From: Bathymodiolus japonicus methanotrophic gill symbiont
GTDB taxonomy: Bacteria > Pseudomonadota > Gammaproteobacteria > Methylococcales > Methylomonadaceae
Assembly (NCBI RefSeq): GCF_019721995.1
Contig: NZ_BLYC01000004.1
Coordinates: 186,001 to 250,000, forward strand
DNA: 64,000 bases
Direction: 5' to 3'
The notes under the pieces were generated by a model, which saw nothing but the letters and a program-made list of their open reading frames with translations, did no database searches and had not been told where the DNA came from. The translations under genes were made by a program, and so were the position numbers. This document shows positions 1-64,000 of the stretch, in pieces. Position 1 is the stretch's first letter, and each line of letters starts with the position of its first letter.

Positions 1-50
1 TGTTTCTGCACTTAGTTTATAAAAAATCTATCCAAAATAGCTGAAAATAA

Positions 51-731
51 GCGTTTGGTCAAGAACTAAGATTTGATCTTCCCCAAATTACACGCGACAG
101 CACTAATGTAGAGCGTAATTTTAGCCCGAAATGCATTGTCATGGGTGCTTTTTCAGGAATGATTTGGTATTTCGAACGATTATTTCTTAAATCATCTTCA
201 GGGCGTAAACGCTACAATGTTCTCGGTGCTTATAGCAACAGAGATACCAGTCTTATTACAATCACAAATGAAGACTATATCAATTCAGATACTATTGTTA
301 AATTATTAATCAGGATTAATAGTGCTCATTCTGACTCAAAAGTAACTTTAGTGATGGATAATGCACGCTATCAGCGTTGCAATAAAACGATGGATAAAGC
401 AAAAGAACGTGGCATTCATTTACTTTTTTTACCCCCTTATTCACCGAATTTAGACTTGATTGAACGCTTGTGGAAATTTACAAAAAAGAAGTGGCTCTAT
501 AATAAACTGAAGTTTCCCAATTATTGAGTAGCTGAAATACACAATACTGGTGTATCGAGGTTTATTTTAGGTGGTTTTGCCATGTTTATAGCAAACCCCT
601 ACTTAATTCCCCTTAGGCAATAGCATTTGAAACGAATGAAAAGACTATTTTTTCATATAGTTGTAGCATAGTTTCAATTTTACCATAAATAATTATTGGG
701 AAACTTCAGTAATAAACTTCAGTTACTTTAA
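51..731 (+). pseudogene. IS630-family transposase remnant, C-terminal part, cut by a MITE
   Basis: The open frame starts after a stop at 48-50 with no N-terminal helix-turn-helix domain, so only the catalytic C-terminal part of a DDE transposase is left. Visible motifs are SGRKRYNVLGA, VMDNARYQ (second catalytic Asp) and LPPYSPNLDLIERLWKFTKK (third acidic residue region), all typical of IS630/DDE_3 transposases. At residue LYNK the gene is interrupted by a 203-bp MITE (507-709) flanked by TAATAAA. Without the MITE it would read on for a few residues to a stop at 729-731. No intact terminal repeats are recognised around it. It is a decayed fragment and differs in sequence from the IS630-like element at 20030-21669. 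Confidence 0.8.
507..709. mobile_element. 203-bp MITE, internal-deletion derivative of the IS at 20030-21669
   Basis: Begins CTGAAGTTTCCCAATTATTG and ends with the inverted complement AATAATTATTGGGAAACTTCAG-type end. Its first ~150 bp match the reverse complement of the right end of the IS630-like element (about 21517-21669) with one substitution and a shorter T-run. Its last ~45 bp match the reverse complement of that element's left end (from 20030). It is flanked by the 7-bp direct repeat TAATAAA (500-506 and 710-716). No coding capacity; it would need the parent transposase in trans. Inserted in a different IS630-family remnant. Confidence 0.88.
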
Positions 732-748
732 TTATATAGGAGGTGACG

Positions 749-1060
749 ATGGAAACCAGCATTATCAAACAAAATCGTATTGGAGCTCGTGTGCCTCATG
801 AGGTGTATAAAACATTGTGCCGCGCTGCCGAGTTAACGGGGGCGACAGTTAATCAATTTCTAGTGCAGTCGGCACTGAAAGAAGCTCAGGCTGTTATAGA
901 GCAAGAAGAAATAATTCGTTTATCCCCGCGAGACTGGGACTGGCTTCTTGATTTGATGGATAAGCCGCCTAAACCCAATGCAAAGCTAGCAACGGCCATG
1001 CAACATTATCAAAACTCCCAGCGAGACGATGCAAATAATTCCTTTGACTGGAATCCATGA
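749..1060 (+). CDS. DUF1778 (TacA-like) ribbon-helix-helix antitoxin
   Basis: About 103-residue antitoxin of the DUF1778/TacA family, which binds operator DNA through an N-terminal ribbon-helix-helix and neutralises a GNAT acetyltransferase toxin with its C-terminal tail. The N-terminal part shows RIGARVPHEVYKTLCRAAELTGATVNQF, the usual RHH pattern, followed by a helix and a tail ending SFDWNP. ATG at 749 is preferred over GTG at 743 because AGGAGG (738-743) lies at normal spacing upstream of it. The 3' end overlaps the toxin start at 1029 by 32 nt, the usual antitoxin-toxin arrangement. The antitoxin frame is intact although its toxin is destroyed, so it is now an orphan. Confidence 0.85.
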   Translation: METSIIKQNRIGARVPHEVYKTLCRAAELTGATVNQFLVQSALKEAQAVIEQEEIIRLSPRDWDWLLDLMDKPPKPNAKLATAMQHYQNSQRDDANNSFDWNP

Positions 1061-2759
1061 CCGACTAGAGTTTGACTCTGGTCGCGAGGATTTAAATAGC
1101 TGGTTACAACGAGTTGCACGGCAGCACCAGGAAAAGGGCTTATCAAAGACCTTCGTAGCGACCCACGAAGATATACCGAATCGTATCTACGGGCTACTAT
1201 GCATTAACACTTGCCGAGGTTGAGAACCGTCATTTACCAGAAGCTAGGCGCAAGAAGTTGCCACGCAGGATTCCGGGTGTGCGTCTGGGACGCCTGGCCG
1301 TTCATAAACAACATCATGGTCATCAGTCTTCCCATTGAAAGAAGAAGTACCTAAACAAAGCAGCCTATAACCTACCTGAAGGTAGCACCACTCGAATATT
1401 TCCATTATTTCCATCTTTTTGATTTTAATCACTTATAACAGCAAATAGACACTCTGTAGGCACCGTAAAAAAACAACAAATAATTTCAAATAAAGCTTGC
1501 AATTGCCGAAGAAATTTTCTAAAAATTTCCGTTTTAATCACCTCATAAACGGATATCACCCATGCTTAAAGACCTACCACTCTCTGAACATATTCACCAA
1601 CACTGCAATGAAAGTATGGAACGTGCCCTGTTAGCAGAGCGTCATCCTTTGTGGGCTCGTTCATGCCCAGAGTTGAAGGATATCGACTTTATTCGCCTTG
1701 GGTTATTACGCTGTATCAGTGTAGTCGATAGTGGTCGCCATTTCCCCCAAACCAATGAACAGATTTATGGCCAGCTGCTTCCCCACTCAACGTATTTTAA
1801 ATCACTGAAGTCGCATAGACGAACAAGTATGCTTGAGGCATTTGAACAGCAGAGCTATCATCTTCACGCTGAAACACTTCTATCACTCGATGTTCAAGTT
1901 TTTGATATTGAGAAGGTAAAATCAGGTATTCTGAGGTTGTTGTAATTTTATCGGTGTAATCCCATGTTAATGAATGCCCCAGCCACCTTTATCCAAAGCT
2001 ATATTGACGATTTAAATGATGCGCTCAATCAGCTAAAACCCGGAGCCGCTTTGACACGGATTCAAGCCGCTTGGTTGGGCACTTGTTTAACGTGCATACT
2101 GCTAATGAACTCTGTTTGCTGGGCTAAGTTTGAGCGAGCAAGCCTTGGAGATTGCAAAGTAGCCGCATTATCCTGGGTGTTTCGTAAAGCAAGTATACCC
2201 TGGGACTGGTTGCTACGGGTGAGTGTGGTCTTAATTTTAAAACGTTATGGCATTACTGAAGGTGTGTTGGCCTTTGATGAATCAGACCGAGCACGATCTA
2301 AGTCTACAAAACGTATTTATAAGGTTTACAAGCAGAAACACAAAGGCTCCGGCGGGTATGTTAATGGACAAACGATAGTATTATTGCTGCTAGTTACCTC
2401 ATCCATTACAGTGCCTGTCGGTTTTTTCTTTTATATGCCGGATCCAGCCTTAAAGCAGTGGGATAAAGAAGATAAACGGTTGAAAAAGAGCGGTATAGCA
2501 AAAAAAGATCGGCCTATTAAGCCTGAACGTGACAGTGCCTACCCGACCAAAACAGAGATTGCATTAGGCTTATTAAAAGAGTTTAAAGTTGCGCATAGCC
2601 TGATTAAAATTAAAGGCGTACTGGCTTGATGCGCTGTATGGTGAAAAAGCCTTTATGGACGAAGCCGCTAAAGAATCTGGAGGCTCGCAGGTGATTAGCC
2701 AATTACGTAAAAACCAAAATATTGAATATAGAGGTAGAATAAGGTCAGTCGAGAGCTAC

Positions 2760-3039
2760 CGCTGAAAATCATGGAAACGGAGCTTAGCGAAGTGGTGATT
2801 TTTAGTCCCTGATAGGCGACAGGGCAATTTGCTGATTCGACGTGTGCTAGCAGCACGCGAGAGGAGCAAGAATTGCATTCCGAATAGCCGTCCAGCCAGT
2901 GAGGTAGTAATGACGAAGCGGCTTTTGTGCGTAGTCGTTGCGGACGCAGGGCGTTCAGGGCATCTCCCATCCGCTGCGTAGGTGAACGAATTATGGCGAC
3001 AGGAGTCCCGGAATTTCGTGAGGTAGCATGGCGCGCCTG
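2760..3039 (+). other. 280-bp structured scarless insertion element, copy 1
   Basis: Begins CGCTGAAAATCA and ends GGCGCGCCTG. It lies in the second-level transposase between tac (Tyr) and ttt (Phe). Exact removal of 280 bp gives VESYFNSINKG in frame, with no target duplication. Helices visible: 2765-2771 with 2796-2802 (AAAATCA/TGATTTT), 2841-2847 with 2853-2859, 2911-2919 with 2929-2937 (two mismatches), and 2944-2949 with 2974-2979 (ACGCAG/CTGCGT). One base differs from copy 3 at 63382-63661. No open reading frame of its own. Not recognised as group I or II intron: no GTGYG start, no domain V, and the upstream base is not T. Function unknown. Confidence 0.8.
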
Positions 3040-3457
3040 TTTAATTCGATTAACAAAGGCATTGATCAGATAATACGTGTACGTGGCGGAAAAGAGATTA
3101 AAGTGACTGTCAGCAGTGCACGATTAAAGGTGAGTTCACACAGTAAAAAACGCTTTGTCATTGCCTTAAAATATGACGGTGAAAACGACTATCGCTATTT
3201 AGTGGCGACAGACCTGACTTGGCGCACACAAGATATTATTCAAGCCTATACGTTGAGATGGCTGATTGAGGTTTTCTTTGAGGACTGGAACCTTTATGAA
3301 GGATGGGGGCGTGAGGCCAAACAATTAGATGAAGAGGGATCAAGCCGTGGCCTGATTCTGAGTCTTTTGTTTGACCATTGCCTTCTCCTTCACCCAGAGC
3401 AAATAGCCCGCATTGAAAGCAAACTACCTGCGTATACCGTAGGAAGCTTACAGCGCA

Positions 3458-3717
3458 CGCTGTCAGCCCCGGACGGGCTGATAGTCTCCAGAAGGCGCAG
3501 GGAAATTTGCCAATCCGAAGTGCGCGATAGCGCGCGAGGGAGGCTAAAATTTTATCCCGAATAGCCGTAGAGCCATTTGTGGTAGCCATGACTGAGCTGC
3601 TTTGTGCTCAGTCTGTGGCGGACGCAGGGCGGCTGGAGCATCTCCTATTCGCTGCGTAGGTGAACGAATTACGGCGACAGGAGTCCCGGAATTTCGTGAG
3701 GTAGCATGGCGCGCCTG
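3458..3717 (+). other. 260-bp structured scarless insertion element, copy 2 (diverged)
   Basis: Same ends as copy 1 (CGCTG ... GGCGCGCCTG) and an almost identical last ~70 bp, but the 5' half is diverged. Inserted between cgcA and AGtct of the same transposase gene: exact removal gives LQRKSQMDVLLEF in frame with no duplication. The first helix is TCAGCCC/GGGCTGA (3463-3469, 3475-3481) where copy 1 has AAAATCA/TGATTTT. The second is 3520-3525 with 3530-3535 and the third GACTGAGC/GCTCAGTC (3590-3597, 3606-3613). The 20-bp length difference from copies 1 and 3 is mostly the first loop (5 nt instead of 24). Confidence 0.8.
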
Positions 3718-3873
3718 AGTCTCAAATGGATGTACTGCTTGAGTTCATCACGTCATTGCTAGAGTTTCCAGATCCTGGTGATAAGCTGAAAGAGTTAGGT
3801 GAATTAATAAAGGATGTGTTTCAACTGATGCCATCAGGAAAACATATGATTGGCAGAGATTTAGGGCGCTTAG

Positions 3874-5982
3874 CCTATCTTCGTCACTTTTATCTCTTCA
3901 AGTCATTGATTTATAATTCGCATTAAAAATTCATCGTAAAAATCCCTTTAGAATCAATGGTGTTTTTTTTGAGGGTCTCTGTAGTGCCATCTTAACTTGC
4001 TCTGACCCTTGATTTTCCCTGATTTTTCACCGATGCTAGTGGTATGTATATTCGAAGAACCAAAACAAAAAGCCTTGAAGACGGCTCAGCTTATTTCACT
4101 TACCGCATTGTAGAATCTGTGCGTATAGGAAAACAAGTCAAGCAACGTACATTGCTCAATATAGGTGCGGACGTTACGATTGATAAAAAGTACTGGCCCT
4201 TGCTGACGGCCAGAATCGAACAATTACAGCAAGGTTTGGAACCACATCAGGAAGAGCTATTCAATTTAGCCGATGATTTAAATCAACTTCTGGAAGCAAC
4301 AGCCCAGCGCTATAGCTCACTGATGACTGCAAAACTGTCACAACCGCTAGATTCAAAAACAACAACGCGAGATTTTCATCATGTCGATATTAATCATGTC
4401 GAAGCCATTAATGCCCGTAGTATTGGTGTTGAAACCCTGGCACTGCATGCCGCACAGCAGTTACAGCTAGACGAAAAACTCATGGCGCTGGGCTTTAATA
4501 AAGTAGATACGGCGACGGCCCTGGGCACTATCATAGGACGTATGGTTTCACCCGGCAGTGAACTGCAAACACATGACTGGTTGCAAAATCGAACAGGCCT
4601 GGGCGAATTACTGGGTCATGACTACGGTAACACCAGCCTGACGCGATTATATACAGTCAGTGACAAGCTACTCAAACGTCAGGCAACTCTTGAATATTTT
4701 CTGGCTGACCGAGAGCAGACGTTGTTCAATTTAAACCGCAAGATTGTATTGTACGATCTGACCAATACTTATTTTGAAGGCCAGTGCGCCCGAAACCCGA
4801 AAGCGAAATTCGGTCGCTCTAAAGAGAAACGCACTGATTGCCCGTTGGTTACTCTGGGGCTGGTTCTGGATGGTGACGGCTTTCCATTGAGTAGTCAGGT
4901 TTTTCCCGGCAACGCCAGTGAGCCCGCGACCTTGAAACTGATGCTTGACGAACTGCGAGACAAGGATCCCTTTCATCAAATAAAGCCGGTGGTTATCATG
5001 GATGCCGGCATTGCCAGCGCTGACAATATTGTCTGGTTAATCGAACAAGATTATCATTATCTCGTTGTCAGTCGAGAACAACATGTAAAAAACCCAAGAG
5101 ATCAGAAAACTCCGGTAGCGGTCAGGGATACCCGGGACAGCAATGTTGTTGTTTATCGTGAAGTTGATCAAGAAACCGAGGAAACCCGACTCTATTGTCA
5201 TTCAGAACAAAAAGCAAAAAAAGAACAAGGTATCCGTAATCGCTTCCATGCTCGTCTGGAAGAGGCCCTGGAAAAACTGCACACAGGTCTGAGCAAAAAA
5301 GGCACCCTTAAAAAATACGACAAAATACTGGAACGTATCGGACGACTACGTGAAAAACATAGCCGTGTTGCTGCAGATTACACCATTAACGTTATCGCGG
5401 ATGACAAAAAAAACAAAGCCATCGGTATAGAATGGCAACGTAAACCTGAAAGTGACCAAAAAGATAAGCACTGTGGTGTTTACTGCCTAAGAACGAATAT
5501 CCCTGACTGGTCGGAAGAACAGTTATGGCTAACCTATACCATGCTGACTGAGATTGAAGCGACCTTTAGAAGCCTGAAAACCGAGCTAGGCTTGCGCCCT
5601 GTCTATCACAAAAAAGAAGAGCGGGTTACCGGACACCTATTCATCACATTATTAGCTTACCACCTGGTACATGTACTGCGTTATCAACTTAGATTTCAGG
5701 ACATCCATCTAAGCTGGGAAAGCATTCGCAACAGGATGTCGACCCAGCAACGCATGACCATTACTTTACCCACGGATAACGATACAATCATTCACCTGCG
5801 AACCACAAGCAAAGCAGAAACCAGACAAAAACAAATATACACTGCGTTGAATATTAACCCCGACCCGATTGGAAAAGTTAAAACGATCGTTGATATGAAA
5901 CCTGTAGTGCCAACTGGGGCCGATTGAAAAATTTAACTCATTGAAATAATGGGAAATTGACTGTATATGTCACGAAGATAGG
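3874..5982. mobile_element. IS1634-family insertion sequence, 2109 bp, apparently intact
   Basis: Terminal inverted repeats CCTATCTTCGT(C/G)AC at 3874 and, inverted, ending at 5982. Flanked by TTAG (3870-3873 and 5983-5986). The surrounding transposase frame reconnects across it as DLGRLGPTPSLKY. One full-length transposase gene (4044-5927) is present, so this is the only element in the nest that looks potentially active, and it is among the innermost insertions. Confidence 0.9.
4044..5927 (+). CDS. IS1634-family transposase
   Basis: A 627-residue DDE transposase, a usual length for IS1634. Order of landmarks: N-terminal MYIRRTKTKSLEDGSAYFTYRIVES region; IVLYDLTNTYFEG (first catalytic Asp, about residue 237); KPVVIMDAGIAS (second Asp); a long Lys/Glu-rich inserted helical region; YTMLTEIEATFRSLKTELGLRPVYH (catalytic Glu with the downstream Lys/Arg). 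The frame is undisturbed from ATG to TGA. Start at 4044 follows a short leader after the left end of the IS. It could mobilise its own element. Confidence 0.93.
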   Translation: MYIRRTKTKSLEDGSAYFTYRIVESVRIGKQVKQRTLLNIGADVTIDKKYWPLLTARIEQLQQGLEPHQEELFNLADDLNQLLEATAQRYSSLMTAKLSQPLDSKTTTRDFHHVDINHVEAINARSIGVETLALHAAQQLQLDEKLMALGFNKVDTATALGTIIGRMVSPGSELQTHDWLQNRTGLGELLGHDYGNTSLTRLYTVSDKLLKRQATLEYFLADREQTLFNLNRKIVLYDLTNTYFEGQCARNPKAKFGRSKEKRTDCPLVTLGLVLDGDGFPLSSQVFPGNASEPATLKLMLDELRDKDPFHQIKPVVIMDAGIASADNIVWLIEQDYHYLVVSREQHVKNPRDQKTPVAVRDTRDSNVVVYREVDQETEETRLYCHSEQKAKKEQGIRNRFHARLEEALEKLHTGLSKKGTLKKYDKILERIGRLREKHSRVAADYTINVIADDKKNKAIGIEWQRKPESDQKDKHCGVYCLRTNIPDWSEEQLWLTYTMLTEIEATFRSLKTELGLRPVYHKKEERVTGHLFITLLAYHLVHVLRYQLRFQDIHLSWESIRNRMSTQQRMTITLPTDNDTIIHLRTTSKAETRQKQIYTALNINPDPIGKVKTIVDMKPVVPTGAD

Positions 5983-6685
5983 TTAGGGCCAACACCATCA
6001 TTAAAGTATTGTTCTGCTGGGTGAAGGTAAGAGTTTGATGGCAATGGGATGGAAAAACTTGAACATCGAGTATCACAAGGCATTGATTATCTTAAAGCAT
6101 TCCCGGAACTTGACGAATACACCATAGAAGCAGCGGATGGACATTTTATTGATCATGCCTGCCATACTGAAAAAAACAGCAAGGGGAAAGTTTATGCGGC
6201 CGGGGGGATTTACGCGTTGAATCTCAGAAGTGGGTTGCTCAGATTTCTTTGTCTGGTGACAAACGGAACTCAGAGGCATCAAGAAATACCTGTGTTACGA
6301 GATCATATTGAAAAGCAAAACAAGGGAAATAACAGCTCTCAGAAACATCTCTATGTCTACGATAAAGCCGTCACCGACTTTGTCTGGTGGGATCGGCAGA
6401 AACGACATGCTAATTACATGATTTCAATGCTAAAAGAAAATTCAATTGCGACTCTGGTTGAGTCTATCCCTTTTGACTCCCAGCATGAGATCAATACAGG
6501 AGTTGAAGCATACAGTGTGTACGAAAACAAGGGCATCAAATTTAACGTGGTGGATTACCGTGATCCACAAACCGGAAAACTTCACCGGTTTGTGACAACC
6601 TTGCCAATGACTATTAACCCTGGAACCATTGCCATGCTGTATTTCAAGCGATGGACGATTGAAAAGACATTCAATAACACTAAAA

Positions 6686-6837
6686 CTCGATGTTCAAGTT
6701 TTTTAACTGATTGATTTTATTGATAATTTTACTGACAAAGAAAGCATCAACATCATTGTAAATCAATCACTTATAAAACAAAGCCGTAAAAATTTACTTT
6801 TCTTAGCCCAGTTATAGCTGAAAACTTGAACATCGAG
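6686..6837. mobile_element. 152-bp MITE related to the second-level IS
   Basis: Ends CTCGATGTTCAAGTTTT and its inverted complement, identical over 17 bp to the termini of the IS at 1886-6070. Flanked by a 5-bp duplication TAAAA (6681-6685, 6838-6842). Interior is AT-rich non-coding DNA unlike the IS interior. Its excision restores the outer transposase frame (FNNTKSNFKETKAW). Presumably moved in trans by the transposase of the related IS. Confidence 0.9.
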
Positions 6838-7402
6838 TAAAAGTAATTTCAAGGAAACTAAAGCTTGGTCTTCCAATACCCGCTCACTTGGAAATCAAAT
6901 GCGCCTGCCTGCAATGAGCTATAATTTAATGCGCGTGTTTGAAGAGATTTCAAAAACACAACAGCCAGAATTGATTCATCCATCGGATAAAAAATATAGC
7001 GAGGCTCTGGAGATAAGGCAGCAACAGGCCCAAAAACGAGATCGTTTTGTGAATCCATTATTTTTCCAGGCAAGAATATCTCGTATCAGCTCGTATACCA
7101 TTCGAGCAGTTCAAAACGCAATAATAACAGGAATGTCTTTACAGTGCTTTATGAGCTCTCTTGTGGCGAGGTTAGTTTCACGGCCTCAATTGATAGGGGA
7201 ACACTGATGATCATGGTAAGGGTCTTGGTGAGTTGCTGTTAGTCGATGCTCTAACTCGTACGCAGCTAATCTACACTGAGGCAGGTGGTATTGGTTTATT
7301 TGTCGATGCCATTGATGAGCAGGCGGCGGGTTACTATTTACGCTTTGGTTTTGAAGCGCAGCACCTGACAATCCATTGTTGCTGTTCCTGCCGACAATTT
7401 GA

Positions 7403-7691
7403 TGTTTTCCTCTTTAGAACAGTTTATGCACTTTATTCTAGGTGTTAACGAGATAGCTTAACAGTATGTTGAATAGTATAACTGTCAGTCACATTAAACT
7501 ACTTTGTAGCCCATTATGGAGGGGATACCGGTTTTCCGCATTGCATAACAACATGCGGGCTACGTTGGCTGTGTTTCTTTCGGCCTATGTATGGGGCAAA
7601 GTCTAACTCGTGCAGCACCGTGTGGTTTGATGGATAGGGTATTTCATAAGCTGCTGATTTAAAATATATTATAATTAACTATTGCCCCGTC
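7403..7691. other. Intergenic stretch with one imperfect inverted repeat
   Basis: No gene is supported here between the toxin remnant and the stop of topA. The arms GTAGCCC (7506-7512) and GGGCTAC (7557-7563) bracket a 44-bp spacer that includes CCGCA and TGCGG. This resembles the short palindromic GTAG-headed repeats scattered between genes in many gammaproteobacteria. No clear terminator with a T-run was found for topA. Confidence 0.5.
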
Positions 7692-10022
7692 CTAAATAGG
7701 TGCTGCACTCGTCGACCCATTAATATCTTCAGGATCACCCTCATAAGGGGTTGCATATTTACAATCCTTTTGCGGGCAGACCTTTTCCGGGCCGAGGCTC
7801 TTGGTGCTTTTTAGCGTTAATATCGGCCAGTCACACGTCGGGCAGGGCTCTTTAACTGGGACATTCCAGAGTGCATAATCACATTTAGGATAGCCGGAGC
7901 AGGAATAGAATACTTTGTTGTTGCGTGACTTGCGCTTGAGGATGGTGCCTTTTTTGCACTTAGGGCATGCTACGCCAGTATCCAGTGGCTTCTCTAATGG
8001 CTCTATATGTTTACACTTCGGATACGAGCTACAGCCGATAAATTTGCCATAACGCCCGGTCTTGATCACTAAATCAGAGTCACATTTAGGACACTTCCGC
8101 CCCTCCACAATTTCAGGGACATTAGACTCCGTACCGTCATCATTTAAGTTGCGGGTGTAAGAACAGGTTGGGTAATCTGTGCAGCCGATAAAGCGGCCAT
8201 TGCGACCTAGACGGATAGACAGTGGCTTGCCACACTCAGGGCATTTTTCGTCGATGGCTTCCTGAGTCACGTCTTTACGCTGTACCGATTGTTCTTTGTC
8301 ATGAATCAGTTTGGTAAATGGCTTCCAGAAATCATGCATCAGCGGAACCCAGTCTTTTTCCCCGCGCGATACCGCATCTAATTCATCTTCCAGGTTAGCG
8401 GTAAAGTCATAATCGACATATTTTGTAAAATGCTCGGTTAGAAACTTGATAACAATCCTGCCTACATCGGTCGGGTGAAAGCGTTTACTCTCCAGCGTTA
8501 CATATTCACGATTTTGCAGGGTAGAGATAATTGATGCATAGGTAGAAGGGCGGCCAATACCATGTTCTTCCAACGATTTAACCAGACTGGCTTCACCATA
8601 GGGGGGGGGAGGTTCTGTAAAATGCTGATTGGTAACAATGGCATCCAGTGGGATCGCATCCCCTTCTTCCATAGGCGGTAAAAAGGTTTCTTTATCATCG
8701 CCTTCTTTGTTGTCATCTTTTCCTTCCAGGTACACAGCCATAAAGCCGGGTTTGGCGATAACGGAACCTGTGGCACGAAAAATATCTTTATCGCTGCCAC
8801 ATTGCAGATCAACAGAGACGGTGTTGATGGTTGCATGAATCATTTGACAGGCAATCGTGCGCTTCCATATCAGGTCGTATAGCTTAAATTGATCGTTGCT
8901 TAAATATTTTTTAAGCTCGGCAGGGATTTGCTGTGCCAGCGTGGGCCGAATTGCCTCGTGCGCTTCCTGAGCGTTTTTAGATTTGGTTTTAAATGCGCGC
9001 GGTTGTTTGGGTACTTGGTCAGCACCGTATTTATCACTGATCAACTGGCGAATGTTTTCCAGGGCTTCATCTGCTAAATTAACCGAGTCAGTACGCATGT
9101 AGGTAATTAAGCCCGCTGCTTCACCGCCTCCGATATCCATTCCTTCGTAAAGTTGCTGGGCAACCATCATCGTGCGTTTTGTGGTAAAGCCCAGTTTACG
9201 CGCGGCCTCTTGCTGTAAAGTCGAGGTAGTAAATGGCGCAGCAGGGTTGCGCTTGCGTTGTTTTTTCTCTAATTTGGCAACGTTTAGCGTGCCGTTCGCA
9301 GCAGCAAGCAGGGCTTGTTGAGTTGCCTGTGCCTGGTCATCATTCTGGATGCTAAATTGCTCTAGCTTCTCGCCATTATAGTGGGTGAGTTTAGCTTTGA
9401 ACGTTTGCTTCGCATGTGCAAGTTTTGCGGTGATACTCCAGTATTCACGCGTTTTAAATGCTTCAATTTCCAGTTCACGCTCGACAATCATACGCAGTGC
9501 CGGGCTTTGTACCCGGCCTGCGGATAAGCCACGGCGAATTTTTTTCCACAATAACGGCGAAAGGTTGAAGCCTACCAGGTAGTCCAGTGCTCTGCGGGCT
9601 TGTTGTGCATCCACTAGTGTAGTGGCAATTTCCCCCGGGTTCTGTATTGCATGGGTCACCGCTTTTTTGGTGATTTCATGAAACACCACGCGGTGAACCG
9701 CCTTGTTTTTGAGTAGTTTTTTCGCTTTGAGTATTTCCAGCAAGTGCCAGGAAATGGCTTCTCCCTCTCTATCAGGGTCAGTTGCGAGATAGAGTGTGTC
9801 TGCGCCCTTGAGCGCTTTGGTGATGGCTAGGACATGGCGTTGATTGCGCTCTTGTATCTGATACTTCATGGCGAAATCATGCTGGGGATCCACCGCGCCT
9901 TCTTTGGGAATCAGATCGCGTAAATGACCATAAGAGGCGAGTACCTGAAAGTCTTTGCCCAGGTATTTCTCAATAGTCTTGGATTTTGCGGGTGACTCTA
10001 CAATGATTAAATTTTTACTCAT
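7692..10022 (-). CDS. topA: DNA topoisomerase I (type IA)
   Basis: 776-residue type IA topoisomerase that relaxes negative supercoils by a transient 5'-phosphotyrosine break. TOPRIM domain at residues 1-~140 with IVESPAKSKTIEKYLG (Glu9) and the metal-binding TDPDREGE at 81-88. The catalytic Tyr is at about 308 in GLITYMRTDSVNLA. The C-terminus carries four Cys4 zinc ribbons (CPECGK..., CPKCDS..., CPKCKK..., CPTCDW...). The length is that of gammaproteobacterial enzymes with a reduced C-terminal tail. It lies just downstream of smg, the usual smg-topA order. Confidence 0.97.
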   Translation of the reverse strand: MSKNLIIVESPAKSKTIEKYLGKDFQVLASYGHLRDLIPKEGAVDPQHDFAMKYQIQERNQRHVLAITKALKGADTLYLATDPDREGEAISWHLLEILKAKKLLKNKAVHRVVFHEITKKAVTHAIQNPGEIATTLVDAQQARRALDYLVGFNLSPLLWKKIRRGLSAGRVQSPALRMIVERELEIEAFKTREYWSITAKLAHAKQTFKAKLTHYNGEKLEQFSIQNDDQAQATQQALLAAANGTLNVAKLEKKQRKRNPAAPFTTSTLQQEAARKLGFTTKRTMMVAQQLYEGMDIGGGEAAGLITYMRTDSVNLADEALENIRQLISDKYGADQVPKQPRAFKTKSKNAQEAHEAIRPTLAQQIPAELKKYLSNDQFKLYDLIWKRTIACQMIHATINTVSVDLQCGSDKDIFRATGSVIAKPGFMAVYLEGKDDNKEGDDKETFLPPMEEGDAIPLDAIVTNQHFTEPPPPYGEASLVKSLEEHGIGRPSTYASIISTLQNREYVTLESKRFHPTDVGRIVIKFLTEHFTKYVDYDFTANLEDELDAVSRGEKDWVPLMHDFWKPFTKLIHDKEQSVQRKDVTQEAIDEKCPECGKPLSIRLGRNGRFIGCTDYPTCSYTRNLNDDGTESNVPEIVEGRKCPKCDSDLVIKTGRYGKFIGCSSYPKCKHIEPLEKPLDTGVACPKCKKGTILKRKSRNNKVFYSCSGYPKCDYALWNVPVKEPCPTCDWPILTLKSTKSLGPEKVCPQKDCKYATPYEGDPEDINGSTSAAPI

Positions 10023-10040
10023 GCGTGATATTAACCAAAA

Positions 10041-10508
10041 TTAATTTAAAAAATCCGGTGTTTCCTGGTAGATGATGTTTTCCATATGTGCAATGGCAAG
10101 TTCTTCATCCGCCTGACTTAATAGCACGATCAGGGCTATCCATTTCAGCTCGTCGAGGGAAATATGCTTTTTCTCTACCGCCATGGCGCGATCAATCACT
10201 AATTCGCGACTGACGGGAGTAAGAATAGCCATTCCCTGCAGGTAGAGGATAAAGTTACGACACTCTAAATCTAGCTTATAACACTCTTCGGCACAAAAAA
10301 TACGGAAATTATTAGCTGATTTGAATACGGGTTCTTCTTGCAGTGCCAGCGTATCTAGCCACTCAAAGGCTTTGGAAATAATGCCTGAATTAAAACCGGC
10401 TGCCTTAAGTTCTGTATGTAACATATCGGTATCCGGAATGATGTCAATCTCACTATCCATATAATTTTCAAATAGATAGATCAATACATCAAAAATATCT
10501 TCATTCAT
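10041..10508 (-). CDS. smg: Smg family protein (DUF494)
   Basis: 155-residue all-helical protein of the Smg/DUF494 family, rich in acidic residues, beginning MNEDIFDVLIYLFENYMDSEIDI, which is typical of the family. Biochemical function is not established. The family is almost always found between dprA and topA in gammaproteobacteria, as here (18 nt to topA, 39 nt from dprA), suggesting co-transcription. Confidence 0.93.
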   Translation of the reverse strand: MNEDIFDVLIYLFENYMDSEIDIIPDTDMLHTELKAAGFNSGIISKAFEWLDTLALQEEPVFKSANNFRIFCAEECYKLDLECRNFILYLQGMAILTPVSRELVIDRAMAVEKKHISLDELKWIALIVLLSQADEELAIAHMENIIYQETPDFLN

Positions 10509-10547
10509 TAAAGTGCCTATAAGTGGGCTGGTCTGCCTGTTAGCAAA

Positions 10548-11609
10548 CTATTTTATGCGAGTGTAAGTACCGCCATCGGCGGCGATAATATAACCTTGAG
10601 TTTCTAAAATGAGCAAGTGTGATGCGATATTTTCTACTGAAAACCCGCTTTCATTGACTAGCTGATCAATTGATGTGGGGCTATACAGTACATAATTCAA
10701 CAGGTTTTGCTGCTGTTCGTCAAGGCTGGTCTGGCTATTTGCATTTAGGAGGTTAGTTTTCGCCGTGGGCTGCTGAAAAAACTGGCCTATCTCTTCTAAT
10801 ATATCCTGAGTGGTTTCAACCAGTTTGGCGCCTTCTTTGATCAGCGCATTACAGCCACGTGCCAGCGGATTATAGATAGAGCCCGGGATGGCAAAGACTT
10901 CCCTATTTTGTTCCAGCGCCATACGTGCAGTGATTAATGAGCCGCTTTGTCTAGCGGCCTCTACCACTAAAATACCCAGGCATAGGCCACTAATAATACG
11001 ATTTCGCCTGGGAAAATGGTTGGCTTTGGCAACTGTACCGGGAGGGAACTCAGAAATAAGTACGCCATTTGCAACAATCTCAGTGGCAAGTTGTTTATGC
11101 GTGGCAGGGTAAACACGATCTAGACCTGTGCCGGTGACGGCAATGGTTTTTCCCTGAACAGCCAGAGCGCCACGATGACTTGCGGCATCAATGCCTAAAG
11201 CTAAGCCACTGGTAATTGTAAAGCCAGTGTTAGCCAGGCTGCTGGCAAAATCGGTCGCGATTTGTATGCCGGATGCTGATGGGTTGCGGCTGCCTACGAT
11301 AGCTATTTGCGGGAAATGAATTAAATCAATATCGCCCCGGGCAAACAATACCGGTGGTGGGTCTGGAATTTCTTTGAGCTGGCTGGGGTAGTCCTGGTCG
11401 GTATACAGTAGTAAATGATTATCTTGCTGCTCCAACCACAATAAATCCTGCTTAACAGTTTTCCAGTCCGGGTTTTTAATAGCATCAATAGTGGCGGTGC
11501 GTAGACCTAGTTTGATCAGGGTCTCGCGCGATTGATAAAAAAGTTGCTCGGGAGGGCAAAAGTCCAGACACTTTAAAAAGGTCTTGCTGTCTATGCCTGG
11601 CGTGCGCAT
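10548..11609 (-). CDS. dprA: DNA-processing protein DprA
   Basis: 353-residue DprA/Smf. It binds incoming single-stranded DNA and loads RecA during natural transformation. The Rossmann-like core shows AIVGSRNPSASG, TSGLALGIDAASHRGAL, TIAVTGTGLDRVYP and SEFPPGTVAKANHFPRRNRIISGL. A C-terminal winged-helix (DprA_WH) region ends at TYTRIK. ATG 11609 is the only standard start in the frame. However, the frame is open upstream (to a stop near the end of the LysM gene) and encodes EEPQKYWLAL, which resembles the conserved N-terminus of the family. The true start may therefore be a non-ATG codon farther up, such as CTG near 11651. Confidence 0.95.
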   Translation of the reverse strand: MRTPGIDSKTFLKCLDFCPPEQLFYQSRETLIKLGLRTATIDAIKNPDWKTVKQDLLWLEQQDNHLLLYTDQDYPSQLKEIPDPPPVLFARGDIDLIHFPQIAIVGSRNPSASGIQIATDFASSLANTGFTITSGLALGIDAASHRGALAVQGKTIAVTGTGLDRVYPATHKQLATEIVANGVLISEFPPGTVAKANHFPRRNRIISGLCLGILVVEAARQSGSLITARMALEQNREVFAIPGSIYNPLARGCNALIKEGAKLVETTQDILEEIGQFFQQPTAKTNLLNANSQTSLDEQQQNLLNYVLYSPTSIDQLVNESGFSVENIASHLLILETQGYIIAADGGTYTRIK

Positions 11610-11662
11610 CAGCGCAAGCCAGTATTTTTGAGGCTCTTCGGTATTCAGGTGAGGGCTATTCT

Positions 11663-12700
11663 TCAGGTGTTTGCACCAAGATCAAATACGCTTATATTCC
11701 TGGTTGCGTTCATAACCAGTGCATAACTAACCTTGTCGAAGACACGAAAAACCATGGCTACTCCCGCTTTTTGGTCGGATAATTTAACCAGTTCGTTTTT
11801 ATTCACATGAAAGGGATCTGGAATAAGTTTACCCCTTTGCATGATGGTCAAAATATTGGCAACTTCCAGGCCATCACGTGCCCCCTTGCTGAGGACAATG
11901 ATGTCATAAGTACCAATTTCCTGAACGCCATTATGCACACTGATAATTGATCCCTGAATAAATTTTGCTGGGGGTTTGGGAAAGTAATCAAATACAACAT
12001 CTTGTTCTGAAGTCGGCATCAGGCGGTCGCCTCGGCGTACCTCTCTTTGGGTGTTGGTAATTCGCAAAGTGGCTGGGTCACCAAGGGATATCATGACATT
12101 GTCGCCAATATATTCGGCTTCATAGCCTAAAATCTCATCAGTTTTCGGATCTATATATGTTTCACCTGGGCGATAAGTGGTATAGGCAAGATAATCAGGC
12201 TGCAGAATGGTACGTACGAAAATGTCGGTACCTGGCCCGGCGACTATATGCTCGCTAGCAAAGTCGATTATATAGGGTGAATTTACTAATTCATCTTTAC
12301 TTACGACTTTAGGCGAGCTTAGGTAAGGAGCAATAGCCTCAAATGGAATCATTGCAATCGCATCTTTTTCGTCGCTAAGGCGCATATGCGGGTAGAGCTC
12401 ACGCTGCTCATCATTGCTGGCATGATCAACACAGAGCATGGGCTTACCATCCACAAAGCAAAACGAGATGACATCCCCGGGATAAATAAGGTGCGGGTTT
12501 TTGATCTGACCATTATGTTCCCAGACATTAGGCCACTCCCACGGGTTTTGGAAAAATCTGGCGGATATGTCCCATAAGGTATCGCCTTTAACAACGACAT
12601 AGCTGGTCGGGTGCGAAGTGTTGAATTTAACTATATCAGCCAGGCTAGAAAGGCTAAATGTCAGGGCGAGAATAAATCCTATAATTGCTTTAGAAGCCAT
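11663..12700 (-). CDS. LysM-domain envelope protein
   Basis: 345 residues with an N-terminal signal peptide (AIIGFILALTFSLSSLAD) and one LysM motif directly after it (SYVVVKGDTLWDISARFFQNPWEWPNVWEHN). LysM binds peptidoglycan glycan strands, so the protein is expected in the periplasm. The rest (about 110-345) is a conserved, uncharacterised region found in homologues encoded next to dprA. It is divergent to def, with a 153-bp shared upstream region at 12701-12853. Exact role unknown. Confidence 0.9.
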   Translation of the reverse strand: MASKAIIGFILALTFSLSSLADIVKFNTSHPTSYVVVKGDTLWDISARFFQNPWEWPNVWEHNGQIKNPHLIYPGDVISFCFVDGKPMLCVDHASNDEQRELYPHMRLSDEKDAIAMIPFEAIAPYLSSPKVVSKDELVNSPYIIDFASEHIVAGPGTDIFVRTILQPDYLAYTTYRPGETYIDPKTDEILGYEAEYIGDNVMISLGDPATLRITNTQREVRRGDRLMPTSEQDVVFDYFPKPPAKFIQGSIISVHNGVQEIGTYDIIVLSKGARDGLEVANILTIMQRGKLIPDPFHVNKNELVKLSDQKAGVAMVFRVFDKVSYALVMNATRNISVFDLGANT

Positions 12701-12853
12701 TTTTTTATTCCAATCAATCAGAAAATTATCGGCTAAGTGTTGTTATGCATACTTTATTTTCACAAAAACGGACAACACTGAGCTTGCTAAGTATAAAGTT
12801 TAGATGAATTCGGATAGAATTCCAGTCATAAATAATTATTGTTGGAGAGTTTA

Positions 12854-13357
12854 GTGGGTATTTTGTCAATTCTTGAATTTCCTGATCCGCGTTTGCGCAC
12901 GGTGGCGGAGCCTGTAAAGGTTGTTGATAAGGCGATCAAGAGCCTGGTTGATGATATGTTAGAAACCATGTATGAAGCACATGGAGTGGGTTTAGCTGCG
13001 ACGCAGGTGGATCAGCATAAGCGTATTATCGTTATCGATACCAGTGAGGATAAAAATAATCCGCTGTGTTTAATTAATCCTGAGATTATTGAGCAGACGG
13101 GGGAGGAAGAGTCAGACGAAGGTTGTTTATCGGTGCCGGGTATTTTTGAGCTGGTAAAGCGCGCTGAAGAAATCAAGGTAAAAGCGCTAGATCAACAAGG
13201 CAAACCATTTGAATTACAAACGGGAGGGTTGCTGGCCGTCTGTATTCAGCATGAAATGGATCATTTGCAGGGCAAGCTCTTTGTTGATTATTTGTCATCG
13301 TTAAAGCGCCAAAGAATAAAAAAGAAAATGAATAAACTACATAAACGAGAAAAATAA
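12854..13357 (+). CDS. def: Peptide deformylase
   Basis: 167-residue metalloenzyme that removes the N-formyl group from nascent proteins. All three motifs are present: [17 protein letters not shown] (metal Cys) and HEMDH (two metal His and catalytic Glu). GTG at 12854 is chosen because GGAG lies at 12844-12847 and the product then begins [18 protein letters not shown], the usual Def N-terminus. The frame is open five codons farther up, to a TTG without a matching ribosome site. It is followed by fmt after 4 nt, an operon joining formylation and deformylation. Confidence 0.96.
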
Positions 13358-13361
13358 ACAG

Positions 13362-14288
13362 ATGAAAATTATTTTCTCAGGAACGCCTGAGTTTGCCGTG
13401 CCTGCACTACAAATGCTGTTAGATTCTGAACATGAAGTGGTTGCCGTCTATACGCAACCGGACAGACCGGCAGGACGCGGCCGGAAATTGCAGCCTGGCC
13501 CGGTTAAGAGTCTGGCGTTAGCAGCGGGTATCCCTGTTTATCAGCCCTTAAACCTGAAGCAAGATGCTGATATTGCACAGGTACAAGCACTGGATGCAGA
13601 TTTAATGGTGGTTGTGGCTTACGGCCTGATTCTGTCGCAGAAAGTGCTGGATATTCCCAAACTAGGTTGTATAAATATTCATGGTTCTTTATTACCACGC
13701 TGGCGCGGGGCAGCGCCCATTAACCGTGCAATTATGGCGGGGGATACGCAAACCGGGGTAACCATTATGAGTGTGGTTAAGCAACTGGATGCAGGTGATA
13801 TGTTGCATAAGACTGTTTGTGAGATAGGCGCGCATGAGACTGCGAGTGAGTTACATGACCGGATGAAAGTAATGGGCGCGGAAGGATTACAGAAGACACT
13901 GGCATTAATGCAGGCGGGTCAGTTAAACCCGGAAAAACAGGATGAAGCACTCGTTACTTATGCGCATAAGCTGGAAAAAAGCGAATCCGAGCTGGACTGG
14001 ACGCGCCACGCGAGTGCACTGGCACGCCAGATACGCGGGCTTAATGCCTGGCCTGTTGCGCAGACTAAATTGCAGGATAAGGTGATGCGTGTATGGCAAG
14101 CTGAGGTTGTTGCGGGTAATACTAATAATTCAATTCCCGGATCAATTTTGATGGATGAAAAGCATATCGATGTAGTTACGGGTGAGGGTGTTTTGCGCTT
14201 GTTAGAAATTCAGCTACCGGGGAAGAAACGAATGCAGGTTGCTGATTTCTTAAATGCGCATCATGTGGCTGGATTACAACTAGGTTAA
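13362..14288 (+). CDS. fmt: Methionyl-tRNA formyltransferase
   Basis: 308 residues. It transfers the formyl group from 10-formyl-THF to initiator Met-tRNA. The N-terminal domain shows FSGTPEFAVPAL, YTQPDRPAGRGRK (tRNA-interacting loop) and the catalytic region INIHGSLLPRWRGAAPI (Asn/His) with the later QLDAGDML. The C-terminal OB-like domain ends at about residue 305. Partner of def, 4 nt upstream. Confidence 0.97.
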   Translation: MKIIFSGTPEFAVPALQMLLDSEHEVVAVYTQPDRPAGRGRKLQPGPVKSLALAAGIPVYQPLNLKQDADIAQVQALDADLMVVVAYGLILSQKVLDIPKLGCINIHGSLLPRWRGAAPINRAIMAGDTQTGVTIMSVVKQLDAGDMLHKTVCEIGAHETASELHDRMKVMGAEGLQKTLALMQAGQLNPEKQDEALVTYAHKLEKSESELDWTRHASALARQIRGLNAWPVAQTKLQDKVMRVWQAEVVAGNTNNSIPGSILMDEKHIDVVTGEGVLRLLEIQLPGKKRMQVADFLNAHHVAGLQLG

Positions 14289-14295
14289 ATAGAAT

Positions 14296-14347
14296 GTAGG
14301 CCAGATAAGATTTTTTATTGCAAAGCAATAAAAAACGTCATCCGGCA
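14296..14347. repeat. REP-like palindrome with a GTAG head
   Basis: Starts GTAGGCCAGATAAG, ends CATCCGGCA, with a perfect 11-bp inner hairpin TTTTTTATTGC (14311-14321) / GCAATAAAAAA (14325-14335). The outer arms GCC.GAT and ATCCGGC pair, giving the classic REP layout of a GTAG tetranucleotide followed by an imperfect hairpin. The outer sequence is close to enterobacterial Y-REP units. It lies between fmt and rsmB, where it could also act as a weak transcription barrier. Confidence 0.6.
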
Positions 14348-14424
14348 AAATGAGGTGGCAGTGCTAGGTTCTGCTAACTGAACTATCGCTTGAGAAGCCA
14401 AGCTACGAATATAGGGATAATGAA

Positions 14425-15708
14425 TTGAATTCACGATTAGTCTCCGCAAATGTATTAGTGCAAGTACTGTCCGGCAGGTCGCTGACAGCCACGCTTGAAT
14501 CCGTATGGGAGAATGTGAGTGATGCGCAGGACAGAGCCTTTATTCAGGCACTATGCTATGGCACAGTACGTCAGTACTATCGACTGGAATTTATTTTAAA
14601 TCAGCTGCTGAATAAGCCGATTAAAGATAAAGACGTGCAAATAAAAGCCTTGGCGCTACTGGGCTTATATCAGTTGAAATATATGCGTGTCAAAGACCAT
14701 GCGGCGGTGTCCGAAACTGTGGCAGTGATGAAAAAAAAGCAGTGGGCAAAGGCCTTGTTAAATGCGGTGCTGCGGCGCTATTTGCGCGAACAGGATGAGC
14801 TGGAGGCTCTGGCTGACAAGCATGTGGCTTATGCACATCCTGACTGGATGATTAAGGCGATTAAAGCAGACTGGGGTAGCGAAGCGAAGCAGATTTTCTT
14901 TGCAAGCAATTGTACGCCACCGATGACTTTACGCGTGAATGCGCGTTTTTGTCAGCGCGATACCTATTTGACAATGCTGGCAGAGCAAGAGATTGCAGCG
15001 AGTGCCACAGAACATTCAGAGCAGGGTATTATCCTCGAGACACCTGTGGCGGTAGATAAGTTACCCAAATTTACTGCAGGCTGGGTATCGGTTCAGGATG
15101 CGGCTGCGCAATTAGCCGCGGGATTGCTAGATGTACAAACTGGAGACAGGGTGTTAGATGTGTGCGCTGCACCAGGTGGCAAAACCGCACATATTCTGGA
15201 ATGTCAGCCCGAAGTAAAAAGTATGCTGGCGATTGATATTGATGCGCAACGGCTGGTAAGAGTCAAAGAAAATTTAACCCGCTTGCAGTTAGATGCAGAT
15301 TTATTAGCAGCCGATGCTACACATCCTGAAAACTGGTGGGATGGTGTGCCGTTTGAGCGTATTTTACTGGATGCGCCGTGCTCTGCTTTGGGGGTGGTGC
15401 GCCGCCACCCAGATATAAAATTATTGCGCCGTGCTGAGGATATTGTTCAGTTGCAGGCATTACAACAGCGGATTTTGCAGGCGGGCTGGAAAATGTTAGC
15501 GCCAGGTGGGGTGCTGCTGTATGTCACTTGCTCAATTCTACAAGATGAAAATGAGAGTCAGGTTGAGCGTTTTCTGCAACAGCAAAATGACGCACAAGAA
15601 TTAGTGATCGCTGCTGACTGGGGTACTATGCGCCCATTTGGCCGTCAGATCTTGACCGGTAGCCAGGTTATGGACGGTTTTTATTATGCGCGTTTACAGA
15701 AAAAGTAA
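14425..15708 (+). CDS. rsmB: 16S rRNA m5C967 methyltransferase RsmB
   Basis: 427 residues. N-terminal NusB-like RNA-binding domain (1-~140), then a SAM-dependent RNA methyltransferase domain with CAAPGGKTAHI (SAM loop), DAPCSALGVVRRHPD (Cys) and YVTCSILQDENE (catalytic Cys), the two-cysteine scheme of m5C enzymes. TTG at 14425 is the plausible start; an ATG at 14420 is in another frame and stops at once. The 3' end overlaps the next gene by 23 nt. Confidence 0.95.
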   Translation: MNSRLVSANVLVQVLSGRSLTATLESVWENVSDAQDRAFIQALCYGTVRQYYRLEFILNQLLNKPIKDKDVQIKALALLGLYQLKYMRVKDHAAVSETVAVMKKKQWAKALLNAVLRRYLREQDELEALADKHVAYAHPDWMIKAIKADWGSEAKQIFFASNCTPPMTLRVNARFCQRDTYLTMLAEQEIAASATEHSEQGIILETPVAVDKLPKFTAGWVSVQDAAAQLAAGLLDVQTGDRVLDVCAAPGGKTAHILECQPEVKSMLAIDIDAQRLVRVKENLTRLQLDADLLAADATHPENWWDGVPFERILLDAPCSALGVVRRHPDIKLLRRAEDIVQLQALQQRILQAGWKMLAPGGVLLYVTCSILQDENESQVERFLQQQNDAQELVIAADWGTMRPFGRQILTGSQVMDGFYYARLQKK

Positions 15709-16249
15709 AGCGCTAAGGATAGTTTGTTATGTCATGCTGTTTTGTGTGGCATGTGATTGTCATGCTAACGGCGAATTTGTCAAAATTAAACAGGCACAAT
15801 TAAGAGTAACTGATGCTCAAGCCAGCTTAAATATTAAGCTGGATTTTCAATTAAGTCCCAGTGCAGAAGAAGCCCTCTATAGCGGTATTGCTCTGTATTG
15901 GGATGTCTCGATTGTGTTTAGACAGCAGCGCGGCTTTTGGTATAAAACCTTGTTTGCGCGTACTTATCGTTACAGCCTGACATACTATACTTTGCTTAAT
16001 AATTTTCGCGTTAAGGACGAGCAGCAACAAGCTTTCAGGCGGTTTTACAGTCTTGATGAAGCACTTAACTATATGCAGCATTTTCAGGCCGAGGAGATGC
16101 CATTATCTGGCTATGATAAAAATCAATGTGTTATGACTAGGCTAAAGGTGTCTTTTGATCGGGAAATGTTGCCCGCGCCGCTACGCCCCATTGCTTATTT
16201 TGATAAGCAGTGGGATTTATCGTCAAATGAGAGGCTGTGGTGCGAGTAA
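15686..16249 (+). CDS. DUF4390 family secreted/periplasmic protein
   Basis: 187 residues with an N-terminal hydrophobic signal segment (ALRIVCYVMLFCVACDCHANG). The mature part contains the DUF4390 pattern (ALYWDVSIVFRQQRGFWY, ARTYRYSLTYYTLLNNFRV, RPIAYFDKQWDLSS). Function is unknown. It overlaps rsmB at its start and the ntrY-like kinase gene at its end by 13 nt, so it is probably translated coupled with both. Members of this family commonly sit between rsmB and an NtrY-type kinase. Confidence 0.88.
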   Translation: MRVYRKSKALRIVCYVMLFCVACDCHANGEFVKIKQAQLRVTDAQASLNIKLDFQLSPSAEEALYSGIALYWDVSIVFRQQRGFWYKTLFARTYRYSLTYYTLLNNFRVKDEQQQAFRRFYSLDEALNYMQHFQAEEMPLSGYDKNQCVMTRLKVSFDREMLPAPLRPIAYFDKQWDLSSNERLWCE

Positions 16250-18387
16250 AAATTCCGTTTAGCATTTCTATTCTGTTTCTGCTGAGCTTTATAATTCTGT
16301 CTTTGCAGTTAATGAGTTCGGCGCTGCAAGACACGTCACAGCTGGGCGAATTGTATACCTGGCTGCTGTTAAGTAATGTTGTAGGTACTCTCTGTTTGTT
16401 GGTGTTGGTGGGTTATAACATTATTTCCCTGGCACGCAGACTAAAAAAGCGCGAAGCAGGCTCGCGCTTAACGACTAATATTGTGCTGTTGTTTATTGTT
16501 TTATCTCTGGTGCCGGCGGGTACAGTGTTTTATTTTTCCATGAAGTTTTTACATCAGAGTATTGATAGCTGGTTTAATGTGGAACTTGATGCAGCAATGG
16601 AAGATGCGCTGGAATTAAGTCACACCTCGCTGGATCAGCGCGTGCGCTGGAATTTAAATCAGTCTCAGCGCATAGCTGAGTCATTGCGTAATAAGTCTAT
16701 TCAAGAAATTAGCCTGGAGATAGAACAAATACGCGAAATAGCAGCTGCCAATGAAGTGACTTTATTGTCTAAAAAGGGCAAGGTCATTGCTTTTAGTGGC
16801 GTGAACCGGAGTGATATTCTACCCAGCTTGCCGGTCAGTTCCTTATTCTTTCAGGTACAGCAAGGTGAGGATTTTGTGAATTTGGCTTCGGTAGATGACC
16901 GCCTGGTAGTGCAAACGATTGTGGCTATTAAGTCGAGAAATACGCATTTTTTACAGATCGTTTATCCCGTGCCTGAGCGTATTGATGACTTAACGGATTC
17001 AGTAGAATTCGCCTACGTCAGGTTTCAGGAAATGACCTATTTGCGCCACTCTTTAAAAATCAGTTTTTCACTGGTTTTATCGCTGGTATTGTTAATGAGC
17101 TTTCTGGCGGCAGTTTCTGCGGCATTTATCAGTGTGCGTGGGATTATTGCGCCGATACGTGATTTAGTGCGTGGTACGCAGGCAGTTGCTGCCGGATACT
17201 ATGAGCAATTATTGCCGGCAAAACGACAGGATGACCTGGGCTTTCTGGTCGAGTCATTTAATGAAATGGTGCGCCAGATTTCGCGAGCGCAGGACGAGAC
17301 GCGCAAAAGTACCCAGGAAATTGAGCGTCAAAGAGCATATCTGGAAACCTTGCTGACCAGCTTGACTGCGGGGGTATTGAGCTTTGATTCCAGCTTGAAT
17401 ATCCGCACCGCCAACCAGGCAGCCAATATTATTCTGCATGTGCAGGTCATGCGTTTTTATGGGCAGGGTCTGAGCGAACTTGCTAAGGGGCGGCCAGATT
17501 TAATGGGGCTGGTTAAGGTGGTGCAGCCTTTATTAGAAAAATCATTTGATATCTGGCAGCGTAATATCGTGGTTGACGGGCCTGATGGGCGCAAGGAATT
17601 GTTATGTCAGGGGACGCCGTTGTTTTCTATCGAAGGTGGTTATATAGGCGCAGTGCTGGTATTTGATGATATTACCGATTTGATACAGGCGCAGAAAAAT
17701 GCAGCCTGGTCAGAAGTGGCGCGTCGTCTGGCACATGAAATTAAAAACCCGTTAACACCGATACAGCTTTCAGCTGAGCGTTTGCAGCATAAGTTATCGG
17801 CTAAACTTGAGGATGAAGATGCGCAGATATTGACCCGCTCCACGCGTACTATTGTTCAGCAAGTGGAAGCTATGAAGCATATGGTTGATGACTTTGCTGA
17901 ATATGCACAGCCGGTAAGAAATCAGGCAACTAACCTCGACCTGTCCGCATTGGTACAGGAGGTTATTGCATTATATGCTGCGGATCCTAATGTCGAGTTT
18001 AAATTGATGCTAGGGCAGGAAATTCCGCTAATTAAAGCGGATGCTGTGAGTATTCGTCAGCTGTTGCATAATATGTTTAAAAACGCACTGGAAGCAATGG
18101 AGGGTAAAGGAACAATAAGTATTAAGTTACTGGCGGTTAGAAAAAATAATAATACGCCGGTGCAATTAGCCATTTATGATACAGGCTGCGGCATAGATAT
18201 TAATCAGGCAAAAAATATTTTTGAGCCCTATGTGACGAGTAAGCAGAAAGGGACAGGGTTGGGTTTGGCGATAGTCAAAAAAGTTATTGAAGAGCATGGT
18301 GGCACTATTCGTCTGGATAGTAATTATAAACAGGGAGCTGGGTTTATTATGCAATTTCCAGCGGTATTCGAAGAGACACGGCAATGA
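16237..18387 (+). CDS. NtrY-like membrane sensor histidine kinase
   Basis: 716 residues. Two N-terminal membrane segments (about 5-27 and 38-60), a third about 85-105, an extracytoplasmic region, and a membrane segment about 270-295. HAMP follows (IIAPIRDLVRGTQAVAAG), then a PAS domain (TLLTSLTAGVLSFDSS), then HisKA with the phospho-acceptor in RRLAHEIKNPLTPIQLSAERL (His about 500). The HATPase domain has N-box NMFKNALEAM, DTGCGID and GTGLGLAIVKKV. GTG at 16237 has GAGAGG just upstream. It overlaps the response regulator gene by 4 nt, so they form one two-component system. The signal is unknown; NtrY homologues sense nitrogen or redox status. Confidence 0.93.
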   Translation: MVRVKIPFSISILFLLSFIILSLQLMSSALQDTSQLGELYTWLLLSNVVGTLCLLVLVGYNIISLARRLKKREAGSRLTTNIVLLFIVLSLVPAGTVFYFSMKFLHQSIDSWFNVELDAAMEDALELSHTSLDQRVRWNLNQSQRIAESLRNKSIQEISLEIEQIREIAAANEVTLLSKKGKVIAFSGVNRSDILPSLPVSSLFFQVQQGEDFVNLASVDDRLVVQTIVAIKSRNTHFLQIVYPVPERIDDLTDSVEFAYVRFQEMTYLRHSLKISFSLVLSLVLLMSFLAAVSAAFISVRGIIAPIRDLVRGTQAVAAGYYEQLLPAKRQDDLGFLVESFNEMVRQISRAQDETRKSTQEIERQRAYLETLLTSLTAGVLSFDSSLNIRTANQAANIILHVQVMRFYGQGLSELAKGRPDLMGLVKVVQPLLEKSFDIWQRNIVVDGPDGRKELLCQGTPLFSIEGGYIGAVLVFDDITDLIQAQKNAAWSEVARRLAHEIKNPLTPIQLSAERLQHKLSAKLEDEDAQILTRSTRTIVQQVEAMKHMVDDFAEYAQPVRNQATNLDLSALVQEVIALYAADPNVEFKLMLGQEIPLIKADAVSIRQLLHNMFKNALEAMEGKGTISIKLLAVRKNNNTPVQLAIYDTGCGIDINQAKNIFEPYVTSKQKGTGLGLAIVKKVIEEHGGTIRLDSNYKQGAGFIMQFPAVFEETRQ

Positions 18388-19751
18388 GTGGATATAAAGC
18401 AAATATTTTAGTAGTAGACGATGAGCCAGAGATTAGGCAATTAGTGCAGGAGATTCTTCAGGACGAAGGATATGTTGTCTACATGGCGGGAAATGCCGAA
18501 GAAGCGCGAGAGATGAAACAGCGCCATCAGCCGGATTTGATACTACTGGATATCTGGATGCCGGATACCGATGGTATTACGCTATTGAAAGAGTGGGGCG
18601 AGGACGAAATGTTTGTCTCGCCGGTGATCATGATGTCGGGACATGGCACGATTGAAACTGCAGTTGAAGCAACTAAGCTGGGTGCTTATGAGTTTCTGGA
18701 AAAGCCGCTGTCTTTAGCGCGCTTGCTACTGGTTGTAGAGCGAGCGGTCGATGCACATATGTTGCAGCGTGAGAATGCTGGCTTGAAGCAACAGCTTGCG
18801 GTGGTGAGTGATCCGGTTGGCCGCAGTGCTTTTGCCGAACGTATTAAAGAGCAATTAAAACGCCTGGCGCAGCATGAAACCAAAGTGATGTTTGTTGGCG
18901 AAAGTGGCGTAGGGAAGGAGCTTTATGCGCGCTTTTTGCATGAGCATAGCGGGCGTAAAAATGGTCCTTTTGTGGATGTTGCTGTGGGCAGTATTGCTGC
19001 TGAAAATGCTGAAGTGGAATTTTTTGGTAAAGAGCTGGATGGAGTGGTTTTTCCTGGTTTGCTGGAGCGAGCTCACGGAGGGGTATTATTTCTGGCTGAA
19101 ATAGCTGGAATGGATGCGCAAACGCAGCTAAAGTTCGTTAGTGCACTGGAGTCAAGTTCTTTTTTACGCGTCGGTGGAACCGAACAGGTGCATGTTGACG
19201 TTCGGGTCATGGTAACAACGCGGGTTATTCTGGAAAATGAAGTAAAACAAGGTCGTTTTCGTCAGGATTTGTATTATTTGCTAAATGAAGTTATCATGGA
19301 AGTGATGCCATTACGCGAGCATAGTGAGGATATACCCGCATTGTTGCAGTTTTATGTCGACTACTTTGTGCAGCATGAAAAGCTGGCTTATAGAAAGTTC
19401 ACCATGCCAGCGCTGAATTTCTTAAGAAATTATATCTGGCCTGGCAATGTACGCGAATTAAAAAATCTGGTGCAACGCCTAATGATTCTGGGTGCGGGTG
19501 ATGATATTGAGCTGGCCGAAGTAAAAACAGCGCTGGGCACAGTCTTGGACAATGTGGTTGTGAGGCAGCAGGAGAGTGTGCCAGTTTTTTTCAAGCTGTC
19601 ACTTAAAGAGGCAAGAGAGCAGTTTGAAAAAGCCTATCTAGAATATCATTTTGAGAAAAACCAGGGTAATGTCGCTAAGCTGGCAACCGCAGTCGGTGTG
19701 GAACGTACACATTTATACCGCAAGTTGCATGCACTGAATATAAAAGAATAA
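18384..19751 (+). CDS. NtrX-like response regulator with degenerate sigma-54 AAA domain
   Basis: 455 residues: receiver (1-~120) with DD near 12-13, phospho-acceptor Asp56, Ser85 and Lys107; AAA+ domain (~145-380) with Walker A GESGVGKE (172-179); C-terminal Fis-type HTH (NVAKLATAVGVERTHLYRKL). Two departures from true sigma-54 activators: the GAFTGA loop is absent (VEFFGKELDGVVFPG stands in its place), and the Walker B Asp is Ala (LFLAEI, Ala238). It probably acts as a phosphorylation-controlled DNA-binding regulator that does not open sigma-54 promoters. Translationally coupled to the kinase gene. Confidence 0.92.
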   Translation: MSGYKANILVVDDEPEIRQLVQEILQDEGYVVYMAGNAEEAREMKQRHQPDLILLDIWMPDTDGITLLKEWGEDEMFVSPVIMMSGHGTIETAVEATKLGAYEFLEKPLSLARLLLVVERAVDAHMLQRENAGLKQQLAVVSDPVGRSAFAERIKEQLKRLAQHETKVMFVGESGVGKELYARFLHEHSGRKNGPFVDVAVGSIAAENAEVEFFGKELDGVVFPGLLERAHGGVLFLAEIAGMDAQTQLKFVSALESSSFLRVGGTEQVHVDVRVMVTTRVILENEVKQGRFRQDLYYLLNEVIMEVMPLREHSEDIPALLQFYVDYFVQHEKLAYRKFTMPALNFLRNYIWPGNVRELKNLVQRLMILGAGDDIELAEVKTALGTVLDNVVVRQQESVPVFFKLSLKEAREQFEKAYLEYHFEKNQGNVAKLATAVGVERTHLYRKLHALNIKE

Positions 19752-20019
19752 ATTATCCAGGAATCAGGTTTTGTGTTCGAGTAAACCCTCAATCTAAAAA
19801 CTGTGAGCATCTGATTTTTTAGGGGCATGGTTTTGTGCATAATCTGCGCACGGAATACTGCGTTACAGTTCCTGCCAAGGGCGCTTGCGCCAGGTAAGCT
19901 GAGGCTGGTCTTTTCCCAGCCAGGCATTCTACGAAGCCTGTTCAAAGAAGGTTTCCAGGGTCGTTGGGAAATACTTTTGGGCTGCTGCTGATAGTCGCCT
20001 TAGTTTAAGTGCAAAGGTA
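19752..20019. other. Convergent intergenic region between ntrX-like gene and JAMM gene
   Basis: No gene supported. Contains short inverted repeats GGCGC(TT)GCGCC near 19880 and GGCTGG...CCAGCC near 19904-19925, which could serve as transcription stops for the two convergent genes, though neither has a long T-run. The last ~20 bases (20000-20019) are the original 3' end of the JAMM gene on the minus strand, separated from it by the IS. Confidence 0.5.
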
Positions 20020-20215
20020 CTTCTATAAACTGAAGTTTCCCAATAATTATTTATGGTAAAATTGAAACTATAGACTTTCAGAAAATTAATTTCCGAATAA
20101 ACAAAAACGACAGAGGGGAAACTGGCTTATAATTTTCGTCCCAACACTAACGGAAACAGTCAAAAATGGTATCCCTCACTTTTTCAAAGTCAATTGTAGG
20201 CCGACTAAAAAAAAT

Positions 20216-21471
20216 ATGGCGACAGCTCTCAAGCTAAGTAATATTTGTTTATATCGATTAACTCAAGCTCTACTCTGGTTCAGTGAATGCATGGGAATCA
20301 AAGAAATAGCACGCCTAATGGGAGTCTGTGAAAAAACCATTATAAATTGGCTGAAAACATTCATGCATAAAGGTGTCGGTTGGTTAATAGGGCAACACTA
20401 TCAAGGACGTGGTCGGAAGTCAAAGTTAACTAAAGACCAGAAAAATAGATTGGTTGAGTTGATAAAGAAAGGCCCAGAAGACAATGGATTTCATTGTGGA
20501 ATATGGAATACTGCGATGATTGCCGAGCTTATTTGGTTAAAACTTGAAGTTCGTTAAAACTTGAAGTTCGTTATAACTTGAACTATTTATCAAGCCTAAT
20601 GAAAAAACTGGGCTTCAGTTATCAAAAAGCTCGTTTTGTGACTGATCGCCAAGAAGAAGAAAAGTACGAGCTTGAAAGAAAAACGTGGCTGGAAGAAACA
20701 TTGCCTGCCATTATGGAAAAGGCGGTAGAAGAAAAGAGTGTCGTTTTATTCGGTGATGAGGTGTCATTTGCTATGTGGGGTTCATTGGCACGAACCTGGG
20801 CTCCAATAGGAGAGCAACCCACAGTGAAAACATCAGGGATTCGAAAAGGGTTGAAAATGTTTGGTACGATCGAACTCGAAGGAGGGAGTTTTCAATACCG
20901 AGAATCATTGGCTTATGAGATAAAACCAAAGTCACTTAGACTTTTAAAAGAAGCTGGGCTGCCTCAAGAATTTTTAGCTATTCTTAAAAGCTTAAAAAAT
21001 GAGAAATATCCAACACAGAAGCTTTTTATGGAAGCGATATATTCTATTGCCGACAACGTCTTAATCGAGAGTTATAAGCCAATGATATTACAACACGCTG
21101 AAACATCTGGGCGTTTTAATGGTGAAAGCTATGTTGAGTTTTTAACACAATTGCTGGCTTATTATAAAGGCAAGATTATTCTAATTGAAGATGGTGCCCC
21201 GTATCATGGAAGCGGTGTTATTAAGGAATTTAAGTTAGCTAATGTAGATCGTTTGACAGTAGAACGTCTCCCTGCGTTCTCGCCGGATTTTAATCCGATT
21301 GAGAAATTATGGAAAAATACGAAACGCGATTCGACTCATATGGAGTATTTTAAAACTTTTGAAGATCTTCATGATTCAGTTGTGCAGACTTTTAACACTT
21401 ATATGTATGATGCCAGTAAAGTGATTTGTGTTATGCAAAAATTGCGGGAAGATTTCGTTGTTACCGCCTAA
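20216..21471 (+). pseudogene. IS630-like transposase, frameshifted by a 17-bp tandem duplication
   Basis: N-terminal part (20216-20557) is a helix-turn-helix region (MGIKEIARLMGVCEKTIINWLKTF). The second part (from about 20578) is the DDE domain: VVLFGDEVSFAMWG (first Asp region), GKIILIEDGAPYHGS (second Asp), LPAFSPDFNPIEKLWKNTKR (Glu). The two frames are separated by an exact 17-bp tandem repeat (20537-20553, 20554-20570). Removing one unit restores LKLEVRYNLNYLSSLMKKLGF and one continuous ~412-residue protein. Loss of function therefore looks recent. Confidence 0.92.
20537..20570. repeat. 17-bp perfect tandem duplication
   Basis: Two adjacent copies of TTAAAACTTGAAGTTCG, followed by a degenerate third (TTATAACTTGAAC). 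The duplication creates the frame break in the IS630-like transposase. Probably replication slippage, because the natural sequence already had two similar blocks. Confidence 0.95.
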
Positions 21472-21640
21472 GTTTAAGCGCTCCAAATTTGGAAATTATT
21501 TATCTGAGAAACTATATATGAAAAAAAATAGTCTTTTCATTCGTTTCAAATGCTATTGCCTAAGGGGAATTAAGTAGGGGTTTGCTATAAACATGGCAAA
21601 ACCACCTAAAATAAACCTCGATACACCAGCATTGTGTATT

Positions 21641-22069
21641 TCAGCTACTCAATAATTGGGAAACTTCAGCTTCTATAAACTGTTGGCCTGTGATCTGGTA
21701 ACCACGTAACTCCAGAACGCCTTTAGTTTTAAGCGTGATGATAATATATAGCGCATCTGGATAATTAGCTTGCTGTATATCTGTGCAGGACGGTATTGCT
21801 GGTTCTGTAGGATGTGAGTGATAGATAGCAAATAGCTGCTCATTGTTTTTGCGCATCTCTGCCATCGCCTGAATCTGTTGCTGAGCATCCAGATGAAAAA
21901 ATCGTTCTGGGTGGTCTGCTGTGTTTTTTATAGGGTAACAGCGACAGGGCGTGTTTTTCCGGCTGCTAATCAGTCCGCAAACTTCCTGCTCGGGTGTTTG
22001 CTGGGCATGATGTAGTAGGTTTTGTACGATTTTTCTTGGGATGGTAACTTCTTGATTTTGTTCTGACAT
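21641..22069 (-). CDS. JAMM/M67-family metalloprotease, C-terminus replaced by IS sequence
   Basis: About 142 residues of a JAB1/MPN/Mov34 zinc protease. Catalytic elements seen: PEQEVCGLI (Glu region) and the JAMM motif HSHPTEPAIPSCTD. Bacterial members process ubiquitin-like sulfur carriers or cysteine-synthase partner proteins. The last residues (AEVSQLLSS) are encoded by the right end of the IS630-like element. Reading across the 10-bp repeat instead gives QQFIEVPLHLN and a stop at 20000-20002. The core fold is untouched, so activity may survive. ATG 22069 is preferred; an upstream ATG at 22093 overlaps prmC by 16 nt. Confidence 0.85.
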   Translation of the reverse strand: MSEQNQEVTIPRKIVQNLLHHAQQTPEQEVCGLISSRKNTPCRCYPIKNTADHPERFFHLDAQQQIQAMAEMRKNNEQLFAIYHSHPTEPAIPSCTDIQQANYPDALYIIITLKTKGVLELRGYQITGQQFIEAEVSQLLSS

Positions 22070-22077
22070 GGTAGTTA

Positions 22078-22923
22078 TTATTCTGCTGGCCATTGCGCAT
22101 AGCTTACACGCGGCTGATTAGATAAGTCGTGGAGACAATGGATATTCTGGTATTGATGCTGGTCTAATATGCTATGTACAGCGTGCTGTTGATTATAGCC
22201 ATGTTCAAAGATCAGATAGGCCCCTTTATTTAGATGGCGCTGACTTTGAGCACTGATATGCATAATATCTTGCAGGCCATGCTGCTCGGCAATCAGTGCG
22301 CTAGTCGGTTCAAAGCGGACATCTCCTTGATTTAAATGGGGGTCATCGGGTGCAATATAGGGTGGGTTGCTAACGATAAAGTCGAAAGTTTCATTCTCAA
22401 GCTGGGCAAGCCAGTTACTTTGCAGAAAATGGATATTAGGCGTGTTGTTAAGCTGGGCATTATGTTGGGCAATTTTCAGCGCGGCGACGCTGCTATCTAC
22501 GGCAGTTACATTAAGTTCCGGAAATTCTGCCGCCAGGGTAATGGCGATGATGCCTGAGCCCGTACCTAGGTCAATCAGTCTTGCGTTTGGTTTATGCTGA
22601 ATAAGTTGCAGACACAACTCGATTAATGTTTCAGTATCTGGGCGGGGGATTAATACATTGGTATCAACATAGAAGTCCCGCGACCAGAATTCTCTGTTGC
22701 CTACAAGGTAGGCAATAGGCTGCCCTTGTTGGCGTTGTTTAAGCAAGTCTTTAAATTGGTCGAGCTCTTTTACTTTCAGTTGTCTTTCTGGCCAGGTACG
22801 CAAATAAGTACGGTTTTTTTTCAGAATATGACAAAGAAGTACTTCTGCATCTAGTTCTGCCGAGTCTGAAATATCCTGCAAGGTGCTAATTGAACTCCTT
22901 AGCACCGTTTGAATTTCGTCCAT
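22078..22923 (-). CDS. prmC: Release factor glutamine methyltransferase
   Basis: 281 residues. It methylates the Gln of the GGQ motif in RF1 and RF2 using SAM. N-terminal helical domain, then a Rossmann domain with DLGTGSGIIAITLA and the catalytic/substrate motif FIVSNPPYIA. Directly downstream of prfA (5 nt), its substrate gene, as in most gammaproteobacteria. Confidence 0.96.
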   Translation of the reverse strand: MDEIQTVLRSSISTLQDISDSAELDAEVLLCHILKKNRTYLRTWPERQLKVKELDQFKDLLKQRQQGQPIAYLVGNREFWSRDFYVDTNVLIPRPDTETLIELCLQLIQHKPNARLIDLGTGSGIIAITLAAEFPELNVTAVDSSVAALKIAQHNAQLNNTPNIHFLQSNWLAQLENETFDFIVSNPPYIAPDDPHLNQGDVRFEPTSALIAEQHGLQDIMHISAQSQRHLNKGAYLIFEHGYNQQHAVHSILDQHQYQNIHCLHDLSNQPRVSYAQWPAE

Positions 22924-22928
22924 CTTAG

Positions 22929-24017
22929 TTAATCTTCTTCTCCTAGCTGGGTCAGTAATTCAGCCTGATGCTCATTAATTAGCGGCTGAATCACATGATC
23001 CAGGCCGCCCTGCATAATTTCATCCAGTTTATACAGGGTGAGGTTAATACGATGATCAGTCATGCGACCTTGTGGGTAATTATAGGTGCGAATGCGTTCA
23101 GAACGGTCACCGCTACCGACTTGCAGCTTTCTGTTTGCTGAATTTTCAGCATTCTGTTTATTCTGCTCAGCTGATAACAACCGGGATTGTAAAACAGCCA
23201 TCGCGCGCGCTTTGTTTTTATGCTGCGAGCGCTGATCCTGACATTCAACCACGGTGCCCGTAGGCAAGTGAGTAATTCGAATAGCTGAGTCGGTTTTATT
23301 GACATGCTGCCCGCCTGAGCCAGAGGCGCGGAAAGTATCAATGCGCAAGTCCCCCGGGTTGATATCGATATTATCAACTTCTTCAGCTTCCGGCATAATT
23401 GCAACTGTACAGGCAGAAGTGTGTACGCGACCCTGAGATTCGGTTTCTGGTACGCGTTGCACGCGATGCGCGCCGGCTTCAAATTTTAACTGGGAGTAGA
23501 CATCTTGTCCGGCAATGCGCAAGATGATCTCTCTGTATCCGCCGTGTTCACCGCGTGTTTCGCTGGTGGTCTCGATCTTCCAGCCCTTGTTTTCAGCATA
23601 GCGCATGTACATGCGCGCTAAATCGCCAGAGAAAATAGCGGCTTCATCGCCCCCTGTTCCGGCGCGGATTTCCAGGTAAATATTACGACTATCGTTAGGA
23701 TCCTTAGGTAATAGCAGGATTTGTAGTTCATGCTCAAGTTGTTCCTGTTGCTGTCTGGCAGTGGAAATTTCCTCTTTTGCCATTTCACGGATTTCCGCAT
23801 CTTCTTCGTTGAGCATTTCTTCCGCGCCGCTAATGGTCTCTGCGGCATCGGTAAATTTCTTATAGCAGTCAACTAAGGGGTTGATTTGAGAATATTCCTG
23901 GCTTAGCGCACGAAACTTGTTTTGATCGTTCTGAACCTCAGGTTGCGAGAGTAGCGCGGCAATTTCATCAAAGCGTTCACTCAGGTTTTCTAATTTTGTG
24001 TTTATAGAGGATTTCAT
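22929..24017 (-). CDS. prfA: Peptide chain release factor 1
   Basis: 362 residues. Recognises UAA and UAG and triggers peptidyl-tRNA hydrolysis. Shows [14 protein letters not shown], the GGQ motif in [16 protein letters not shown] with the methylated Gln, and a PxT-type codon-recognition region. Overlaps the hemA stop by 4 nt. Normal length. Confidence 0.97.
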
Positions 24018-25273
24018 TGAGTATCTTGTAGTTTAAAGATTTCACGCGCCGCAGCAATAAGATCGTGGCGCTCATTTTCGCTTGCTTTTCGCAGTTGGGT
24101 GCAGGGCGTGTGTGTAAGCTTATTAGTTAGCGTATGCGCAAGCTGGCGTATGATTGCATCAGGCGAGCCACCATTTTTCAGGCTTGCAAGTGCTTTATCA
24201 AGGCTTTCCTGCTGTAGTTGTGCGGCTTGCTGGCGATAGTCGACTATCGTGGATTGTACGGTCTGTGCTTTCATCCATGCGAGGAAATGTTCCACATTAG
24301 TGTCGATAATTTCCTCTGCCTGTTCAGCTGCCAGGCGGCGTGAATTCAGGTTATCACTGATAATATTCTGCAAATCATCAACCGTGTATAAATAAACATC
24401 ATTGAGCTTTGCAACCTCAGGCTCAATATCACGCGGCACAGCCAGGTCAACCATGAAGATAGGCTTATGTTTGCGTTTTTTTATAGAACTTTCGACGAGC
24501 CCCTTACCTAATATAGGTAGCTGGCTGGCGGTAGATGACACGATAATATCAGCTTCCGCAATATGTAACGGCAGCTCCGAAAGGGCGATAGCATAACCAT
24601 TGAACTGGCTCGCCAGCGTGTGAGCTTTGTCGTAAGTGCGGTTGGCAATAATAATGCGGCCAATACCATTTTGATGTAAATGACGTGCAGTAAGCTCTAT
24701 GGTTTCTCCTGCGCCGATAAGCACGGCGGTTTGTTCGCTCAGGTCATCAAAAATCTGCTTGCTAAGTTGTACCGTTGCAAAGGCGACTGAGACTGAACTG
24801 GAGCCAATGGCGGTGTCGGTGCGCACTTTCTTGGCGGTGGAAAAGGTATGCTGGAATAGTTTATCCAGTTTTTTGCCTAAAGTGCCCGCCTGATTTGCAG
24901 TCTGGTAGGCGGTTTTCATTTGTCCTAGAATCTGCGGTTCGCCAAGAATCATGGATTCCAGTCCGCTGGCAACACGAAAAATATGTCGGATTAACGCGTT
25001 ATCAGTGTGTGCATATAAATAAGGCTGAAATTCAGCCAGTTGTAGTTGACGGTTACGCGAAATCCAGTCGATAACAGGGGCGATACCCTCTTCTTGAGCC
25101 GTGCAATATATTTCAGTGCGATTGCATGTGGATAAAATTGCGGCTTCGGAGATATGCTGCTGTTGCCATAGGTCGGTGACTGCATCGCGCAGTATCTCAG
25201 CCGGGAATGCCAGACGCTCCCGAATAGAAACGGGTGCAGTTGTATAGTTGATGCCTAAGGCAAGAAGTGTCAT
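24014..25273 (-). CDS. hemA: Glutamyl-tRNA reductase
   Basis: 419 residues. Reduces glutamyl-tRNA(Glu) to glutamate-1-semialdehyde, the first step of C5 tetrapyrrole synthesis. Catalytic Cys in [10 protein letters not shown] (about residue 50), NADPH domain with [16 protein letters not shown] and a C-terminal dimerisation helix. First gene of the hemA-prfA-prmC-JAMM cluster. Confidence 0.97.
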
Positions 25274-25703
25274 TAATACTTGTGTGTTGTGCTGAGTGAC
25301 AATGCTTATATCATTTTAAGAGTACATTTTAAGGATTTTTGCAGGTTTAGCCAAATAGAATAAGAATATGTGCTTATTTAGTGTGCTTTTTAAGCGAATT
25401 ATTGCGTGCAGAAGAGCTGAAAAATGCGCGTTTATTTTTCTTTCTAAGTCTAATTGAGCGGCCTAAATATGCATAGTGAAGTTAAGAACTATCGCTGTGT
25501 CGCTTGGCAGTAGAGTGGTTCTTTTGTTATACCGTAGTGCGCATGAGGTCGTATCAATATTTATATTTAATGCGTATAATTTGCTCTTTAGCATAATAAT
25601 GACCTTACCTAGTTGGTATCTGCTTATGCATAATTTTCTGGTGCTTATAGCAACGCAGGCCTGAAATTACAGGTTCAGGTTTAATTTCAAGGAAATTTCA
25701 TAG
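25274..25703. other. Divergent intergenic region between hemA and TPR gene
   Basis: 430 bp without a supported gene; a 62-codon frame at 25476-25664 has no family features. The region must hold the hemA promoter (minus strand) and the TPR-lolB-ispE promoter (plus). A TATAAT hexamer near 25577 could be a -10 box, but no convincing -35 is paired with it. Confidence 0.5.
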
Positions 25704-27431
25704 ATGGTTTTAAAAGTAATGATGCTGCTAGGTTTTTTTATACTGTCAGCGTGTGTAACGAAGAATTCCCAAAGTTTAACGAATCCAGCTGAAAAAGAAA
25801 GCCAGACGACATTTGCCAGTGAGCAGTTAAAGGAAAGAAACACGGAAATATCGCCAGATGTGTTGTTTCTCTTGATGACTGCCGAAATTGCCGGGCAACG
25901 TGGGGAGTATGGGCTGGCGCTGGATGGCTATTTGCGCGCATCTGAGCGGGTGAAAGATATTGAAGTGATCAAGCGCGCTGCAAAAATTGCATTGTATGTG
26001 CAGGACGATGCAAAATTAAAGCAGGTCATGGGCTTATGGCTAGAGGAAGATCCGGATAGCCTGGACGCGCGCTATCTAGTGGCAGTTTTGGCGCTTAAAT
26101 CAGGCGATCGGCAAGAGGCCTATAATAATATCGAGTATATTTTGCTTAATGGCACTAGCGACTTTGATTCTCAGGCGATCTCTATGCTAAAAAACTTATC
26201 TAGCCAGCAAAGCATGGCTTTGGCATATCAGGTGTTTGTTGATTTAAGCGCTGCATACCCGGATAATGTCAGGCTATATTTTATATTGGCAGTGATGGAT
26301 ACTCAGGCGCACAAGTTAAGGCCGGCACAAAAAAATGTTACAAAAGCACTGGAAATTGAGCCGCAATGGAAAAAAGCACTGTTGTTACAGGCGCAAATAT
26401 ATATAACACAGATGAAACTGGCTGAAGCGACCGAGGTTTTACAGCAGGTAGATCAGCTGGAAGAAAGTGTGCAAATTAAAGAGCAGATAGCGCAATTATT
26501 ACTCCAGCAAGGGCGCTTTACCGAAGCAGAAGTTGTATTGCTGGAATTAATTGACAAATATCCTGACAATAATGAGTTGCAGTTTAAGCTGGCATTGGTT
26601 TATTTACAAACCGGAGAAGATAAGTCTGCGCGAAATATTTTGCAGGCGCTAGTGAGCGATCAGGAATATAAAGACCGTGCTGCATTTTACCTAGGTAGTA
26701 TGGACGGCAAGGCTAAGCGTAATGATGATGCTTTGGTATGGTTTGATTCAATAGCAGCGGGAGCATATAAGTATGAGGCAGGGTTCAGCTCGATCTTGAT
26801 TTTAATGGACGAGCAGCGCTATCCAGAGGTTTATTCCAGAATAGCTGAGCTCAGGGCAGAGTTTCCGGATAAAAGCATAGATCTAGCATTAGTGGAAGCG
26901 GAAGTTTATACGCAGCAAGATTTATATCAGCAGGGCTTCGATGAGCTAACCACTGCGCTAGTTAAAGAGCCGCATAATAAGCGGGTGCTTTATGCTCGTG
27001 CATTAATCGCTGAGAAATTAGGCATGCTGCAAGTATTAGAAGATGACCTGAAGTATATTTTGCAGCAGGATCCTAATGATGCGAACACATTAAATGCGCT
27101 GGGCTACACGCTGGTAGATAAAACCACGCGCTACCAGGAAGCGCAAGACTACCTGGATAAGGCGATAGCCATTAAGCCACATGAGCCAATTATTATGGAC
27201 AGTTATGGCTGGTTATTATTTAAGCTGGGGCGACTGGAGGAAGCTGAAGAATTTTTGCAGCGCGCCTACAACTTGGCGCCACAGGCTGAAATAGCAGGGC
27301 ATCTAGTTGAAGTGTTATGGGCATTACAAGAACGCAGACAGGCAAAAGAACTACTGCGCGCAGCACTAGCAAAAGACCCCGGTGATGCTTTATTGCTGGA
27401 GTTAGAATCTCGCTTTTTGAGCGGTAATTAA
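25704..27431 (+). CDS. TPR-repeat lipoprotein
   Basis: 575 residues with a lipoprotein signal (MMLLGFFILSACVTKN; lipobox LSAC) and tandem tetratricopeptide repeats through most of the length, e.g. YPDNNELQFKLALVYLQTGEDKSARNIL-type and NALGYTLVDKTTRYQEAQDYLDKAIAIKP units. Expected to be anchored to the inner leaflet of the outer membrane as a protein-protein scaffold. Homologues commonly precede lolB; specific partner unknown. ATG at 25704 has AAGGAAATT upstream. Confidence 0.9.
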   Translation: MVLKVMMLLGFFILSACVTKNSQSLTNPAEKESQTTFASEQLKERNTEISPDVLFLLMTAEIAGQRGEYGLALDGYLRASERVKDIEVIKRAAKIALYVQDDAKLKQVMGLWLEEDPDSLDARYLVAVLALKSGDRQEAYNNIEYILLNGTSDFDSQAISMLKNLSSQQSMALAYQVFVDLSAAYPDNVRLYFILAVMDTQAHKLRPAQKNVTKALEIEPQWKKALLLQAQIYITQMKLAEATEVLQQVDQLEESVQIKEQIAQLLLQQGRFTEAEVVLLELIDKYPDNNELQFKLALVYLQTGEDKSARNILQALVSDQEYKDRAAFYLGSMDGKAKRNDDALVWFDSIAAGAYKYEAGFSSILILMDEQRYPEVYSRIAELRAEFPDKSIDLALVEAEVYTQQDLYQQGFDELTTALVKEPHNKRVLYARALIAEKLGMLQVLEDDLKYILQQDPNDANTLNALGYTLVDKTTRYQEAQDYLDKAIAIKPHEPIIMDSYGWLLFKLGRLEEAEEFLQRAYNLAPQAEIAGHLVEVLWALQERRQAKELLRAALAKDPGDALLLELESRFLSGN

Positions 27432-27991
27432 TGCGTGCGGGTATCGCTTGCATGATATTGCTGGTTTTGGCTGGCTGTAATTCGGTAAAAACTTATGATG
27501 CAAAATATGCTCAGCACCTAAGTCAACAGCAAAGGCTGGATATTGAGCGGTGGAATATGCAGGGCCGCCTACTGATTAGGAGTGATGAAATGCTAACCGC
27601 TAACCTCCAGTGGCAACATAATAAGCAAAAAGATATGCTGAAATTATCGGGTGCATTAGGCCTGGGTGCGATGCAGATAGAACTGGATGAGCATGAGATC
27701 GTATTGCATGATGCGCAGGGCGGGCGGCAAGCTTCACAGGATATCGATGCGTTTATTGCTCGGCAGATAGGTTTTGTAGCGCCCATCACTGCCTTGCGGC
27801 GCTGGGTGCTGGGCGCATATTTAAATGGTGTGCCGGTAGTTCTGCAGGAAAATGGCTTTCTGCAACTGGGCTGGCGTATCACGTTCAAGGAGTATATGGA
27901 TACAGCAGCTGGTATTCTGCCGCACAGTATTACGATAACAAAAAATAATATTAAATTAAAACTGATAGTTGATCGCTGGGAAATAGAATGA
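27431..27991 (+). CDS. lolB: Outer-membrane lipoprotein receptor LolB
   Basis: 186 residues. Accepts lipoproteins from LolA and inserts them in the outer membrane. Lipobox LAGC (about residue 15) after a short signal, then the LolB pattern WNMQGRLLIRSDEMLTANLQWQH and LRRWVLGAYLNGVPV. Overlaps the TPR gene stop by one base and ispE by 4 nt (ATGA), the conserved lolB-ispE order. Confidence 0.93.
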   Translation: MRAGIACMILLVLAGCNSVKTYDAKYAQHLSQQQRLDIERWNMQGRLLIRSDEMLTANLQWQHNKQKDMLKLSGALGLGAMQIELDEHEIVLHDAQGGRQASQDIDAFIARQIGFVAPITALRRWVLGAYLNGVPVVLQENGFLQLGWRITFKEYMDTAAGILPHSITITKNNIKLKLIVDRWEIE

Positions 27992-28866
27992 CTGCGCACA
28001 TAGAATCCGAACTGGGCTGGGGGGTGCGCTGGCCGGCGCCTGCAAAATTAAACTTAATGCTGCGGGTAGTAGGGCGGCGAGAAGATGGCTATCATCTATT
28101 GCAAACCGTGTTCCAGATCATTGATATTACAGATGGCTTAATTTTTAGCAAGACAGGTGATGGCAAGGTGCGGTTAAAACAAACCATTCCTGGGGTTAAG
28201 GAGGAAGATGACCTGACGGTGCGGGCGGCGAACTTGCTGAAGCGGGAAACGGGTTATCAAGGTGGCGTTTGTATCGAGATAGAAAAGAACCTGCCTATGG
28301 GGGGTGGTCTGGGGGGCGGTAGTTCCGATGCGGCAACCGTACTGGTGGTTTTAAATCAGCTGTGGCAGTTGGGAATTACTGAGCAGCGACTGATGGAATT
28401 AGGGTTGCAACTCGGCGCCGATGTGCCCGTGTTTATAAAAGGCACGAGTACATGGGCTGAAGGCATAGGGGAGAAATTAACCACGATAGCCTTGCCTGAC
28501 GCTTGGTTCGTCATTGTTAAACCAGACTGTCATGTTGATACCGGAAAAATATTTTCTGCAAATGATTTGACACGAGATAGTAAATCCATCACAATAGCCG
28601 ACTTTAACTCAGGGAGTGATCAGAATGATTGTTCATCTGTAGTTAGGAAGCGCTACATTGAGGTGGATCAGGCGTTAAAGGAGCTTGATAAATATGGGCG
28701 TGCTAGACTGACAGGAACAGGGGCGTGTGTTTTTGTACAGTTTAGTGAGCAGCAGTCTGCACAGGATGTGTATGCTAAGCTGGCTTCTGATAAAGAAGTT
28801 TATTTGGCTCAGGGACTGGCTGCTTCACCGCTGCATAGGCAGATAGGTGAACTCTTTAATTTCTAA
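27988..28866 (+). CDS. ispE: 4-diphosphocytidyl-2-C-methyl-D-erythritol kinase
   Basis: 292 residues, GHMP kinase of the MEP isoprenoid pathway. Shows WPAPAKLNLMLRVVGRREDGYH (substrate-binding Lys/Asp region), the ATP loop LPMGGGLGGGSSDAA, and C-terminal RLTGTGACVFVQF. Followed within 2 nt by tRNA-Gln. Confidence 0.97.
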   Translation: MTAHIESELGWGVRWPAPAKLNLMLRVVGRREDGYHLLQTVFQIIDITDGLIFSKTGDGKVRLKQTIPGVKEEDDLTVRAANLLKRETGYQGGVCIEIEKNLPMGGGLGGGSSDAATVLVVLNQLWQLGITEQRLMELGLQLGADVPVFIKGTSTWAEGIGEKLTTIALPDAWFVIVKPDCHVDTGKIFSANDLTRDSKSITIADFNSGSDQNDCSSVVRKRYIEVDQALKELDKYGRARLTGTGACVFVQFSEQQSAQDVYAKLASDKEVYLAQGLAASPLHRQIGELFNF

Positions 28867-28868
28867 AT

Positions 28869-28943
28869 TGGGCTGTCGCCAAGCGGTAAGGCACGGGGTT
28901 TTGATCTCCGCATACCCAGGTTCGAATCCTGGCAGCCCAGCCA
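28869..28943 (+). tRNA. tRNA-Gln (TTG)
   Basis: 75 nt including an encoded CCA. Acceptor TGGGCTG pairs with CAGCCCA; anticodon loop TTTTGAT gives TTG; T-loop GGTTCGAATCC is canonical. It lies between ispE and prs as in many gammaproteobacteria. Confidence 0.96.
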
Positions 28944-28989
28944 TTTACTCTTCCATGAAATCAGCTCGCTATAATAGAGGATATTCTAA

Positions 28990-29946
28990 ATGAGTAGTGA
29001 AACTTCAATGATGTTTTTTTCTGGAAATGCCAATATGGAGCTGTCAAGAGGCATAGTACGGCGCTTGAGCATGCGACTTGGGATGGCTTCTGTAGGTCGC
29101 TTCAGCGATGGAGAAGTGACGGTAGAGATTGAAGAAAACGTCCGCGATAGAGATGTTTTTGTTATTCAGCCTACCTGTCAGCCTACAAATGAAAATTTGA
29201 TGGAATTGCTGGTTATGATAGATGCTTTAAAACGAGCGTCTGCATCAAGAATTACAGCCGTTATGCCTTATTATGGATATTCAAGGCAGGACAGGCGTTC
29301 GCGGTCAGCGCGAGTGGCTATTAGTGCCAAGCTGGTTGCGAAAATGGTGAGTGTTGCGGGAGCCGACAGAGTGTTGACTGTAGACTTGCATGCTGATCAG
29401 ATACAGGGTTTTTTTGATATACCTGTGGATAATGTCTATGCTTCACCGTTGTTACTAGGTGATGTGTGGCGTCAGAATTATAAAAATTTAATTGTTGTTT
29501 CTCCGGATGTTGGTGGGGTGGTTAGGGCAAGAGCTTTAGCTAAGCGGATGGATGATGCGGAATTGGCAATTATTGATAAGCGCCGCCCGACAGCCAATGT
29601 CGCTGAAGTGATGCATATTATCGGCGATGTGAGTGGCAAAACTTGCGTCATGATAGATGATATGGTCGATACAGCGGGGACACTATGTAGCGCTGCAATT
29701 GCATTAAAAAAGCAAGGTGCTATTAAAGTGGTTGCTTATTGTACGCACCCGGTGTTGTCGGGTCGTGCAATTGAAAATTTACGCAACTCGGTGCTGGATG
29801 AGTTGGTTGTAACGGATACTATTCCGCTGAGTAAAGAAGCGGCAGAATTGGGTAAAATACGGCAGTTAAGTGTTGCGGATATGTTGGCAGAAACAATTCG
29901 CAGGATTGCTGTGGGTGAGTCAGTTAGTTCGCTCTATGTTGATTGA
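28990..29946 (+). CDS. prs: Ribose-phosphate pyrophosphokinase
   Basis: 318 residues. Makes PRPP from ribose 5-phosphate and ATP. Motifs: [34 protein letters not shown] (catalytic/metal), [18 protein letters not shown] and the PRPP loop [21 protein letters not shown] at 28971-28976 lies close to the start; it may be a -10 box, but the -35 is unclear. Confidence 0.97.
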
Positions 29947-30001
29947 TAAAGCTGTTGATTGATGTTTTTAAGTTATTGTTTGTTGGGTGTGGAGATTTTA
30001 G

Positions 30002-30643
30002 ATGTCTAGCGTTTTTGAATTTGATGCTGTAAGTAGAGCAAATACTGGTACGAGTAATGCGAAAGAAATTCGTCGAAATGGTAATATACCGGCTGTGATC
30101 TATGGCGGTTCGTCAGAGCCTCAGCTAATTGAGTTAAGTCGGAATGAAGTTACAAAAAGCCTGGCGAATGAGGCGTTTTATTCGCACGTATTGCAATTAA
30201 ATGTTGATGGTAAAGCGCAGAATGCCGTACTAAAAGACCTGCAAAGGCATCCTGCAAAAGATACCATTATTCATATGGATTTCCTGCGTGTAAATATGAA
30301 TGAAAAAATCAAGGTGAATGTGCCTCTGCACTTTATAAATGAAGAAACTTCGTTAGGTGTTAAAGCTGGTGGTGTGGTTACGCATTCAATAGTTGAACTG
30401 GAAATCTCATGTATGCCGGCTGATTTGCCTGAATATATAGAGGTAGATCTGGCGAATATTGAAATAGGTGGGTCTATTCATCTGGCGGAAGTTGTTGCAC
30501 CTAAAGGCGTAGAAATTCTTGCGCTGACGCATGGTGATGATCACAACTTGCCTGTTGCTCAGATTATGAAGACTAGAGGTCCGGCGGAAGATGAAGGTGC
30601 TGATACTGATAGTGATGAAGGTGCTACTGAATCCGAAGAGTGA
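30002..30643 (+). CDS. rplY: 50S ribosomal protein L25 (CTC form)
   Basis: 213 residues: N-terminal L25 domain that binds 5S rRNA (FDAVSRANTGTSNAKEIRRNGNIPAVIYGG) followed by the TL5/CTC C-terminal beta domain and a very acidic tail (EDEGADTDSDEGATESEE). Its stop overlaps the pth start. Confidence 0.95.
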   Translation: MSSVFEFDAVSRANTGTSNAKEIRRNGNIPAVIYGGSSEPQLIELSRNEVTKSLANEAFYSHVLQLNVDGKAQNAVLKDLQRHPAKDTIIHMDFLRVNMNEKIKVNVPLHFINEETSLGVKAGGVVTHSIVELEISCMPADLPEYIEVDLANIEIGGSIHLAEVVAPKGVEILALTHGDDHNLPVAQIMKTRGPAEDEGADTDSDEGATESEE

Positions 30644-31209
30644 TCAAGCTTCTTGTAGGTCTGGGTAACCCAGGCCAGAAATATACAAAAACCCGGCATA
30701 ATGCCGGGTTTTTGTTTTTAGATGAACTAGTAAATGAAAGGGTGCTGGAGTTCTCGCGGCAGTCGCGCTTTTATGGTGATCTGGCAGAAATTAATGATGC
30801 TCGGGGCAAGCTATATTTATTAAAACCTGCTACCTTTATGAATCGCAGTGGTCAAGCGGTTTCGGCGCTAGCAAAATATTACAAAATAAAGCCGGAAGAG
30901 GTTCTGGTTGCGCATGACGAGCTGGATCTTGATGTGGGCGTATTGAAATTGAAGTCTGGAGGTGGTCATGGTGGTCATAATGGGCTGCGAGATATTATTG
31001 CCAGCCTGGGTGTAAAGGATTTCAAAAGGTTGCGCGTAGGTATAGGTAGGCCAAGGCCTGGAATGCAGGTGGTGGATTACGTTTTATCCGACTTTGGCAA
31101 AAGCGAAAGGCAGCATATTAAGGAATTGTATAGCGACTTTTTTAATTATTTGCCTTTGATACAGGGTGGAGATTTTGAAGCAGCAATGCAGAAGTTGCAT
31201 TCTGATTAA
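30640..31209 (+). CDS. pth: Peptidyl-tRNA hydrolase
   Basis: 189 residues. Recycles peptidyl-tRNA. Shows LLVGLGNPGQKYTKTRHNAGF with the catalytic His, FMNRSGQAV and HDELDLDVG. Start is GTG at 30640, overlapping the rplY stop (GTGA), so translation is coupled. Confidence 0.96.
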   Translation: MIKLLVGLGNPGQKYTKTRHNAGFLFLDELVNERVLEFSRQSRFYGDLAEINDARGKLYLLKPATFMNRSGQAVSALAKYYKIKPEEVLVAHDELDLDVGVLKLKSGGGHGGHNGLRDIIASLGVKDFKRLRVGIGRPRPGMQVVDYVLSDFGKSERQHIKELYSDFFNYLPLIQGGDFEAAMQKLHSD

Positions 31210-31224
31210 AAAGATAGAAAAAAT

Positions 31225-31253
31225 TTGACAATAAAGTTAATATCGTTCATAAT
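31225..31253 (+). promoter_or_regulatory. Sigma-70 promoter of the tRNA-tuf operon
   Basis: TTGACA (31225-31230), 17-bp spacer, CATAAT (31248-31253), placing the start a few bases ahead of tRNA-Tyr at 31268. Near-consensus, as expected for stable RNA. Confidence 0.75.
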
Positions 31254-31267
31254 TGTTTGTTCTGAAC

Positions 31268-31352
31268 GGAGAGGTTCCCGAGCGGCCAAAGGGATCAGAC
31301 TGTAAATCTGACGGCTCAGCCTTCGGAGGTTCGAATCCTCCCCTCTCCACCA
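31268..31352 (+). tRNA. tRNA-Tyr (GTA)
   Basis: 85 nt with encoded CCA and the long variable arm of bacterial tRNA-Tyr. Acceptor GGAGAGG/CCTCTCC; anticodon loop CTGTAAA gives GTA. First gene of the tRNA-tuf-tRNA-secE cluster. Confidence 0.96.
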
Positions 31353-31368
31353 TTCAGATTTAAATTGT

Positions 31369-31442
31369 GCGGGTGTAGTTTAATGGTAGAACTCCAGCCT
31401 TCCAAGCTGATCACGTGGGTTCGATTCCCATCACCCGCTCCA
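31369..31442 (+). tRNA. tRNA-Gly (TCC)
   Basis: 74 nt with encoded CCA. Acceptor GCGGGTG/CACCCGC; anticodon loop CTTCCAA gives TCC. Second of the three tRNAs ahead of tuf. Confidence 0.96.
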
Positions 31443-31455
31443 AATAAAGTTTCAA

Positions 31456-31530
<75 letters not shown>

Positions 31531-31573
31531 TTTATACTGATTGTTGCAAACATTTAATTAAGGTCTTTGAGAG

Positions 31574-32794
31574 ATGGCTAAAGAAAAATTTGAACGTAAT
31601 AAACCACATGTAAACGTCGGCACAATTGGCCACGTTGATCACGGCAAGACCACTCTAACTGCGGCACTGACAAAGGTGATGGCAGAAAAGCTAGGTGGTG
31701 AAGTAAAAGCATTTGATCAGATTGACAATGCACCTGAAGAGCGTGAGCGTGGAATTACAATTGCAACATCGCACGTAGAATATGAATCAGACACGCGTCA
31801 CTACGCACACGTAGATTGCCCGGGTCACGCGGATTATGTGAAGAACATGATTACCGGTGCTGCGCAAATGGATGGTGCAATCCTGGTGTGTGGTGCAACA
31901 GACGGCCCTATGCCGCAAACAAGAGAGCATATCCTGTTATCAAGACAGGTAGGTGTTCCATATATCGTAGTGTTCCTGAACAAAGCTGATCTACTAGCCG
32001 AAGATTGCGGTGGTGTAGGAACAGAAGAATACAACGAAATGCTAGAGCTCGTTGAAATGGAAATTCGCGAAATTCTAGACCAGTATGAGTTCCCTGGTGA
32101 TGACACGCCAATTATCGTCGGTTCTGCTCTGAAAGGACTGGAAGGTGACGATAGTGAGCTAGGTGTTCCGTCAATTATTAAATTAGTAGAAGCGTTAGAT
32201 AGCTATATTCCCGAGCCAGAAAGAGCGACGGAAGGTGCTTTTTTAATGCCGATTGAAGATGTATTCTCAATCTCGGGTCGTGGTACTGTTGTAACCGGCC
32301 GTATTGAGCGAGGAATTATCAAGGTTGGCGAAGAAATCGAAATCGTTGGTATTAAAGACACGGTTAAGACAACGTGTACGGGTGTTGAGATGTTCCGCAA
32401 GTTGCTTGACGAAGGTCAGGCGGGCGATAACGTTGGTATTCTGTTAAGAGGAACCAAGCGTGAAGAAGTTGAGCGTGGTCAGGTACTGGCACATGTTGGC
32501 TCAATCAACCCACATACAAGATTTAAGGCTGAAATTTATGTGCTGGCTAAGGATGAAGGTGGTCGTCATACGCCATTCTTTAATGGCTATCGCCCACAGT
32601 TCTATTTTAGAACAACTGATGTGACAGGTGCTGTAGAGTTACCAGAAGGTACAGAAATGGTGATGCCTGGTGATAACGTATCTGTAGAAGTAACCTTGAT
32701 TGCGCCGATTGCGATGGAGCAAGGTTTGCGCTTTGCTATCCGTGAAGGTGGTCGTACGGTTGGTGCGGGCGTTGTTGCAGAAATTATTGAGTAA
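31574..32794 (+). CDS. tuf: Elongation factor Tu, copy 1
   Basis: 406 residues. Delivers aminoacyl-tRNA to the ribosome. GTPase motifs GHVDHGKTT (P-loop), [12 protein letters not shown] (switch II) and NKADLL. Slightly longer than the E. coli protein because of small insertions, e.g. around [15 protein letters not shown]. Differs from copy 2 (48176-49396) at nine residues, all after about residue 196. It lies between tRNA-Thr and tRNA-Trp in the conserved tufB position. Confidence 0.98.
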
Positions 32795-32843
32795 TGACTT
32801 TTAATAAAGTATAATTCCTCATTGTTTCAAAGTTTGTGCGTGT

Positions 32844-32919
32844 AGGTCAGTGGCTCAATTGGTAGAGCAGCGGTCTCCAAAACCGCAGGTTGTGGGTTCG
32901 AGTCCCTCCTGGCCTGCCA
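32844..32919 (+). tRNA. tRNA-Trp (CCA)
   Basis: 76 nt with encoded 3' CCA. Acceptor AGGTCAG/CTGGCCT; anticodon loop CTCCAAA gives CCA. Between tuf and secE, as in E. coli. Confidence 0.96.
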
Positions 32920-32973
32920 ACTCGCACTAAACATTAATTAATTTTCAAGAACTTCTCAAATAAATTCCATCAA

Positions 32974-33342
32974 ATGAATACTCAGGCAAAGGAAGTGACG
33001 TCTAGCTTAGATGTGCTTAAATATGTTTTGTCTCTTGTGCTAGTTAGCGCAGGTGTGGTTGCGTTTTATCAGTTCTCTGATTACTCGCAGTTGTATAGAG
33101 TCTTGGGCATGGTGGCTGTCGTTATTGTTGCGTTAACAATTATGATGACTACAGCGTTAGGGCAACAGTCCTGGGTGTTTGCGCAGGAAGCGAGACAGGA
33201 AGTAAGGAAGGTAGTCTGGCCTACACGGTCTGAAACCATGCAAACAACCTTAATGGTTTTTGCCATGGTTATTATCGTGGGCTTTGTTATATGGCTACTA
33301 GATACATTTTTGTTCTGGGCGATAACATCCCTGACAGCTTAA
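32974..33342 (+). CDS. secE: Preprotein translocase subunit SecE
   Basis: 122 residues, inner-membrane SecYEG subunit. Three hydrophobic segments (about 16-36, 42-62, 95-117), the E. coli-like long form. The conserved cytoplasmic amphipathic helix AQEARQEVRKVVWPTRSET precedes the last membrane segment. Followed by nusG after 12 nt. Confidence 0.95.
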   Translation: MNTQAKEVTSSLDVLKYVLSLVLVSAGVVAFYQFSDYSQLYRVLGMVAVVIVALTIMMTTALGQQSWVFAQEARQEVRKVVWPTRSETMQTTLMVFAMVIIVGFVIWLLDTFLFWAITSLTA

Positions 33343-33354
33343 AGAGGTTTAAGG

Positions 33355-33888
33355 ATGGCGATACGCTGGTATGTTGTTCATGCATATTCAAATTATGAAA
33401 AGAAAGTAAAGCAGTCTCTCGAAGAGAAAATCGAAAGAGAAGGATTGGGCGAATACTTTGGGAAAATTCTTGTGCCAACAGAAGAAGTTGTTGAGATGAG
33501 AATGGGGCAGCAAAGAAAGAGCGAGAGAAAATTCTTTCCAGGCTATGTCCTAGTGCAGATGGAATTGAATGATGAGACATGGCATATAGTCAAAGATGAG
33601 CCGCGGGTATTGGGTTTTATTGGCGGTACTTCGGAGCGTCCTGCACCAATTTCAGATCAGGAAGCTGAACGAATTTTAAACAGAGTCGAAGAGGGTGTTA
33701 ATAAGCCTAGGCCTAAAGTTCTGTTTGAAGTGGGTGAGGTGGTGCGTGTTAATGATGGACCCTTTAAAGATTTTAATGGGGAAATTGAAGAAATTAACTA
33801 CGAAAAAAACAAGCTACGTATTTCAGTATTAATTTTCGGTAGGTCTACTTCAGTTGAACTGGGTTTCAATGAAGTAGAAAAAAGTTAA
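33355..33888 (+). CDS. nusG: Transcription termination/antitermination factor NusG
   Basis: 177 residues: NGN domain (1-~120; [34 protein letters not shown]) that binds RNA polymerase, and a C-terminal KOW domain ([37 protein letters not shown]) that contacts Rho or S10. Normal length and place. Confidence 0.97.
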
Positions 33889-33988
33889 GCAGTACGACAC
33901 AACAGAATTATAACGGTCCTCATCAACAGATGGTGATTTTTTATCTATGGGGAGCTGAAAAGCGTTAGTACCCAATCAGGAGTATAAA

Positions 33989-34420
33989 ATGGCTAAAGAA
34001 GTCACGGCGTATATCAAACTGCAAGTAAAAGCAGGTGAAGCAAACCCAAGTCCACCTGTAGGGCCTGCTCTAGGTCAACATGGTGTCAATATTATGGAGT
34101 TTTGTAAGGCATTTAATGCAAAAACTTCAGATATTGAAAAAGGTTTGCCGATTCCGGTAGTTATATCTGTTTACAGTGATAGAAGTTTTACTTTTATTAC
34201 TAAAACCCCGCCTGCGTCAATTTTATTGAAGAAAGCGGCTGGTATCACTTCAGGTAGTAGTAATCCAAACACGGTTAAAGTCGGTACAGTAACTCGTGCG
34301 CAACTAGAAGAAATTGCAACGACTAAAATGGAAGACCTGAATGCAACAAATATGGATGCTGCTGTGCAAATTATTGCCGGTAGTGCGCGTAGCATGGGTC
34401 TAAATGTGGAAGGTTTATAA
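33989..34420 (+). CDS. rplK: 50S ribosomal protein L11
   Basis: 143 residues, forms the GTPase-associated centre with 23S rRNA. N-terminal Pro-rich domain ([26 protein letters not shown]) and C-terminal rRNA-binding domain. The preceding 100-nt leader (33889-33988) is where L1 feedback would act in E. coli-type regulation. Overlaps rplA by one base. Confidence 0.97.
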
Positions 34421-35115
34421 TGGCTAGATTATCGAAAAGAGCAAAACTTGCTAAAGAAAAAGTAGATGCTGAGCGTCAATACCCTTTTGTAGAAGCTGTC
34501 GCTGTATTAAAAGAACTTGCTACAAGAAAATTTTCTGAGTCAGTTGATGTCAGTGTGAATCTAGGCATTGATGCAAGAAAGTCAGATCAAAATGTTAGAG
34601 GGGCAACTTTATTGCCTAAAGGCTCGGGTAAAACAGTCAGAGTTGCTGTGTTCACTCAGGGGCCAAATGCCGATGCTGCAAAAGAAGCAGGCGCTGATAT
34701 TGTGGGCATGGATGATTTGGCTGCTGAAGTTAAAAAAGGTCAGATGGACTTTGATGTTGTTATTGCGTCGCCAGATGCAATGCGCGTTGTCGGTCAGTTA
34801 GGGCAAGTATTAGGCCCAAGAGGCTTGATGCCAAATCCTAAAGTAGGCACTGTAACGCCGGATGTTGCAACAGCGGTTAAAAATGCGAAAGCAGGGCAGG
34901 CGCGTTACCGTACTGATAAAGCAGGAATTGTACACTGTTCAATTGGTAAAATTGAATTTAGTGCTGATGATATTCAGGAAAATCTGCAGGCATTGATCGC
35001 TGACTTAGTTAAAGCAAAACCAAGTGCAGCTAAAGGTGTTTATCTAAAGAAAATCAGCCTGTCGACTACGATGGGAACAGGTGTCACTCTAGATCAATCT
35101 AGCTTGTCACTTTAA
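34420..35115 (+). CDS. rplA: 50S ribosomal protein L1
   Basis: 231 residues, L1-stalk protein; in E. coli it represses the rplKA mRNA. Shows [24 protein letters not shown] and the [16 protein letters not shown] region. ATG overlaps the rplK TAA, giving tight coupling. Confidence 0.97.
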
Positions 35116-35343
35116 GCAAAAAAATACGGCAGATTCTTTAGCCGTAGTACGTGTTACAACAATAAAGAATTTTTGGTTGCCTGTTCTATTGGTAGCCATC
35201 AAAGACCGTAGGCGCTTTGCTTAAAATAAAAGCCTACGTAGATGGGAGCTGAAACTGGGAAACTGGTGAAAGACCCGTTGGGTGCATTTCGCAAGAGGTG
35301 TGGTGTGTAAACCTGATGAAAGTCAGTAATAACGGAGAAAAAT
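35116..35343 (+). promoter_or_regulatory. rplJL leader (L10 leader RNA)
   Basis: A 228-nt untranslated stretch between rplA and rplJ, rich in short helices. It includes the pair GCCTACG (35233-35239) with an upstream CGTAGGC (35208-35214), and a purine-rich part GAAACTGGGAAACTGGTGAAAG near 35251-35272. Position and length match the L10(L12)4-binding leader known from gammaproteobacteria, in which excess L10 complex blocks rplJ translation. Confidence 0.7.
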
Positions 35344-35877
35344 GTGGCCTTAGCATTAGATGGCAAAAAAGCTGTCGTAGAGGAAGTTGCTCCATATGCA
35401 GCTAAAGCGCACTCTGCTGTTGCAGCTGAATATCGCGGACTTACAGTAGCTGAATTAACTCAGTTGCGTACAGTTGCAAGAGAAACAGGCGTTTATTTAC
35501 GTGTAGTAAAAAATACACTGGCTAAGCGAGCAGTTGCCGGAACTCAATTTGAATGCATGCAGGAAAAGATGGTCGGACCATTGATCCTTGCATTTTCAAT
35601 GGAAGATCCAGGCTCTGCAGGTCGTTTAATCAATGATTTTGCTAAAAGCAATAACAAGCTTATTGCCAAAATCGTGTCTATCGATGGGCAAGCTTATAAT
35701 GGCTCGGAATTAGCGCGCTTGGCTAGCTTACCTACACGTGATCAAGGTATTAGCTTGATTATGGCATTGATGTTAGCTCCTGTAGAGAAGTTAGCACGTA
35801 CTTTATTGGCTCTAAAAGAGCAGATGGATACGGGCGAAGCAGAGACGGGCAGCACTGCAGATGCGGTAACAGAGTAA
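35344..35877 (+). CDS. rplJ: 50S ribosomal protein L10
   Basis: 177 residues. Stalk base that anchors L7/L12 dimers through its C-terminal helix (QGISLIMALMLAPVEKLARTLLALKEQ). GTG start with GGAG at 35334-35337. Feedback regulator of its own leader. Confidence 0.96.
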   Translation: MALALDGKKAVVEEVAPYAAKAHSAVAAEYRGLTVAELTQLRTVARETGVYLRVVKNTLAKRAVAGTQFECMQEKMVGPLILAFSMEDPGSAGRLINDFAKSNNKLIAKIVSIDGQAYNGSELARLASLPTRDQGISLIMALMLAPVEKLARTLLALKEQMDTGEAETGSTADAVTE

Positions 35878-35919
35878 GCTTTATAACCAGTTTAAACCAA
35901 TTATTTAGAGGAACATAGA

Positions 35920-36291
35920 ATGGCAATCTCACAAGAAGATATCTTGGAAGCAGTATCGAACATGACTGTTATGGAAATCGTTGATCTAATTTCAGCGATG
36001 GAAGAAAAATTTGGTGTATCAGCAGCAGCAGTTGCAGCAGCTCCAGCAGCTGGCGGTGACGCGGGTGCAGCAGAAGAGCAAACTGAATTTGATGTAGTTA
36101 TGGAATCTTTCGGTGCTAATAAAGTTTCTGCAATTAAAGCGGTACGCGGCATTACTGGATTAGGCTTGAAAGAAGCTAAAGCAACAGTTGAAGGCTGTCC
36201 AGTAACAGTAAAAGAAGGCGTAAGCAAAGCAGAAGCTGAAGAAGTAAAAGCGACATTAGAAGAAGCTGGTGCGACTGTCGAAATTAAATAA
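35920..36291 (+). CDS. rplL: 50S ribosomal protein L7/L12
   Basis: 123 residues: N-terminal dimerisation helices ([32 protein letters not shown]), Ala-rich hinge (about 39-53), and globular C-terminal domain that recruits elongation factors ([23 protein letters not shown]). GAGG upstream of the ATG. Confidence 0.97.
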
Positions 36292-36330
36292 TTTTGACAA
36301 AATATCATAGGCAGCAATGCCTGTAATATG

Positions 36331-36367
36331 GGCTGGTGATTACTTAAGTAGTCGCCGGCCTTTTACT
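36331..36367 (+). terminator. rplL-rpoB attenuator hairpin
   Basis: GGCTGGTGATTACTT pairs with AAGTAGTCGCCGGCC (with several G-U pairs) directly followed by TTTT. It sits 40 nt after rplL, matching the known partial terminator that lowers rpoBC transcription relative to rplJL in gammaproteobacteria. Confidence 0.75.
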
Positions 36368-36385
36368 GTTTTAGGAGTGCGCATG

Positions 36386-36525
36386 GGATAAGTTGAGCGT
36401 ATTGACGCAGGATTTTTGTTCGTATTCAAGGCATAGCAATTGGCGCATAGCGAGCTACGCAACAATTGCTGTAACGCAGATGACGGACAAAAAAAGACAT
36501 CAATTGTTCAAGTTATTCGATGCAC
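36386..36525. repeat. Long imperfect palindrome upstream of rpoB
   Basis: Core arms TTTTTGTTCGT (36413-36423) and ACGGACAAAAA (36483-36493), with inner paired blocks AGCAATTG/CAATTGCT and GCATAGCG/CTACGC. Outer similarity links GATAAGTTGA (36388 on) with the complement of TTCAAGTTATTC (36508-36519). It could fold into one ~80-140 nt hairpin in the rplL-rpoB mRNA. It looks like an intergenic palindromic repeat unit rather than a gene; an 84-codon frame across it shows no family features. Confidence 0.6.
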
Positions 36526-36580
36526 GCTACTTTATGCCCCGAATTCAGAAAACTACTCACAATAAGGATAAGGAAGTAAT

Positions 36581-39500
36581 ATGGCCTATACTTTTACTGA
36601 AAAAAAACGCCTCAGAAATAATTTTGGAAAAGCAAATGAAGTTCTAGACGTTCCTTATTTGCTGGAAACGCAAATCAAATCTTATGCAAGTTTTTTACAG
36701 ACTGGCATTATTCCATCTAAAAGAAAGGATGGTGGCTTGCACGCGGCATTTTCCAGTATATTTCCAATTGTGAGTCATTCGGGTTATGCAGTTCTTGAGT
36801 ATGTTAAGTATCGCTTAGGTGATCCCGTTTTTGATGTGCGCGAGTGTCAGCAACGTGGGGCAACGTATGCAGCGCCTTTACGCGTAATTGCGCGTCTTGT
36901 TATCTACGATAAAGATGCGCCTGGTAGCAAAAAGATTGTTAAGGATATCAGGGAGCAAGAAGTTTATATGGGCGAATTGCCACTAATGACAGAGAATGGA
37001 ACATTTGTTATTAATGGTACAGAGCGAGTAATAGTGTCTCAGTTACACCGTAGCCCGGGTGTGTTTTTTGATCACGATAAAGGTAAGACGCATTCATCTG
37101 GAAAGTTGTTGTTAAATGCACGAGTGATTCCCTATCGCGGATCCTGGTTAGATTTTGAATTTGATCACAAAGATTGCGTGTTCGTCAGAATTGACCGGCG
37201 CCGTAAAATCCCGGCAACCATTTTGTTGCGTGCATTGGGATATGATAACGAAGAAATACTGAAAATTTTCTTCGATATAAATAAATTTTCTATCAGTGCG
37301 GATAAGTTTTCTCTGGATTTAATTCCTGAAAGGCTAAAGGGTGAAATTGCTACTTTCGATATTAAATTCGATGGCAAAGTGCTGGTAGAAGAAGGACGAC
37401 GTGTCACTGCCAAACATATCAGGCAGATGCAAAAACAGAAAATCAAGCAGCTAGACGTTCCCAAAGAATATTTATACGGTAATATTATAGCAAATAATAT
37501 TATTGATGAGAGTACCGGTGAGTTAGTTGCAAATGTAAATGATGAACTTACCGAAGAGTTATTACACCAGTTAATATCAGCTGGTATTACAGAGATCAAT
37601 ACGCTATATGTCAATGACCTGGATCTTGGGTCATACATATCTTCAGCAATGCGTATGGATAGCACGACTAATCGCCTGGAAGCATTAATAGAGATTTATC
37701 GTATGATGCGTCCGGGTGAGCCGCCGACTAAAGATTCGGCGGAGAATTTATTTAAAAACTTATTCTTTACTGAAGACAGGTATGATTTATCTGCAGTAGG
37801 TCGGATGAAGTTTAACCGACGTCTAGGCATGCGAGATAATGAAGGCGATGGTACTTTAAGTAAAGAAGATATTATTAATGTCTTAAAAGAGCTGATTAAT
37901 ATTAGAAATGGTCATGGCAGCGTGGATGATATTGACCACCTAGGTAACCGCCGTGTTAGATCAGTCGGGGAAATGATTGAAAACCAGTTTAGAGTAGGCT
38001 TGGTTAGGGTAGAGCGGGCGGTTAGAGAGCGCCTGACGCTTGCTGATTCTGAAGGTTTGATGCCACAGGAAATTATTAATGCCAAACCAGTTTCAGCTGC
38101 CGTTAAGGAATTTTTTGGTTCCAGTCAGCTATCGCAATTTATGGATCAAAATAATCCATTATCGCAGGTTACACACAAGCGCCGCGTCTCGGCACTAGGT
38201 CCGGGTGGACTGGCTAGAGAGCGAGCAGGCTTTGAGGTGCGCGATGTACATACCACTCACTATGGGCGTGTATGTCCGATTGAAACGCCGGAGGGACCAA
38301 ATATAGGTCTGATTAACTCATTAGCTGTTTATGCGCGTACCAATAGCTATGGCTTCCTGGAAACACCATATCGTAAGGTTGAAAAGGGTGTAGTGACTGA
38401 CCAAGTTGATTACCTGTCCGCAATCGGTGAAGGAAACTTTGTTATTGCGCAGGCAAGTGTGGCAGTGGACAAAGATCGCAAGCTAGTTAAAGGGTTGGTG
38501 TCTTGTCGTTATAAAGATGAGTTTACATTGGTTAATTCTGCTGATGTGGAGTATATGGATGTATCAGCTAAGCAGATAGTTTCAGTTGCAGCGTCTATCG
38601 TGCCATTTCTAGAGCACGATGATGCAAATAGAGCATTGATGGGATCGAACATGCAGCGCCAGGCTGTGCCTGTGCTGAAGGCTGAAAAGCCTATCGTAGG
38701 TACAGGAATGGAGCGTACTGTTGCCAAAGATTCCGGGGTAACAGTAGTTGCTAGGCGCGGTGGAGAGGTTGTCAGCGTTGATGCAAGTAGAATCGTGGTG
38801 CGGGTGAATGATACTGAAACAGAGTCTGCCGAGACTGGGGTAGATATTTATAATCTGATCAAATACGTACGTTCTAACCAGAATACTTGTATTAATCAGA
38901 AGCCATTAGTCAGACCTGGTGACACAATCACCGCTGGTGATATTATGGCGGATGGCCCATCTACTGATATGGGGGAGTTGGCATTAGGACAGAATATGCT
39001 GATTGCTTTTATGCCATGGAATGGCTACAACTTCGAAGATTCGATTCTTGTATCTGAGCGCGTGGTAAAAGAAGACCGCTTTACATCAATTCATATTGAA
39101 GAAAAGACCTGTATTGCGCGTGATACCAAACATAGCCCGGAAGAAATTACCGCAGATATTCCGAATGTAAGTGAAGAGGCGCTATCTAAGCTGGATGATT
39201 CAGGGATTGTTTATGTCGGTGCTGAGGTTAAAGGTGGTGATATTCTGGTGGGTAAAGTGACACCGAAAGGTGAATCTCAACTAACCCCGGAAGAAAAGTT
39301 ACTTAGAGCAATTTTCGGAGAAAAAGCGGCTGATGTGAAAGATACCTCGTTACGCGTACCCGGTAGTATTCGGGCAACAGTGATTGATGTGCAGATTTTT
39401 ACCCGTGATGGCGTCGAAAAAGATAAGCGTGCGCTGGCGAATGAAGCAATGGCAATCAAGAGCTATAAGAAAGACATCAATGATCAGCTAGCCATTGTCG

Positions 39501-40651
39501 AAAAAGATATCTATCAACGTACGGCTAATGTCATTATTGGTGAAAAAGCACTTTCTGGCCCAAATAGCCTGAAATCCGCTACGGTGCTTACCCAGGAATA
39601 TCTTGATTCAATCAAGCGTTCCGAGTGGGCCAGCATCAAGATGGAAAAGGAAGAACTGAATGTGCAGCTGGAAGGGCTAGAAGCGCAGCTAGTCAAATTA
39701 CGTAAAGAATTTGATGAGCGTTTTGAAGTCAAGCGCAAGAAAATCACCATGGGTGATGATCTGCCACCTGGTGTATTGAAAATGGTTAAAGTTTATTTAG
39801 CTGTTAAAAAACGTATTCAGCCGGGTGATAAGATGGCAGGACGACATGGTAATAAAGGGGTTATTTCGCGAATTAACCCAATTGAAGATATGCCGTATCT
39901 AGCAGATGGAACGCCTATCGATATTGTCTTAAACCCATTAGGTGTGCCGTCACGAATGAACGTAGGGCAGGTGCTGGAAACGCATTTAGGCTGGGCTGCT
40001 AAAGGCCTGGGGCATAAAATTGGCAAAATGCTCGAAGTAAATTCGGCAGTCACAGAAATACGTAGCTTTTTAGATAAAATTTATAATAGTAGTGGGCAGA
40101 ACGAAGATCTGGATTCATTTTCTGATGCAGAGATTCTTGAAATGGCTAGAAATCTGGTGGCAGGTGTGCCGATGGCTTCGCCTGTTTTTGACGGTGCGAG
40201 CGAAGAAGAAATTCGCTATATGTTGTCACTGGCAGATTTACCCGAAAGTGGCCAGACAACACTTTATGATGGTTTAACCGGTGAGGCGTTTGAGCGTGAT
40301 ATAACCGTGGGTTATATGCACATGCTGAAGTTAAATCATTTAGTTGATGACAAAATGCATGCGCGATCAACAGGGCCATATAGCCTGGTAACGCAACAGC
40401 CATTAGGGGGTAAAGCACAATTTGGTGGTCAGCGCTTTGGGGAAATGGAAGTATGGGCACTAGAAGCTTATGGTGCAGCGTACACCTTGCAGGAAATGTT
40501 AACGGTAAAATCTGATGATGTTACTGGGCGTACGCGCATGTATAAAAATATCGTCGATGGTAATCACCAAATGGACCCAGGTATGCCAGAGTCATTTAAT
40601 GTACTGCTTAAAGAAATTCGCTCACTTGCTATTAACATCGAAGTGCAATAA
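36581..40651 (+). CDS. rpoB: DNA-directed RNA polymerase subunit beta
   Basis: 1356 residues, gammaproteobacterial length. Rifampicin-pocket sequence [22 protein letters not shown] with Asp, His and Ser/Leu positions of the sensitive type ([21 protein letters not shown]). Also [15 protein letters not shown], the [17 protein letters not shown] catalytic-side motif and C-terminal [26 protein letters not shown]. Intact. Its mRNA leader contains the attenuator and the long palindrome upstream. Confidence 0.98.
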
Positions 40652-40706
40652 GCACTTATTGAAATAGTAACAAGTACAGCGCCGTGTTGTTTAAATGGAT
40701 AATATT

Positions 40707-40726
40707 TTTAGTTGCTAGCAACTAAA
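40707..40726. repeat. 20-bp perfect palindrome in the rpoB-rpoC gap
   Basis: TTTAGTTGCTAGCAACTAAA in a 160-bp gap that is otherwise featureless and longer than usual for this gene pair. In RNA it would form a compact hairpin. It has no T-run, so it is more likely an RNA-processing or protein-binding site than a terminator. Confidence 0.6.
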
Positions 40727-40811
40727 TAATCGGTTTCTAAAAAGAAAATTAGGTGCTGCACAGGCTTATGAGTTCTGGTATAGCCAGATAACAAACAAAG
40801 GGGATAAGCTC

Positions 40812-43800
40812 TTGAAAGATTTATTAAATTTCTTAAAACGCCAAAATAGAACAGTTGATTTTGATGAAATTAGCATAGGCCTGGCATCGCCAAACCAGAT
40901 TAGATCATGGTCGTATGGTGAGGTTAAGAAGCCGGAAACCATAAATTATCGTACCTTTAAACCAGAACGTGACGGCCTTTTCTGTGCAAAAATATTTGGT
41001 CCGGTCAGCGATTATGAATGTTTATGTGGGAAGTATAAGCGCCTGAAGCACCGTGGTGTTATCTGTGAAAAATGTGGCGTAGAAGTTACTTTGTCTAAAG
41101 TGCGTCGTGAGCGTATGGGACATATCGAACTTGCTAGCCCGGTTGCGCATATCTGGTTTTTAAAATCATTGCCCTCTCGAATTGCTCTGTTATTAGATAT
41201 GACATTGCGTGAAATTGAGCGGGTTTTATATTTTGAATCATTCGTCGTGCTTGACGAGGGTTTGACCCCTTTAGAAAGAAAGAAGCTATTAACGGATGAT
41301 GAATATTTAGATGCATTTGAAGAATATGGTGATGAATTCATTGCGAAAATGGGTGCGGAAGCCATCTATGAGTTATTAAAAACCATTGATATCAAGGCGG
41401 AAGTTGATCAATTAAGAGAGGAAATTAACAGCACCAATTCTGAAACCAAGATTAAGAAATTTTCCAAGCGCCTGAAAGTTCTTGAGTCGCTGTTAGGGTC
41501 TTCTAACCGCCCGGAATGGATGGTGATGAATGTTCTGCCTGTGTTGCCGCCTGAATTACGTCCGTTAGTACCACTGGATGGCGGTCGTTTTGCAACATCC
41601 GATCTGAACGATCTATATCGACGGGTTATTAACAGAAATAACCGCCTGCATCGTTTACTGGACTTAGGTGCGCCGGACATCATCATTCGCAATGAAAAAA
41701 GAATGCTGCAAGAGTCGGTTGATGCCTTGCTGGATAACGGTCGTCGTGGGCGCGCGATAACTGGGACTAACCGACGACCACTGAAATCACTTGCCGATAT
41801 GATTAAGGGTAAGCAGGGGCGATTTAGACAGAATCTGCTAGGTAAGCGGGTCGATTATTCAGGGCGTTCAGTTATTGTCGTTGGGCCTACGCTGAAATTA
41901 CATCAGTGTGGTTTACCGAAAAAAATGGCGCTGGAATTATTCAAGCCATTTATTTTTAGTAAATTACAGTTGCGTGGTTTAGCAACTACGATTAAGGCTG
42001 CCAAGAAACTGGTAGAAAGCAAAGGCGCCGAAGTCTGGGATATTCTGGAAGAGGTTATTCATGAGCACCCTATACTATTAAACCGTGCGCCGACATTACA
42101 TAGATTAGGTATTCAGGCGTTTGAGCCAACGCTAATCGAAGGTAAGGCGATTAATCTGCATCCATTGGTCTGTAGCGCATTTAATGCCGACTTTGATGGT
42201 GATCAGATGGCGGTACATATTCCATTGTCTATCGAAGCCCAGATTGAAGCGCGGACATTGATGATGGCAACCAATAATATTTTGTCACCTGCCAATGGTG
42301 AGCCGATTATTAATCCTTCTCAGGATGTGGTTCTAGGGCTCTACTATATAAGCCGTGAAAAACTTAAAGCTAAAGGGGATGGCTCGGCTTTCTTTAATAT
42401 TAATGAAGTTAAGCGAGCGCTAGATGCAAAAACTGTTGAATTGCAGTCGAAAATTCAGGTAAGAATAACTGAAAAACTCAACAATAAAGATGGCGAAGTT
42501 GAGGAAAAAACAACGCGTTATGAAACCACAGTTGGTCGTGTCTTAATCTGGGAAATAGCACCCGCAGGAATGCCATTTGAAATTGTAAACTGTGATATGA
42601 CCAAAAAGAATATCTCACGTTTACTCGATTTCAGTTACCGTTATTTAGGAAATAAAGACACTGTCATACTTGCTGATCAGATTATGTATCTGGGCTTTAA
42701 ATATGCAACTCGTTCAGGAATTTCTTTTGGTATTAATGATATGGAAATTCCAGTAGAAAAAGCTGATATTTTAAATGAAGCAGAAAAAGAAGTGATTGAA
42801 ATTCAGGATCAGTATTCTTCGGGTCTGGTAACTGATGGCGAGCGCTACAATAAGGTTGTTGATATCTGGTCGCATGCCAATGAGAAAGTAGCCAAGGTAA
42901 TGATGGATGCGCTGGGTACCGATGAAGTTGTGGATGATAACGGGGCGGTCTTAAAGCAGAAATCATTTAACTCAATCTTTATGATGGCTGAATCTGGAGC
43001 GCGGGGTTCTGCGGCACAGATTAGGCAGCTTGCGGGTATGCGTGGCTTGATGGCGAAGCCGGATGGTTCAATTATTGAAACGCCAATTACCGCAAACTTC
43101 CGTGAAGGTCTAGATGTACTGCAGTACTTTATTTCTACCCATGGTGCCCGAAAAGGTCTGGCGGATACTGCTCTTAAAACGGCTAACTCTGGATATCTGA
43201 CGCGTCGACTTGTCGATGTGGCACAAGATCTAGTAATTAATGGTGTAGATTGCGGGACTACGAACGGCATGGTCATGGTGCCAATTATTGAAGGTGGTGA
43301 TGTTGTTGAGCCATTGGCAGAGCGAGTGCTGGGTCGAGTAGTGATTGGTGATGTACTCGCGGGATCTTCTGGCGAAGTTATCGTTTCTGACGGCACCATG
43401 CTGGACGAGAATTATGTATCTATCCTAGAAGAGCATAGCATCGATGATGTTTTTGTTCGCTCAATTATTACTTGTGATAATAGGCATGGAGTCTGTGCGA
43501 AATGTTACGGGCGTGATCTAGGGCGTGGGCATATGGTCAATAGTGGTGAAGCAGTTGGAGTGATTGCAGCACAGTCTATTGGTGAGCCAGGCACGCAGTT
43601 AACCATGCGTACTTTTCATATTGGTGGAGCTGCATCACGACAAGTTGCGATTAGTAATGTGCAAGTGAAATCGAAAGGGGTTATTAAGTTACATAATCTA
43701 AAAACGGTAGAAAATCGTGCCGGAAATCTAGTTGCTGTATCAAGATCAGGTGAAGTCGGGGTAATGGATGAGTATGGCCGCGAAAAAGAAAAGTACAAGA

Positions 43801-45026
43801 TTCCTTATGGAGCAGAGTTAAGTTGCAAAGAAGGTAGCATGGTTGAACCTGGTGATATCGTTGTTACCTGGGATCCACACGTGCATCCTGTGGTATCTGA
43901 AGTTGCAGGGCGAGTTGAGCTAGTCGATTTTGAGCCGGGACTGTCTGTTCAGGAAGTGTCTGATGAGATTACTGGGGTAAGTTCCATTACGGTGCTGGAT
44001 CCTAAGCAACGGGTGAGTGCGGGTAAAGATTTACGGCCTCTAGTTAAACTAGTGAGCGAAGATGGGGAAGATGTCATGTTGCCAAACACTGAATTAGCTG
44101 CGCAGTATGTATTGCCAGCAGGTTCAATTGTTGCGGTAAAAAATGGCGCGGAAATTCATGTGGGTGACGTGCTTGGGCGAATTCCTCAGGAGTCAAGTAA
44201 GACACGTGATATTACCGGAGGTTTGCCACGAGTTGCTGATTTATTTGAAGTAAGAAAAACCAAAGACCCGGCAATTTTAGCCGAAGCGACAGGTGCGGTA
44301 ACTTTTGGTAAGGAAACTAAAGGTAAGCAGCGTATCGTTATTACCGATTCAGAAGGCGAGCAGTATGAGACCCTGGTCCCTAAATGGCGCCATATCACAG
44401 TGTTTGAGGGTGAATTTGTCGATAAAGGTGAAACCATTGCGGAAGGTGAATTAACCCCGCATGACATTTTGCGTCTGCGTGGTGTCACAGAACTCACTAC
44501 TTATTTAGTGAAAGAGATTCAGGATGTTTATCGTCTTCAGGGGGTGAAAATTAATGACAAGCATATTGAAGCGATTATTCGCCAGATGTTGCGTAAAGTC
44601 GAAATTACTGCATCGGGTGATAGTGATTACACCAAAGGTGATCAGGTCGAAAAAGTAGTTGTTAAGGAAATTAATGACAAGCTTGAAGAAAATGGAAAAA
44701 TTCCTGCCAGCTATGATCCTGTATTGTTAGGTATAACCAAAGCTTCACTAGCAACCGAGTCATTTGTTTCGGCGGCATCATTCCAGGAAACAACTCGAGT
44801 GTTAACTGATGCAGCGGTTCGCGGTTTGAAAGATCAGTTATATGGATTAAAAGAAAATGTAATTGTTGGGCGTTTAATTCCGGCAGGTACAGGTTTGGCA
44901 TTCCATGAAGCAAGAAGAAAGCGTAAGGAAGCGCAGTTAGAAGCGATACAAACTCCGGAAGAAGTGAAGTCAATGGAAGTTGTAGATGCGGAAGAAGCAT
45001 TAAAGCAAGCCTTGAATGCCGAATAA
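40812..45026 (+). CDS. rpoC: DNA-directed RNA polymerase subunit beta'
   Basis: 1404 residues. First zinc site [20 protein letters not shown], catalytic [12 protein letters not shown] with the three Mg-binding Asp, bridge-helix region with [16 protein letters not shown], second zinc site [19 protein letters not shown] start at 40812 ([12 protein letters not shown]), consistent with the family N-terminus; no better start is upstream. Confidence 0.98.
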
Positions 45027-45036
45027 CAAGAAATAG

Positions 45037-45065
45037 TTGACTTTAAAGGAGCAGGATAATAGAAT
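45037..45065 (+). promoter_or_regulatory. Putative sigma-70 promoter of the str operon
   Basis: TTGACT (45037-45042), 17-bp spacer, TAGAAT (45060-45065), about 90 nt before rpsL. The spacing is ideal; the -10 is imperfect. Confidence 0.55.
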
Positions 45066-45153
45066 GTTCTGCTCAATAGAGTTATTGTAAATAATTAAAG
45101 TGCATTATTGAATGCGCTAAGCAAAAATAATGCAAGACGGAGTAATTTAACTT

Positions 45154-45528
45154 ATGGCTACTATTAACCAACTGGTTCGTAAGCCGCGCACAAGAAAAGT
45201 AGAAAAAAGTAATGTGCCAGCGCTTGAGGCTTGTCCTCAAAGACGTGGTGTTTGTACGCGTGTTTATACAACTACACCAAAAAAACCAAATTCTGCATTA
45301 CGTAAGGTAGCGCGGGTAAGGCTCACTAGCGGTGCTGAAGTGAGTAGTTATATAGGTGGTGAAGGGCACAATCTGCAAGAGCACTCGGTGGTTCTGATTC
45401 GCGGGGGAAGGGTAAAAGATTTACCCGGTGTGCGTTATCACGTAGTACGCGGAAGTCTGGATACTTCTGGCGTAGATAGTCGTAGATGTGGCCGTTCTAA
45501 GTACGGTACAAAAAAGCCTAAGGGCTAA
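45154..45528 (+). CDS. rpsL: 30S ribosomal protein S12
   Basis: 124 residues, decoding-centre protein. [16 protein letters not shown] keeps the Lys whose change gives streptomycin resistance, and [17 protein letters not shown] keeps the methylthio-Asp region, so the sequence is of the sensitive type. First gene of the str operon. Confidence 0.98.
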
Positions 45529-45563
45529 GCAGTAAAAAATAAAATTAATTGTTGGTGATATAA

Positions 45564-46034
<471 letters not shown>

Positions 46035-46052
46035 TATTGTAGGTTTTTTGCA

Positions 46053-48146
46053 GTGGGACGTGTAACGCCGATTGAGAATTATCGGAATATAGGGATTATG
46101 GCTCATATCGATGCGGGTAAAACCACAACGACAGAGCGAATTCTATATTATACGGGTGTCTCACATAAGATCGGTGAGGTTCATGATGGCTCGGCTGTTA
46201 TGGACTGGATGGAGCAGGAGCAGGAAAGAGGGATTACCATTACCTCTGCAGCAACAACCTGTTTCTGGTCAGGCATGGAGGGCGGATACGTCAAGCATCG
46301 TATCAATATTATTGATACGCCTGGTCATGTAGATTTCACCATTGAAGTTGAGCGCTCGCTGAGAGTTCTTGATGGTGCGTGTGCAGTTTTCTGTGCTGTG
46401 GGAGGTGTAGAGCCACAGTCTGAAACAGTTTGGCGGCAAGCGAATAAATATAAAGTACCCAGAGTAGTTTTCATCAATAAGATGGACCGTTCGGGTGCTG
46501 ATTTTTTTAGAGTAATCGAGCAAATTACTACCCGGCTAGGGGGAGAGCCCGTAGCTATGCAGATCCCAGTGGGTTCAGAGGATGAGTTTGCTGGGGTAGT
46601 TGATTTGTTAAAAATGAAAGCCATTTATTGGCAAGATGCCAATATGGGGATGACGTTCAGTGAAGAACCGATACCTGAAGCTTTGCAGGGTGAAGCTGAA
46701 GAATGGCGTGAAAAGTTATTTGAAGCTGCGGCCGAAGCAGATGATGAGTTAATGGAAAAGTACCTTGAAGAAGGCGAGCTATCTATAGACGAGATCAAGT
46801 TGGGGCTGAGAAAGAGAACCATAGCTAGTGAGATTTCACCGGTGTTCTGTGGTTCAGCCTTTAAGAATAAGGGCGTACAGGCTTTGCTTGATGGCGTGCT
46901 GGATTATATGCCTTCGCCACTGGATGTCAAATCGATATCGGGTGAGCTAAAGGACGGCAGTCATGCAGAAAGTCATGCATCTGATGAAGGGCCGTTTGCA
47001 GCATTGGCATTTAAAATAGCAACTGACCCTTTTGTAGGTTCGTTGACTTTTATCCGGGTTTATTCCGGGGTGCTGGCATCAGGTAGTGTTGTATACAACG
47101 TGCTGAAAGGTAAACGCGAGCGAGTTGGCAGATTGCTGCAGATGCACGCAAACAGCAGAGAGGAGATCTCTGAGGTAAGAGCGGGTGATATTGCGGCGGC
47201 AGTGGGTTTTAAGGATGTAACGACTGGCGAAAGTCTGTGTGCAGAAAATGCACAGATCATTCTGGAAAAAATGGATTTTCCCGAGCCGGTTATCTCTATA
47301 GCAGTTGAAGCTAGAACTAAAGCTGATCAGGATAAGATGGCTGAAGCACTGGGACGCTTAAAGAAAGAAGATCCGTCTTTTCATGTGATGACAGATGAAG
47401 AGTCAGGGCAGGTTATTATCTCAGGGATGGGTGAGTTACATCTGGAGATTTTGGTCGACCGGATGCGCAGGGAATTCTCTGTAGCTCTGAATGTTGGAGC
47501 ACCGCAGGTTTCTTATAGAGAAACCATAAAGCAGGCGGTTCGGCAAGAAGGAAAGTTTATTCGACAGAGTGGCGGAAAAGGACAGTATGGACATGTCATA
47601 ATCAAGCTGGAACCTATGGAGTTGGGCTCTGGCTATGCTTTTATCAGCGAAGTGTCTGGTGGTACGGTTCCCAAAGAATATATACCTGCTGTTGATAAAG
47701 GAATACAGGAGCAAATGAAAAATGGTGTCCTGGCAGGGTATCCGGTAGTGGATGTTAAAGTAACCTTACTCGATGGTTCTTACCATGATGTAGACTCAAG
47801 TGAAATGGCTTTTTCCATTGCCGGGTCTATGGCTTTTCGAGATGGGTCAAAACAGGCTAAGCCAGTTTTGCTGGAGCCGGTGATGAAAGTGGAAATCGTG
47901 ACTCCCGAAGAATATATGGGAGATGTGGTAGGAGATGTAAACAGGCGTAGAGGTGTGGTTCTAGGGATGGAGGATGCGTCAATAGGTAAGACAATTAACT
48001 GCGAAGTGCCGTTAGCTGAAATGTTTGGTTATGCAACTGACCTGCGCTCGGCAACTCAAGGGCGTGCTACTTACAGTATGCAATTTGAAAAATATAATGA
48101 GACACCTGCAAAAATTGCAGATGCAATTATACAAAAAACGTCATAA
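46053..48146 (+). CDS. fusA: Elongation factor G
   Basis: 697 residues, translocation GTPase. [13 protein letters not shown] (P-loop), [19 protein letters not shown]. Domain IV has [12 protein letters not shown] start ([19 protein letters not shown]) 18 nt after rpsG. Normal length. Confidence 0.98.
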
Positions 48147-48175
48147 GAATTGATATTTAAAAAAGGTATGGGCTA

Positions 48176-49396
48176 ATGGCTAAAGAAAAATTTGAACGTA
48201 ATAAACCACATGTAAACGTCGGCACAATTGGCCACGTTGATCACGGTAAGACTACTCTAACTGCTGCGCTGACAAAGGTGATGGCAGAAAAGCTGGGTGG
48301 TGAAGTAAAAGCATTTGATCAGATTGATAATGCGCCAGAAGAGCGTGAGCGCGGAATTACAATTGCAACATCACACGTAGAGTATGAATCAGACACGCGT
48401 CACTACGCACACGTAGATTGCCCTGGTCACGCGGATTATGTGAAGAACATGATTACCGGTGCTGCGCAAATGGATGGTGCAATCCTGGTGTGTGGTGCAA
48501 CAGACGGTCCTATGCCGCAAACAAGAGAGCATATCCTGTTATCAAGACAGGTAGGTGTTCCATATATCGTAGTGTTCCTGAACAAAGCTGATCTACTAGC
48601 CGAAGATTGCGGTGGTGTAGGAACAGAAGAATACAACGAAATGCTAGAGCTCGTTGAAATGGAAATTCGCGAAATTCTAGACCAGTATGAATTCCCTGGT
48701 GATGACACGCCAATTATCGTTGGCTCTGCTCTGAAGGGACTGGAAGGTGATGATAGTGAGCTAGGTACGCAGTCAATTATTAAATTAGTGGACGCATTAG
48801 ACAGCTATATTCCCGAGCCAGAAAGAGCGACGGAAGGTGCTTTTTTGATGCCGATTGAAGATGTATTCTCAATCTCGGGTCGTGGTACTGTTGTAACCGG
48901 CCGTATTGAGCGAGGCATTATCAAGGTTGGCGAAGAAATCGAAATAGTTGGTATTAAAGATACTGTTAAGACAACTTGTACAGGTGTTGAGATGTTTCGC
49001 AAGTTGCTTGATGAAGGTCAGGCGGGCGATAACGTTGGTATCCTGTTAAGAGGAACCAAGCGTGAAGAAGTTGAGCGTGGTCAGGTACTGGCGCATGTTG
49101 GCTCAATTAATCCGCATACCAAGTTCTCTGCTGAAATCTATGTGTTGGCTAAAGATGAGGGTGGTCGTCATACGCCATTCTTTGATGGTTACCGTCCGCA
49201 GTTCTACTTCAGAACTACAGATGTAACTGGCGCAGTTAAATTGCCCGAAGGTACGGAGATGGTAATGCCTGGTGATAACGTATCTGTAGAAGTAACCTTG
49301 ATCGCGCCAATTGCGATGGAAGAAGGTTTACGTTTTGCGATCCGTGAAGGTGGTCGTACGGTTGGTGCCGGTGTTGTTGCAAAAATTATTGAGTAA
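48176..49396 (+). CDS. tuf: Elongation factor Tu, copy 2
   Basis: 406 residues, same motifs as copy 1. The first ~590 nt are nearly identical in DNA to copy 1. All nine amino-acid differences are in the later part (e.g. GTQS for GVPS, HTKFSAE for HTRFKAE, AKIIE for AEIIE), the pattern left by gene conversion. Occupies the tufA position after fusA and ends only 5 nt before rpsJ. Confidence 0.98.
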
Positions 49397-49401
49397 TAGA
49401 T

Positions 49402-49713
49402 ATGTCTAGTCAAACAATTAGAATAAGCCTGAAAGCATTTGATCATAAACTGATTGATCAATCCGCAGGTGAGATTGTTGAAACAGCAAAAAGAACAGGT
49501 GCACAAGTAAAAGGCCCTATTCCGCTACCAACAAAACATGAGCGTTTTACAATTCTGACTTCACCGCATGTCAATAAAGATGCGCGCGATCAGTATGAAT
49601 TGAGAACATACAAACGTCTGCTTGATATCGTTGAGCCGACTGATAAGACTGTTGATACGCTAATGAAGTTAGATTTAGCTGCAGGTGTCGACGTTAAAAT
49701 AAAGCTTATTTAA
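49402..49713 (+). CDS. rpsJ: 30S ribosomal protein S10
   Basis: 103 residues; also the NusE antitermination partner of NusB and NusG. Shows [24 protein letters not shown] and [29 protein letters not shown]. With a 5-nt gap to tuf there is no room for the long S10 leader through which L4 acts in E. coli. Confidence 0.98.
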
Positions 49714-49738
49714 GCTTGAGAAGTTTGAGGGTTTAATT

Positions 49739-50389
49739 ATGTCATTAGGTCTAATTGGTCGTAAATGTGGGATGACGCGTGTCTTTACGGAAGATGGTGT
49801 GTCAATGCCTGTTTCGGTTGTACAAATAGATTCAAATAGAGTTTCACAGATTAAAGGGCTGGAAACTGATGGTTATCGTGCGGTGCAGGTTGCTGCAGGT
49901 GATAAAAAATCATCAAAAGTAAATAAAGCAATGGCGGGTCATTATGCTGCGGCAAATATGACTGCGGGTCGTGGTCTATGGGAATTTAGACTGGCAGAAG
50001 GTGAAGGCGAAGAGCTGGAAGTCGGTGCCGAACTGACTACAGATGTATTTGCTGATGGGCAGTTAATTGATGTGCAGGGTGCAAGTATCGGTAAAGGATT
50101 TCAGGGTGGTGTAAAGCGTCATAATTTCCAGATGCAGGATGCAACCCACGGTAATTCAATCTCGCATAGATCGAATGGTTCGATTGGTATGTGTCAGACG
50201 CCAGGTCGAGTTTTCAAAGGCAAGAAAATGTCGGGTCATATGGGGGCGGTTACTGTTACTACGCAAAACCTGACTATTCATTCTATCGATGCTGAAAGAA
50301 ATCTTATATTAGTTAAAGGTGCAATTCCTGGTGCTAAAGGTGGCGATGTCATTTTAACGCCGGCAATTAAGCAAAAAAATAAAGGATAG
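49739..50389 (+). CDS. rplC: 50S ribosomal protein L3
   Basis: 216 residues; assembly initiator near the peptidyl-transferase centre. The central extension [32 protein letters not shown] is conserved and contains the Gln methylated by PrmB in E. coli. 25 nt after rpsJ. Confidence 0.97.
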
Positions 50390-50392
50390 GTC

Positions 50393-51013
50393 ATGAGTGT
50401 CAAAATACCAGCAATTAATAGTGCAGACTCTGCAGGTGAAATAGAGGTAAGCGCAGATGTTTTTGGGCGTGAATATAACCAAGCCTTGATTCATCAGTTG
50501 GCTGTGAAGAGCATGGCCGGCCTACGTTCGGGAACAAAAGCACAAAAAAATAGATCTGCCGTAAGTGGTGGTGGGGCGAAGCCCTGGAAACAAAAAGGTG
50601 CGGGTCGTGCAAGATCTGGTACAATACGCAGTCCACTTTGGATAGGAGGTGGTACGACATTTGCAGCACAGCCTAGATCTTTTGATCAAAAGCTAAATAA
50701 AAAGATGTATCGTGCTGGAATTCGTTCCATATTATCTGAGCTACTACGTCAAAATAGATTAGTGACTAGCGAAGATATAATGCCGTCAACTCCAAAAACT
50801 AAAGAGTTAGTTGCAAGATTGAAAGGCTTAAGTAAAAGCCGGGTTTTAATTATTGCCGATGAGTTAACTGAAAATATTTACTTGTCGTCAAGAAATGTTG
50901 CAAACCTGGAAGTTACTACTGCAAACGAACTTGATCCAGTGATGTTAATTGCTGCGGATAATGTTATTGCGACACCTGCAGCGTTAAAAGCAATTGAGGC
51001 ACAGTTATTATGA
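50393..51013 (+). CDS. rplD: 50S ribosomal protein L4
   Basis: 206 residues; exit-tunnel protein. Basic loop SAVSGGGAKPWKQKGAGRARSGTIRSPLWIGGG and C-terminal globular part. Overlaps rplW by 4 nt. In E. coli L4 regulates S10-operon transcription through the leader, which is missing here. Confidence 0.97.
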   Translation: MSVKIPAINSADSAGEIEVSADVFGREYNQALIHQLAVKSMAGLRSGTKAQKNRSAVSGGGAKPWKQKGAGRARSGTIRSPLWIGGGTTFAAQPRSFDQKLNKKMYRAGIRSILSELLRQNRLVTSEDIMPSTPKTKELVARLKGLSKSRVLIIADELTENIYLSSRNVANLEVTTANELDPVMLIAADNVIATPAALKAIEAQLL

Positions 51014-51306
51014 GTGTAGAGTTTAATCTTTCTAATGTCATAAAGGCGCCAGTAATATCTGAGAAAGGTACGATTGCTGCTGAAAACGAAAATAGATTTG
51101 TGTTTAAAGTGGCAAATCAGGCGACGAAACTACAAGTTAAAAAGTCTGTAGAGTTAATGTTTAATGTTGAAGTGGAAAAAGTTCAGCTGTTAAATGTTAA
51201 AGGCAAATCAAAGAGATTTGGTCGCTATATGGGCAAGAGATCTGACTGGAAAAAAGCCTATGTAAGGCTTAAGCTAGGTCATGATATTGATTTCGAATCA
51301 GCTTAA
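51010..51306 (+). CDS. rplW: 50S ribosomal protein L23
   Basis: 98 residues; forms the docking site for trigger factor and SRP at the tunnel exit. Shows IKAPVISEKGTIAAENENRFVFKV and VKGKSKRFGRYMGKRSDWKKAYVRL. Start overlaps rplD. Confidence 0.97.
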   Translation: MSVEFNLSNVIKAPVISEKGTIAAENENRFVFKVANQATKLQVKKSVELMFNVEVEKVQLLNVKGKSKRFGRYMGKRSDWKKAYVRLKLGHDIDFESA

Positions 51307-51338
51307 TTGCAAGTAAAAGAATATAAACGGTAGGGTAA

Positions 51339-52166
51339 ATGGCTATTGTAAAATCAAAACCGACATCGCCGGGTTCAAGGTTTGTCGTAAGAGTAAAGCA
51401 TGAAGATTTACATAAAGGTAAACCTTATGCTCCTTTACTAAGTAAAAAAACTAAGAGTGGTGGACGTAATAATAACGGCCGCATTACAACTCGGCATATT
51501 GGTGGTGGACACAAGCAAAGCTACCGGATTATAGATTTTAAGCGCAACAAAATGGATATTCCAGGTATAGTAGAGCGTTTGGAATATGATCCTAATAGGA
51601 CGGCAAATATTGCACTAGTCTTATATAAAGATGGCGAGCGAAAATATATTATTGCACCTAAAGGTGTGGTTGCTGGTCAGGAAATTATTGCATCAGAAAA
51701 TGCACCTGTTAAAGCAGGAAATTGCATGCCTTTGCGTAATATGCCTTTAGGTTCTGTTATTCATTGTGTTGAACTTAAGCCTGGTAAAGGTGCGCAAATG
51801 GCGCGTAGTGCTGGGACATCAGCGCAGCTAGTTGCTAAAGAAGGCGCGCATGTTACTTTGCGGTTGCGTTCCGGTGAAATGCGTAAAGTATTAGCAGATT
51901 GTAAGGCGGTTATTGGTGAAGTATCAAACTCTGAACATAATCTAAGATCACTTGGTAAAGCGGGTGCTTCTAGATGGCGTGGTGTGCGCCCAACTGTTCG
52001 TGGTGTGGTAATGAATCCGGTAGATCATCCGCACGGTGGTGGTGAAGGAAGAACATCAGGTGGTAGACATCCTGTTTCTCCTTGGGGTACGCCAACTAAA
52101 GGATATAAAACCAGAAAAAATAAGCGTACTGACAAGATGATTGTTAGGCGTCGTAACAAGCGTTAG
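51339..52166 (+). CDS. rplB: 50S ribosomal protein L2
   Basis: 275 residues; needed for subunit association and peptidyl transfer. Conserved [19 protein letters not shown] and the C-terminal [25 protein letters not shown] with the key His. 32 nt after rplW. Confidence 0.98.
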
Positions 52167-52181
52167 AGAGGAATTAATAAA

Positions 52182-52454
52182 GTGCCACGTTCAATTAAAA
52201 AAGGTCCTTTTATTGATCATCATTTACAGAAAAAAGTTGATGATGCGGTCAGTAGCAATAGTAGGAAACCGATTAAGACTTGGTCTAGACGATCAATGAT
52301 ATCGCCTGAAATGTTAGGCTTAACAATAGCTGTACATAATGGTCGTCAGCATGTTCCGGTATTAGTCTCGGAAAATATGGTAGGCCATAAATTAGGTGAA
52401 TTTGCGCCGACTCGTACATACAGAGGCCATTTGGCTGATAGAAAGTCAAAATAA
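52182..52454 (+). CDS. rpsS: 30S ribosomal protein S19
   Basis: 90 residues, 30S head protein contacting S13. [14 protein letters not shown] and [24 protein letters not shown] are typical. GTG start with GAGAGG upstream, 15 nt after rplB. Confidence 0.97.
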
Positions 52455-52463
52455 GGGTGAGTT

Positions 52464-52799
52464 ATGGAAGTTTCAGCTAAATTAAGTAATGCGCCATTGT
52501 CTGCTCAAAAAGCGAGATTGGTTGCAAATCAAATCAGAGGACTCAAGGTCGAAGAAGCTTTAAATGTATTGAAATTCAGTACCAAGAAAGCAGCTGCGAT
52601 TACAAAGAAAGTACTTGAATCAGCTATTGCGAATGCAGAGCATAATGAAAGTATGGATATTGACGAGTTAAAAATTTCAACAGTATTTGTTGATGAAGCG
52701 CCAACGCTTAAACGCTTTAGAGCGAGAGCGAAAGGTCGTGCAAATCATATATTGAAGCGCACTTGTCATATTACAGTTAAAGTCGCAGAGTTCGAGTAG
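52464..52799 (+). CDS. rplV: 50S ribosomal protein L22
   Basis: 111 residues; its beta-hairpin lines the exit tunnel ([29 protein letters not shown]). N-terminal [21 protein letters not shown]. 9 nt after rpsS. Confidence 0.97.
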
Positions 52800-52809
52800 A
52801 GGCAATCAA

Positions 52810-53484
52810 ATGGGTCAAAAGGTACATCCAACCGGAATCAGACTGGGAATAGTCAAGGATTTCACTTCAAGATGGTATGCAAATAGTAAGGACTATCCTG
52901 TATTTTTACACCAGGATTTAACAGTTCGTGACTATATTCAGAAGAAATTAGCACATGCATCTGTTAGTCGTATACAAATCAACCGTCCAGCAAATAATGC
53001 TCATATAACTGTACATACGGCTCGTCCTGGTATTGTTATTGGTAAAAAAGGTGAAGATATTGATTTGCTACGTAAAGAAGTGTCTAAAATGATGGGCATT
53101 CCTGTACAGATTAATGTTGAAGAAATTAGAAAGCCTGAGCTAGATGGGAAATTAGTTGCCGAGAGTATCGCGCAGCAATTAGAAAAAAGAATAATGTATC
53201 GTCGTGCTATGAAGCGCGCGGTGACAAATTCTATGCGTTTAGGTGCTGAAGGGGTTAAAATTAATCTAGGCGGTCGTTTGAACGGCGCAGAAATCGCTCG
53301 TAGCGAATGGTATAGAGAAGGGCGTGTTCCTCTACATACCTTAAGAGCCGATATAGATTACGGTGTTGCCGAAGCCAATACTACTTACGGTATTATTGGA
53401 ATTAAAGTCTGGATTTTTAAAGGAGAGGTTTTTAATACAGACCCTGCTTTGGCAAATTCAGAAAAAACTAAAACTAAAAAATAG
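52810..53484 (+). CDS. rpsC: 30S ribosomal protein S3
   Basis: 224 residues; mRNA entry protein with helicase activity. Type-2 KH domain with [19 protein letters not shown]-terminal domain with [33 protein letters not shown]. 10 nt after rplV. Confidence 0.97.
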
Positions 53485-53500
53485 GTGAAGGGAAAATACA

Positions 53501-53914
53501 ATGCTTCAACCTAAAAGAACGAAATTTCGTAAACAGCATAAGTTAAGAAATACAGGTATCGCTGTTCGTGGGTCATCAGTCAGTTTTGGTGAGTATGGGC
53601 TAAAATCAGTCGAGCGTGGCAGAATTACTGCGCGTCAGATTGAGGCAGCTCGTAGAACCATAACCAGACATTGTAAGCGTGATGGAAAGCTTTGGATCAG
53701 GATTTTTCCTGATAAGCCGATTACTAAAAAGCCTTTAGAAGTTAGAATGGGTAAAGGTAAAGGTAGCGTTGAATACTGGATTGCACAAATTAAGCCAGGA
53801 ACAATGTTATATGAATTGCAAGGTGTGCCAGAAGAAATAGCTCGTGAAGCATTTACTTTGGCTGCAGCAAAACTACCTGTTAAAACTAAATTTATAGTTA
53901 GGACGGTACTGTGA
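53501..53914 (+). CDS. rplP: 50S ribosomal protein L16
   Basis: 137 residues, near the A-site tRNA elbow. [17 protein letters not shown] start, [33 protein letters not shown] and [19 protein letters not shown] are family-defining. Its stop overlaps the rpmC start by one base. Confidence 0.97.
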
Positions 53915-54108
53915 TGAAAGTAACTGAATTACGTCAGAAAAGTGTGGCAGAACTAGATTCAACCCTGGTTGAATTAGGACGTGAACAATTTAATTTACGG
54001 ATGCAAAAAAGCACGGGGCAATTAAGTAAGCCTGACCAGGTAAAAAAGGTTAGAAGAAATATTGCGAGAGTGCAAACCATCCGCAATGAAATGGCGAGAC
54101 AAGCATAA
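53914..54108 (+). CDS. rpmC: 50S ribosomal protein L29
   Basis: 64 residues, two-helix protein beside the tunnel exit ([37 protein letters not shown]). ATG at 53914 is preferred to the GTG at 53911 because it gives the standard N-terminus and a 1-nt overlap with rplP. Confidence 0.96.
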
Positions 54109-54368
54109 TGAGTGATAATGCAGAAAAAATACGTACCATAACAGGTCGTGTGGTAAGTAATAAAATGGATAAAACAGTCACTGTCTTAGTAGAGCGTCTG
54201 GTTAAGCATCCTATATACGGAAAATATATTCGTAGATCTACAAAATTATTCGCACATGATGAGAATAATGTTTGTAACGAAGGTGATGTAGTTTCGATCA
54301 CATCCTGTCGTCCGTATTCAAAAAATAAAACGTTTAAATTAGTAGAAGTAGTTTCTAAAGAAAGCTAA
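54108..54368 (+). CDS. rpsQ: 30S ribosomal protein S17
   Basis: 86 residues, OB-fold protein for early 30S assembly. [37 protein letters not shown] and a [23 protein letters not shown] end. Overlaps rpmC by one base; last gene of the S10 group, then 46 nt to rplN. Confidence 0.97.
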
Positions 54369-54414
54369 TCAACTGTTTTAAATAACAAGTAAAAAGATAA
54401 TTAGGTATTAAATA

Positions 54415-54783
54415 ATGATTCAGATGCAAACTAACCTTGATGTCGCTGACAACAGCGGCGCAAAAAAGGTCATGTGTATCAAAGTTCTCGGCGGGTCACA
54501 TAGACGCTACGCTGCGATTGGGGATATTATTAAAGTCAGCATTAAAGACGCTATCCCACGCGGCAGAGTGAAAAAAGGCGAAGTTTATAGTGCTTTAGTT
54601 GTACGTACTAAAAAAGGTGTGCGTAGAGCTGATGGCTCGTCTATAAGATTTGATGGCAATGCAGCGGTAATTTTAAACACTCAACTACAACCATTAGGCA
54701 CACGTATTTTTGGGCCGGTGACGCGTGAGTTGAGAAATGAGAAGTTTATGAAAATAATTTCTCTGGCACCAGAAGTATTGTAA
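54415..54783 (+). CDS. rplN: 50S ribosomal protein L14
   Basis: 122 residues, intersubunit-bridge protein and RsfS target. [19 protein letters not shown] start and [19 protein letters not shown]. First gene of the spc group; the 46-nt gap from rpsQ has no obvious terminator. Confidence 0.98.
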
Positions 54784-54794
54784 GGGTCTTAATT

Positions 54795-55109
54795 ATGCAA
54801 AAACTTAAACAAGGTGACGAAGTCATCGTTCTTATCGGAAAAGATAAGGGCAAACGAGGACGAATCAGCAAATTCTTAAACGATAAGGTGCTGGTTGAAG
54901 GTGTTAATCAAGTTAAAAAACATCAAAAACCAAATCCAAATGCGGGCGTACAGGGAGGCATTATTGAAAAAGAAATGCCAATTCATAAATCTAATGTTGC
55001 ACTCTACAATGCTGCAAGCAAGAAAGCAGATAAAGTAGGCTTTAAAACATTAGATGATGGCAAGAAAGTGCGATATTTTAAATCTAATAACGAAACTATT
55101 GATGTGTAG
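54795..55109 (+). CDS. rplX: 50S ribosomal protein L24
   Basis: 104 residues, assembly initiator at the 5' end of 23S rRNA. KOW motif [22 protein letters not shown], then [29 protein letters not shown]. 11 nt after rplN. Confidence 0.97.
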
Positions 55110-55117
55110 GCATAAGC

Positions 55118-55657
55118 ATGGCTAGATTACGAGAAGATTATAAACAAAAAGTTCAGCCTGCATTGATGGAACAATTCAAATACACATCAGTAATGCAAGC
55201 TCCAAAAATTACTAAAATAACACTCAACATGGGTTTGGGTAAAGCTGTTGCAGACAAGAAAGTTGTCCAGGCTGCGCTTAGTGATATGGAAAAAATTAGT
55301 GGTCAAAAACCGGTTGTAACATTATCACGCAAATCCATAGCGGGTTTTAAAATACGTGATGATATGCCAATTGGCTGCAAAGTGACTCTGAGACAAGATA
55401 AGATGTACGAATTTCTCGATCGTCTTATCAGTATAGCGATACCAAGAATTCGTGACTTTAGAGGCTTGAGTCCTAAAAGCTTTGACGGTCGTGGTAACTA
55501 TACTATGGGTGTTACTGAGCAGATTATCTTTCCGGAGATCGATTACGATAAAATCGATACTTTGCGTGGCATGGATATTTGTATCACTACAAGTGCTAAA
55601 AACAATGAAGAAGGTCTGGCATTGTTGAAGCAGTTTAACTTTCCATTTAAGAGCTAA
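55118..55657 (+). CDS. rplE: 50S ribosomal protein L5
   Basis: 179 residues, binds 5S rRNA and contacts P-site t[16 protein letters not shown] and [36 protein letters not shown]. 8 nt after rplX. Confidence 0.97.
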
Positions 55658-55661
55658 CAGT

Positions 55662-55967
55662 ATGGCTAAAAAATCAATGATAGCTCGTGAAAACAAGCGA
55701 GTTAAACTAGTAGAAAAATACGCAGCAAAACGAGCTTCTTTAAAAGAAATTATTAGAGATCCAAATACCTCTTTTGAAGAAAAAGATCAAGCTAGTCTGG
55801 CATTACAAAAACTGCCAAGAGATTCTAGTGCGGCAAGATTGCGCAATAGATGTAATATTACCGGTCGTCCACATGGGTTCTATCGCAAATTTGGTCTAAG
55901 CAGAAACAAGCTTAGAGAAGCCACAATGCGCGGGGATGTTCCCGGCTTATCAAAAGCCAGTTGGTAA
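55662..55967 (+). CDS. rpsN: 30S ribosomal protein S14 (zinc-free long form)
   Basis: 101 residues, the longer form without the CxxC zinc motifs. [25 protein letters not shown] and [26 protein letters not shown]. 4 nt after rplE. Confidence 0.97.
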
Positions 55968-55997
55968 TAGACTAGTTAGATATTTGGAGAATAAAAA

Positions 55998-56393
55998 ATG
56001 AGCATGACAGATCCAGTTGCAGACATGCTTACCCGCATTAGAAATGGGCAGTCTGCAGGAAAAATAAACGTTAGTATGCCATCTTCAAAACTTAAAGTTG
56101 CAATTGCAAAGGTTTTGAAAGATGAAGGCTATATTACTAACTACTCTACTGAAACGACAGGTGCACATGTATCGATGTCGGTAGAATTAAAGTATTACAA
56201 TGGTAAACCCGTAATTGACAAGGTAAAGCGTATTAGCAAACCTGGTTTACGTGTTTATAAATCAAAAGATGAGCTACCTAAAGTTTTAGGTGGCTTGGGT
56301 GTAGCAATCGTATCTACTTCTAAAGGTGTTATGACAGATCGCGCGGCGCGTGCAATTGGTCATGGCGGTGAAGTACTTTGCACTGTTTGTTAA
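55998..56393 (+). CDS. rpsH: 30S ribosomal protein S8
   Basis: 131 residues; in E. coli it represses the spc operon by binding rplE m[17 protein letters not shown] start and C-terminal [30 protein letters not shown] ahead of the ATG. Confidence 0.97.
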
Positions 56394-56407
56394 GGGAAGG
56401 GTGAGTT

Positions 56408-56941
56408 ATGTCTAGAATTGCAAAAAGCCCGATTACTTTACCCGCTGGTGTGGAAGTAAAAGTGGATGGCTCAACAGTTTCAGTAAAAGGCTCTAAAGGT
56501 CTTTTAAGTATGAGAATCAACAATCTTGTACAGCTAGAGCAATCTGATTCTACTATCAATATGAAGTGGGATCAGAATAATAAGAAAGCGACTGCTCAGG
56601 CTGGAACAGCACGAGCAAATATTGCCAATATGGTAACTGGTGTTACTGACGGCTTCGAAAAGAAGCTAACTTTGGTAGGTGTTGGTTATAGAGCCCAGGT
56701 TAAAGGTAAGACCCTTAGTTTAAGCCTTGGATTCTCGCATCCCATCGAGTTTAGTATGCCTGAGGGTATTGTTATTGAAGCACCCAGTCAAACTGATCTA
56801 ATTGTTAAAGGTATAGACAAACAGTTAGTTGGTGCAGTATCCGCAGATATCAGAGCGTATAGGCCTCCTGAGCCATATAAAGGTAAAGGTGTAAAGTATG
56901 CTGATGAGCATATTGTTAGAAAAGACGCGAAGAAAAAATAG
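56408..56941 (+). CDS. rplF: 50S ribosomal protein L6
   Basis: 177 residues, two repeated L6 folds, at the sarcin-ricin/GTPase site. SRIAKSPITLPAGVEVKV start and FEKKLTLVGVGYRAQVKGKTLSLSLGFSHP; C-terminal PPEPYKGKGVKYADE. 14 nt after rpsH. Confidence 0.97.
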   Translation: MSRIAKSPITLPAGVEVKVDGSTVSVKGSKGLLSMRINNLVQLEQSDSTINMKWDQNNKKATAQAGTARANIANMVTGVTDGFEKKLTLVGVGYRAQVKGKTLSLSLGFSHPIEFSMPEGIVIEAPSQTDLIVKGIDKQLVGAVSADIRAYRPPEPYKGKGVKYADEHIVRKDAKKK

Positions 56942-56950
56942 GCTAACAAA

Positions 56951-57304
56951 ATGAATAAAAAAGCATCTCGAATGAAAAGAGCACTAAAACTTAGATCCAA
57001 TATTAAAAGATTGGCTGCTAACCGTTTATCAGTGCACAAAACATCGAAACATATGTATGCTCAGATAATTACTGAGAATGGGACAGTGACTGTTGCAAGT
57101 GCCTCTACTACACAGGCTGAAATTAAATCAGCTGTCAAAAGTACTGGTAATGTTGAATCAGCCGCATTGGTTGGTAAAGCAGTAGCGGATAAAGCAATCG
57201 CTGCAGGTATTACAGAAGTAACTTTTGATCGTTCTGGTTTTAAATATCATGGCCGTGTAAAAGCATTAGCTGATGCTGCTCGCGAAGCTGGCTTGAAGTT
57301 CTAG
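56951..57304 (+). CDS. rplR: 50S ribosomal protein L18
   Basis: 117 residues, 5S rRNA-binding. RLSVHKTSKHMYAQIITENG, KAIAAGITEVTFDRSGFKYHGRVKALADAAREAGLKF is the standard C-terminal half. 9 nt after rplF. Confidence 0.97.
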   Translation: MNKKASRMKRALKLRSNIKRLAANRLSVHKTSKHMYAQIITENGTVTVASASTTQAEIKSAVKSTGNVESAALVGKAVADKAIAAGITEVTFDRSGFKYHGRVKALADAAREAGLKF

Positions 57305-57313
57305 GGGAAAAAA

Positions 57314-57820
57314 ATGGCAAATGCACCTAAACAAGCGAATTCTGATGGATTGCAGGAAAAATTAGTTTCTGTCCGAAGAGTCGCAAAAGTTGTTAAAGGC
57401 GGTAGAGTATTCGGTTTTACTGCGCTTACTGTAGTAGGCGATGGTGATGGTAATGTGGGTTATGGTGTTAGCAAAGCAAAAGAAGTGCCGATAGCAATCC
57501 AGAAGTCACTTGAGCAAGCTAGAAAAAACATGCATAAAGTAGCGCTTAAAGGCGATACTTTACAATATTCGATTATGTCTGAATTAGGCGCAGCAAAAAT
57601 ATTTATGCAGCCGGCTACAGAGGGTACGGGTATTATCGCGGGTGGTCCAATGCGTGCAGTTTTTGAAGCAGTTGGCGTTCACAACGTACTGGCTAAATGT
57701 ATTGGTACTAACAATCCAATCAATGTCGTACGTGCAACGATTGATGGCCTGGCAAATATGAATAATGCTGAGCAAATTGCTGCAAAACGTGGCTTATCAG
57801 TTGAAGAGATCACAGGGTAA
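57314..57820 (+). CDS. rpsE: 30S ribosomal protein S5
   Basis: 168 residues, accuracy protein at the mRNA entry site. [40 protein letters not shown] with the spectinomycin-loop lysine region unaltered. 9 nt after rplR. Confidence 0.97.
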
Positions 57821-57825
57821 TCGAC

Positions 57826-58011
57826 ATGGCAGATAAAAAATTACGCATTACAATGACAAAGAGCAGTATCGGTCGTTTAAAAAAGCACAAAGCCTGTTTG
57901 CAGGGTCTGGGCTTAAGACGTATCAACCACACCGTTGAGGTTATCGATACTGTTGAAAATAGAGGGATGATTAATAAAGTCTCTTATATGGTTACAGTAG
58001 AGGAAGTCTAA
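57826..58011 (+). CDS. rpmD: 50S ribosomal protein L30
   Basis: 61 residues, usual bacterial length ([33 protein letters not shown]). 5 nt after rpsE and a one-base overlap with rplO. Confidence 0.96.
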
Positions 58012-58445
58012 TGTATTTAAATACAATCAAACCTGCTGAAGGTTCTAGGAAAGATCGTAAGAGAGTAGGTCGGGGAATTGGATCTACTTTTGGTAAGACT
58101 TGTGGGCGTGGTCATAAAGGTCAAAAGTCACGTAGTGGCGGATTTCATAAGGTCGGTTTTGAGGGTGGTCAGATGCCACTACAAAAACGCTTGCCGAAAG
58201 TGGGTTTTTCAGCAAGAAAAACTAAATATACTTCTGAAGTAAGGCTCAGTGAAATTCAAAAATTGAATCTTGATGTTGTCACACTTGCAGATCTTATTAA
58301 AGCAAACGTAGTCCCTGCTTTTACTAAAGTAGCCAAGCTTATCAAGTCTGGTGAAATAACTTCCGCTGTTACTTTAAAAGGTATCAAAGCAACGGGTGGT
58401 GCAAAAGCAAGTGTTGAAGCTGCTGGTGGAAAAGTAGAGGAATAA
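58011..58445 (+). CDS. rplO: 50S ribosomal protein L15
   Basis: 144 residues, late-assembly protein. Basic N-terminal extension [28 protein letters not shown] and [18 protein letters not shown]. 2 nt ahead of secY. Confidence 0.97.
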
Positions 58446-58447
58446 AA

Positions 58448-59770
58448 GTGAGTAGATCAGGCGCGCAAATGAAAGATCAATTCGATAAGACTTCGGAATT
58501 GCGATCAAGACTGTTATTCGTTCTCGGCGCTTTTTTTGTTTACCGGATCGGAGCACATATTCCGGTTCCGGGCATTGACCCTCAGGCATTAGCTTTGATG
58601 TTCAAGCAACAAGAAGGTTCTATCTTCGATATGTTTAATATGTTTTCCGGAGGAGCTTTAAAGAGACTCAGTCTTTTTGCTCTGGGAATCATGCCGTATA
58701 TCTCTGCCTCTATTATTATGCAGTTGATGGCGATTGTTATTCCTGCGCTGGAACAGATTAAAAAAGAAGGTGAATCTGGTCGGCGCAAAATATCACAATA
58801 TACTCGATATGGTACGGTTGTGCTGGCTACTTTTCAGGCGATTGGTGTGTCAGTTGCGCTGCAGAATCAGACTGCAGGTGGATTGCCGGTGGTAATCAAT
58901 CCGGGAATGCAGTTTATCGTTATTACCGCGATCACCCTGGTTGCAGGAACTATTTTCCTGATGTGGTTAGGAGAGCAAATTACCGAACGTGGTTTGGGTA
59001 ACGGAATTTCACTAATTATTTTTGCCGGTATCGTGTCTGGTTTACCATCTGCAATTGGCGGCACGCTGGAATTGGCAAGAACAGGTGAGTTGAATGGTGC
59101 ATTTATTGTGCTGCTTTTCTTATTGAGTATCGCAGTGACAGCTTTGGTCGTATTCGTGGAGCGTGGTCAGAGAAGAATTGTTATCAACTACCCAAAAAGG
59201 CAGCAAGGCAAAAGAATGTATGCAGGGCAAAGTAGTTTCTTGCCTTTAAAGCTAAATATGGCAGGCGTAATTCCACCTATCTTTGCTTCAAGTATTATAT
59301 TGTTTCCAGCGACTATTGCTGGATGGTTTAGTAGTTCTGAAGGAATGGGCTGGTTGCAGGATATTGCTACGTCAATTTCTCCGGGGCAGCCACTGTATGT
59401 CATGCTTTATACTATTGCGATAGTATTCTTCTGTTTTTTCTATACTGCATTGGTATTTAATTCGACAGAAACTGCGGACAACTTAAAAAAATCAGGTGCT
59501 TTTTTACCTGGAATCAGGCCGGGCGAGCAGACTGCAATTTATATAGATAAGGTCATGACACGTTTAACGTTGATTGGTGCTTTTTATATAACAGCCGTTT
59601 GCCTCTTGCCTGAGTTCTTAATCGTTTACTGGAATGTACCATTTTATTTTGGTGGGACTTCACTACTGATTATTGTTGTGGTTGTGATGGATTTTGTTTC
59701 GCAAATGCAAACACATCTTATGTCACAGCAATATGATGGTCTGATGAACAAAGCAAATTTAAAAAGATAA
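58448..59770 (+). CDS. secY: Preprotein translocase channel subunit SecY
   Basis: 440 residues with ten membrane segments. [16 protein letters not shown], the plug-region segment [32 protein letters not shown], and [12 protein letters not shown] in the cytoplasmic loop. GTG start at 58448; an in-frame ATG 21 nt later is possible. Works with SecE (32974-33342). Confidence 0.98.
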
Positions 59771-59799
59771 TTAATTAATTAATCAATAAGGGGTGAGCT

Positions 59800-59913
59800 G
59801 TGAAAGTACGAGCTTCTGTAAAAAAAATATGCCGTAACTGTAAGGTAGTAAAAAGAGCCGGAGTTGTTAGAGTTATATGTAAAGATGGACGTCATAAACA
59901 ACGTCAGGGTTAG
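59800..59913 (+). CDS. rpmJ: 50S ribosomal protein L36 (zinc form)
   Basis: 37 residues beginning [17 protein letters not shown] and ending [11 protein letters not shown]; Cys-x2-Cys...Cys...His zinc site intact. GTG start with GGGGTGAG upstream; 29 nt after secY. Conserved last gene of the spc group. Confidence 0.96.
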
Positions 59914-59921
59914 AATTTTTA

Positions 59922-59949
59922 TTGCTTTATAAAGTGTTAGTGCTATAAT
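59922..59949 (+). promoter_or_regulatory. Putative promoter of the alpha operon
   Basis: TTGCTT (59922-59927), 16-bp spacer, TATAAT (59944-59949) preceded by TG one base upstream (extended -10: TGCTATAAT). It lies in the 74-nt gap before rpsM and could give the alpha genes their own start. Confidence 0.6.
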
Positions 59950-59987
59950 TGAGCGCTTAACTTTAGAATACTGTGAGGAGTATCTAG

Positions 59988-60344
59988 ATGGCACGAATTG
60001 CCGGAATTAATGTACCAGATCATAAACATGCAGAAATTGGTTTAACTGCAATATATGGTATTGGTAAACCAACTGCAATTAATATCTGTAAAGAAGTTGG
60101 TATCGAACGGACAATTAAAATTAAAGAACTAAGCGAAGAGCAGTTAGAGGCGATTCGTGGTGTTATTGCAAAGATTATTGTTGAAGGTGATCTACGACGC
60201 GAAGTATCAATGAATATTAAGCGTCTAATGGATCTTGGTTGTTATCGCGGTATTCGTCATAGACGTGGACTGCCATTACGCGGTCAAAGAACGAGAACAA
60301 ATGCTCGTACTAGAAAAGGACCACGTAAACCTATTAGAAAATAA
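59988..60344 (+). CDS. rpsM: 30S ribosomal protein S13
   Basis: 118 residues, 30S head protein contacting P-site tRNA and the 50[27 protein letters not shown] start and C-terminal [28 protein letters not shown] upstream. Confidence 0.98.
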
Positions 60345-60358
60345 GGGTATAAGAAATT

Positions 60359-60745
60359 ATGGCTAGTTCAAACCGTACAAAGAAAAAGATTAAAAAGGAA
60401 ATTGCAGATGGCATTGCGCATATTCATGCAACTTTCAATAATACTATCGTTACAATTACCGATCGCAAAGGAAATGCTCTAACATGGGCAACATCTGGTG
60501 GTTCTGGTTTTAGAGGCTCTAGAAAAAGTACGCCTTTTGCTGCTCAGGTAGCTGCAGAACATGCTGGTAAGGCAGCCCAGGAATTCGGAATGAGAAATCT
60601 TGATGTCATGATCAAAGGTCCAGGCCCAGGTCGTGAGTCTGCAGTTAGATCATTCAACAACCTAGGTTTTAAAATTGGCAATATCGTAGATGTTACGCCA
60701 ATACCACATAATGGTTGTCGTCCACCGAAAAAGCGTAGGGTATAG
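60359..60745 (+). CDS. rpsK: 30S ribosomal protein S11
   Basis: 128 residues, platform protein next to the mRNA Shine-Dalgarno helix. [30 protein letters not shown] and [19 protein letters not shown], including the Asn-Gly isoaspartate site. 14 nt after rpsM. Confidence 0.98.
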
Positions 60746-60758
60746 TTAGGAGTTTATT

Positions 60759-61379
60759 ATGGCTAGATATGTAGGACCCACTTGTAAATTAAGTCGTCGC
60801 GAAGGTACTGATCTGTTTTTAAAGAGCAGAGGTAAGTCGCTAGAAGGTAAATGTAAATTAGATCAGCGTCCTGGTCAGCATGGAACAAAACGTGCTCGTG
60901 ACTCTAACTATGCAACACAGTTAAGAGCTAAGCAACGTATCAGACGTATCTATGGTGTGCTAGAAAAGCAATTTAGAAATTACTATAAATCAGCAGATCT
61001 ACAAAAAGGTGCAACAGGTTTAAACCTATTGAATCTTTTAGAGTCTAGACTGGATAATGTTGTTTACCGTATGGGGTTTGCTGTCACTAGAGCAGAGGCT
61101 AGACAATTAGTCAGCCACAAATCTATTTTGGTCAATGATCAGATTTTAAATATTCCTTCAGCACAGATTGCTGTTGGCGATAAGATCTCGGTAAGAGAAA
61201 AAGCAAAAAAACAGGTGCGTATTATTGATGCACTGACGGTTGCAGGCCAGTATGGGATTCCAGCATGGCTAGAAGTCAATACAAAGGATTTTTCTGGTTC
61301 TTTTAATTCCTTACCTGATCGTGCTGATTTAGGTTCTGATATTAATGAGCAGCTAGTAGTTGAGCTTTATTCTAAATAA
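60759..61379 (+). CDS. rpsD: 30S ribosomal protein S4
   Basis: 206 residues, primary 16S-binding protein; translational repressor of the alpha operon in E. coli. S4 RNA-binding domain [35 protein letters not shown]. Zinc Cys of some S4 forms absent, as usual here. 13 nt after rpsK. Confidence 0.98.
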
Positions 61380-61392
61380 CTTGGGGTTTTAA

Positions 61393-62400
61393 ATGCATAG
61401 TGCTGTTACTGGTTTATTAAGGCCTCAATTGGTTGAGGTTGTTAGTAAATCAATTAATCATTCAAAAATAGTTGTCGAGCCTCTAGAGCGAGGTTTTGGT
61501 CACTCTTTGGGAAATGCATTAAGAAGAGTTCTTCTTTCTTCAATTCCTGGTTGTGCTGTTGTTAGTGCCGAAATTGAAAAAGCGGAACATGAATATTCAG
61601 TAATTGATGGAGTACAAGAAGATGTTATTGACATCCTACTGAACTTAAAGCAATTAGCTATTATTCTGCATTCTGGTAATGAAGTTACTTTAACATTAAG
61701 TAAAAGTGGTTCTGGTGCTGTTACTGCAGCGGATATAAAAGTTACCCATGACGTTGAAATCATAAACCCTGAATTGGTTATTGCGAATTTAACCGAAGAA
61801 GGCGAACTGAATATGAAAATCAATATTCAGCGCGGTCGTGGTTATGAGCCGTCAAACACGCGCACCGAAGGTTTGGGTGTCGGTGTCGTCGGTGCATTGC
61901 AAGTTGATGCTTCATATAGTCCGGTTGAGACTGTTGCTTATAGTGTAGAAACTACACGAGTTGAGCAACGTACTAACCTGGATAGACTGATCATTGAGCT
62001 AGAGACTGATGGAACAATAGATCCTGAAGCGACTATAAAGCTTGCGGCAACAATCTTGCATGATCAACTTTCTGTGTTTGTTGATTTAGAGCAAATTAAC
62101 GAGCCAGTTATCGACGAGCCAGTCGAGCCAGTCCCGCAGATCGATCCAAATCTACTGCGTCCAGTAGACGATTTAGAGTTGACTGTTAGATCTGCAAACT
62201 GTCTGAAAGCTGAAAATATATATTATATCGGTGATTTAATTCAGCGTACTGAATTTGAATTATTGAAAACCCCCAACTTAGGTAGAAAGTCGCTAACTGA
62301 AATAAAAGATGTGTTAGCACTTAAGGGACTTTCTTTAGGAATGCGACTAGAGAACTGGCCGCCTGAAAATTTGCTTGAGCAAGCTCAAGCGGTTTTATAA
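61393..62400 (+). CDS. rpoA: DNA-directed RNA polymerase subunit alpha
   Basis: 335 residues. N-terminal dimerisation domain ([26 protein letters not shown]), linker with an acidic Pro/Glu stretch (about 235-250), and C-terminal DNA/activator-binding domain ([46 protein letters not shown]). 13 nt after rpsD. Confidence 0.98.
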
Positions 62401-62419
62401 CAAAACAAGGTTTAACCGT

Positions 62420-62800
62420 ATGAGACATCGTAAGTCTGGTAGACAACTCAATAGAAATAGCAGTCATAGAAAAGCTATGTTTAGCAATATGGCAACGTCT
62501 TTATTTGATAAAGAATTAATTAGAACGACTTTGCCCAAAGCAAAGGAATTACGCACTATCGCTGAGCCACTTCTGACTTTATCTAAAAAAGATTCAGTAG
62601 CAAATCGCCGTATCGCTTTTGCAAAACTAAGAGATCGCGCAATTGTAACTAAATTATTTAACGAACTTGGCCCACGTTACCAAGATCGTCCTGGTGGTTA
62701 TTTGCGTATCATGAAGTGTGGCTTCCGTACCGGTGATAAAGCACCTATGGCATACGTTGAATTAGTTGACCGCCCTGAACTAGAAGAAGCAGAAGATTAA
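62420..62800 (+). CDS. rplQ: 50S ribosomal protein L17
   Basis: 126 residues. ATG at 62420 gives the standard start [28 protein letters not shown]; the frame is open upstream but overlaps rpoA. Last gene of the alpha operon, followed by a strong terminator. Confidence 0.97.
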
Positions 62801-62816
62801 ACTTCCTGCATTTCTA

Positions 62817-62846
62817 TTAAAAAGACCAGCTTCGGCTGGTTTTTTT
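62817..62846 (+). terminator. Rho-independent terminator of the alpha operon
   Basis: ACCAGC (62825-62830), TTCG tetraloop, GCTGGT (62835-62840), then a T-run; the A-run upstream makes it bidirectional. 17 nt after rplQ. Confidence 0.92.
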
Positions 62847-63152
62847 ATGTCCGCAGGTTTGTAGGGTTATTGCTTGAACCAAGAATCCGCAGTTGAGCGC
62901 AGAATTTGTGGATAACCTGTGCATGAAAGTTAAGATACAACTCGCAGACAATGGCCGGAGCCCTTGGCAAGAGCTGTAAAACAGGGTTTCGCGCATAGAT
63001 TTATTCACAAAACTGTGAAGCGGAGGTCACTCACCCAACAGGTGACAAGGTTTACGATCATTATTTTTTAATGTTCAGCGGTTTACAATGTTACATATCG
63101 GTCAACTGCGTTTTTTAGGTTCAAGAGATATTGATAATACCTGAATTCAGGA
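62847..63152. other. Intergenic region with two DnaA-box matches
   Basis: No gene supported. TTATCCACA on the minus strand (62907-62915) and TTATTCACA on the plus strand (63001-63009) both fit the DnaA box consensus TTATNCACA. They are too few and too far apart (85 bp) to suggest an origin. Confidence 0.45.
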
Positions 63153-64000
63153 ATGAAAAAAACAACTGAAAACATAATAATATATTTAGCCCGTCAAAAA
63201 GGCCAAAATAAAAAAATATGGCGCGAAATGATACAGGAGCTAATGGAAAGCAGAGAGTTAATTTGGCGACTGGTTATTCGAGACTATTCTGTACTCTATC
63301 GCCAATCTATACTCGGATATATCTGGGCTGTCTTACCACAACTTGTTACCGTAGCTATCTTTACTTTTTTAGCAAAACATCCGCTGAAAATCATGGAAAC
63401 GGAGCTTAGCGAAGTGTTGATTTTTAGTCCCTGATAGGCGACAGGGCAATTTGCTGATTCGACGTGTGCTAGCAGCACGCGAGAGGAGCAAGAATTGCAT
63501 TCCGAATAGCCGTCCAGCCAGTGAGGTAGTAATGACGAAGCGGCTTTTGTGCGTAGTCGTTGCGGACGCAGGGCGTTCAGGGCATCTCCCATCCGCTGCG
63601 TAGGTGAACGAATTATGGCGACAGGAGTCCCGGAATTTCGTGAGGTAGCATGGCGCGCCTGGTGTTTTTGATATGGGAGAAACTGCCATGCCGTATGTGA
63701 TACACGCGTTATGGAGTGTTTCTGTCTGGCACTTATTTTCGGGGTGCCTAATTGGCTGTACTAATAGCCTTGTTAATGCTGGGTCTTTAGTGACTAAAAT
63801 TAATTTTCCTAAGGAAGCATTGGTCTTCTCTGCCATTGGACAGGCCGTATTATATTTTATTATTCGATTGCTACCAGTCACTATCGTCTTTATTTGGTAT
63901 GGCTTCATTCCCTCATGGCATAGCCTGCTGATTCCTTTTATCTTAATTAGCATTATACTTTATGGCTTTAGGCGTTGGCTTTACCATGGCGATTATTAAC
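63153..64000 (+). pseudogene. ABC-2 type polysaccharide export permease (Wzm-like), interrupted and frameshifted, runs off the window
   Basis: Permease of an O-antigen/polysaccharide ABC exporter. N-terminal MESRELIWRLVIRDYSVLYRQSILGYIWAVLPQLVTVAIFTFLAKH is typical. At 63382 it is interrupted by a 280-bp structured element; exact removal gives AKHRVFDMGETAMPYVIHALW in frame. The next part has FSGCLIGCTNSLVNAGSLVTKINFPKEAL. Near 63960 a one-base shift ends the frame (GFRRWLYHGDY), while the neighbouring frame continues ALGVGFTMAIIN, so a second lesion exists unless this is a sequencing error. The partner ATPase would be expected just beyond the window. Confidence 0.85.
63382..63661 (+). other. 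280-bp structured scarless insertion element, copy 3
   Basis: Differs from copy 1 (2760-3039) at a single base (T at 63416 where copy 1 has G), with the same ends and length. Lies in the permease gene between catC and gtG, in the sense orientation, with no target duplication. Excision regenerates a CGT (Arg) codon. Near-identity to a copy 60 kb away in an unrelated gene shows recent spread. Confidence 0.82.

What the first reader, a model, noticed from the sequence alone, without database searches (positions are those of the whole stretch)
2760..3717. Family of 260-280 bp elements that interrupt ORFs without a scar
Seen directly: three copies (2760-3039, 3458-3717, 63382-63661) share ends CGCTG...GGCGCGCCTG. 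Each lies inside a protein-coding frame in sense orientation, with no target-site duplication. Deleting exactly the element restores the frame and a sensible protein: VESY|FNSINKG, LQRK|SQMDV, AKHR|VFDMGE. Neither 280 nor 260 is a multiple of three, so the restoration is informative. Known group I introns follow a U and group II introns start GUGYG and end AY; neither fits. Inference: either a novel self-removing (intron-like) RNA or a non-autonomous element moved by a transposase or recombinase that makes no duplication.
Basis: partly seen in the sequence, partly recalled or inferred. Interest (0 to 1): 0.88.

Follow-up and report, generated by a model that had tools for sequence, protein, structure and literature searches.

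The report
Structured jumping repeat across Gammaproteobacteria
A short, intricately folded piece of DNA has copied itself hundreds of times through this bacterium's genome, slipping in after a loosely defined four-letter spot without duplicating any host sequence, and relatives of it turn up in many other gammaproteobacteria although the enzyme that moves it is not known.

Summary
In detail: the three elements are exact insertions. Joined flanks occur uninterrupted 47 and 39 times elsewhere for the first two; the third cannot be tested. The intron reading fails. The genome has 830 copies of the 3' end; of 295 copies 47 are sense and 74 antisense in ORFs, and ORFs are avoided. Orientation follows the replication strand (166 to 67; 37 to 11 in a closed relative). 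It is a non-autonomous mobile element. Its ends obey one rule: C four bases before the left junction (70/70 A, 96% of 54 B, 98% of 107 D) and four bases before its own 3' end. The + strand folds into a covarying structure (38 of 64 pairs compensated) without Rfam match. A covariance model finds relatives in 41 of 369 class genomes, 33 genera, with the C rule in 37 of 38 scored sites; a phylum-wide draw found only this genome. The geometry resembles IS200/IS605 single-strand transposition, but Y1, IS110, RT and IscB genes are each missing from some carriers. The mobiliser is unknown.

The parts
2756..2759 (+). left-flanking target tetranucleotide CTAC (rule C-N-N-N), not part of the element
   Evidence: C at -4 in 70 of 70 A-type copies
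2760..3039 (+). A-type element, 280 nt, inside a multi-copy transposase-like gene
   Evidence: 47 exact empty sites; the gene's pieces match Pfam DDE transposase models only below their cut-offs
2760..2808 (+). 5' domain: terminal CGCTG and the hairpin CTGAAAATCA...TGATTTTTAG
   Evidence: alignment and consensus fold
2804..2962 (+). multibranched core, the stretch used for covariance model R1
2963..3039 (+). 3' domain ending GGCGCGCCTG
3036..3039 (+). terminal tetranucleotide CCTG (C at -4 of the 3' end)
   Evidence: 149 of 152 ends read CCTG
3454..3457 (+). left-flanking target tetranucleotide CGCA
   Evidence: C at -4 in 96% of 54 B-type copies
3458..3717 (+). B-type element, 260 nt, in the same gene; its first hairpin differs from A in sequence but still pairs
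   Evidence: 39 exact empty sites
63378..63381 (+). left-flanking target tetranucleotide CATC
63382..63661 (+). A-type element, 280 nt, inside a gene that reads like a polysaccharide-export permease (recalled resemblance; its two pieces gave no Pfam match)
   Evidence: no empty site held

Best explanation
A family of non-autonomous mobile elements of about 260-310 nt whose + strand folds as a single strand into a conserved structure: 5' hairpin, multibranched core, 3' hairpin domain. Shown: exact insertion without duplication; C-N-N-N at the left flank and at the element's own 3' end; preferred placement of the + strand on the G-rich strand, which has the sequence of the lagging-strand template; conserved structure and left-end rule in many gammaproteobacteria. 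Inferred: an enzyme supplied in trans recognises the folded ends on single-stranded DNA at the replication fork, cuts after CNNN at target and element end, and exchanges strands. This would follow the logic of IS200/IS605 HUH (Y1) transposases but with a target reduced to one fixed base. The enzyme is not identified, and the conserved core suggests that a transcript or a protein-RNA complex may take part.
For: 830 3' ends in the own genome. Empty sites: 47 and 39 exact for two window copies; joined flanks span a match elsewhere in held DNA for 56 of 130 ABC copies and 58 of 107 D copies. C at -4: 70/70 A, 96% of 54 B, 98% of 107 D, 40/43 in G094, 37/38 scored class-wide. Own 3' end with C at -4: CCTG in 149/152, mostly CCGA or CCAA in D, CTTG in G027. 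Orientation with the G-rich strand: 166 vs 67, and 85/102 where |skew|>0.06; 37 vs 11 in the closed genome G094. Structure: 38/64 pairs with compensatory change, 0/500 shuffles; 69 G-U against 14 A-C cells, so the + strand is the one that folds. Passages of PMC6006769: IS200/IS605 enzymes use a tetranucleotide flanking the left end and the final tetranucleotide of the right end, and the lagging-strand template.
Against: No partner enzyme is linked. PF01797 (Y1) is in 32 of 41 element-bearing genomes but absent from 9, among them G368 with 8 scored matches, of which the five read are near-identical. Of 49 loci around Y1 genes of relatives only 4 hold any element sequence; of 20 in the own genome 10 do, about what the density of copies gives (my estimate). 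IS200/IS605 targets are specific 4-5-mers (recalled); here one base is fixed. The left hairpin begins 2 nt from the end, leaving little room for a 5' guide. Strand bias is not uniform: contig C3 has 6+/19- with a weakly positive skew, C8 5/5, and G027 only 11 vs 7. A conserved core of about 160 nt is more than end recognition needs.
Confidence: 0.6

Rival explanations
1. RNA retroelement: the element is transcribed, the folded RNA (a ribozyme, or with a protein) reverse-splices or is copied into the lagging-strand template and is reverse-transcribed by a borrowed enzyme, like a bacterial SINE or an ORF-less group II intron.
For: Large covarying structure with many G-U pairs on one strand; conserved core; lagging-strand bias, also known for group II retrotransposition (recalled).
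Against: No RVT_1 match in G094 (closed; 43 copies in the held stretches) nor in G185, G386, G388, G070, G090. Group II hallmarks (GUGYG..AY, recalled) are absent and no Rfam intron matches the element. Sense copies in ORFs are fewer than antisense, the opposite of what spliceable copies should show.
Confidence: 0.2
2. Self-splicing intron-like RNA that leaves host genes functional.
For: Exact frame restoration at the window sites.
Against: 74 antisense to 47 sense copies in ORFs; 174 of 295 outside ORFs against 881 of 2772 random positions; a host gene with an independent frameshift; no intron family matches.
Confidence: 0.03
3. Miniature element of another recombinase that makes no duplication, such as IS110 (bridge RNA), IS91 (Y2), IS607 or an integron-like tyrosine recombinase.
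For: No duplication; a structured strand recalls IS110 bridge RNAs and integron attC sites (recalled); one copy lies beside an IS91 transposase and an integrase (L345).
Against: IS110 (PF01548) has no match in G094, G090, G386 and G388, and insertion sites share one base, not a guide-length match. IS91, IS607 and integrases were not searched for genome-wide, so this is only partly tested.
Confidence: 0.12
4. Orphan guide RNA of an IscB/TnpB nuclease (HEARO-like omega RNA).
For: About 300 nt, starts at an element boundary; one copy lies about 60 nt from a TnpB gene (L346).
Against: IscB (PF14239) matches in 7 of 61 relatives and not in the own genome nor in G004, G006, G008, G015, G016, G022 or G027, which have many element matches; G011 and G028, with 1 and 2 element matches, do have it. 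No HEARO match. Of 29 ORFs beside 24 other loci none is a TnpB.
Confidence: 0.05

Closest known systems
IS200/IS605-derived non-autonomous elements (PATE-like)
   Same: No target duplication; lagging-strand template bias; a tetranucleotide at the left flank and at the right end; hairpins near both ends.
   Different: Only one of four target bases is fixed; no TnpA with these ends found; a conserved core of about 160 nt between the hairpins.
REP/REPIN sequences with RAYT (TnpA-REP)
   Same: Hundreds of copies per genome, hairpin-based, non-autonomous; palindromic derivatives like the 'double foot' REPs of PMC6006769 occur.
   Different: About 300 nt rather than about 20-130; CGCTG instead of a GTAG/GTGG foot; core conserved across 27 families by my count; element sequence at only 4 of 49 Y1 loci of relatives.
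ORF-less group II introns
   Same: Structured strand, lagging-strand bias, no duplication.
   Different: Too short, wrong ends, no domain V match on the element, no RT match in several carriers, more often antisense than sense in ORFs.
IS110/IS1111 elements with bridge RNA
   Same: No duplication, structured RNA at element ends (recalled).
   Different: No guide-length target match; IS110 transposase not found in element-rich G094.
HEARO / omega RNAs of IscB
   Same: Mobile structured RNA of similar length (recalled).
   Different: No IscB in the own genome or the element-rich relatives, no Rfam match.

Membership tests
IS200/IS605 miniature element | insertion without target duplication | tested here: met
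   exact empty sites
IS200/IS605 miniature element | insertion into the lagging-strand template | tested here: met
   (G094); G027 alone 11 of 18, contigs C3 and C8 do not fit
IS200/IS605 miniature element | fixed target tetra- or pentanucleotide | tested here: not met
   only C at -4 is fixed
IS200/IS605 miniature element | autonomous partner with the same ends and a Y1 transposase | tested here: not met
   none among the Y1 loci examined; Y1 absent from 9 of 41 carriers
IS200/IS605 miniature element | ssDNA circle intermediate | not testable with these tools
   needs a bench assay
REP/REPIN | GTAG/GTGG tetranucleotide at the hairpin foot | tested here: not met
   5' foot is CGCTG; definition from PMC6006769 passages
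REP/REPIN | copies flank the RAYT gene | tested here: not met
   4 of 49 Y1 loci of relatives hold element sequence
Group I / group II intron | match to an intron covariance model | tested here: not met
   the group II matches lie beside the elements
Group I / group II intron | sense orientation in interrupted genes | tested here: not met
   47 sense, 74 antisense
Group I / group II intron | spliced transcripts | not testable with these tools
   no RNA data
IS110 bridge-RNA element | IS110 transposase in the carrier genome | tested here: not met
   22 of 41 carriers have a match, element-rich G094 does not
IS91 (Y2) miniature element | IS91 transposase in the carrier genome | not tested
IscB omega RNA (HEARO) | IscB in the carrier or Rfam HEARO match | tested here: not met

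The most novel reading that the evidence does not exclude
A family of replicating RNA-like parasites, spread over a bacterial class, that needs none of the known mobile-element enzymes: the conserved core is a catalytic or guide RNA, or the scaffold of an unknown ribonucleoprotein, that inserts its own strand after C-N-N-N in the lagging-strand template. It would be a bacterial counterpart of SINEs with a new chemistry of insertion.
Probability: 0.2. Interest if true: 0.96.

Novelty: new variant of a known kind. Interest (0 to 1): 0.8.

Why it matters
If full-length, the 830 matched copies make up roughly 4-5% of this genome. The family was found in 33 genera among those sampled, obeys one simple rule at its left end, and has neither an Rfam match nor an identified enzyme. 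Methylotuvimicrobium buryatense 5G, a cultivated methanotroph, carries it, so how a 300-nt folded strand copies itself is directly testable in the laboratory. It also warns that scar-free, frame-restoring insertions can look like introns when they are not.

Tried and rejected
Intron reading: rejected on orientation, placement and Rfam.

IscB omega RNA, IS110 bridge RNA, RT and Y1 as the obligate partner: tested by presence/absence. Each is missing from some carriers; none is clearly linked (Y1 32/41 carriers vs 7/15 others; RT 27/41 vs 7/15; IS110 22/41 vs 5/15). The 15 others were taken by me from the listed genomes without an R1 match, not at random.

One copy lies beside an IS91 transposase and integrase on a Legionella antarctica plasmid (L345) and one beside a TnpB gene (L346). 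Of 29 further neighbouring ORFs scanned, 18 gave ordinary families, 9 none, and 2 were mobile genes (rve transposase, group II RT).

Truncated copies: 31 3'-only, 22 5'-only and 6 internal solo fragments did not favour one mechanism. I first took three things as clues to the mechanism and dropped the claims. The palindromic derivatives (7 of 7 with C at -4 and G at +4) fit inverted pairs with a central deletion: the arms of the 183-nt ones are different variants joined at GGCC (read by eye). The 100-nt core-less A copies (2 sites) fit deletion between 9-nt direct repeats. The 45-nt stub with a 50-bp duplication (L230) stays a single oddity.

Group II introns next to elements (L234, L260): one is inserted into an element, the other is adjacent; judged coincidence.

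Viral contigs: none with a 20-nt 3'-end pattern; 7 stretches with the 5' module, four of them from one contig equal in length to a mussel-symbiont contig. Phage records: none for the one query tried.

Literature: searches listed no paper that I recognised as describing this family (titles and abstract starts only; passages of PMC6006769 and PMC3116915 and one section of PMC6006769 were read). That is no proof that none exists; preprints and most subscription papers are not held.

Full report
OBSERVATION. The two 280-nt copies differ by about one base; the 260-nt copy shares the last 103 nt at 91% and the first five bases. In the same genome (4.97 Mb, 109 contigs) the 26-nt 3' end occurs at 830 places with up to three mismatches, 446 forward and 384 reverse, against none for the reversed pattern. 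The joined flanks of the first two window copies occur uninterrupted 47 and 39 times in 1.26 Mb held, so insertion is exact, with neither duplication nor loss. The third site has no comparison.

FAMILIES. In 864 kb, 152 3' ends were found: 67 elements of 280 nt and 54 of 260 nt (types A and B), three of 283 nt (C), 13 without a recognised 5' end, the rest of other lengths; 149 of 152 end CCTG. A further family D (124 core matches in 1.26 Mb, 104 of them 292 nt by the first boundary call) shares about 60 nt at the 5' end with A but has another body. Empty sites show three more bases at its 3' end, mostly CGA or CAA. Hence A, B, C and D all end in a tetranucleotide that mostly begins with C.

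END RULE. Position -4 of the left flank is C in 70 of 70 A copies and 96% of 54 B copies (six other full copies were not in these tables) and 98% of 107 D copies. No other flank position is fixed; in this genome G is rare at -1. The same C recurs in relatives: 40 of 43 copies in G094; left CATA and 3' end CTTC in a divergent G039 copy; and 37 of 38 scored sites in loci from across the class. For that last count I put in 50 of the 55 matches (four left out were the same places again, one was partial); 12 were not scored, 11 without a recognisable start and 1 duplicate. The one miss, and two of the sites counted as hits (L245, L272), come from a start called too far upstream; by eye the likely starts of all three also have C at -4. 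Base composition would give about 26%.

NOT AN INTRON. Of 295 copies with enough flank, 174 lie outside spanning ORFs, 74 are antisense and 47 sense; of 2772 random positions 1891 (68%) are in such ORFs. In G094, of 40, 17 are outside, 16 antisense and 7 sense; of 2000 random positions 1554 (78%) are in ORFs. In the own genome, genes on the leading strand hold 36 sense and 31 antisense copies, those on the lagging strand 11 and 43. Thus orientation follows the chromosome strand, and sense copies in genes are if anything depleted. ORFs here are stop-to-stop stretches of at least 120 codons, not annotated genes. The window's transposase-like copy also has an extra T that 36 of 46 compared copies lack.

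REPLICATION STRAND. Most contigs sampled have copies pointing mainly one way: C1 58+/16-, C4 29+/4-, C2 29+/6-, C5 2+/18-, C12 0+/11-, C7 0+/8-, C9 0+/4-, C6 4+/9-. With elements masked, 166 lie on the G-rich strand of their block and 67 do not; in blocks with |skew| above 0.06, 85 of 102. Against this, C3 (6+/19-) has a weakly positive skew and C8 is even, 5/5. In G094, one closed chromosome with a clean skew, 37 of 48 copies fit. The G-rich strand has the sequence of the lagging-strand template (established replication geometry), so the + strand of the element appears to be placed into that template (inference).

STRUCTURE. Aligned relatives share a 5' hairpin, a multibranched core and a 3' hairpin domain. 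On an alignment of 11 D-like sequences with the G039 copy, 64 predicted pairs are standard in 91.7% of cells (shuffles 76.8%); 38 pairs show changes on both sides (shuffles 20.2); no shuffle of 500 reached any measure, and slid controls fall to 31-45% paired. The structure was predicted on the same alignment, so it exceeds the slid controls partly for that reason. G-U cells outnumber A-C cells 69 to 14: the + strand is the one under selection to fold. Single-sequence folding of the A copy is not unusual (z -0.02), that of B is (z -4.46). Rfam has no match on any element tested.

DISTRIBUTION. BLAST finds relatives in 13 of 17 same-genus, 6 of 19 same-family and 2 of 24 same-order genomes. A covariance model of the core (R1, 158 positions) finds 41 of 369 genomes of the class, 33 of 272 genera, 27 families by my count of the table, many with several copies; a few matches are weak, near E 1e-4. 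A phylum-wide draw of 398 gave only the own genome. The rows it lists are of the same class, so that draw evidently holds other parts of the class, and the 11% should not be taken as the true share. Plasmids of Legionella antarctica, Methylobacter and Methylomonas match by blastn; in the three Legionella and Methylobacter loci fetched R1 confirms the element.

MOBILISER. No enzyme is linked. Y1 is in 32 of 41 carriers and 7 of 15 non-carriers and missing from G368, whose five copies read are near-identical. RT is in 27 of 41 and 7 of 15, missing from G094. IS110 is in 22 of 41 and 5 of 15, missing from G094. IscB is in 7 of 61 relatives, not in the element-rich ones. I scanned 29 of 56 candidate neighbouring ORFs, from 24 of 26 loci, and one plasmid gene: 18 ordinary families, 9 without match, one rve transposase, one group II RT, and the plasmid TnpB; no shared partner.

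MECHANISM. From passages of PMC6006769: IS200/IS605 transposases do not read the cleaved sequence directly; a guide at the hairpin foot interacts with a tetranucleotide flanking the left end, and a similar guide with the final tetranucleotide of the right end, and insertion uses the lagging-strand template. The present elements share this geometry: tetranucleotide, hairpin near the left end, hairpin near the right end, tetranucleotide. They differ in fixing only one base and in carrying a large conserved core. I therefore hold a HUH-like, single-strand, trans-acting mechanism to be most likely (0.6 for the whole statement, above 0.9 for 'mobile element, not intron'), with an RNA-borne mechanism as the main rival.

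NOVELTY. It works like a single-strand miniature element but is not a proven member of any family tested. Eight searches listed no paper that I recognised as describing it. I class it as a new variant of a known kind, and state the bolder reading separately. In checking, the odds of the rival 'another recombinase' were set at 0.12 because IS91, which was not tested, now belongs to it.

Noticed in passing
L234 (G027), near 1700 on the - strand: A group II intron with RT sits inside the 5' hairpin of an element in M. buryatense, so such introns can use these hairpins as landing places.
   Followed up: partly
L230 (G006) 1902-2046, - strand: The first 45 nt of a C-type element followed by a 50-bp duplication of the left flank, just upstream of a Y1 (RAYT-like) gene that is flanked by ordinary REP-like sequences.
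   Followed up: partly
L050, L073, L081, L026, L014, L072, L125: Seven palindromic derivatives (29-183 nt) with C at -4 and G at +4 in all seven; probably inverted pairs with central deletion.
   Followed up: yes
L043 and other blocks: Elements are often nested in one another and in repeated sequences, in both orientations, forming composite arrays.
   Followed up: no
window 31574-32794 and 48176-49396: Two 406-aa ORFs whose first 300 nt are 96% alike, near tRNA genes and an RNA polymerase gene; probably duplicated tuf (inference).
   Followed up: no
window 504-653 and 21523-21672: Inverted copies of a 150-nt stretch, 99% complementary; probably parts of insertion sequences (inference).
   Followed up: no
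Sense copies within ORFs are rarer than antisense in two genomes although, in the own genome, random positions fall more often in leading-strand ORFs; unexplained.
   Followed up: partly
L345 (Legionella antarctica plasmid) about 3845-4107; L346 (Methylobacter plasmid) about 3828-4109: Copies directly beside an IS91 transposase plus integrase, and beside a TnpB gene; possible leads to a mobiliser that could not be tested genome-wide.
   Followed up: partly
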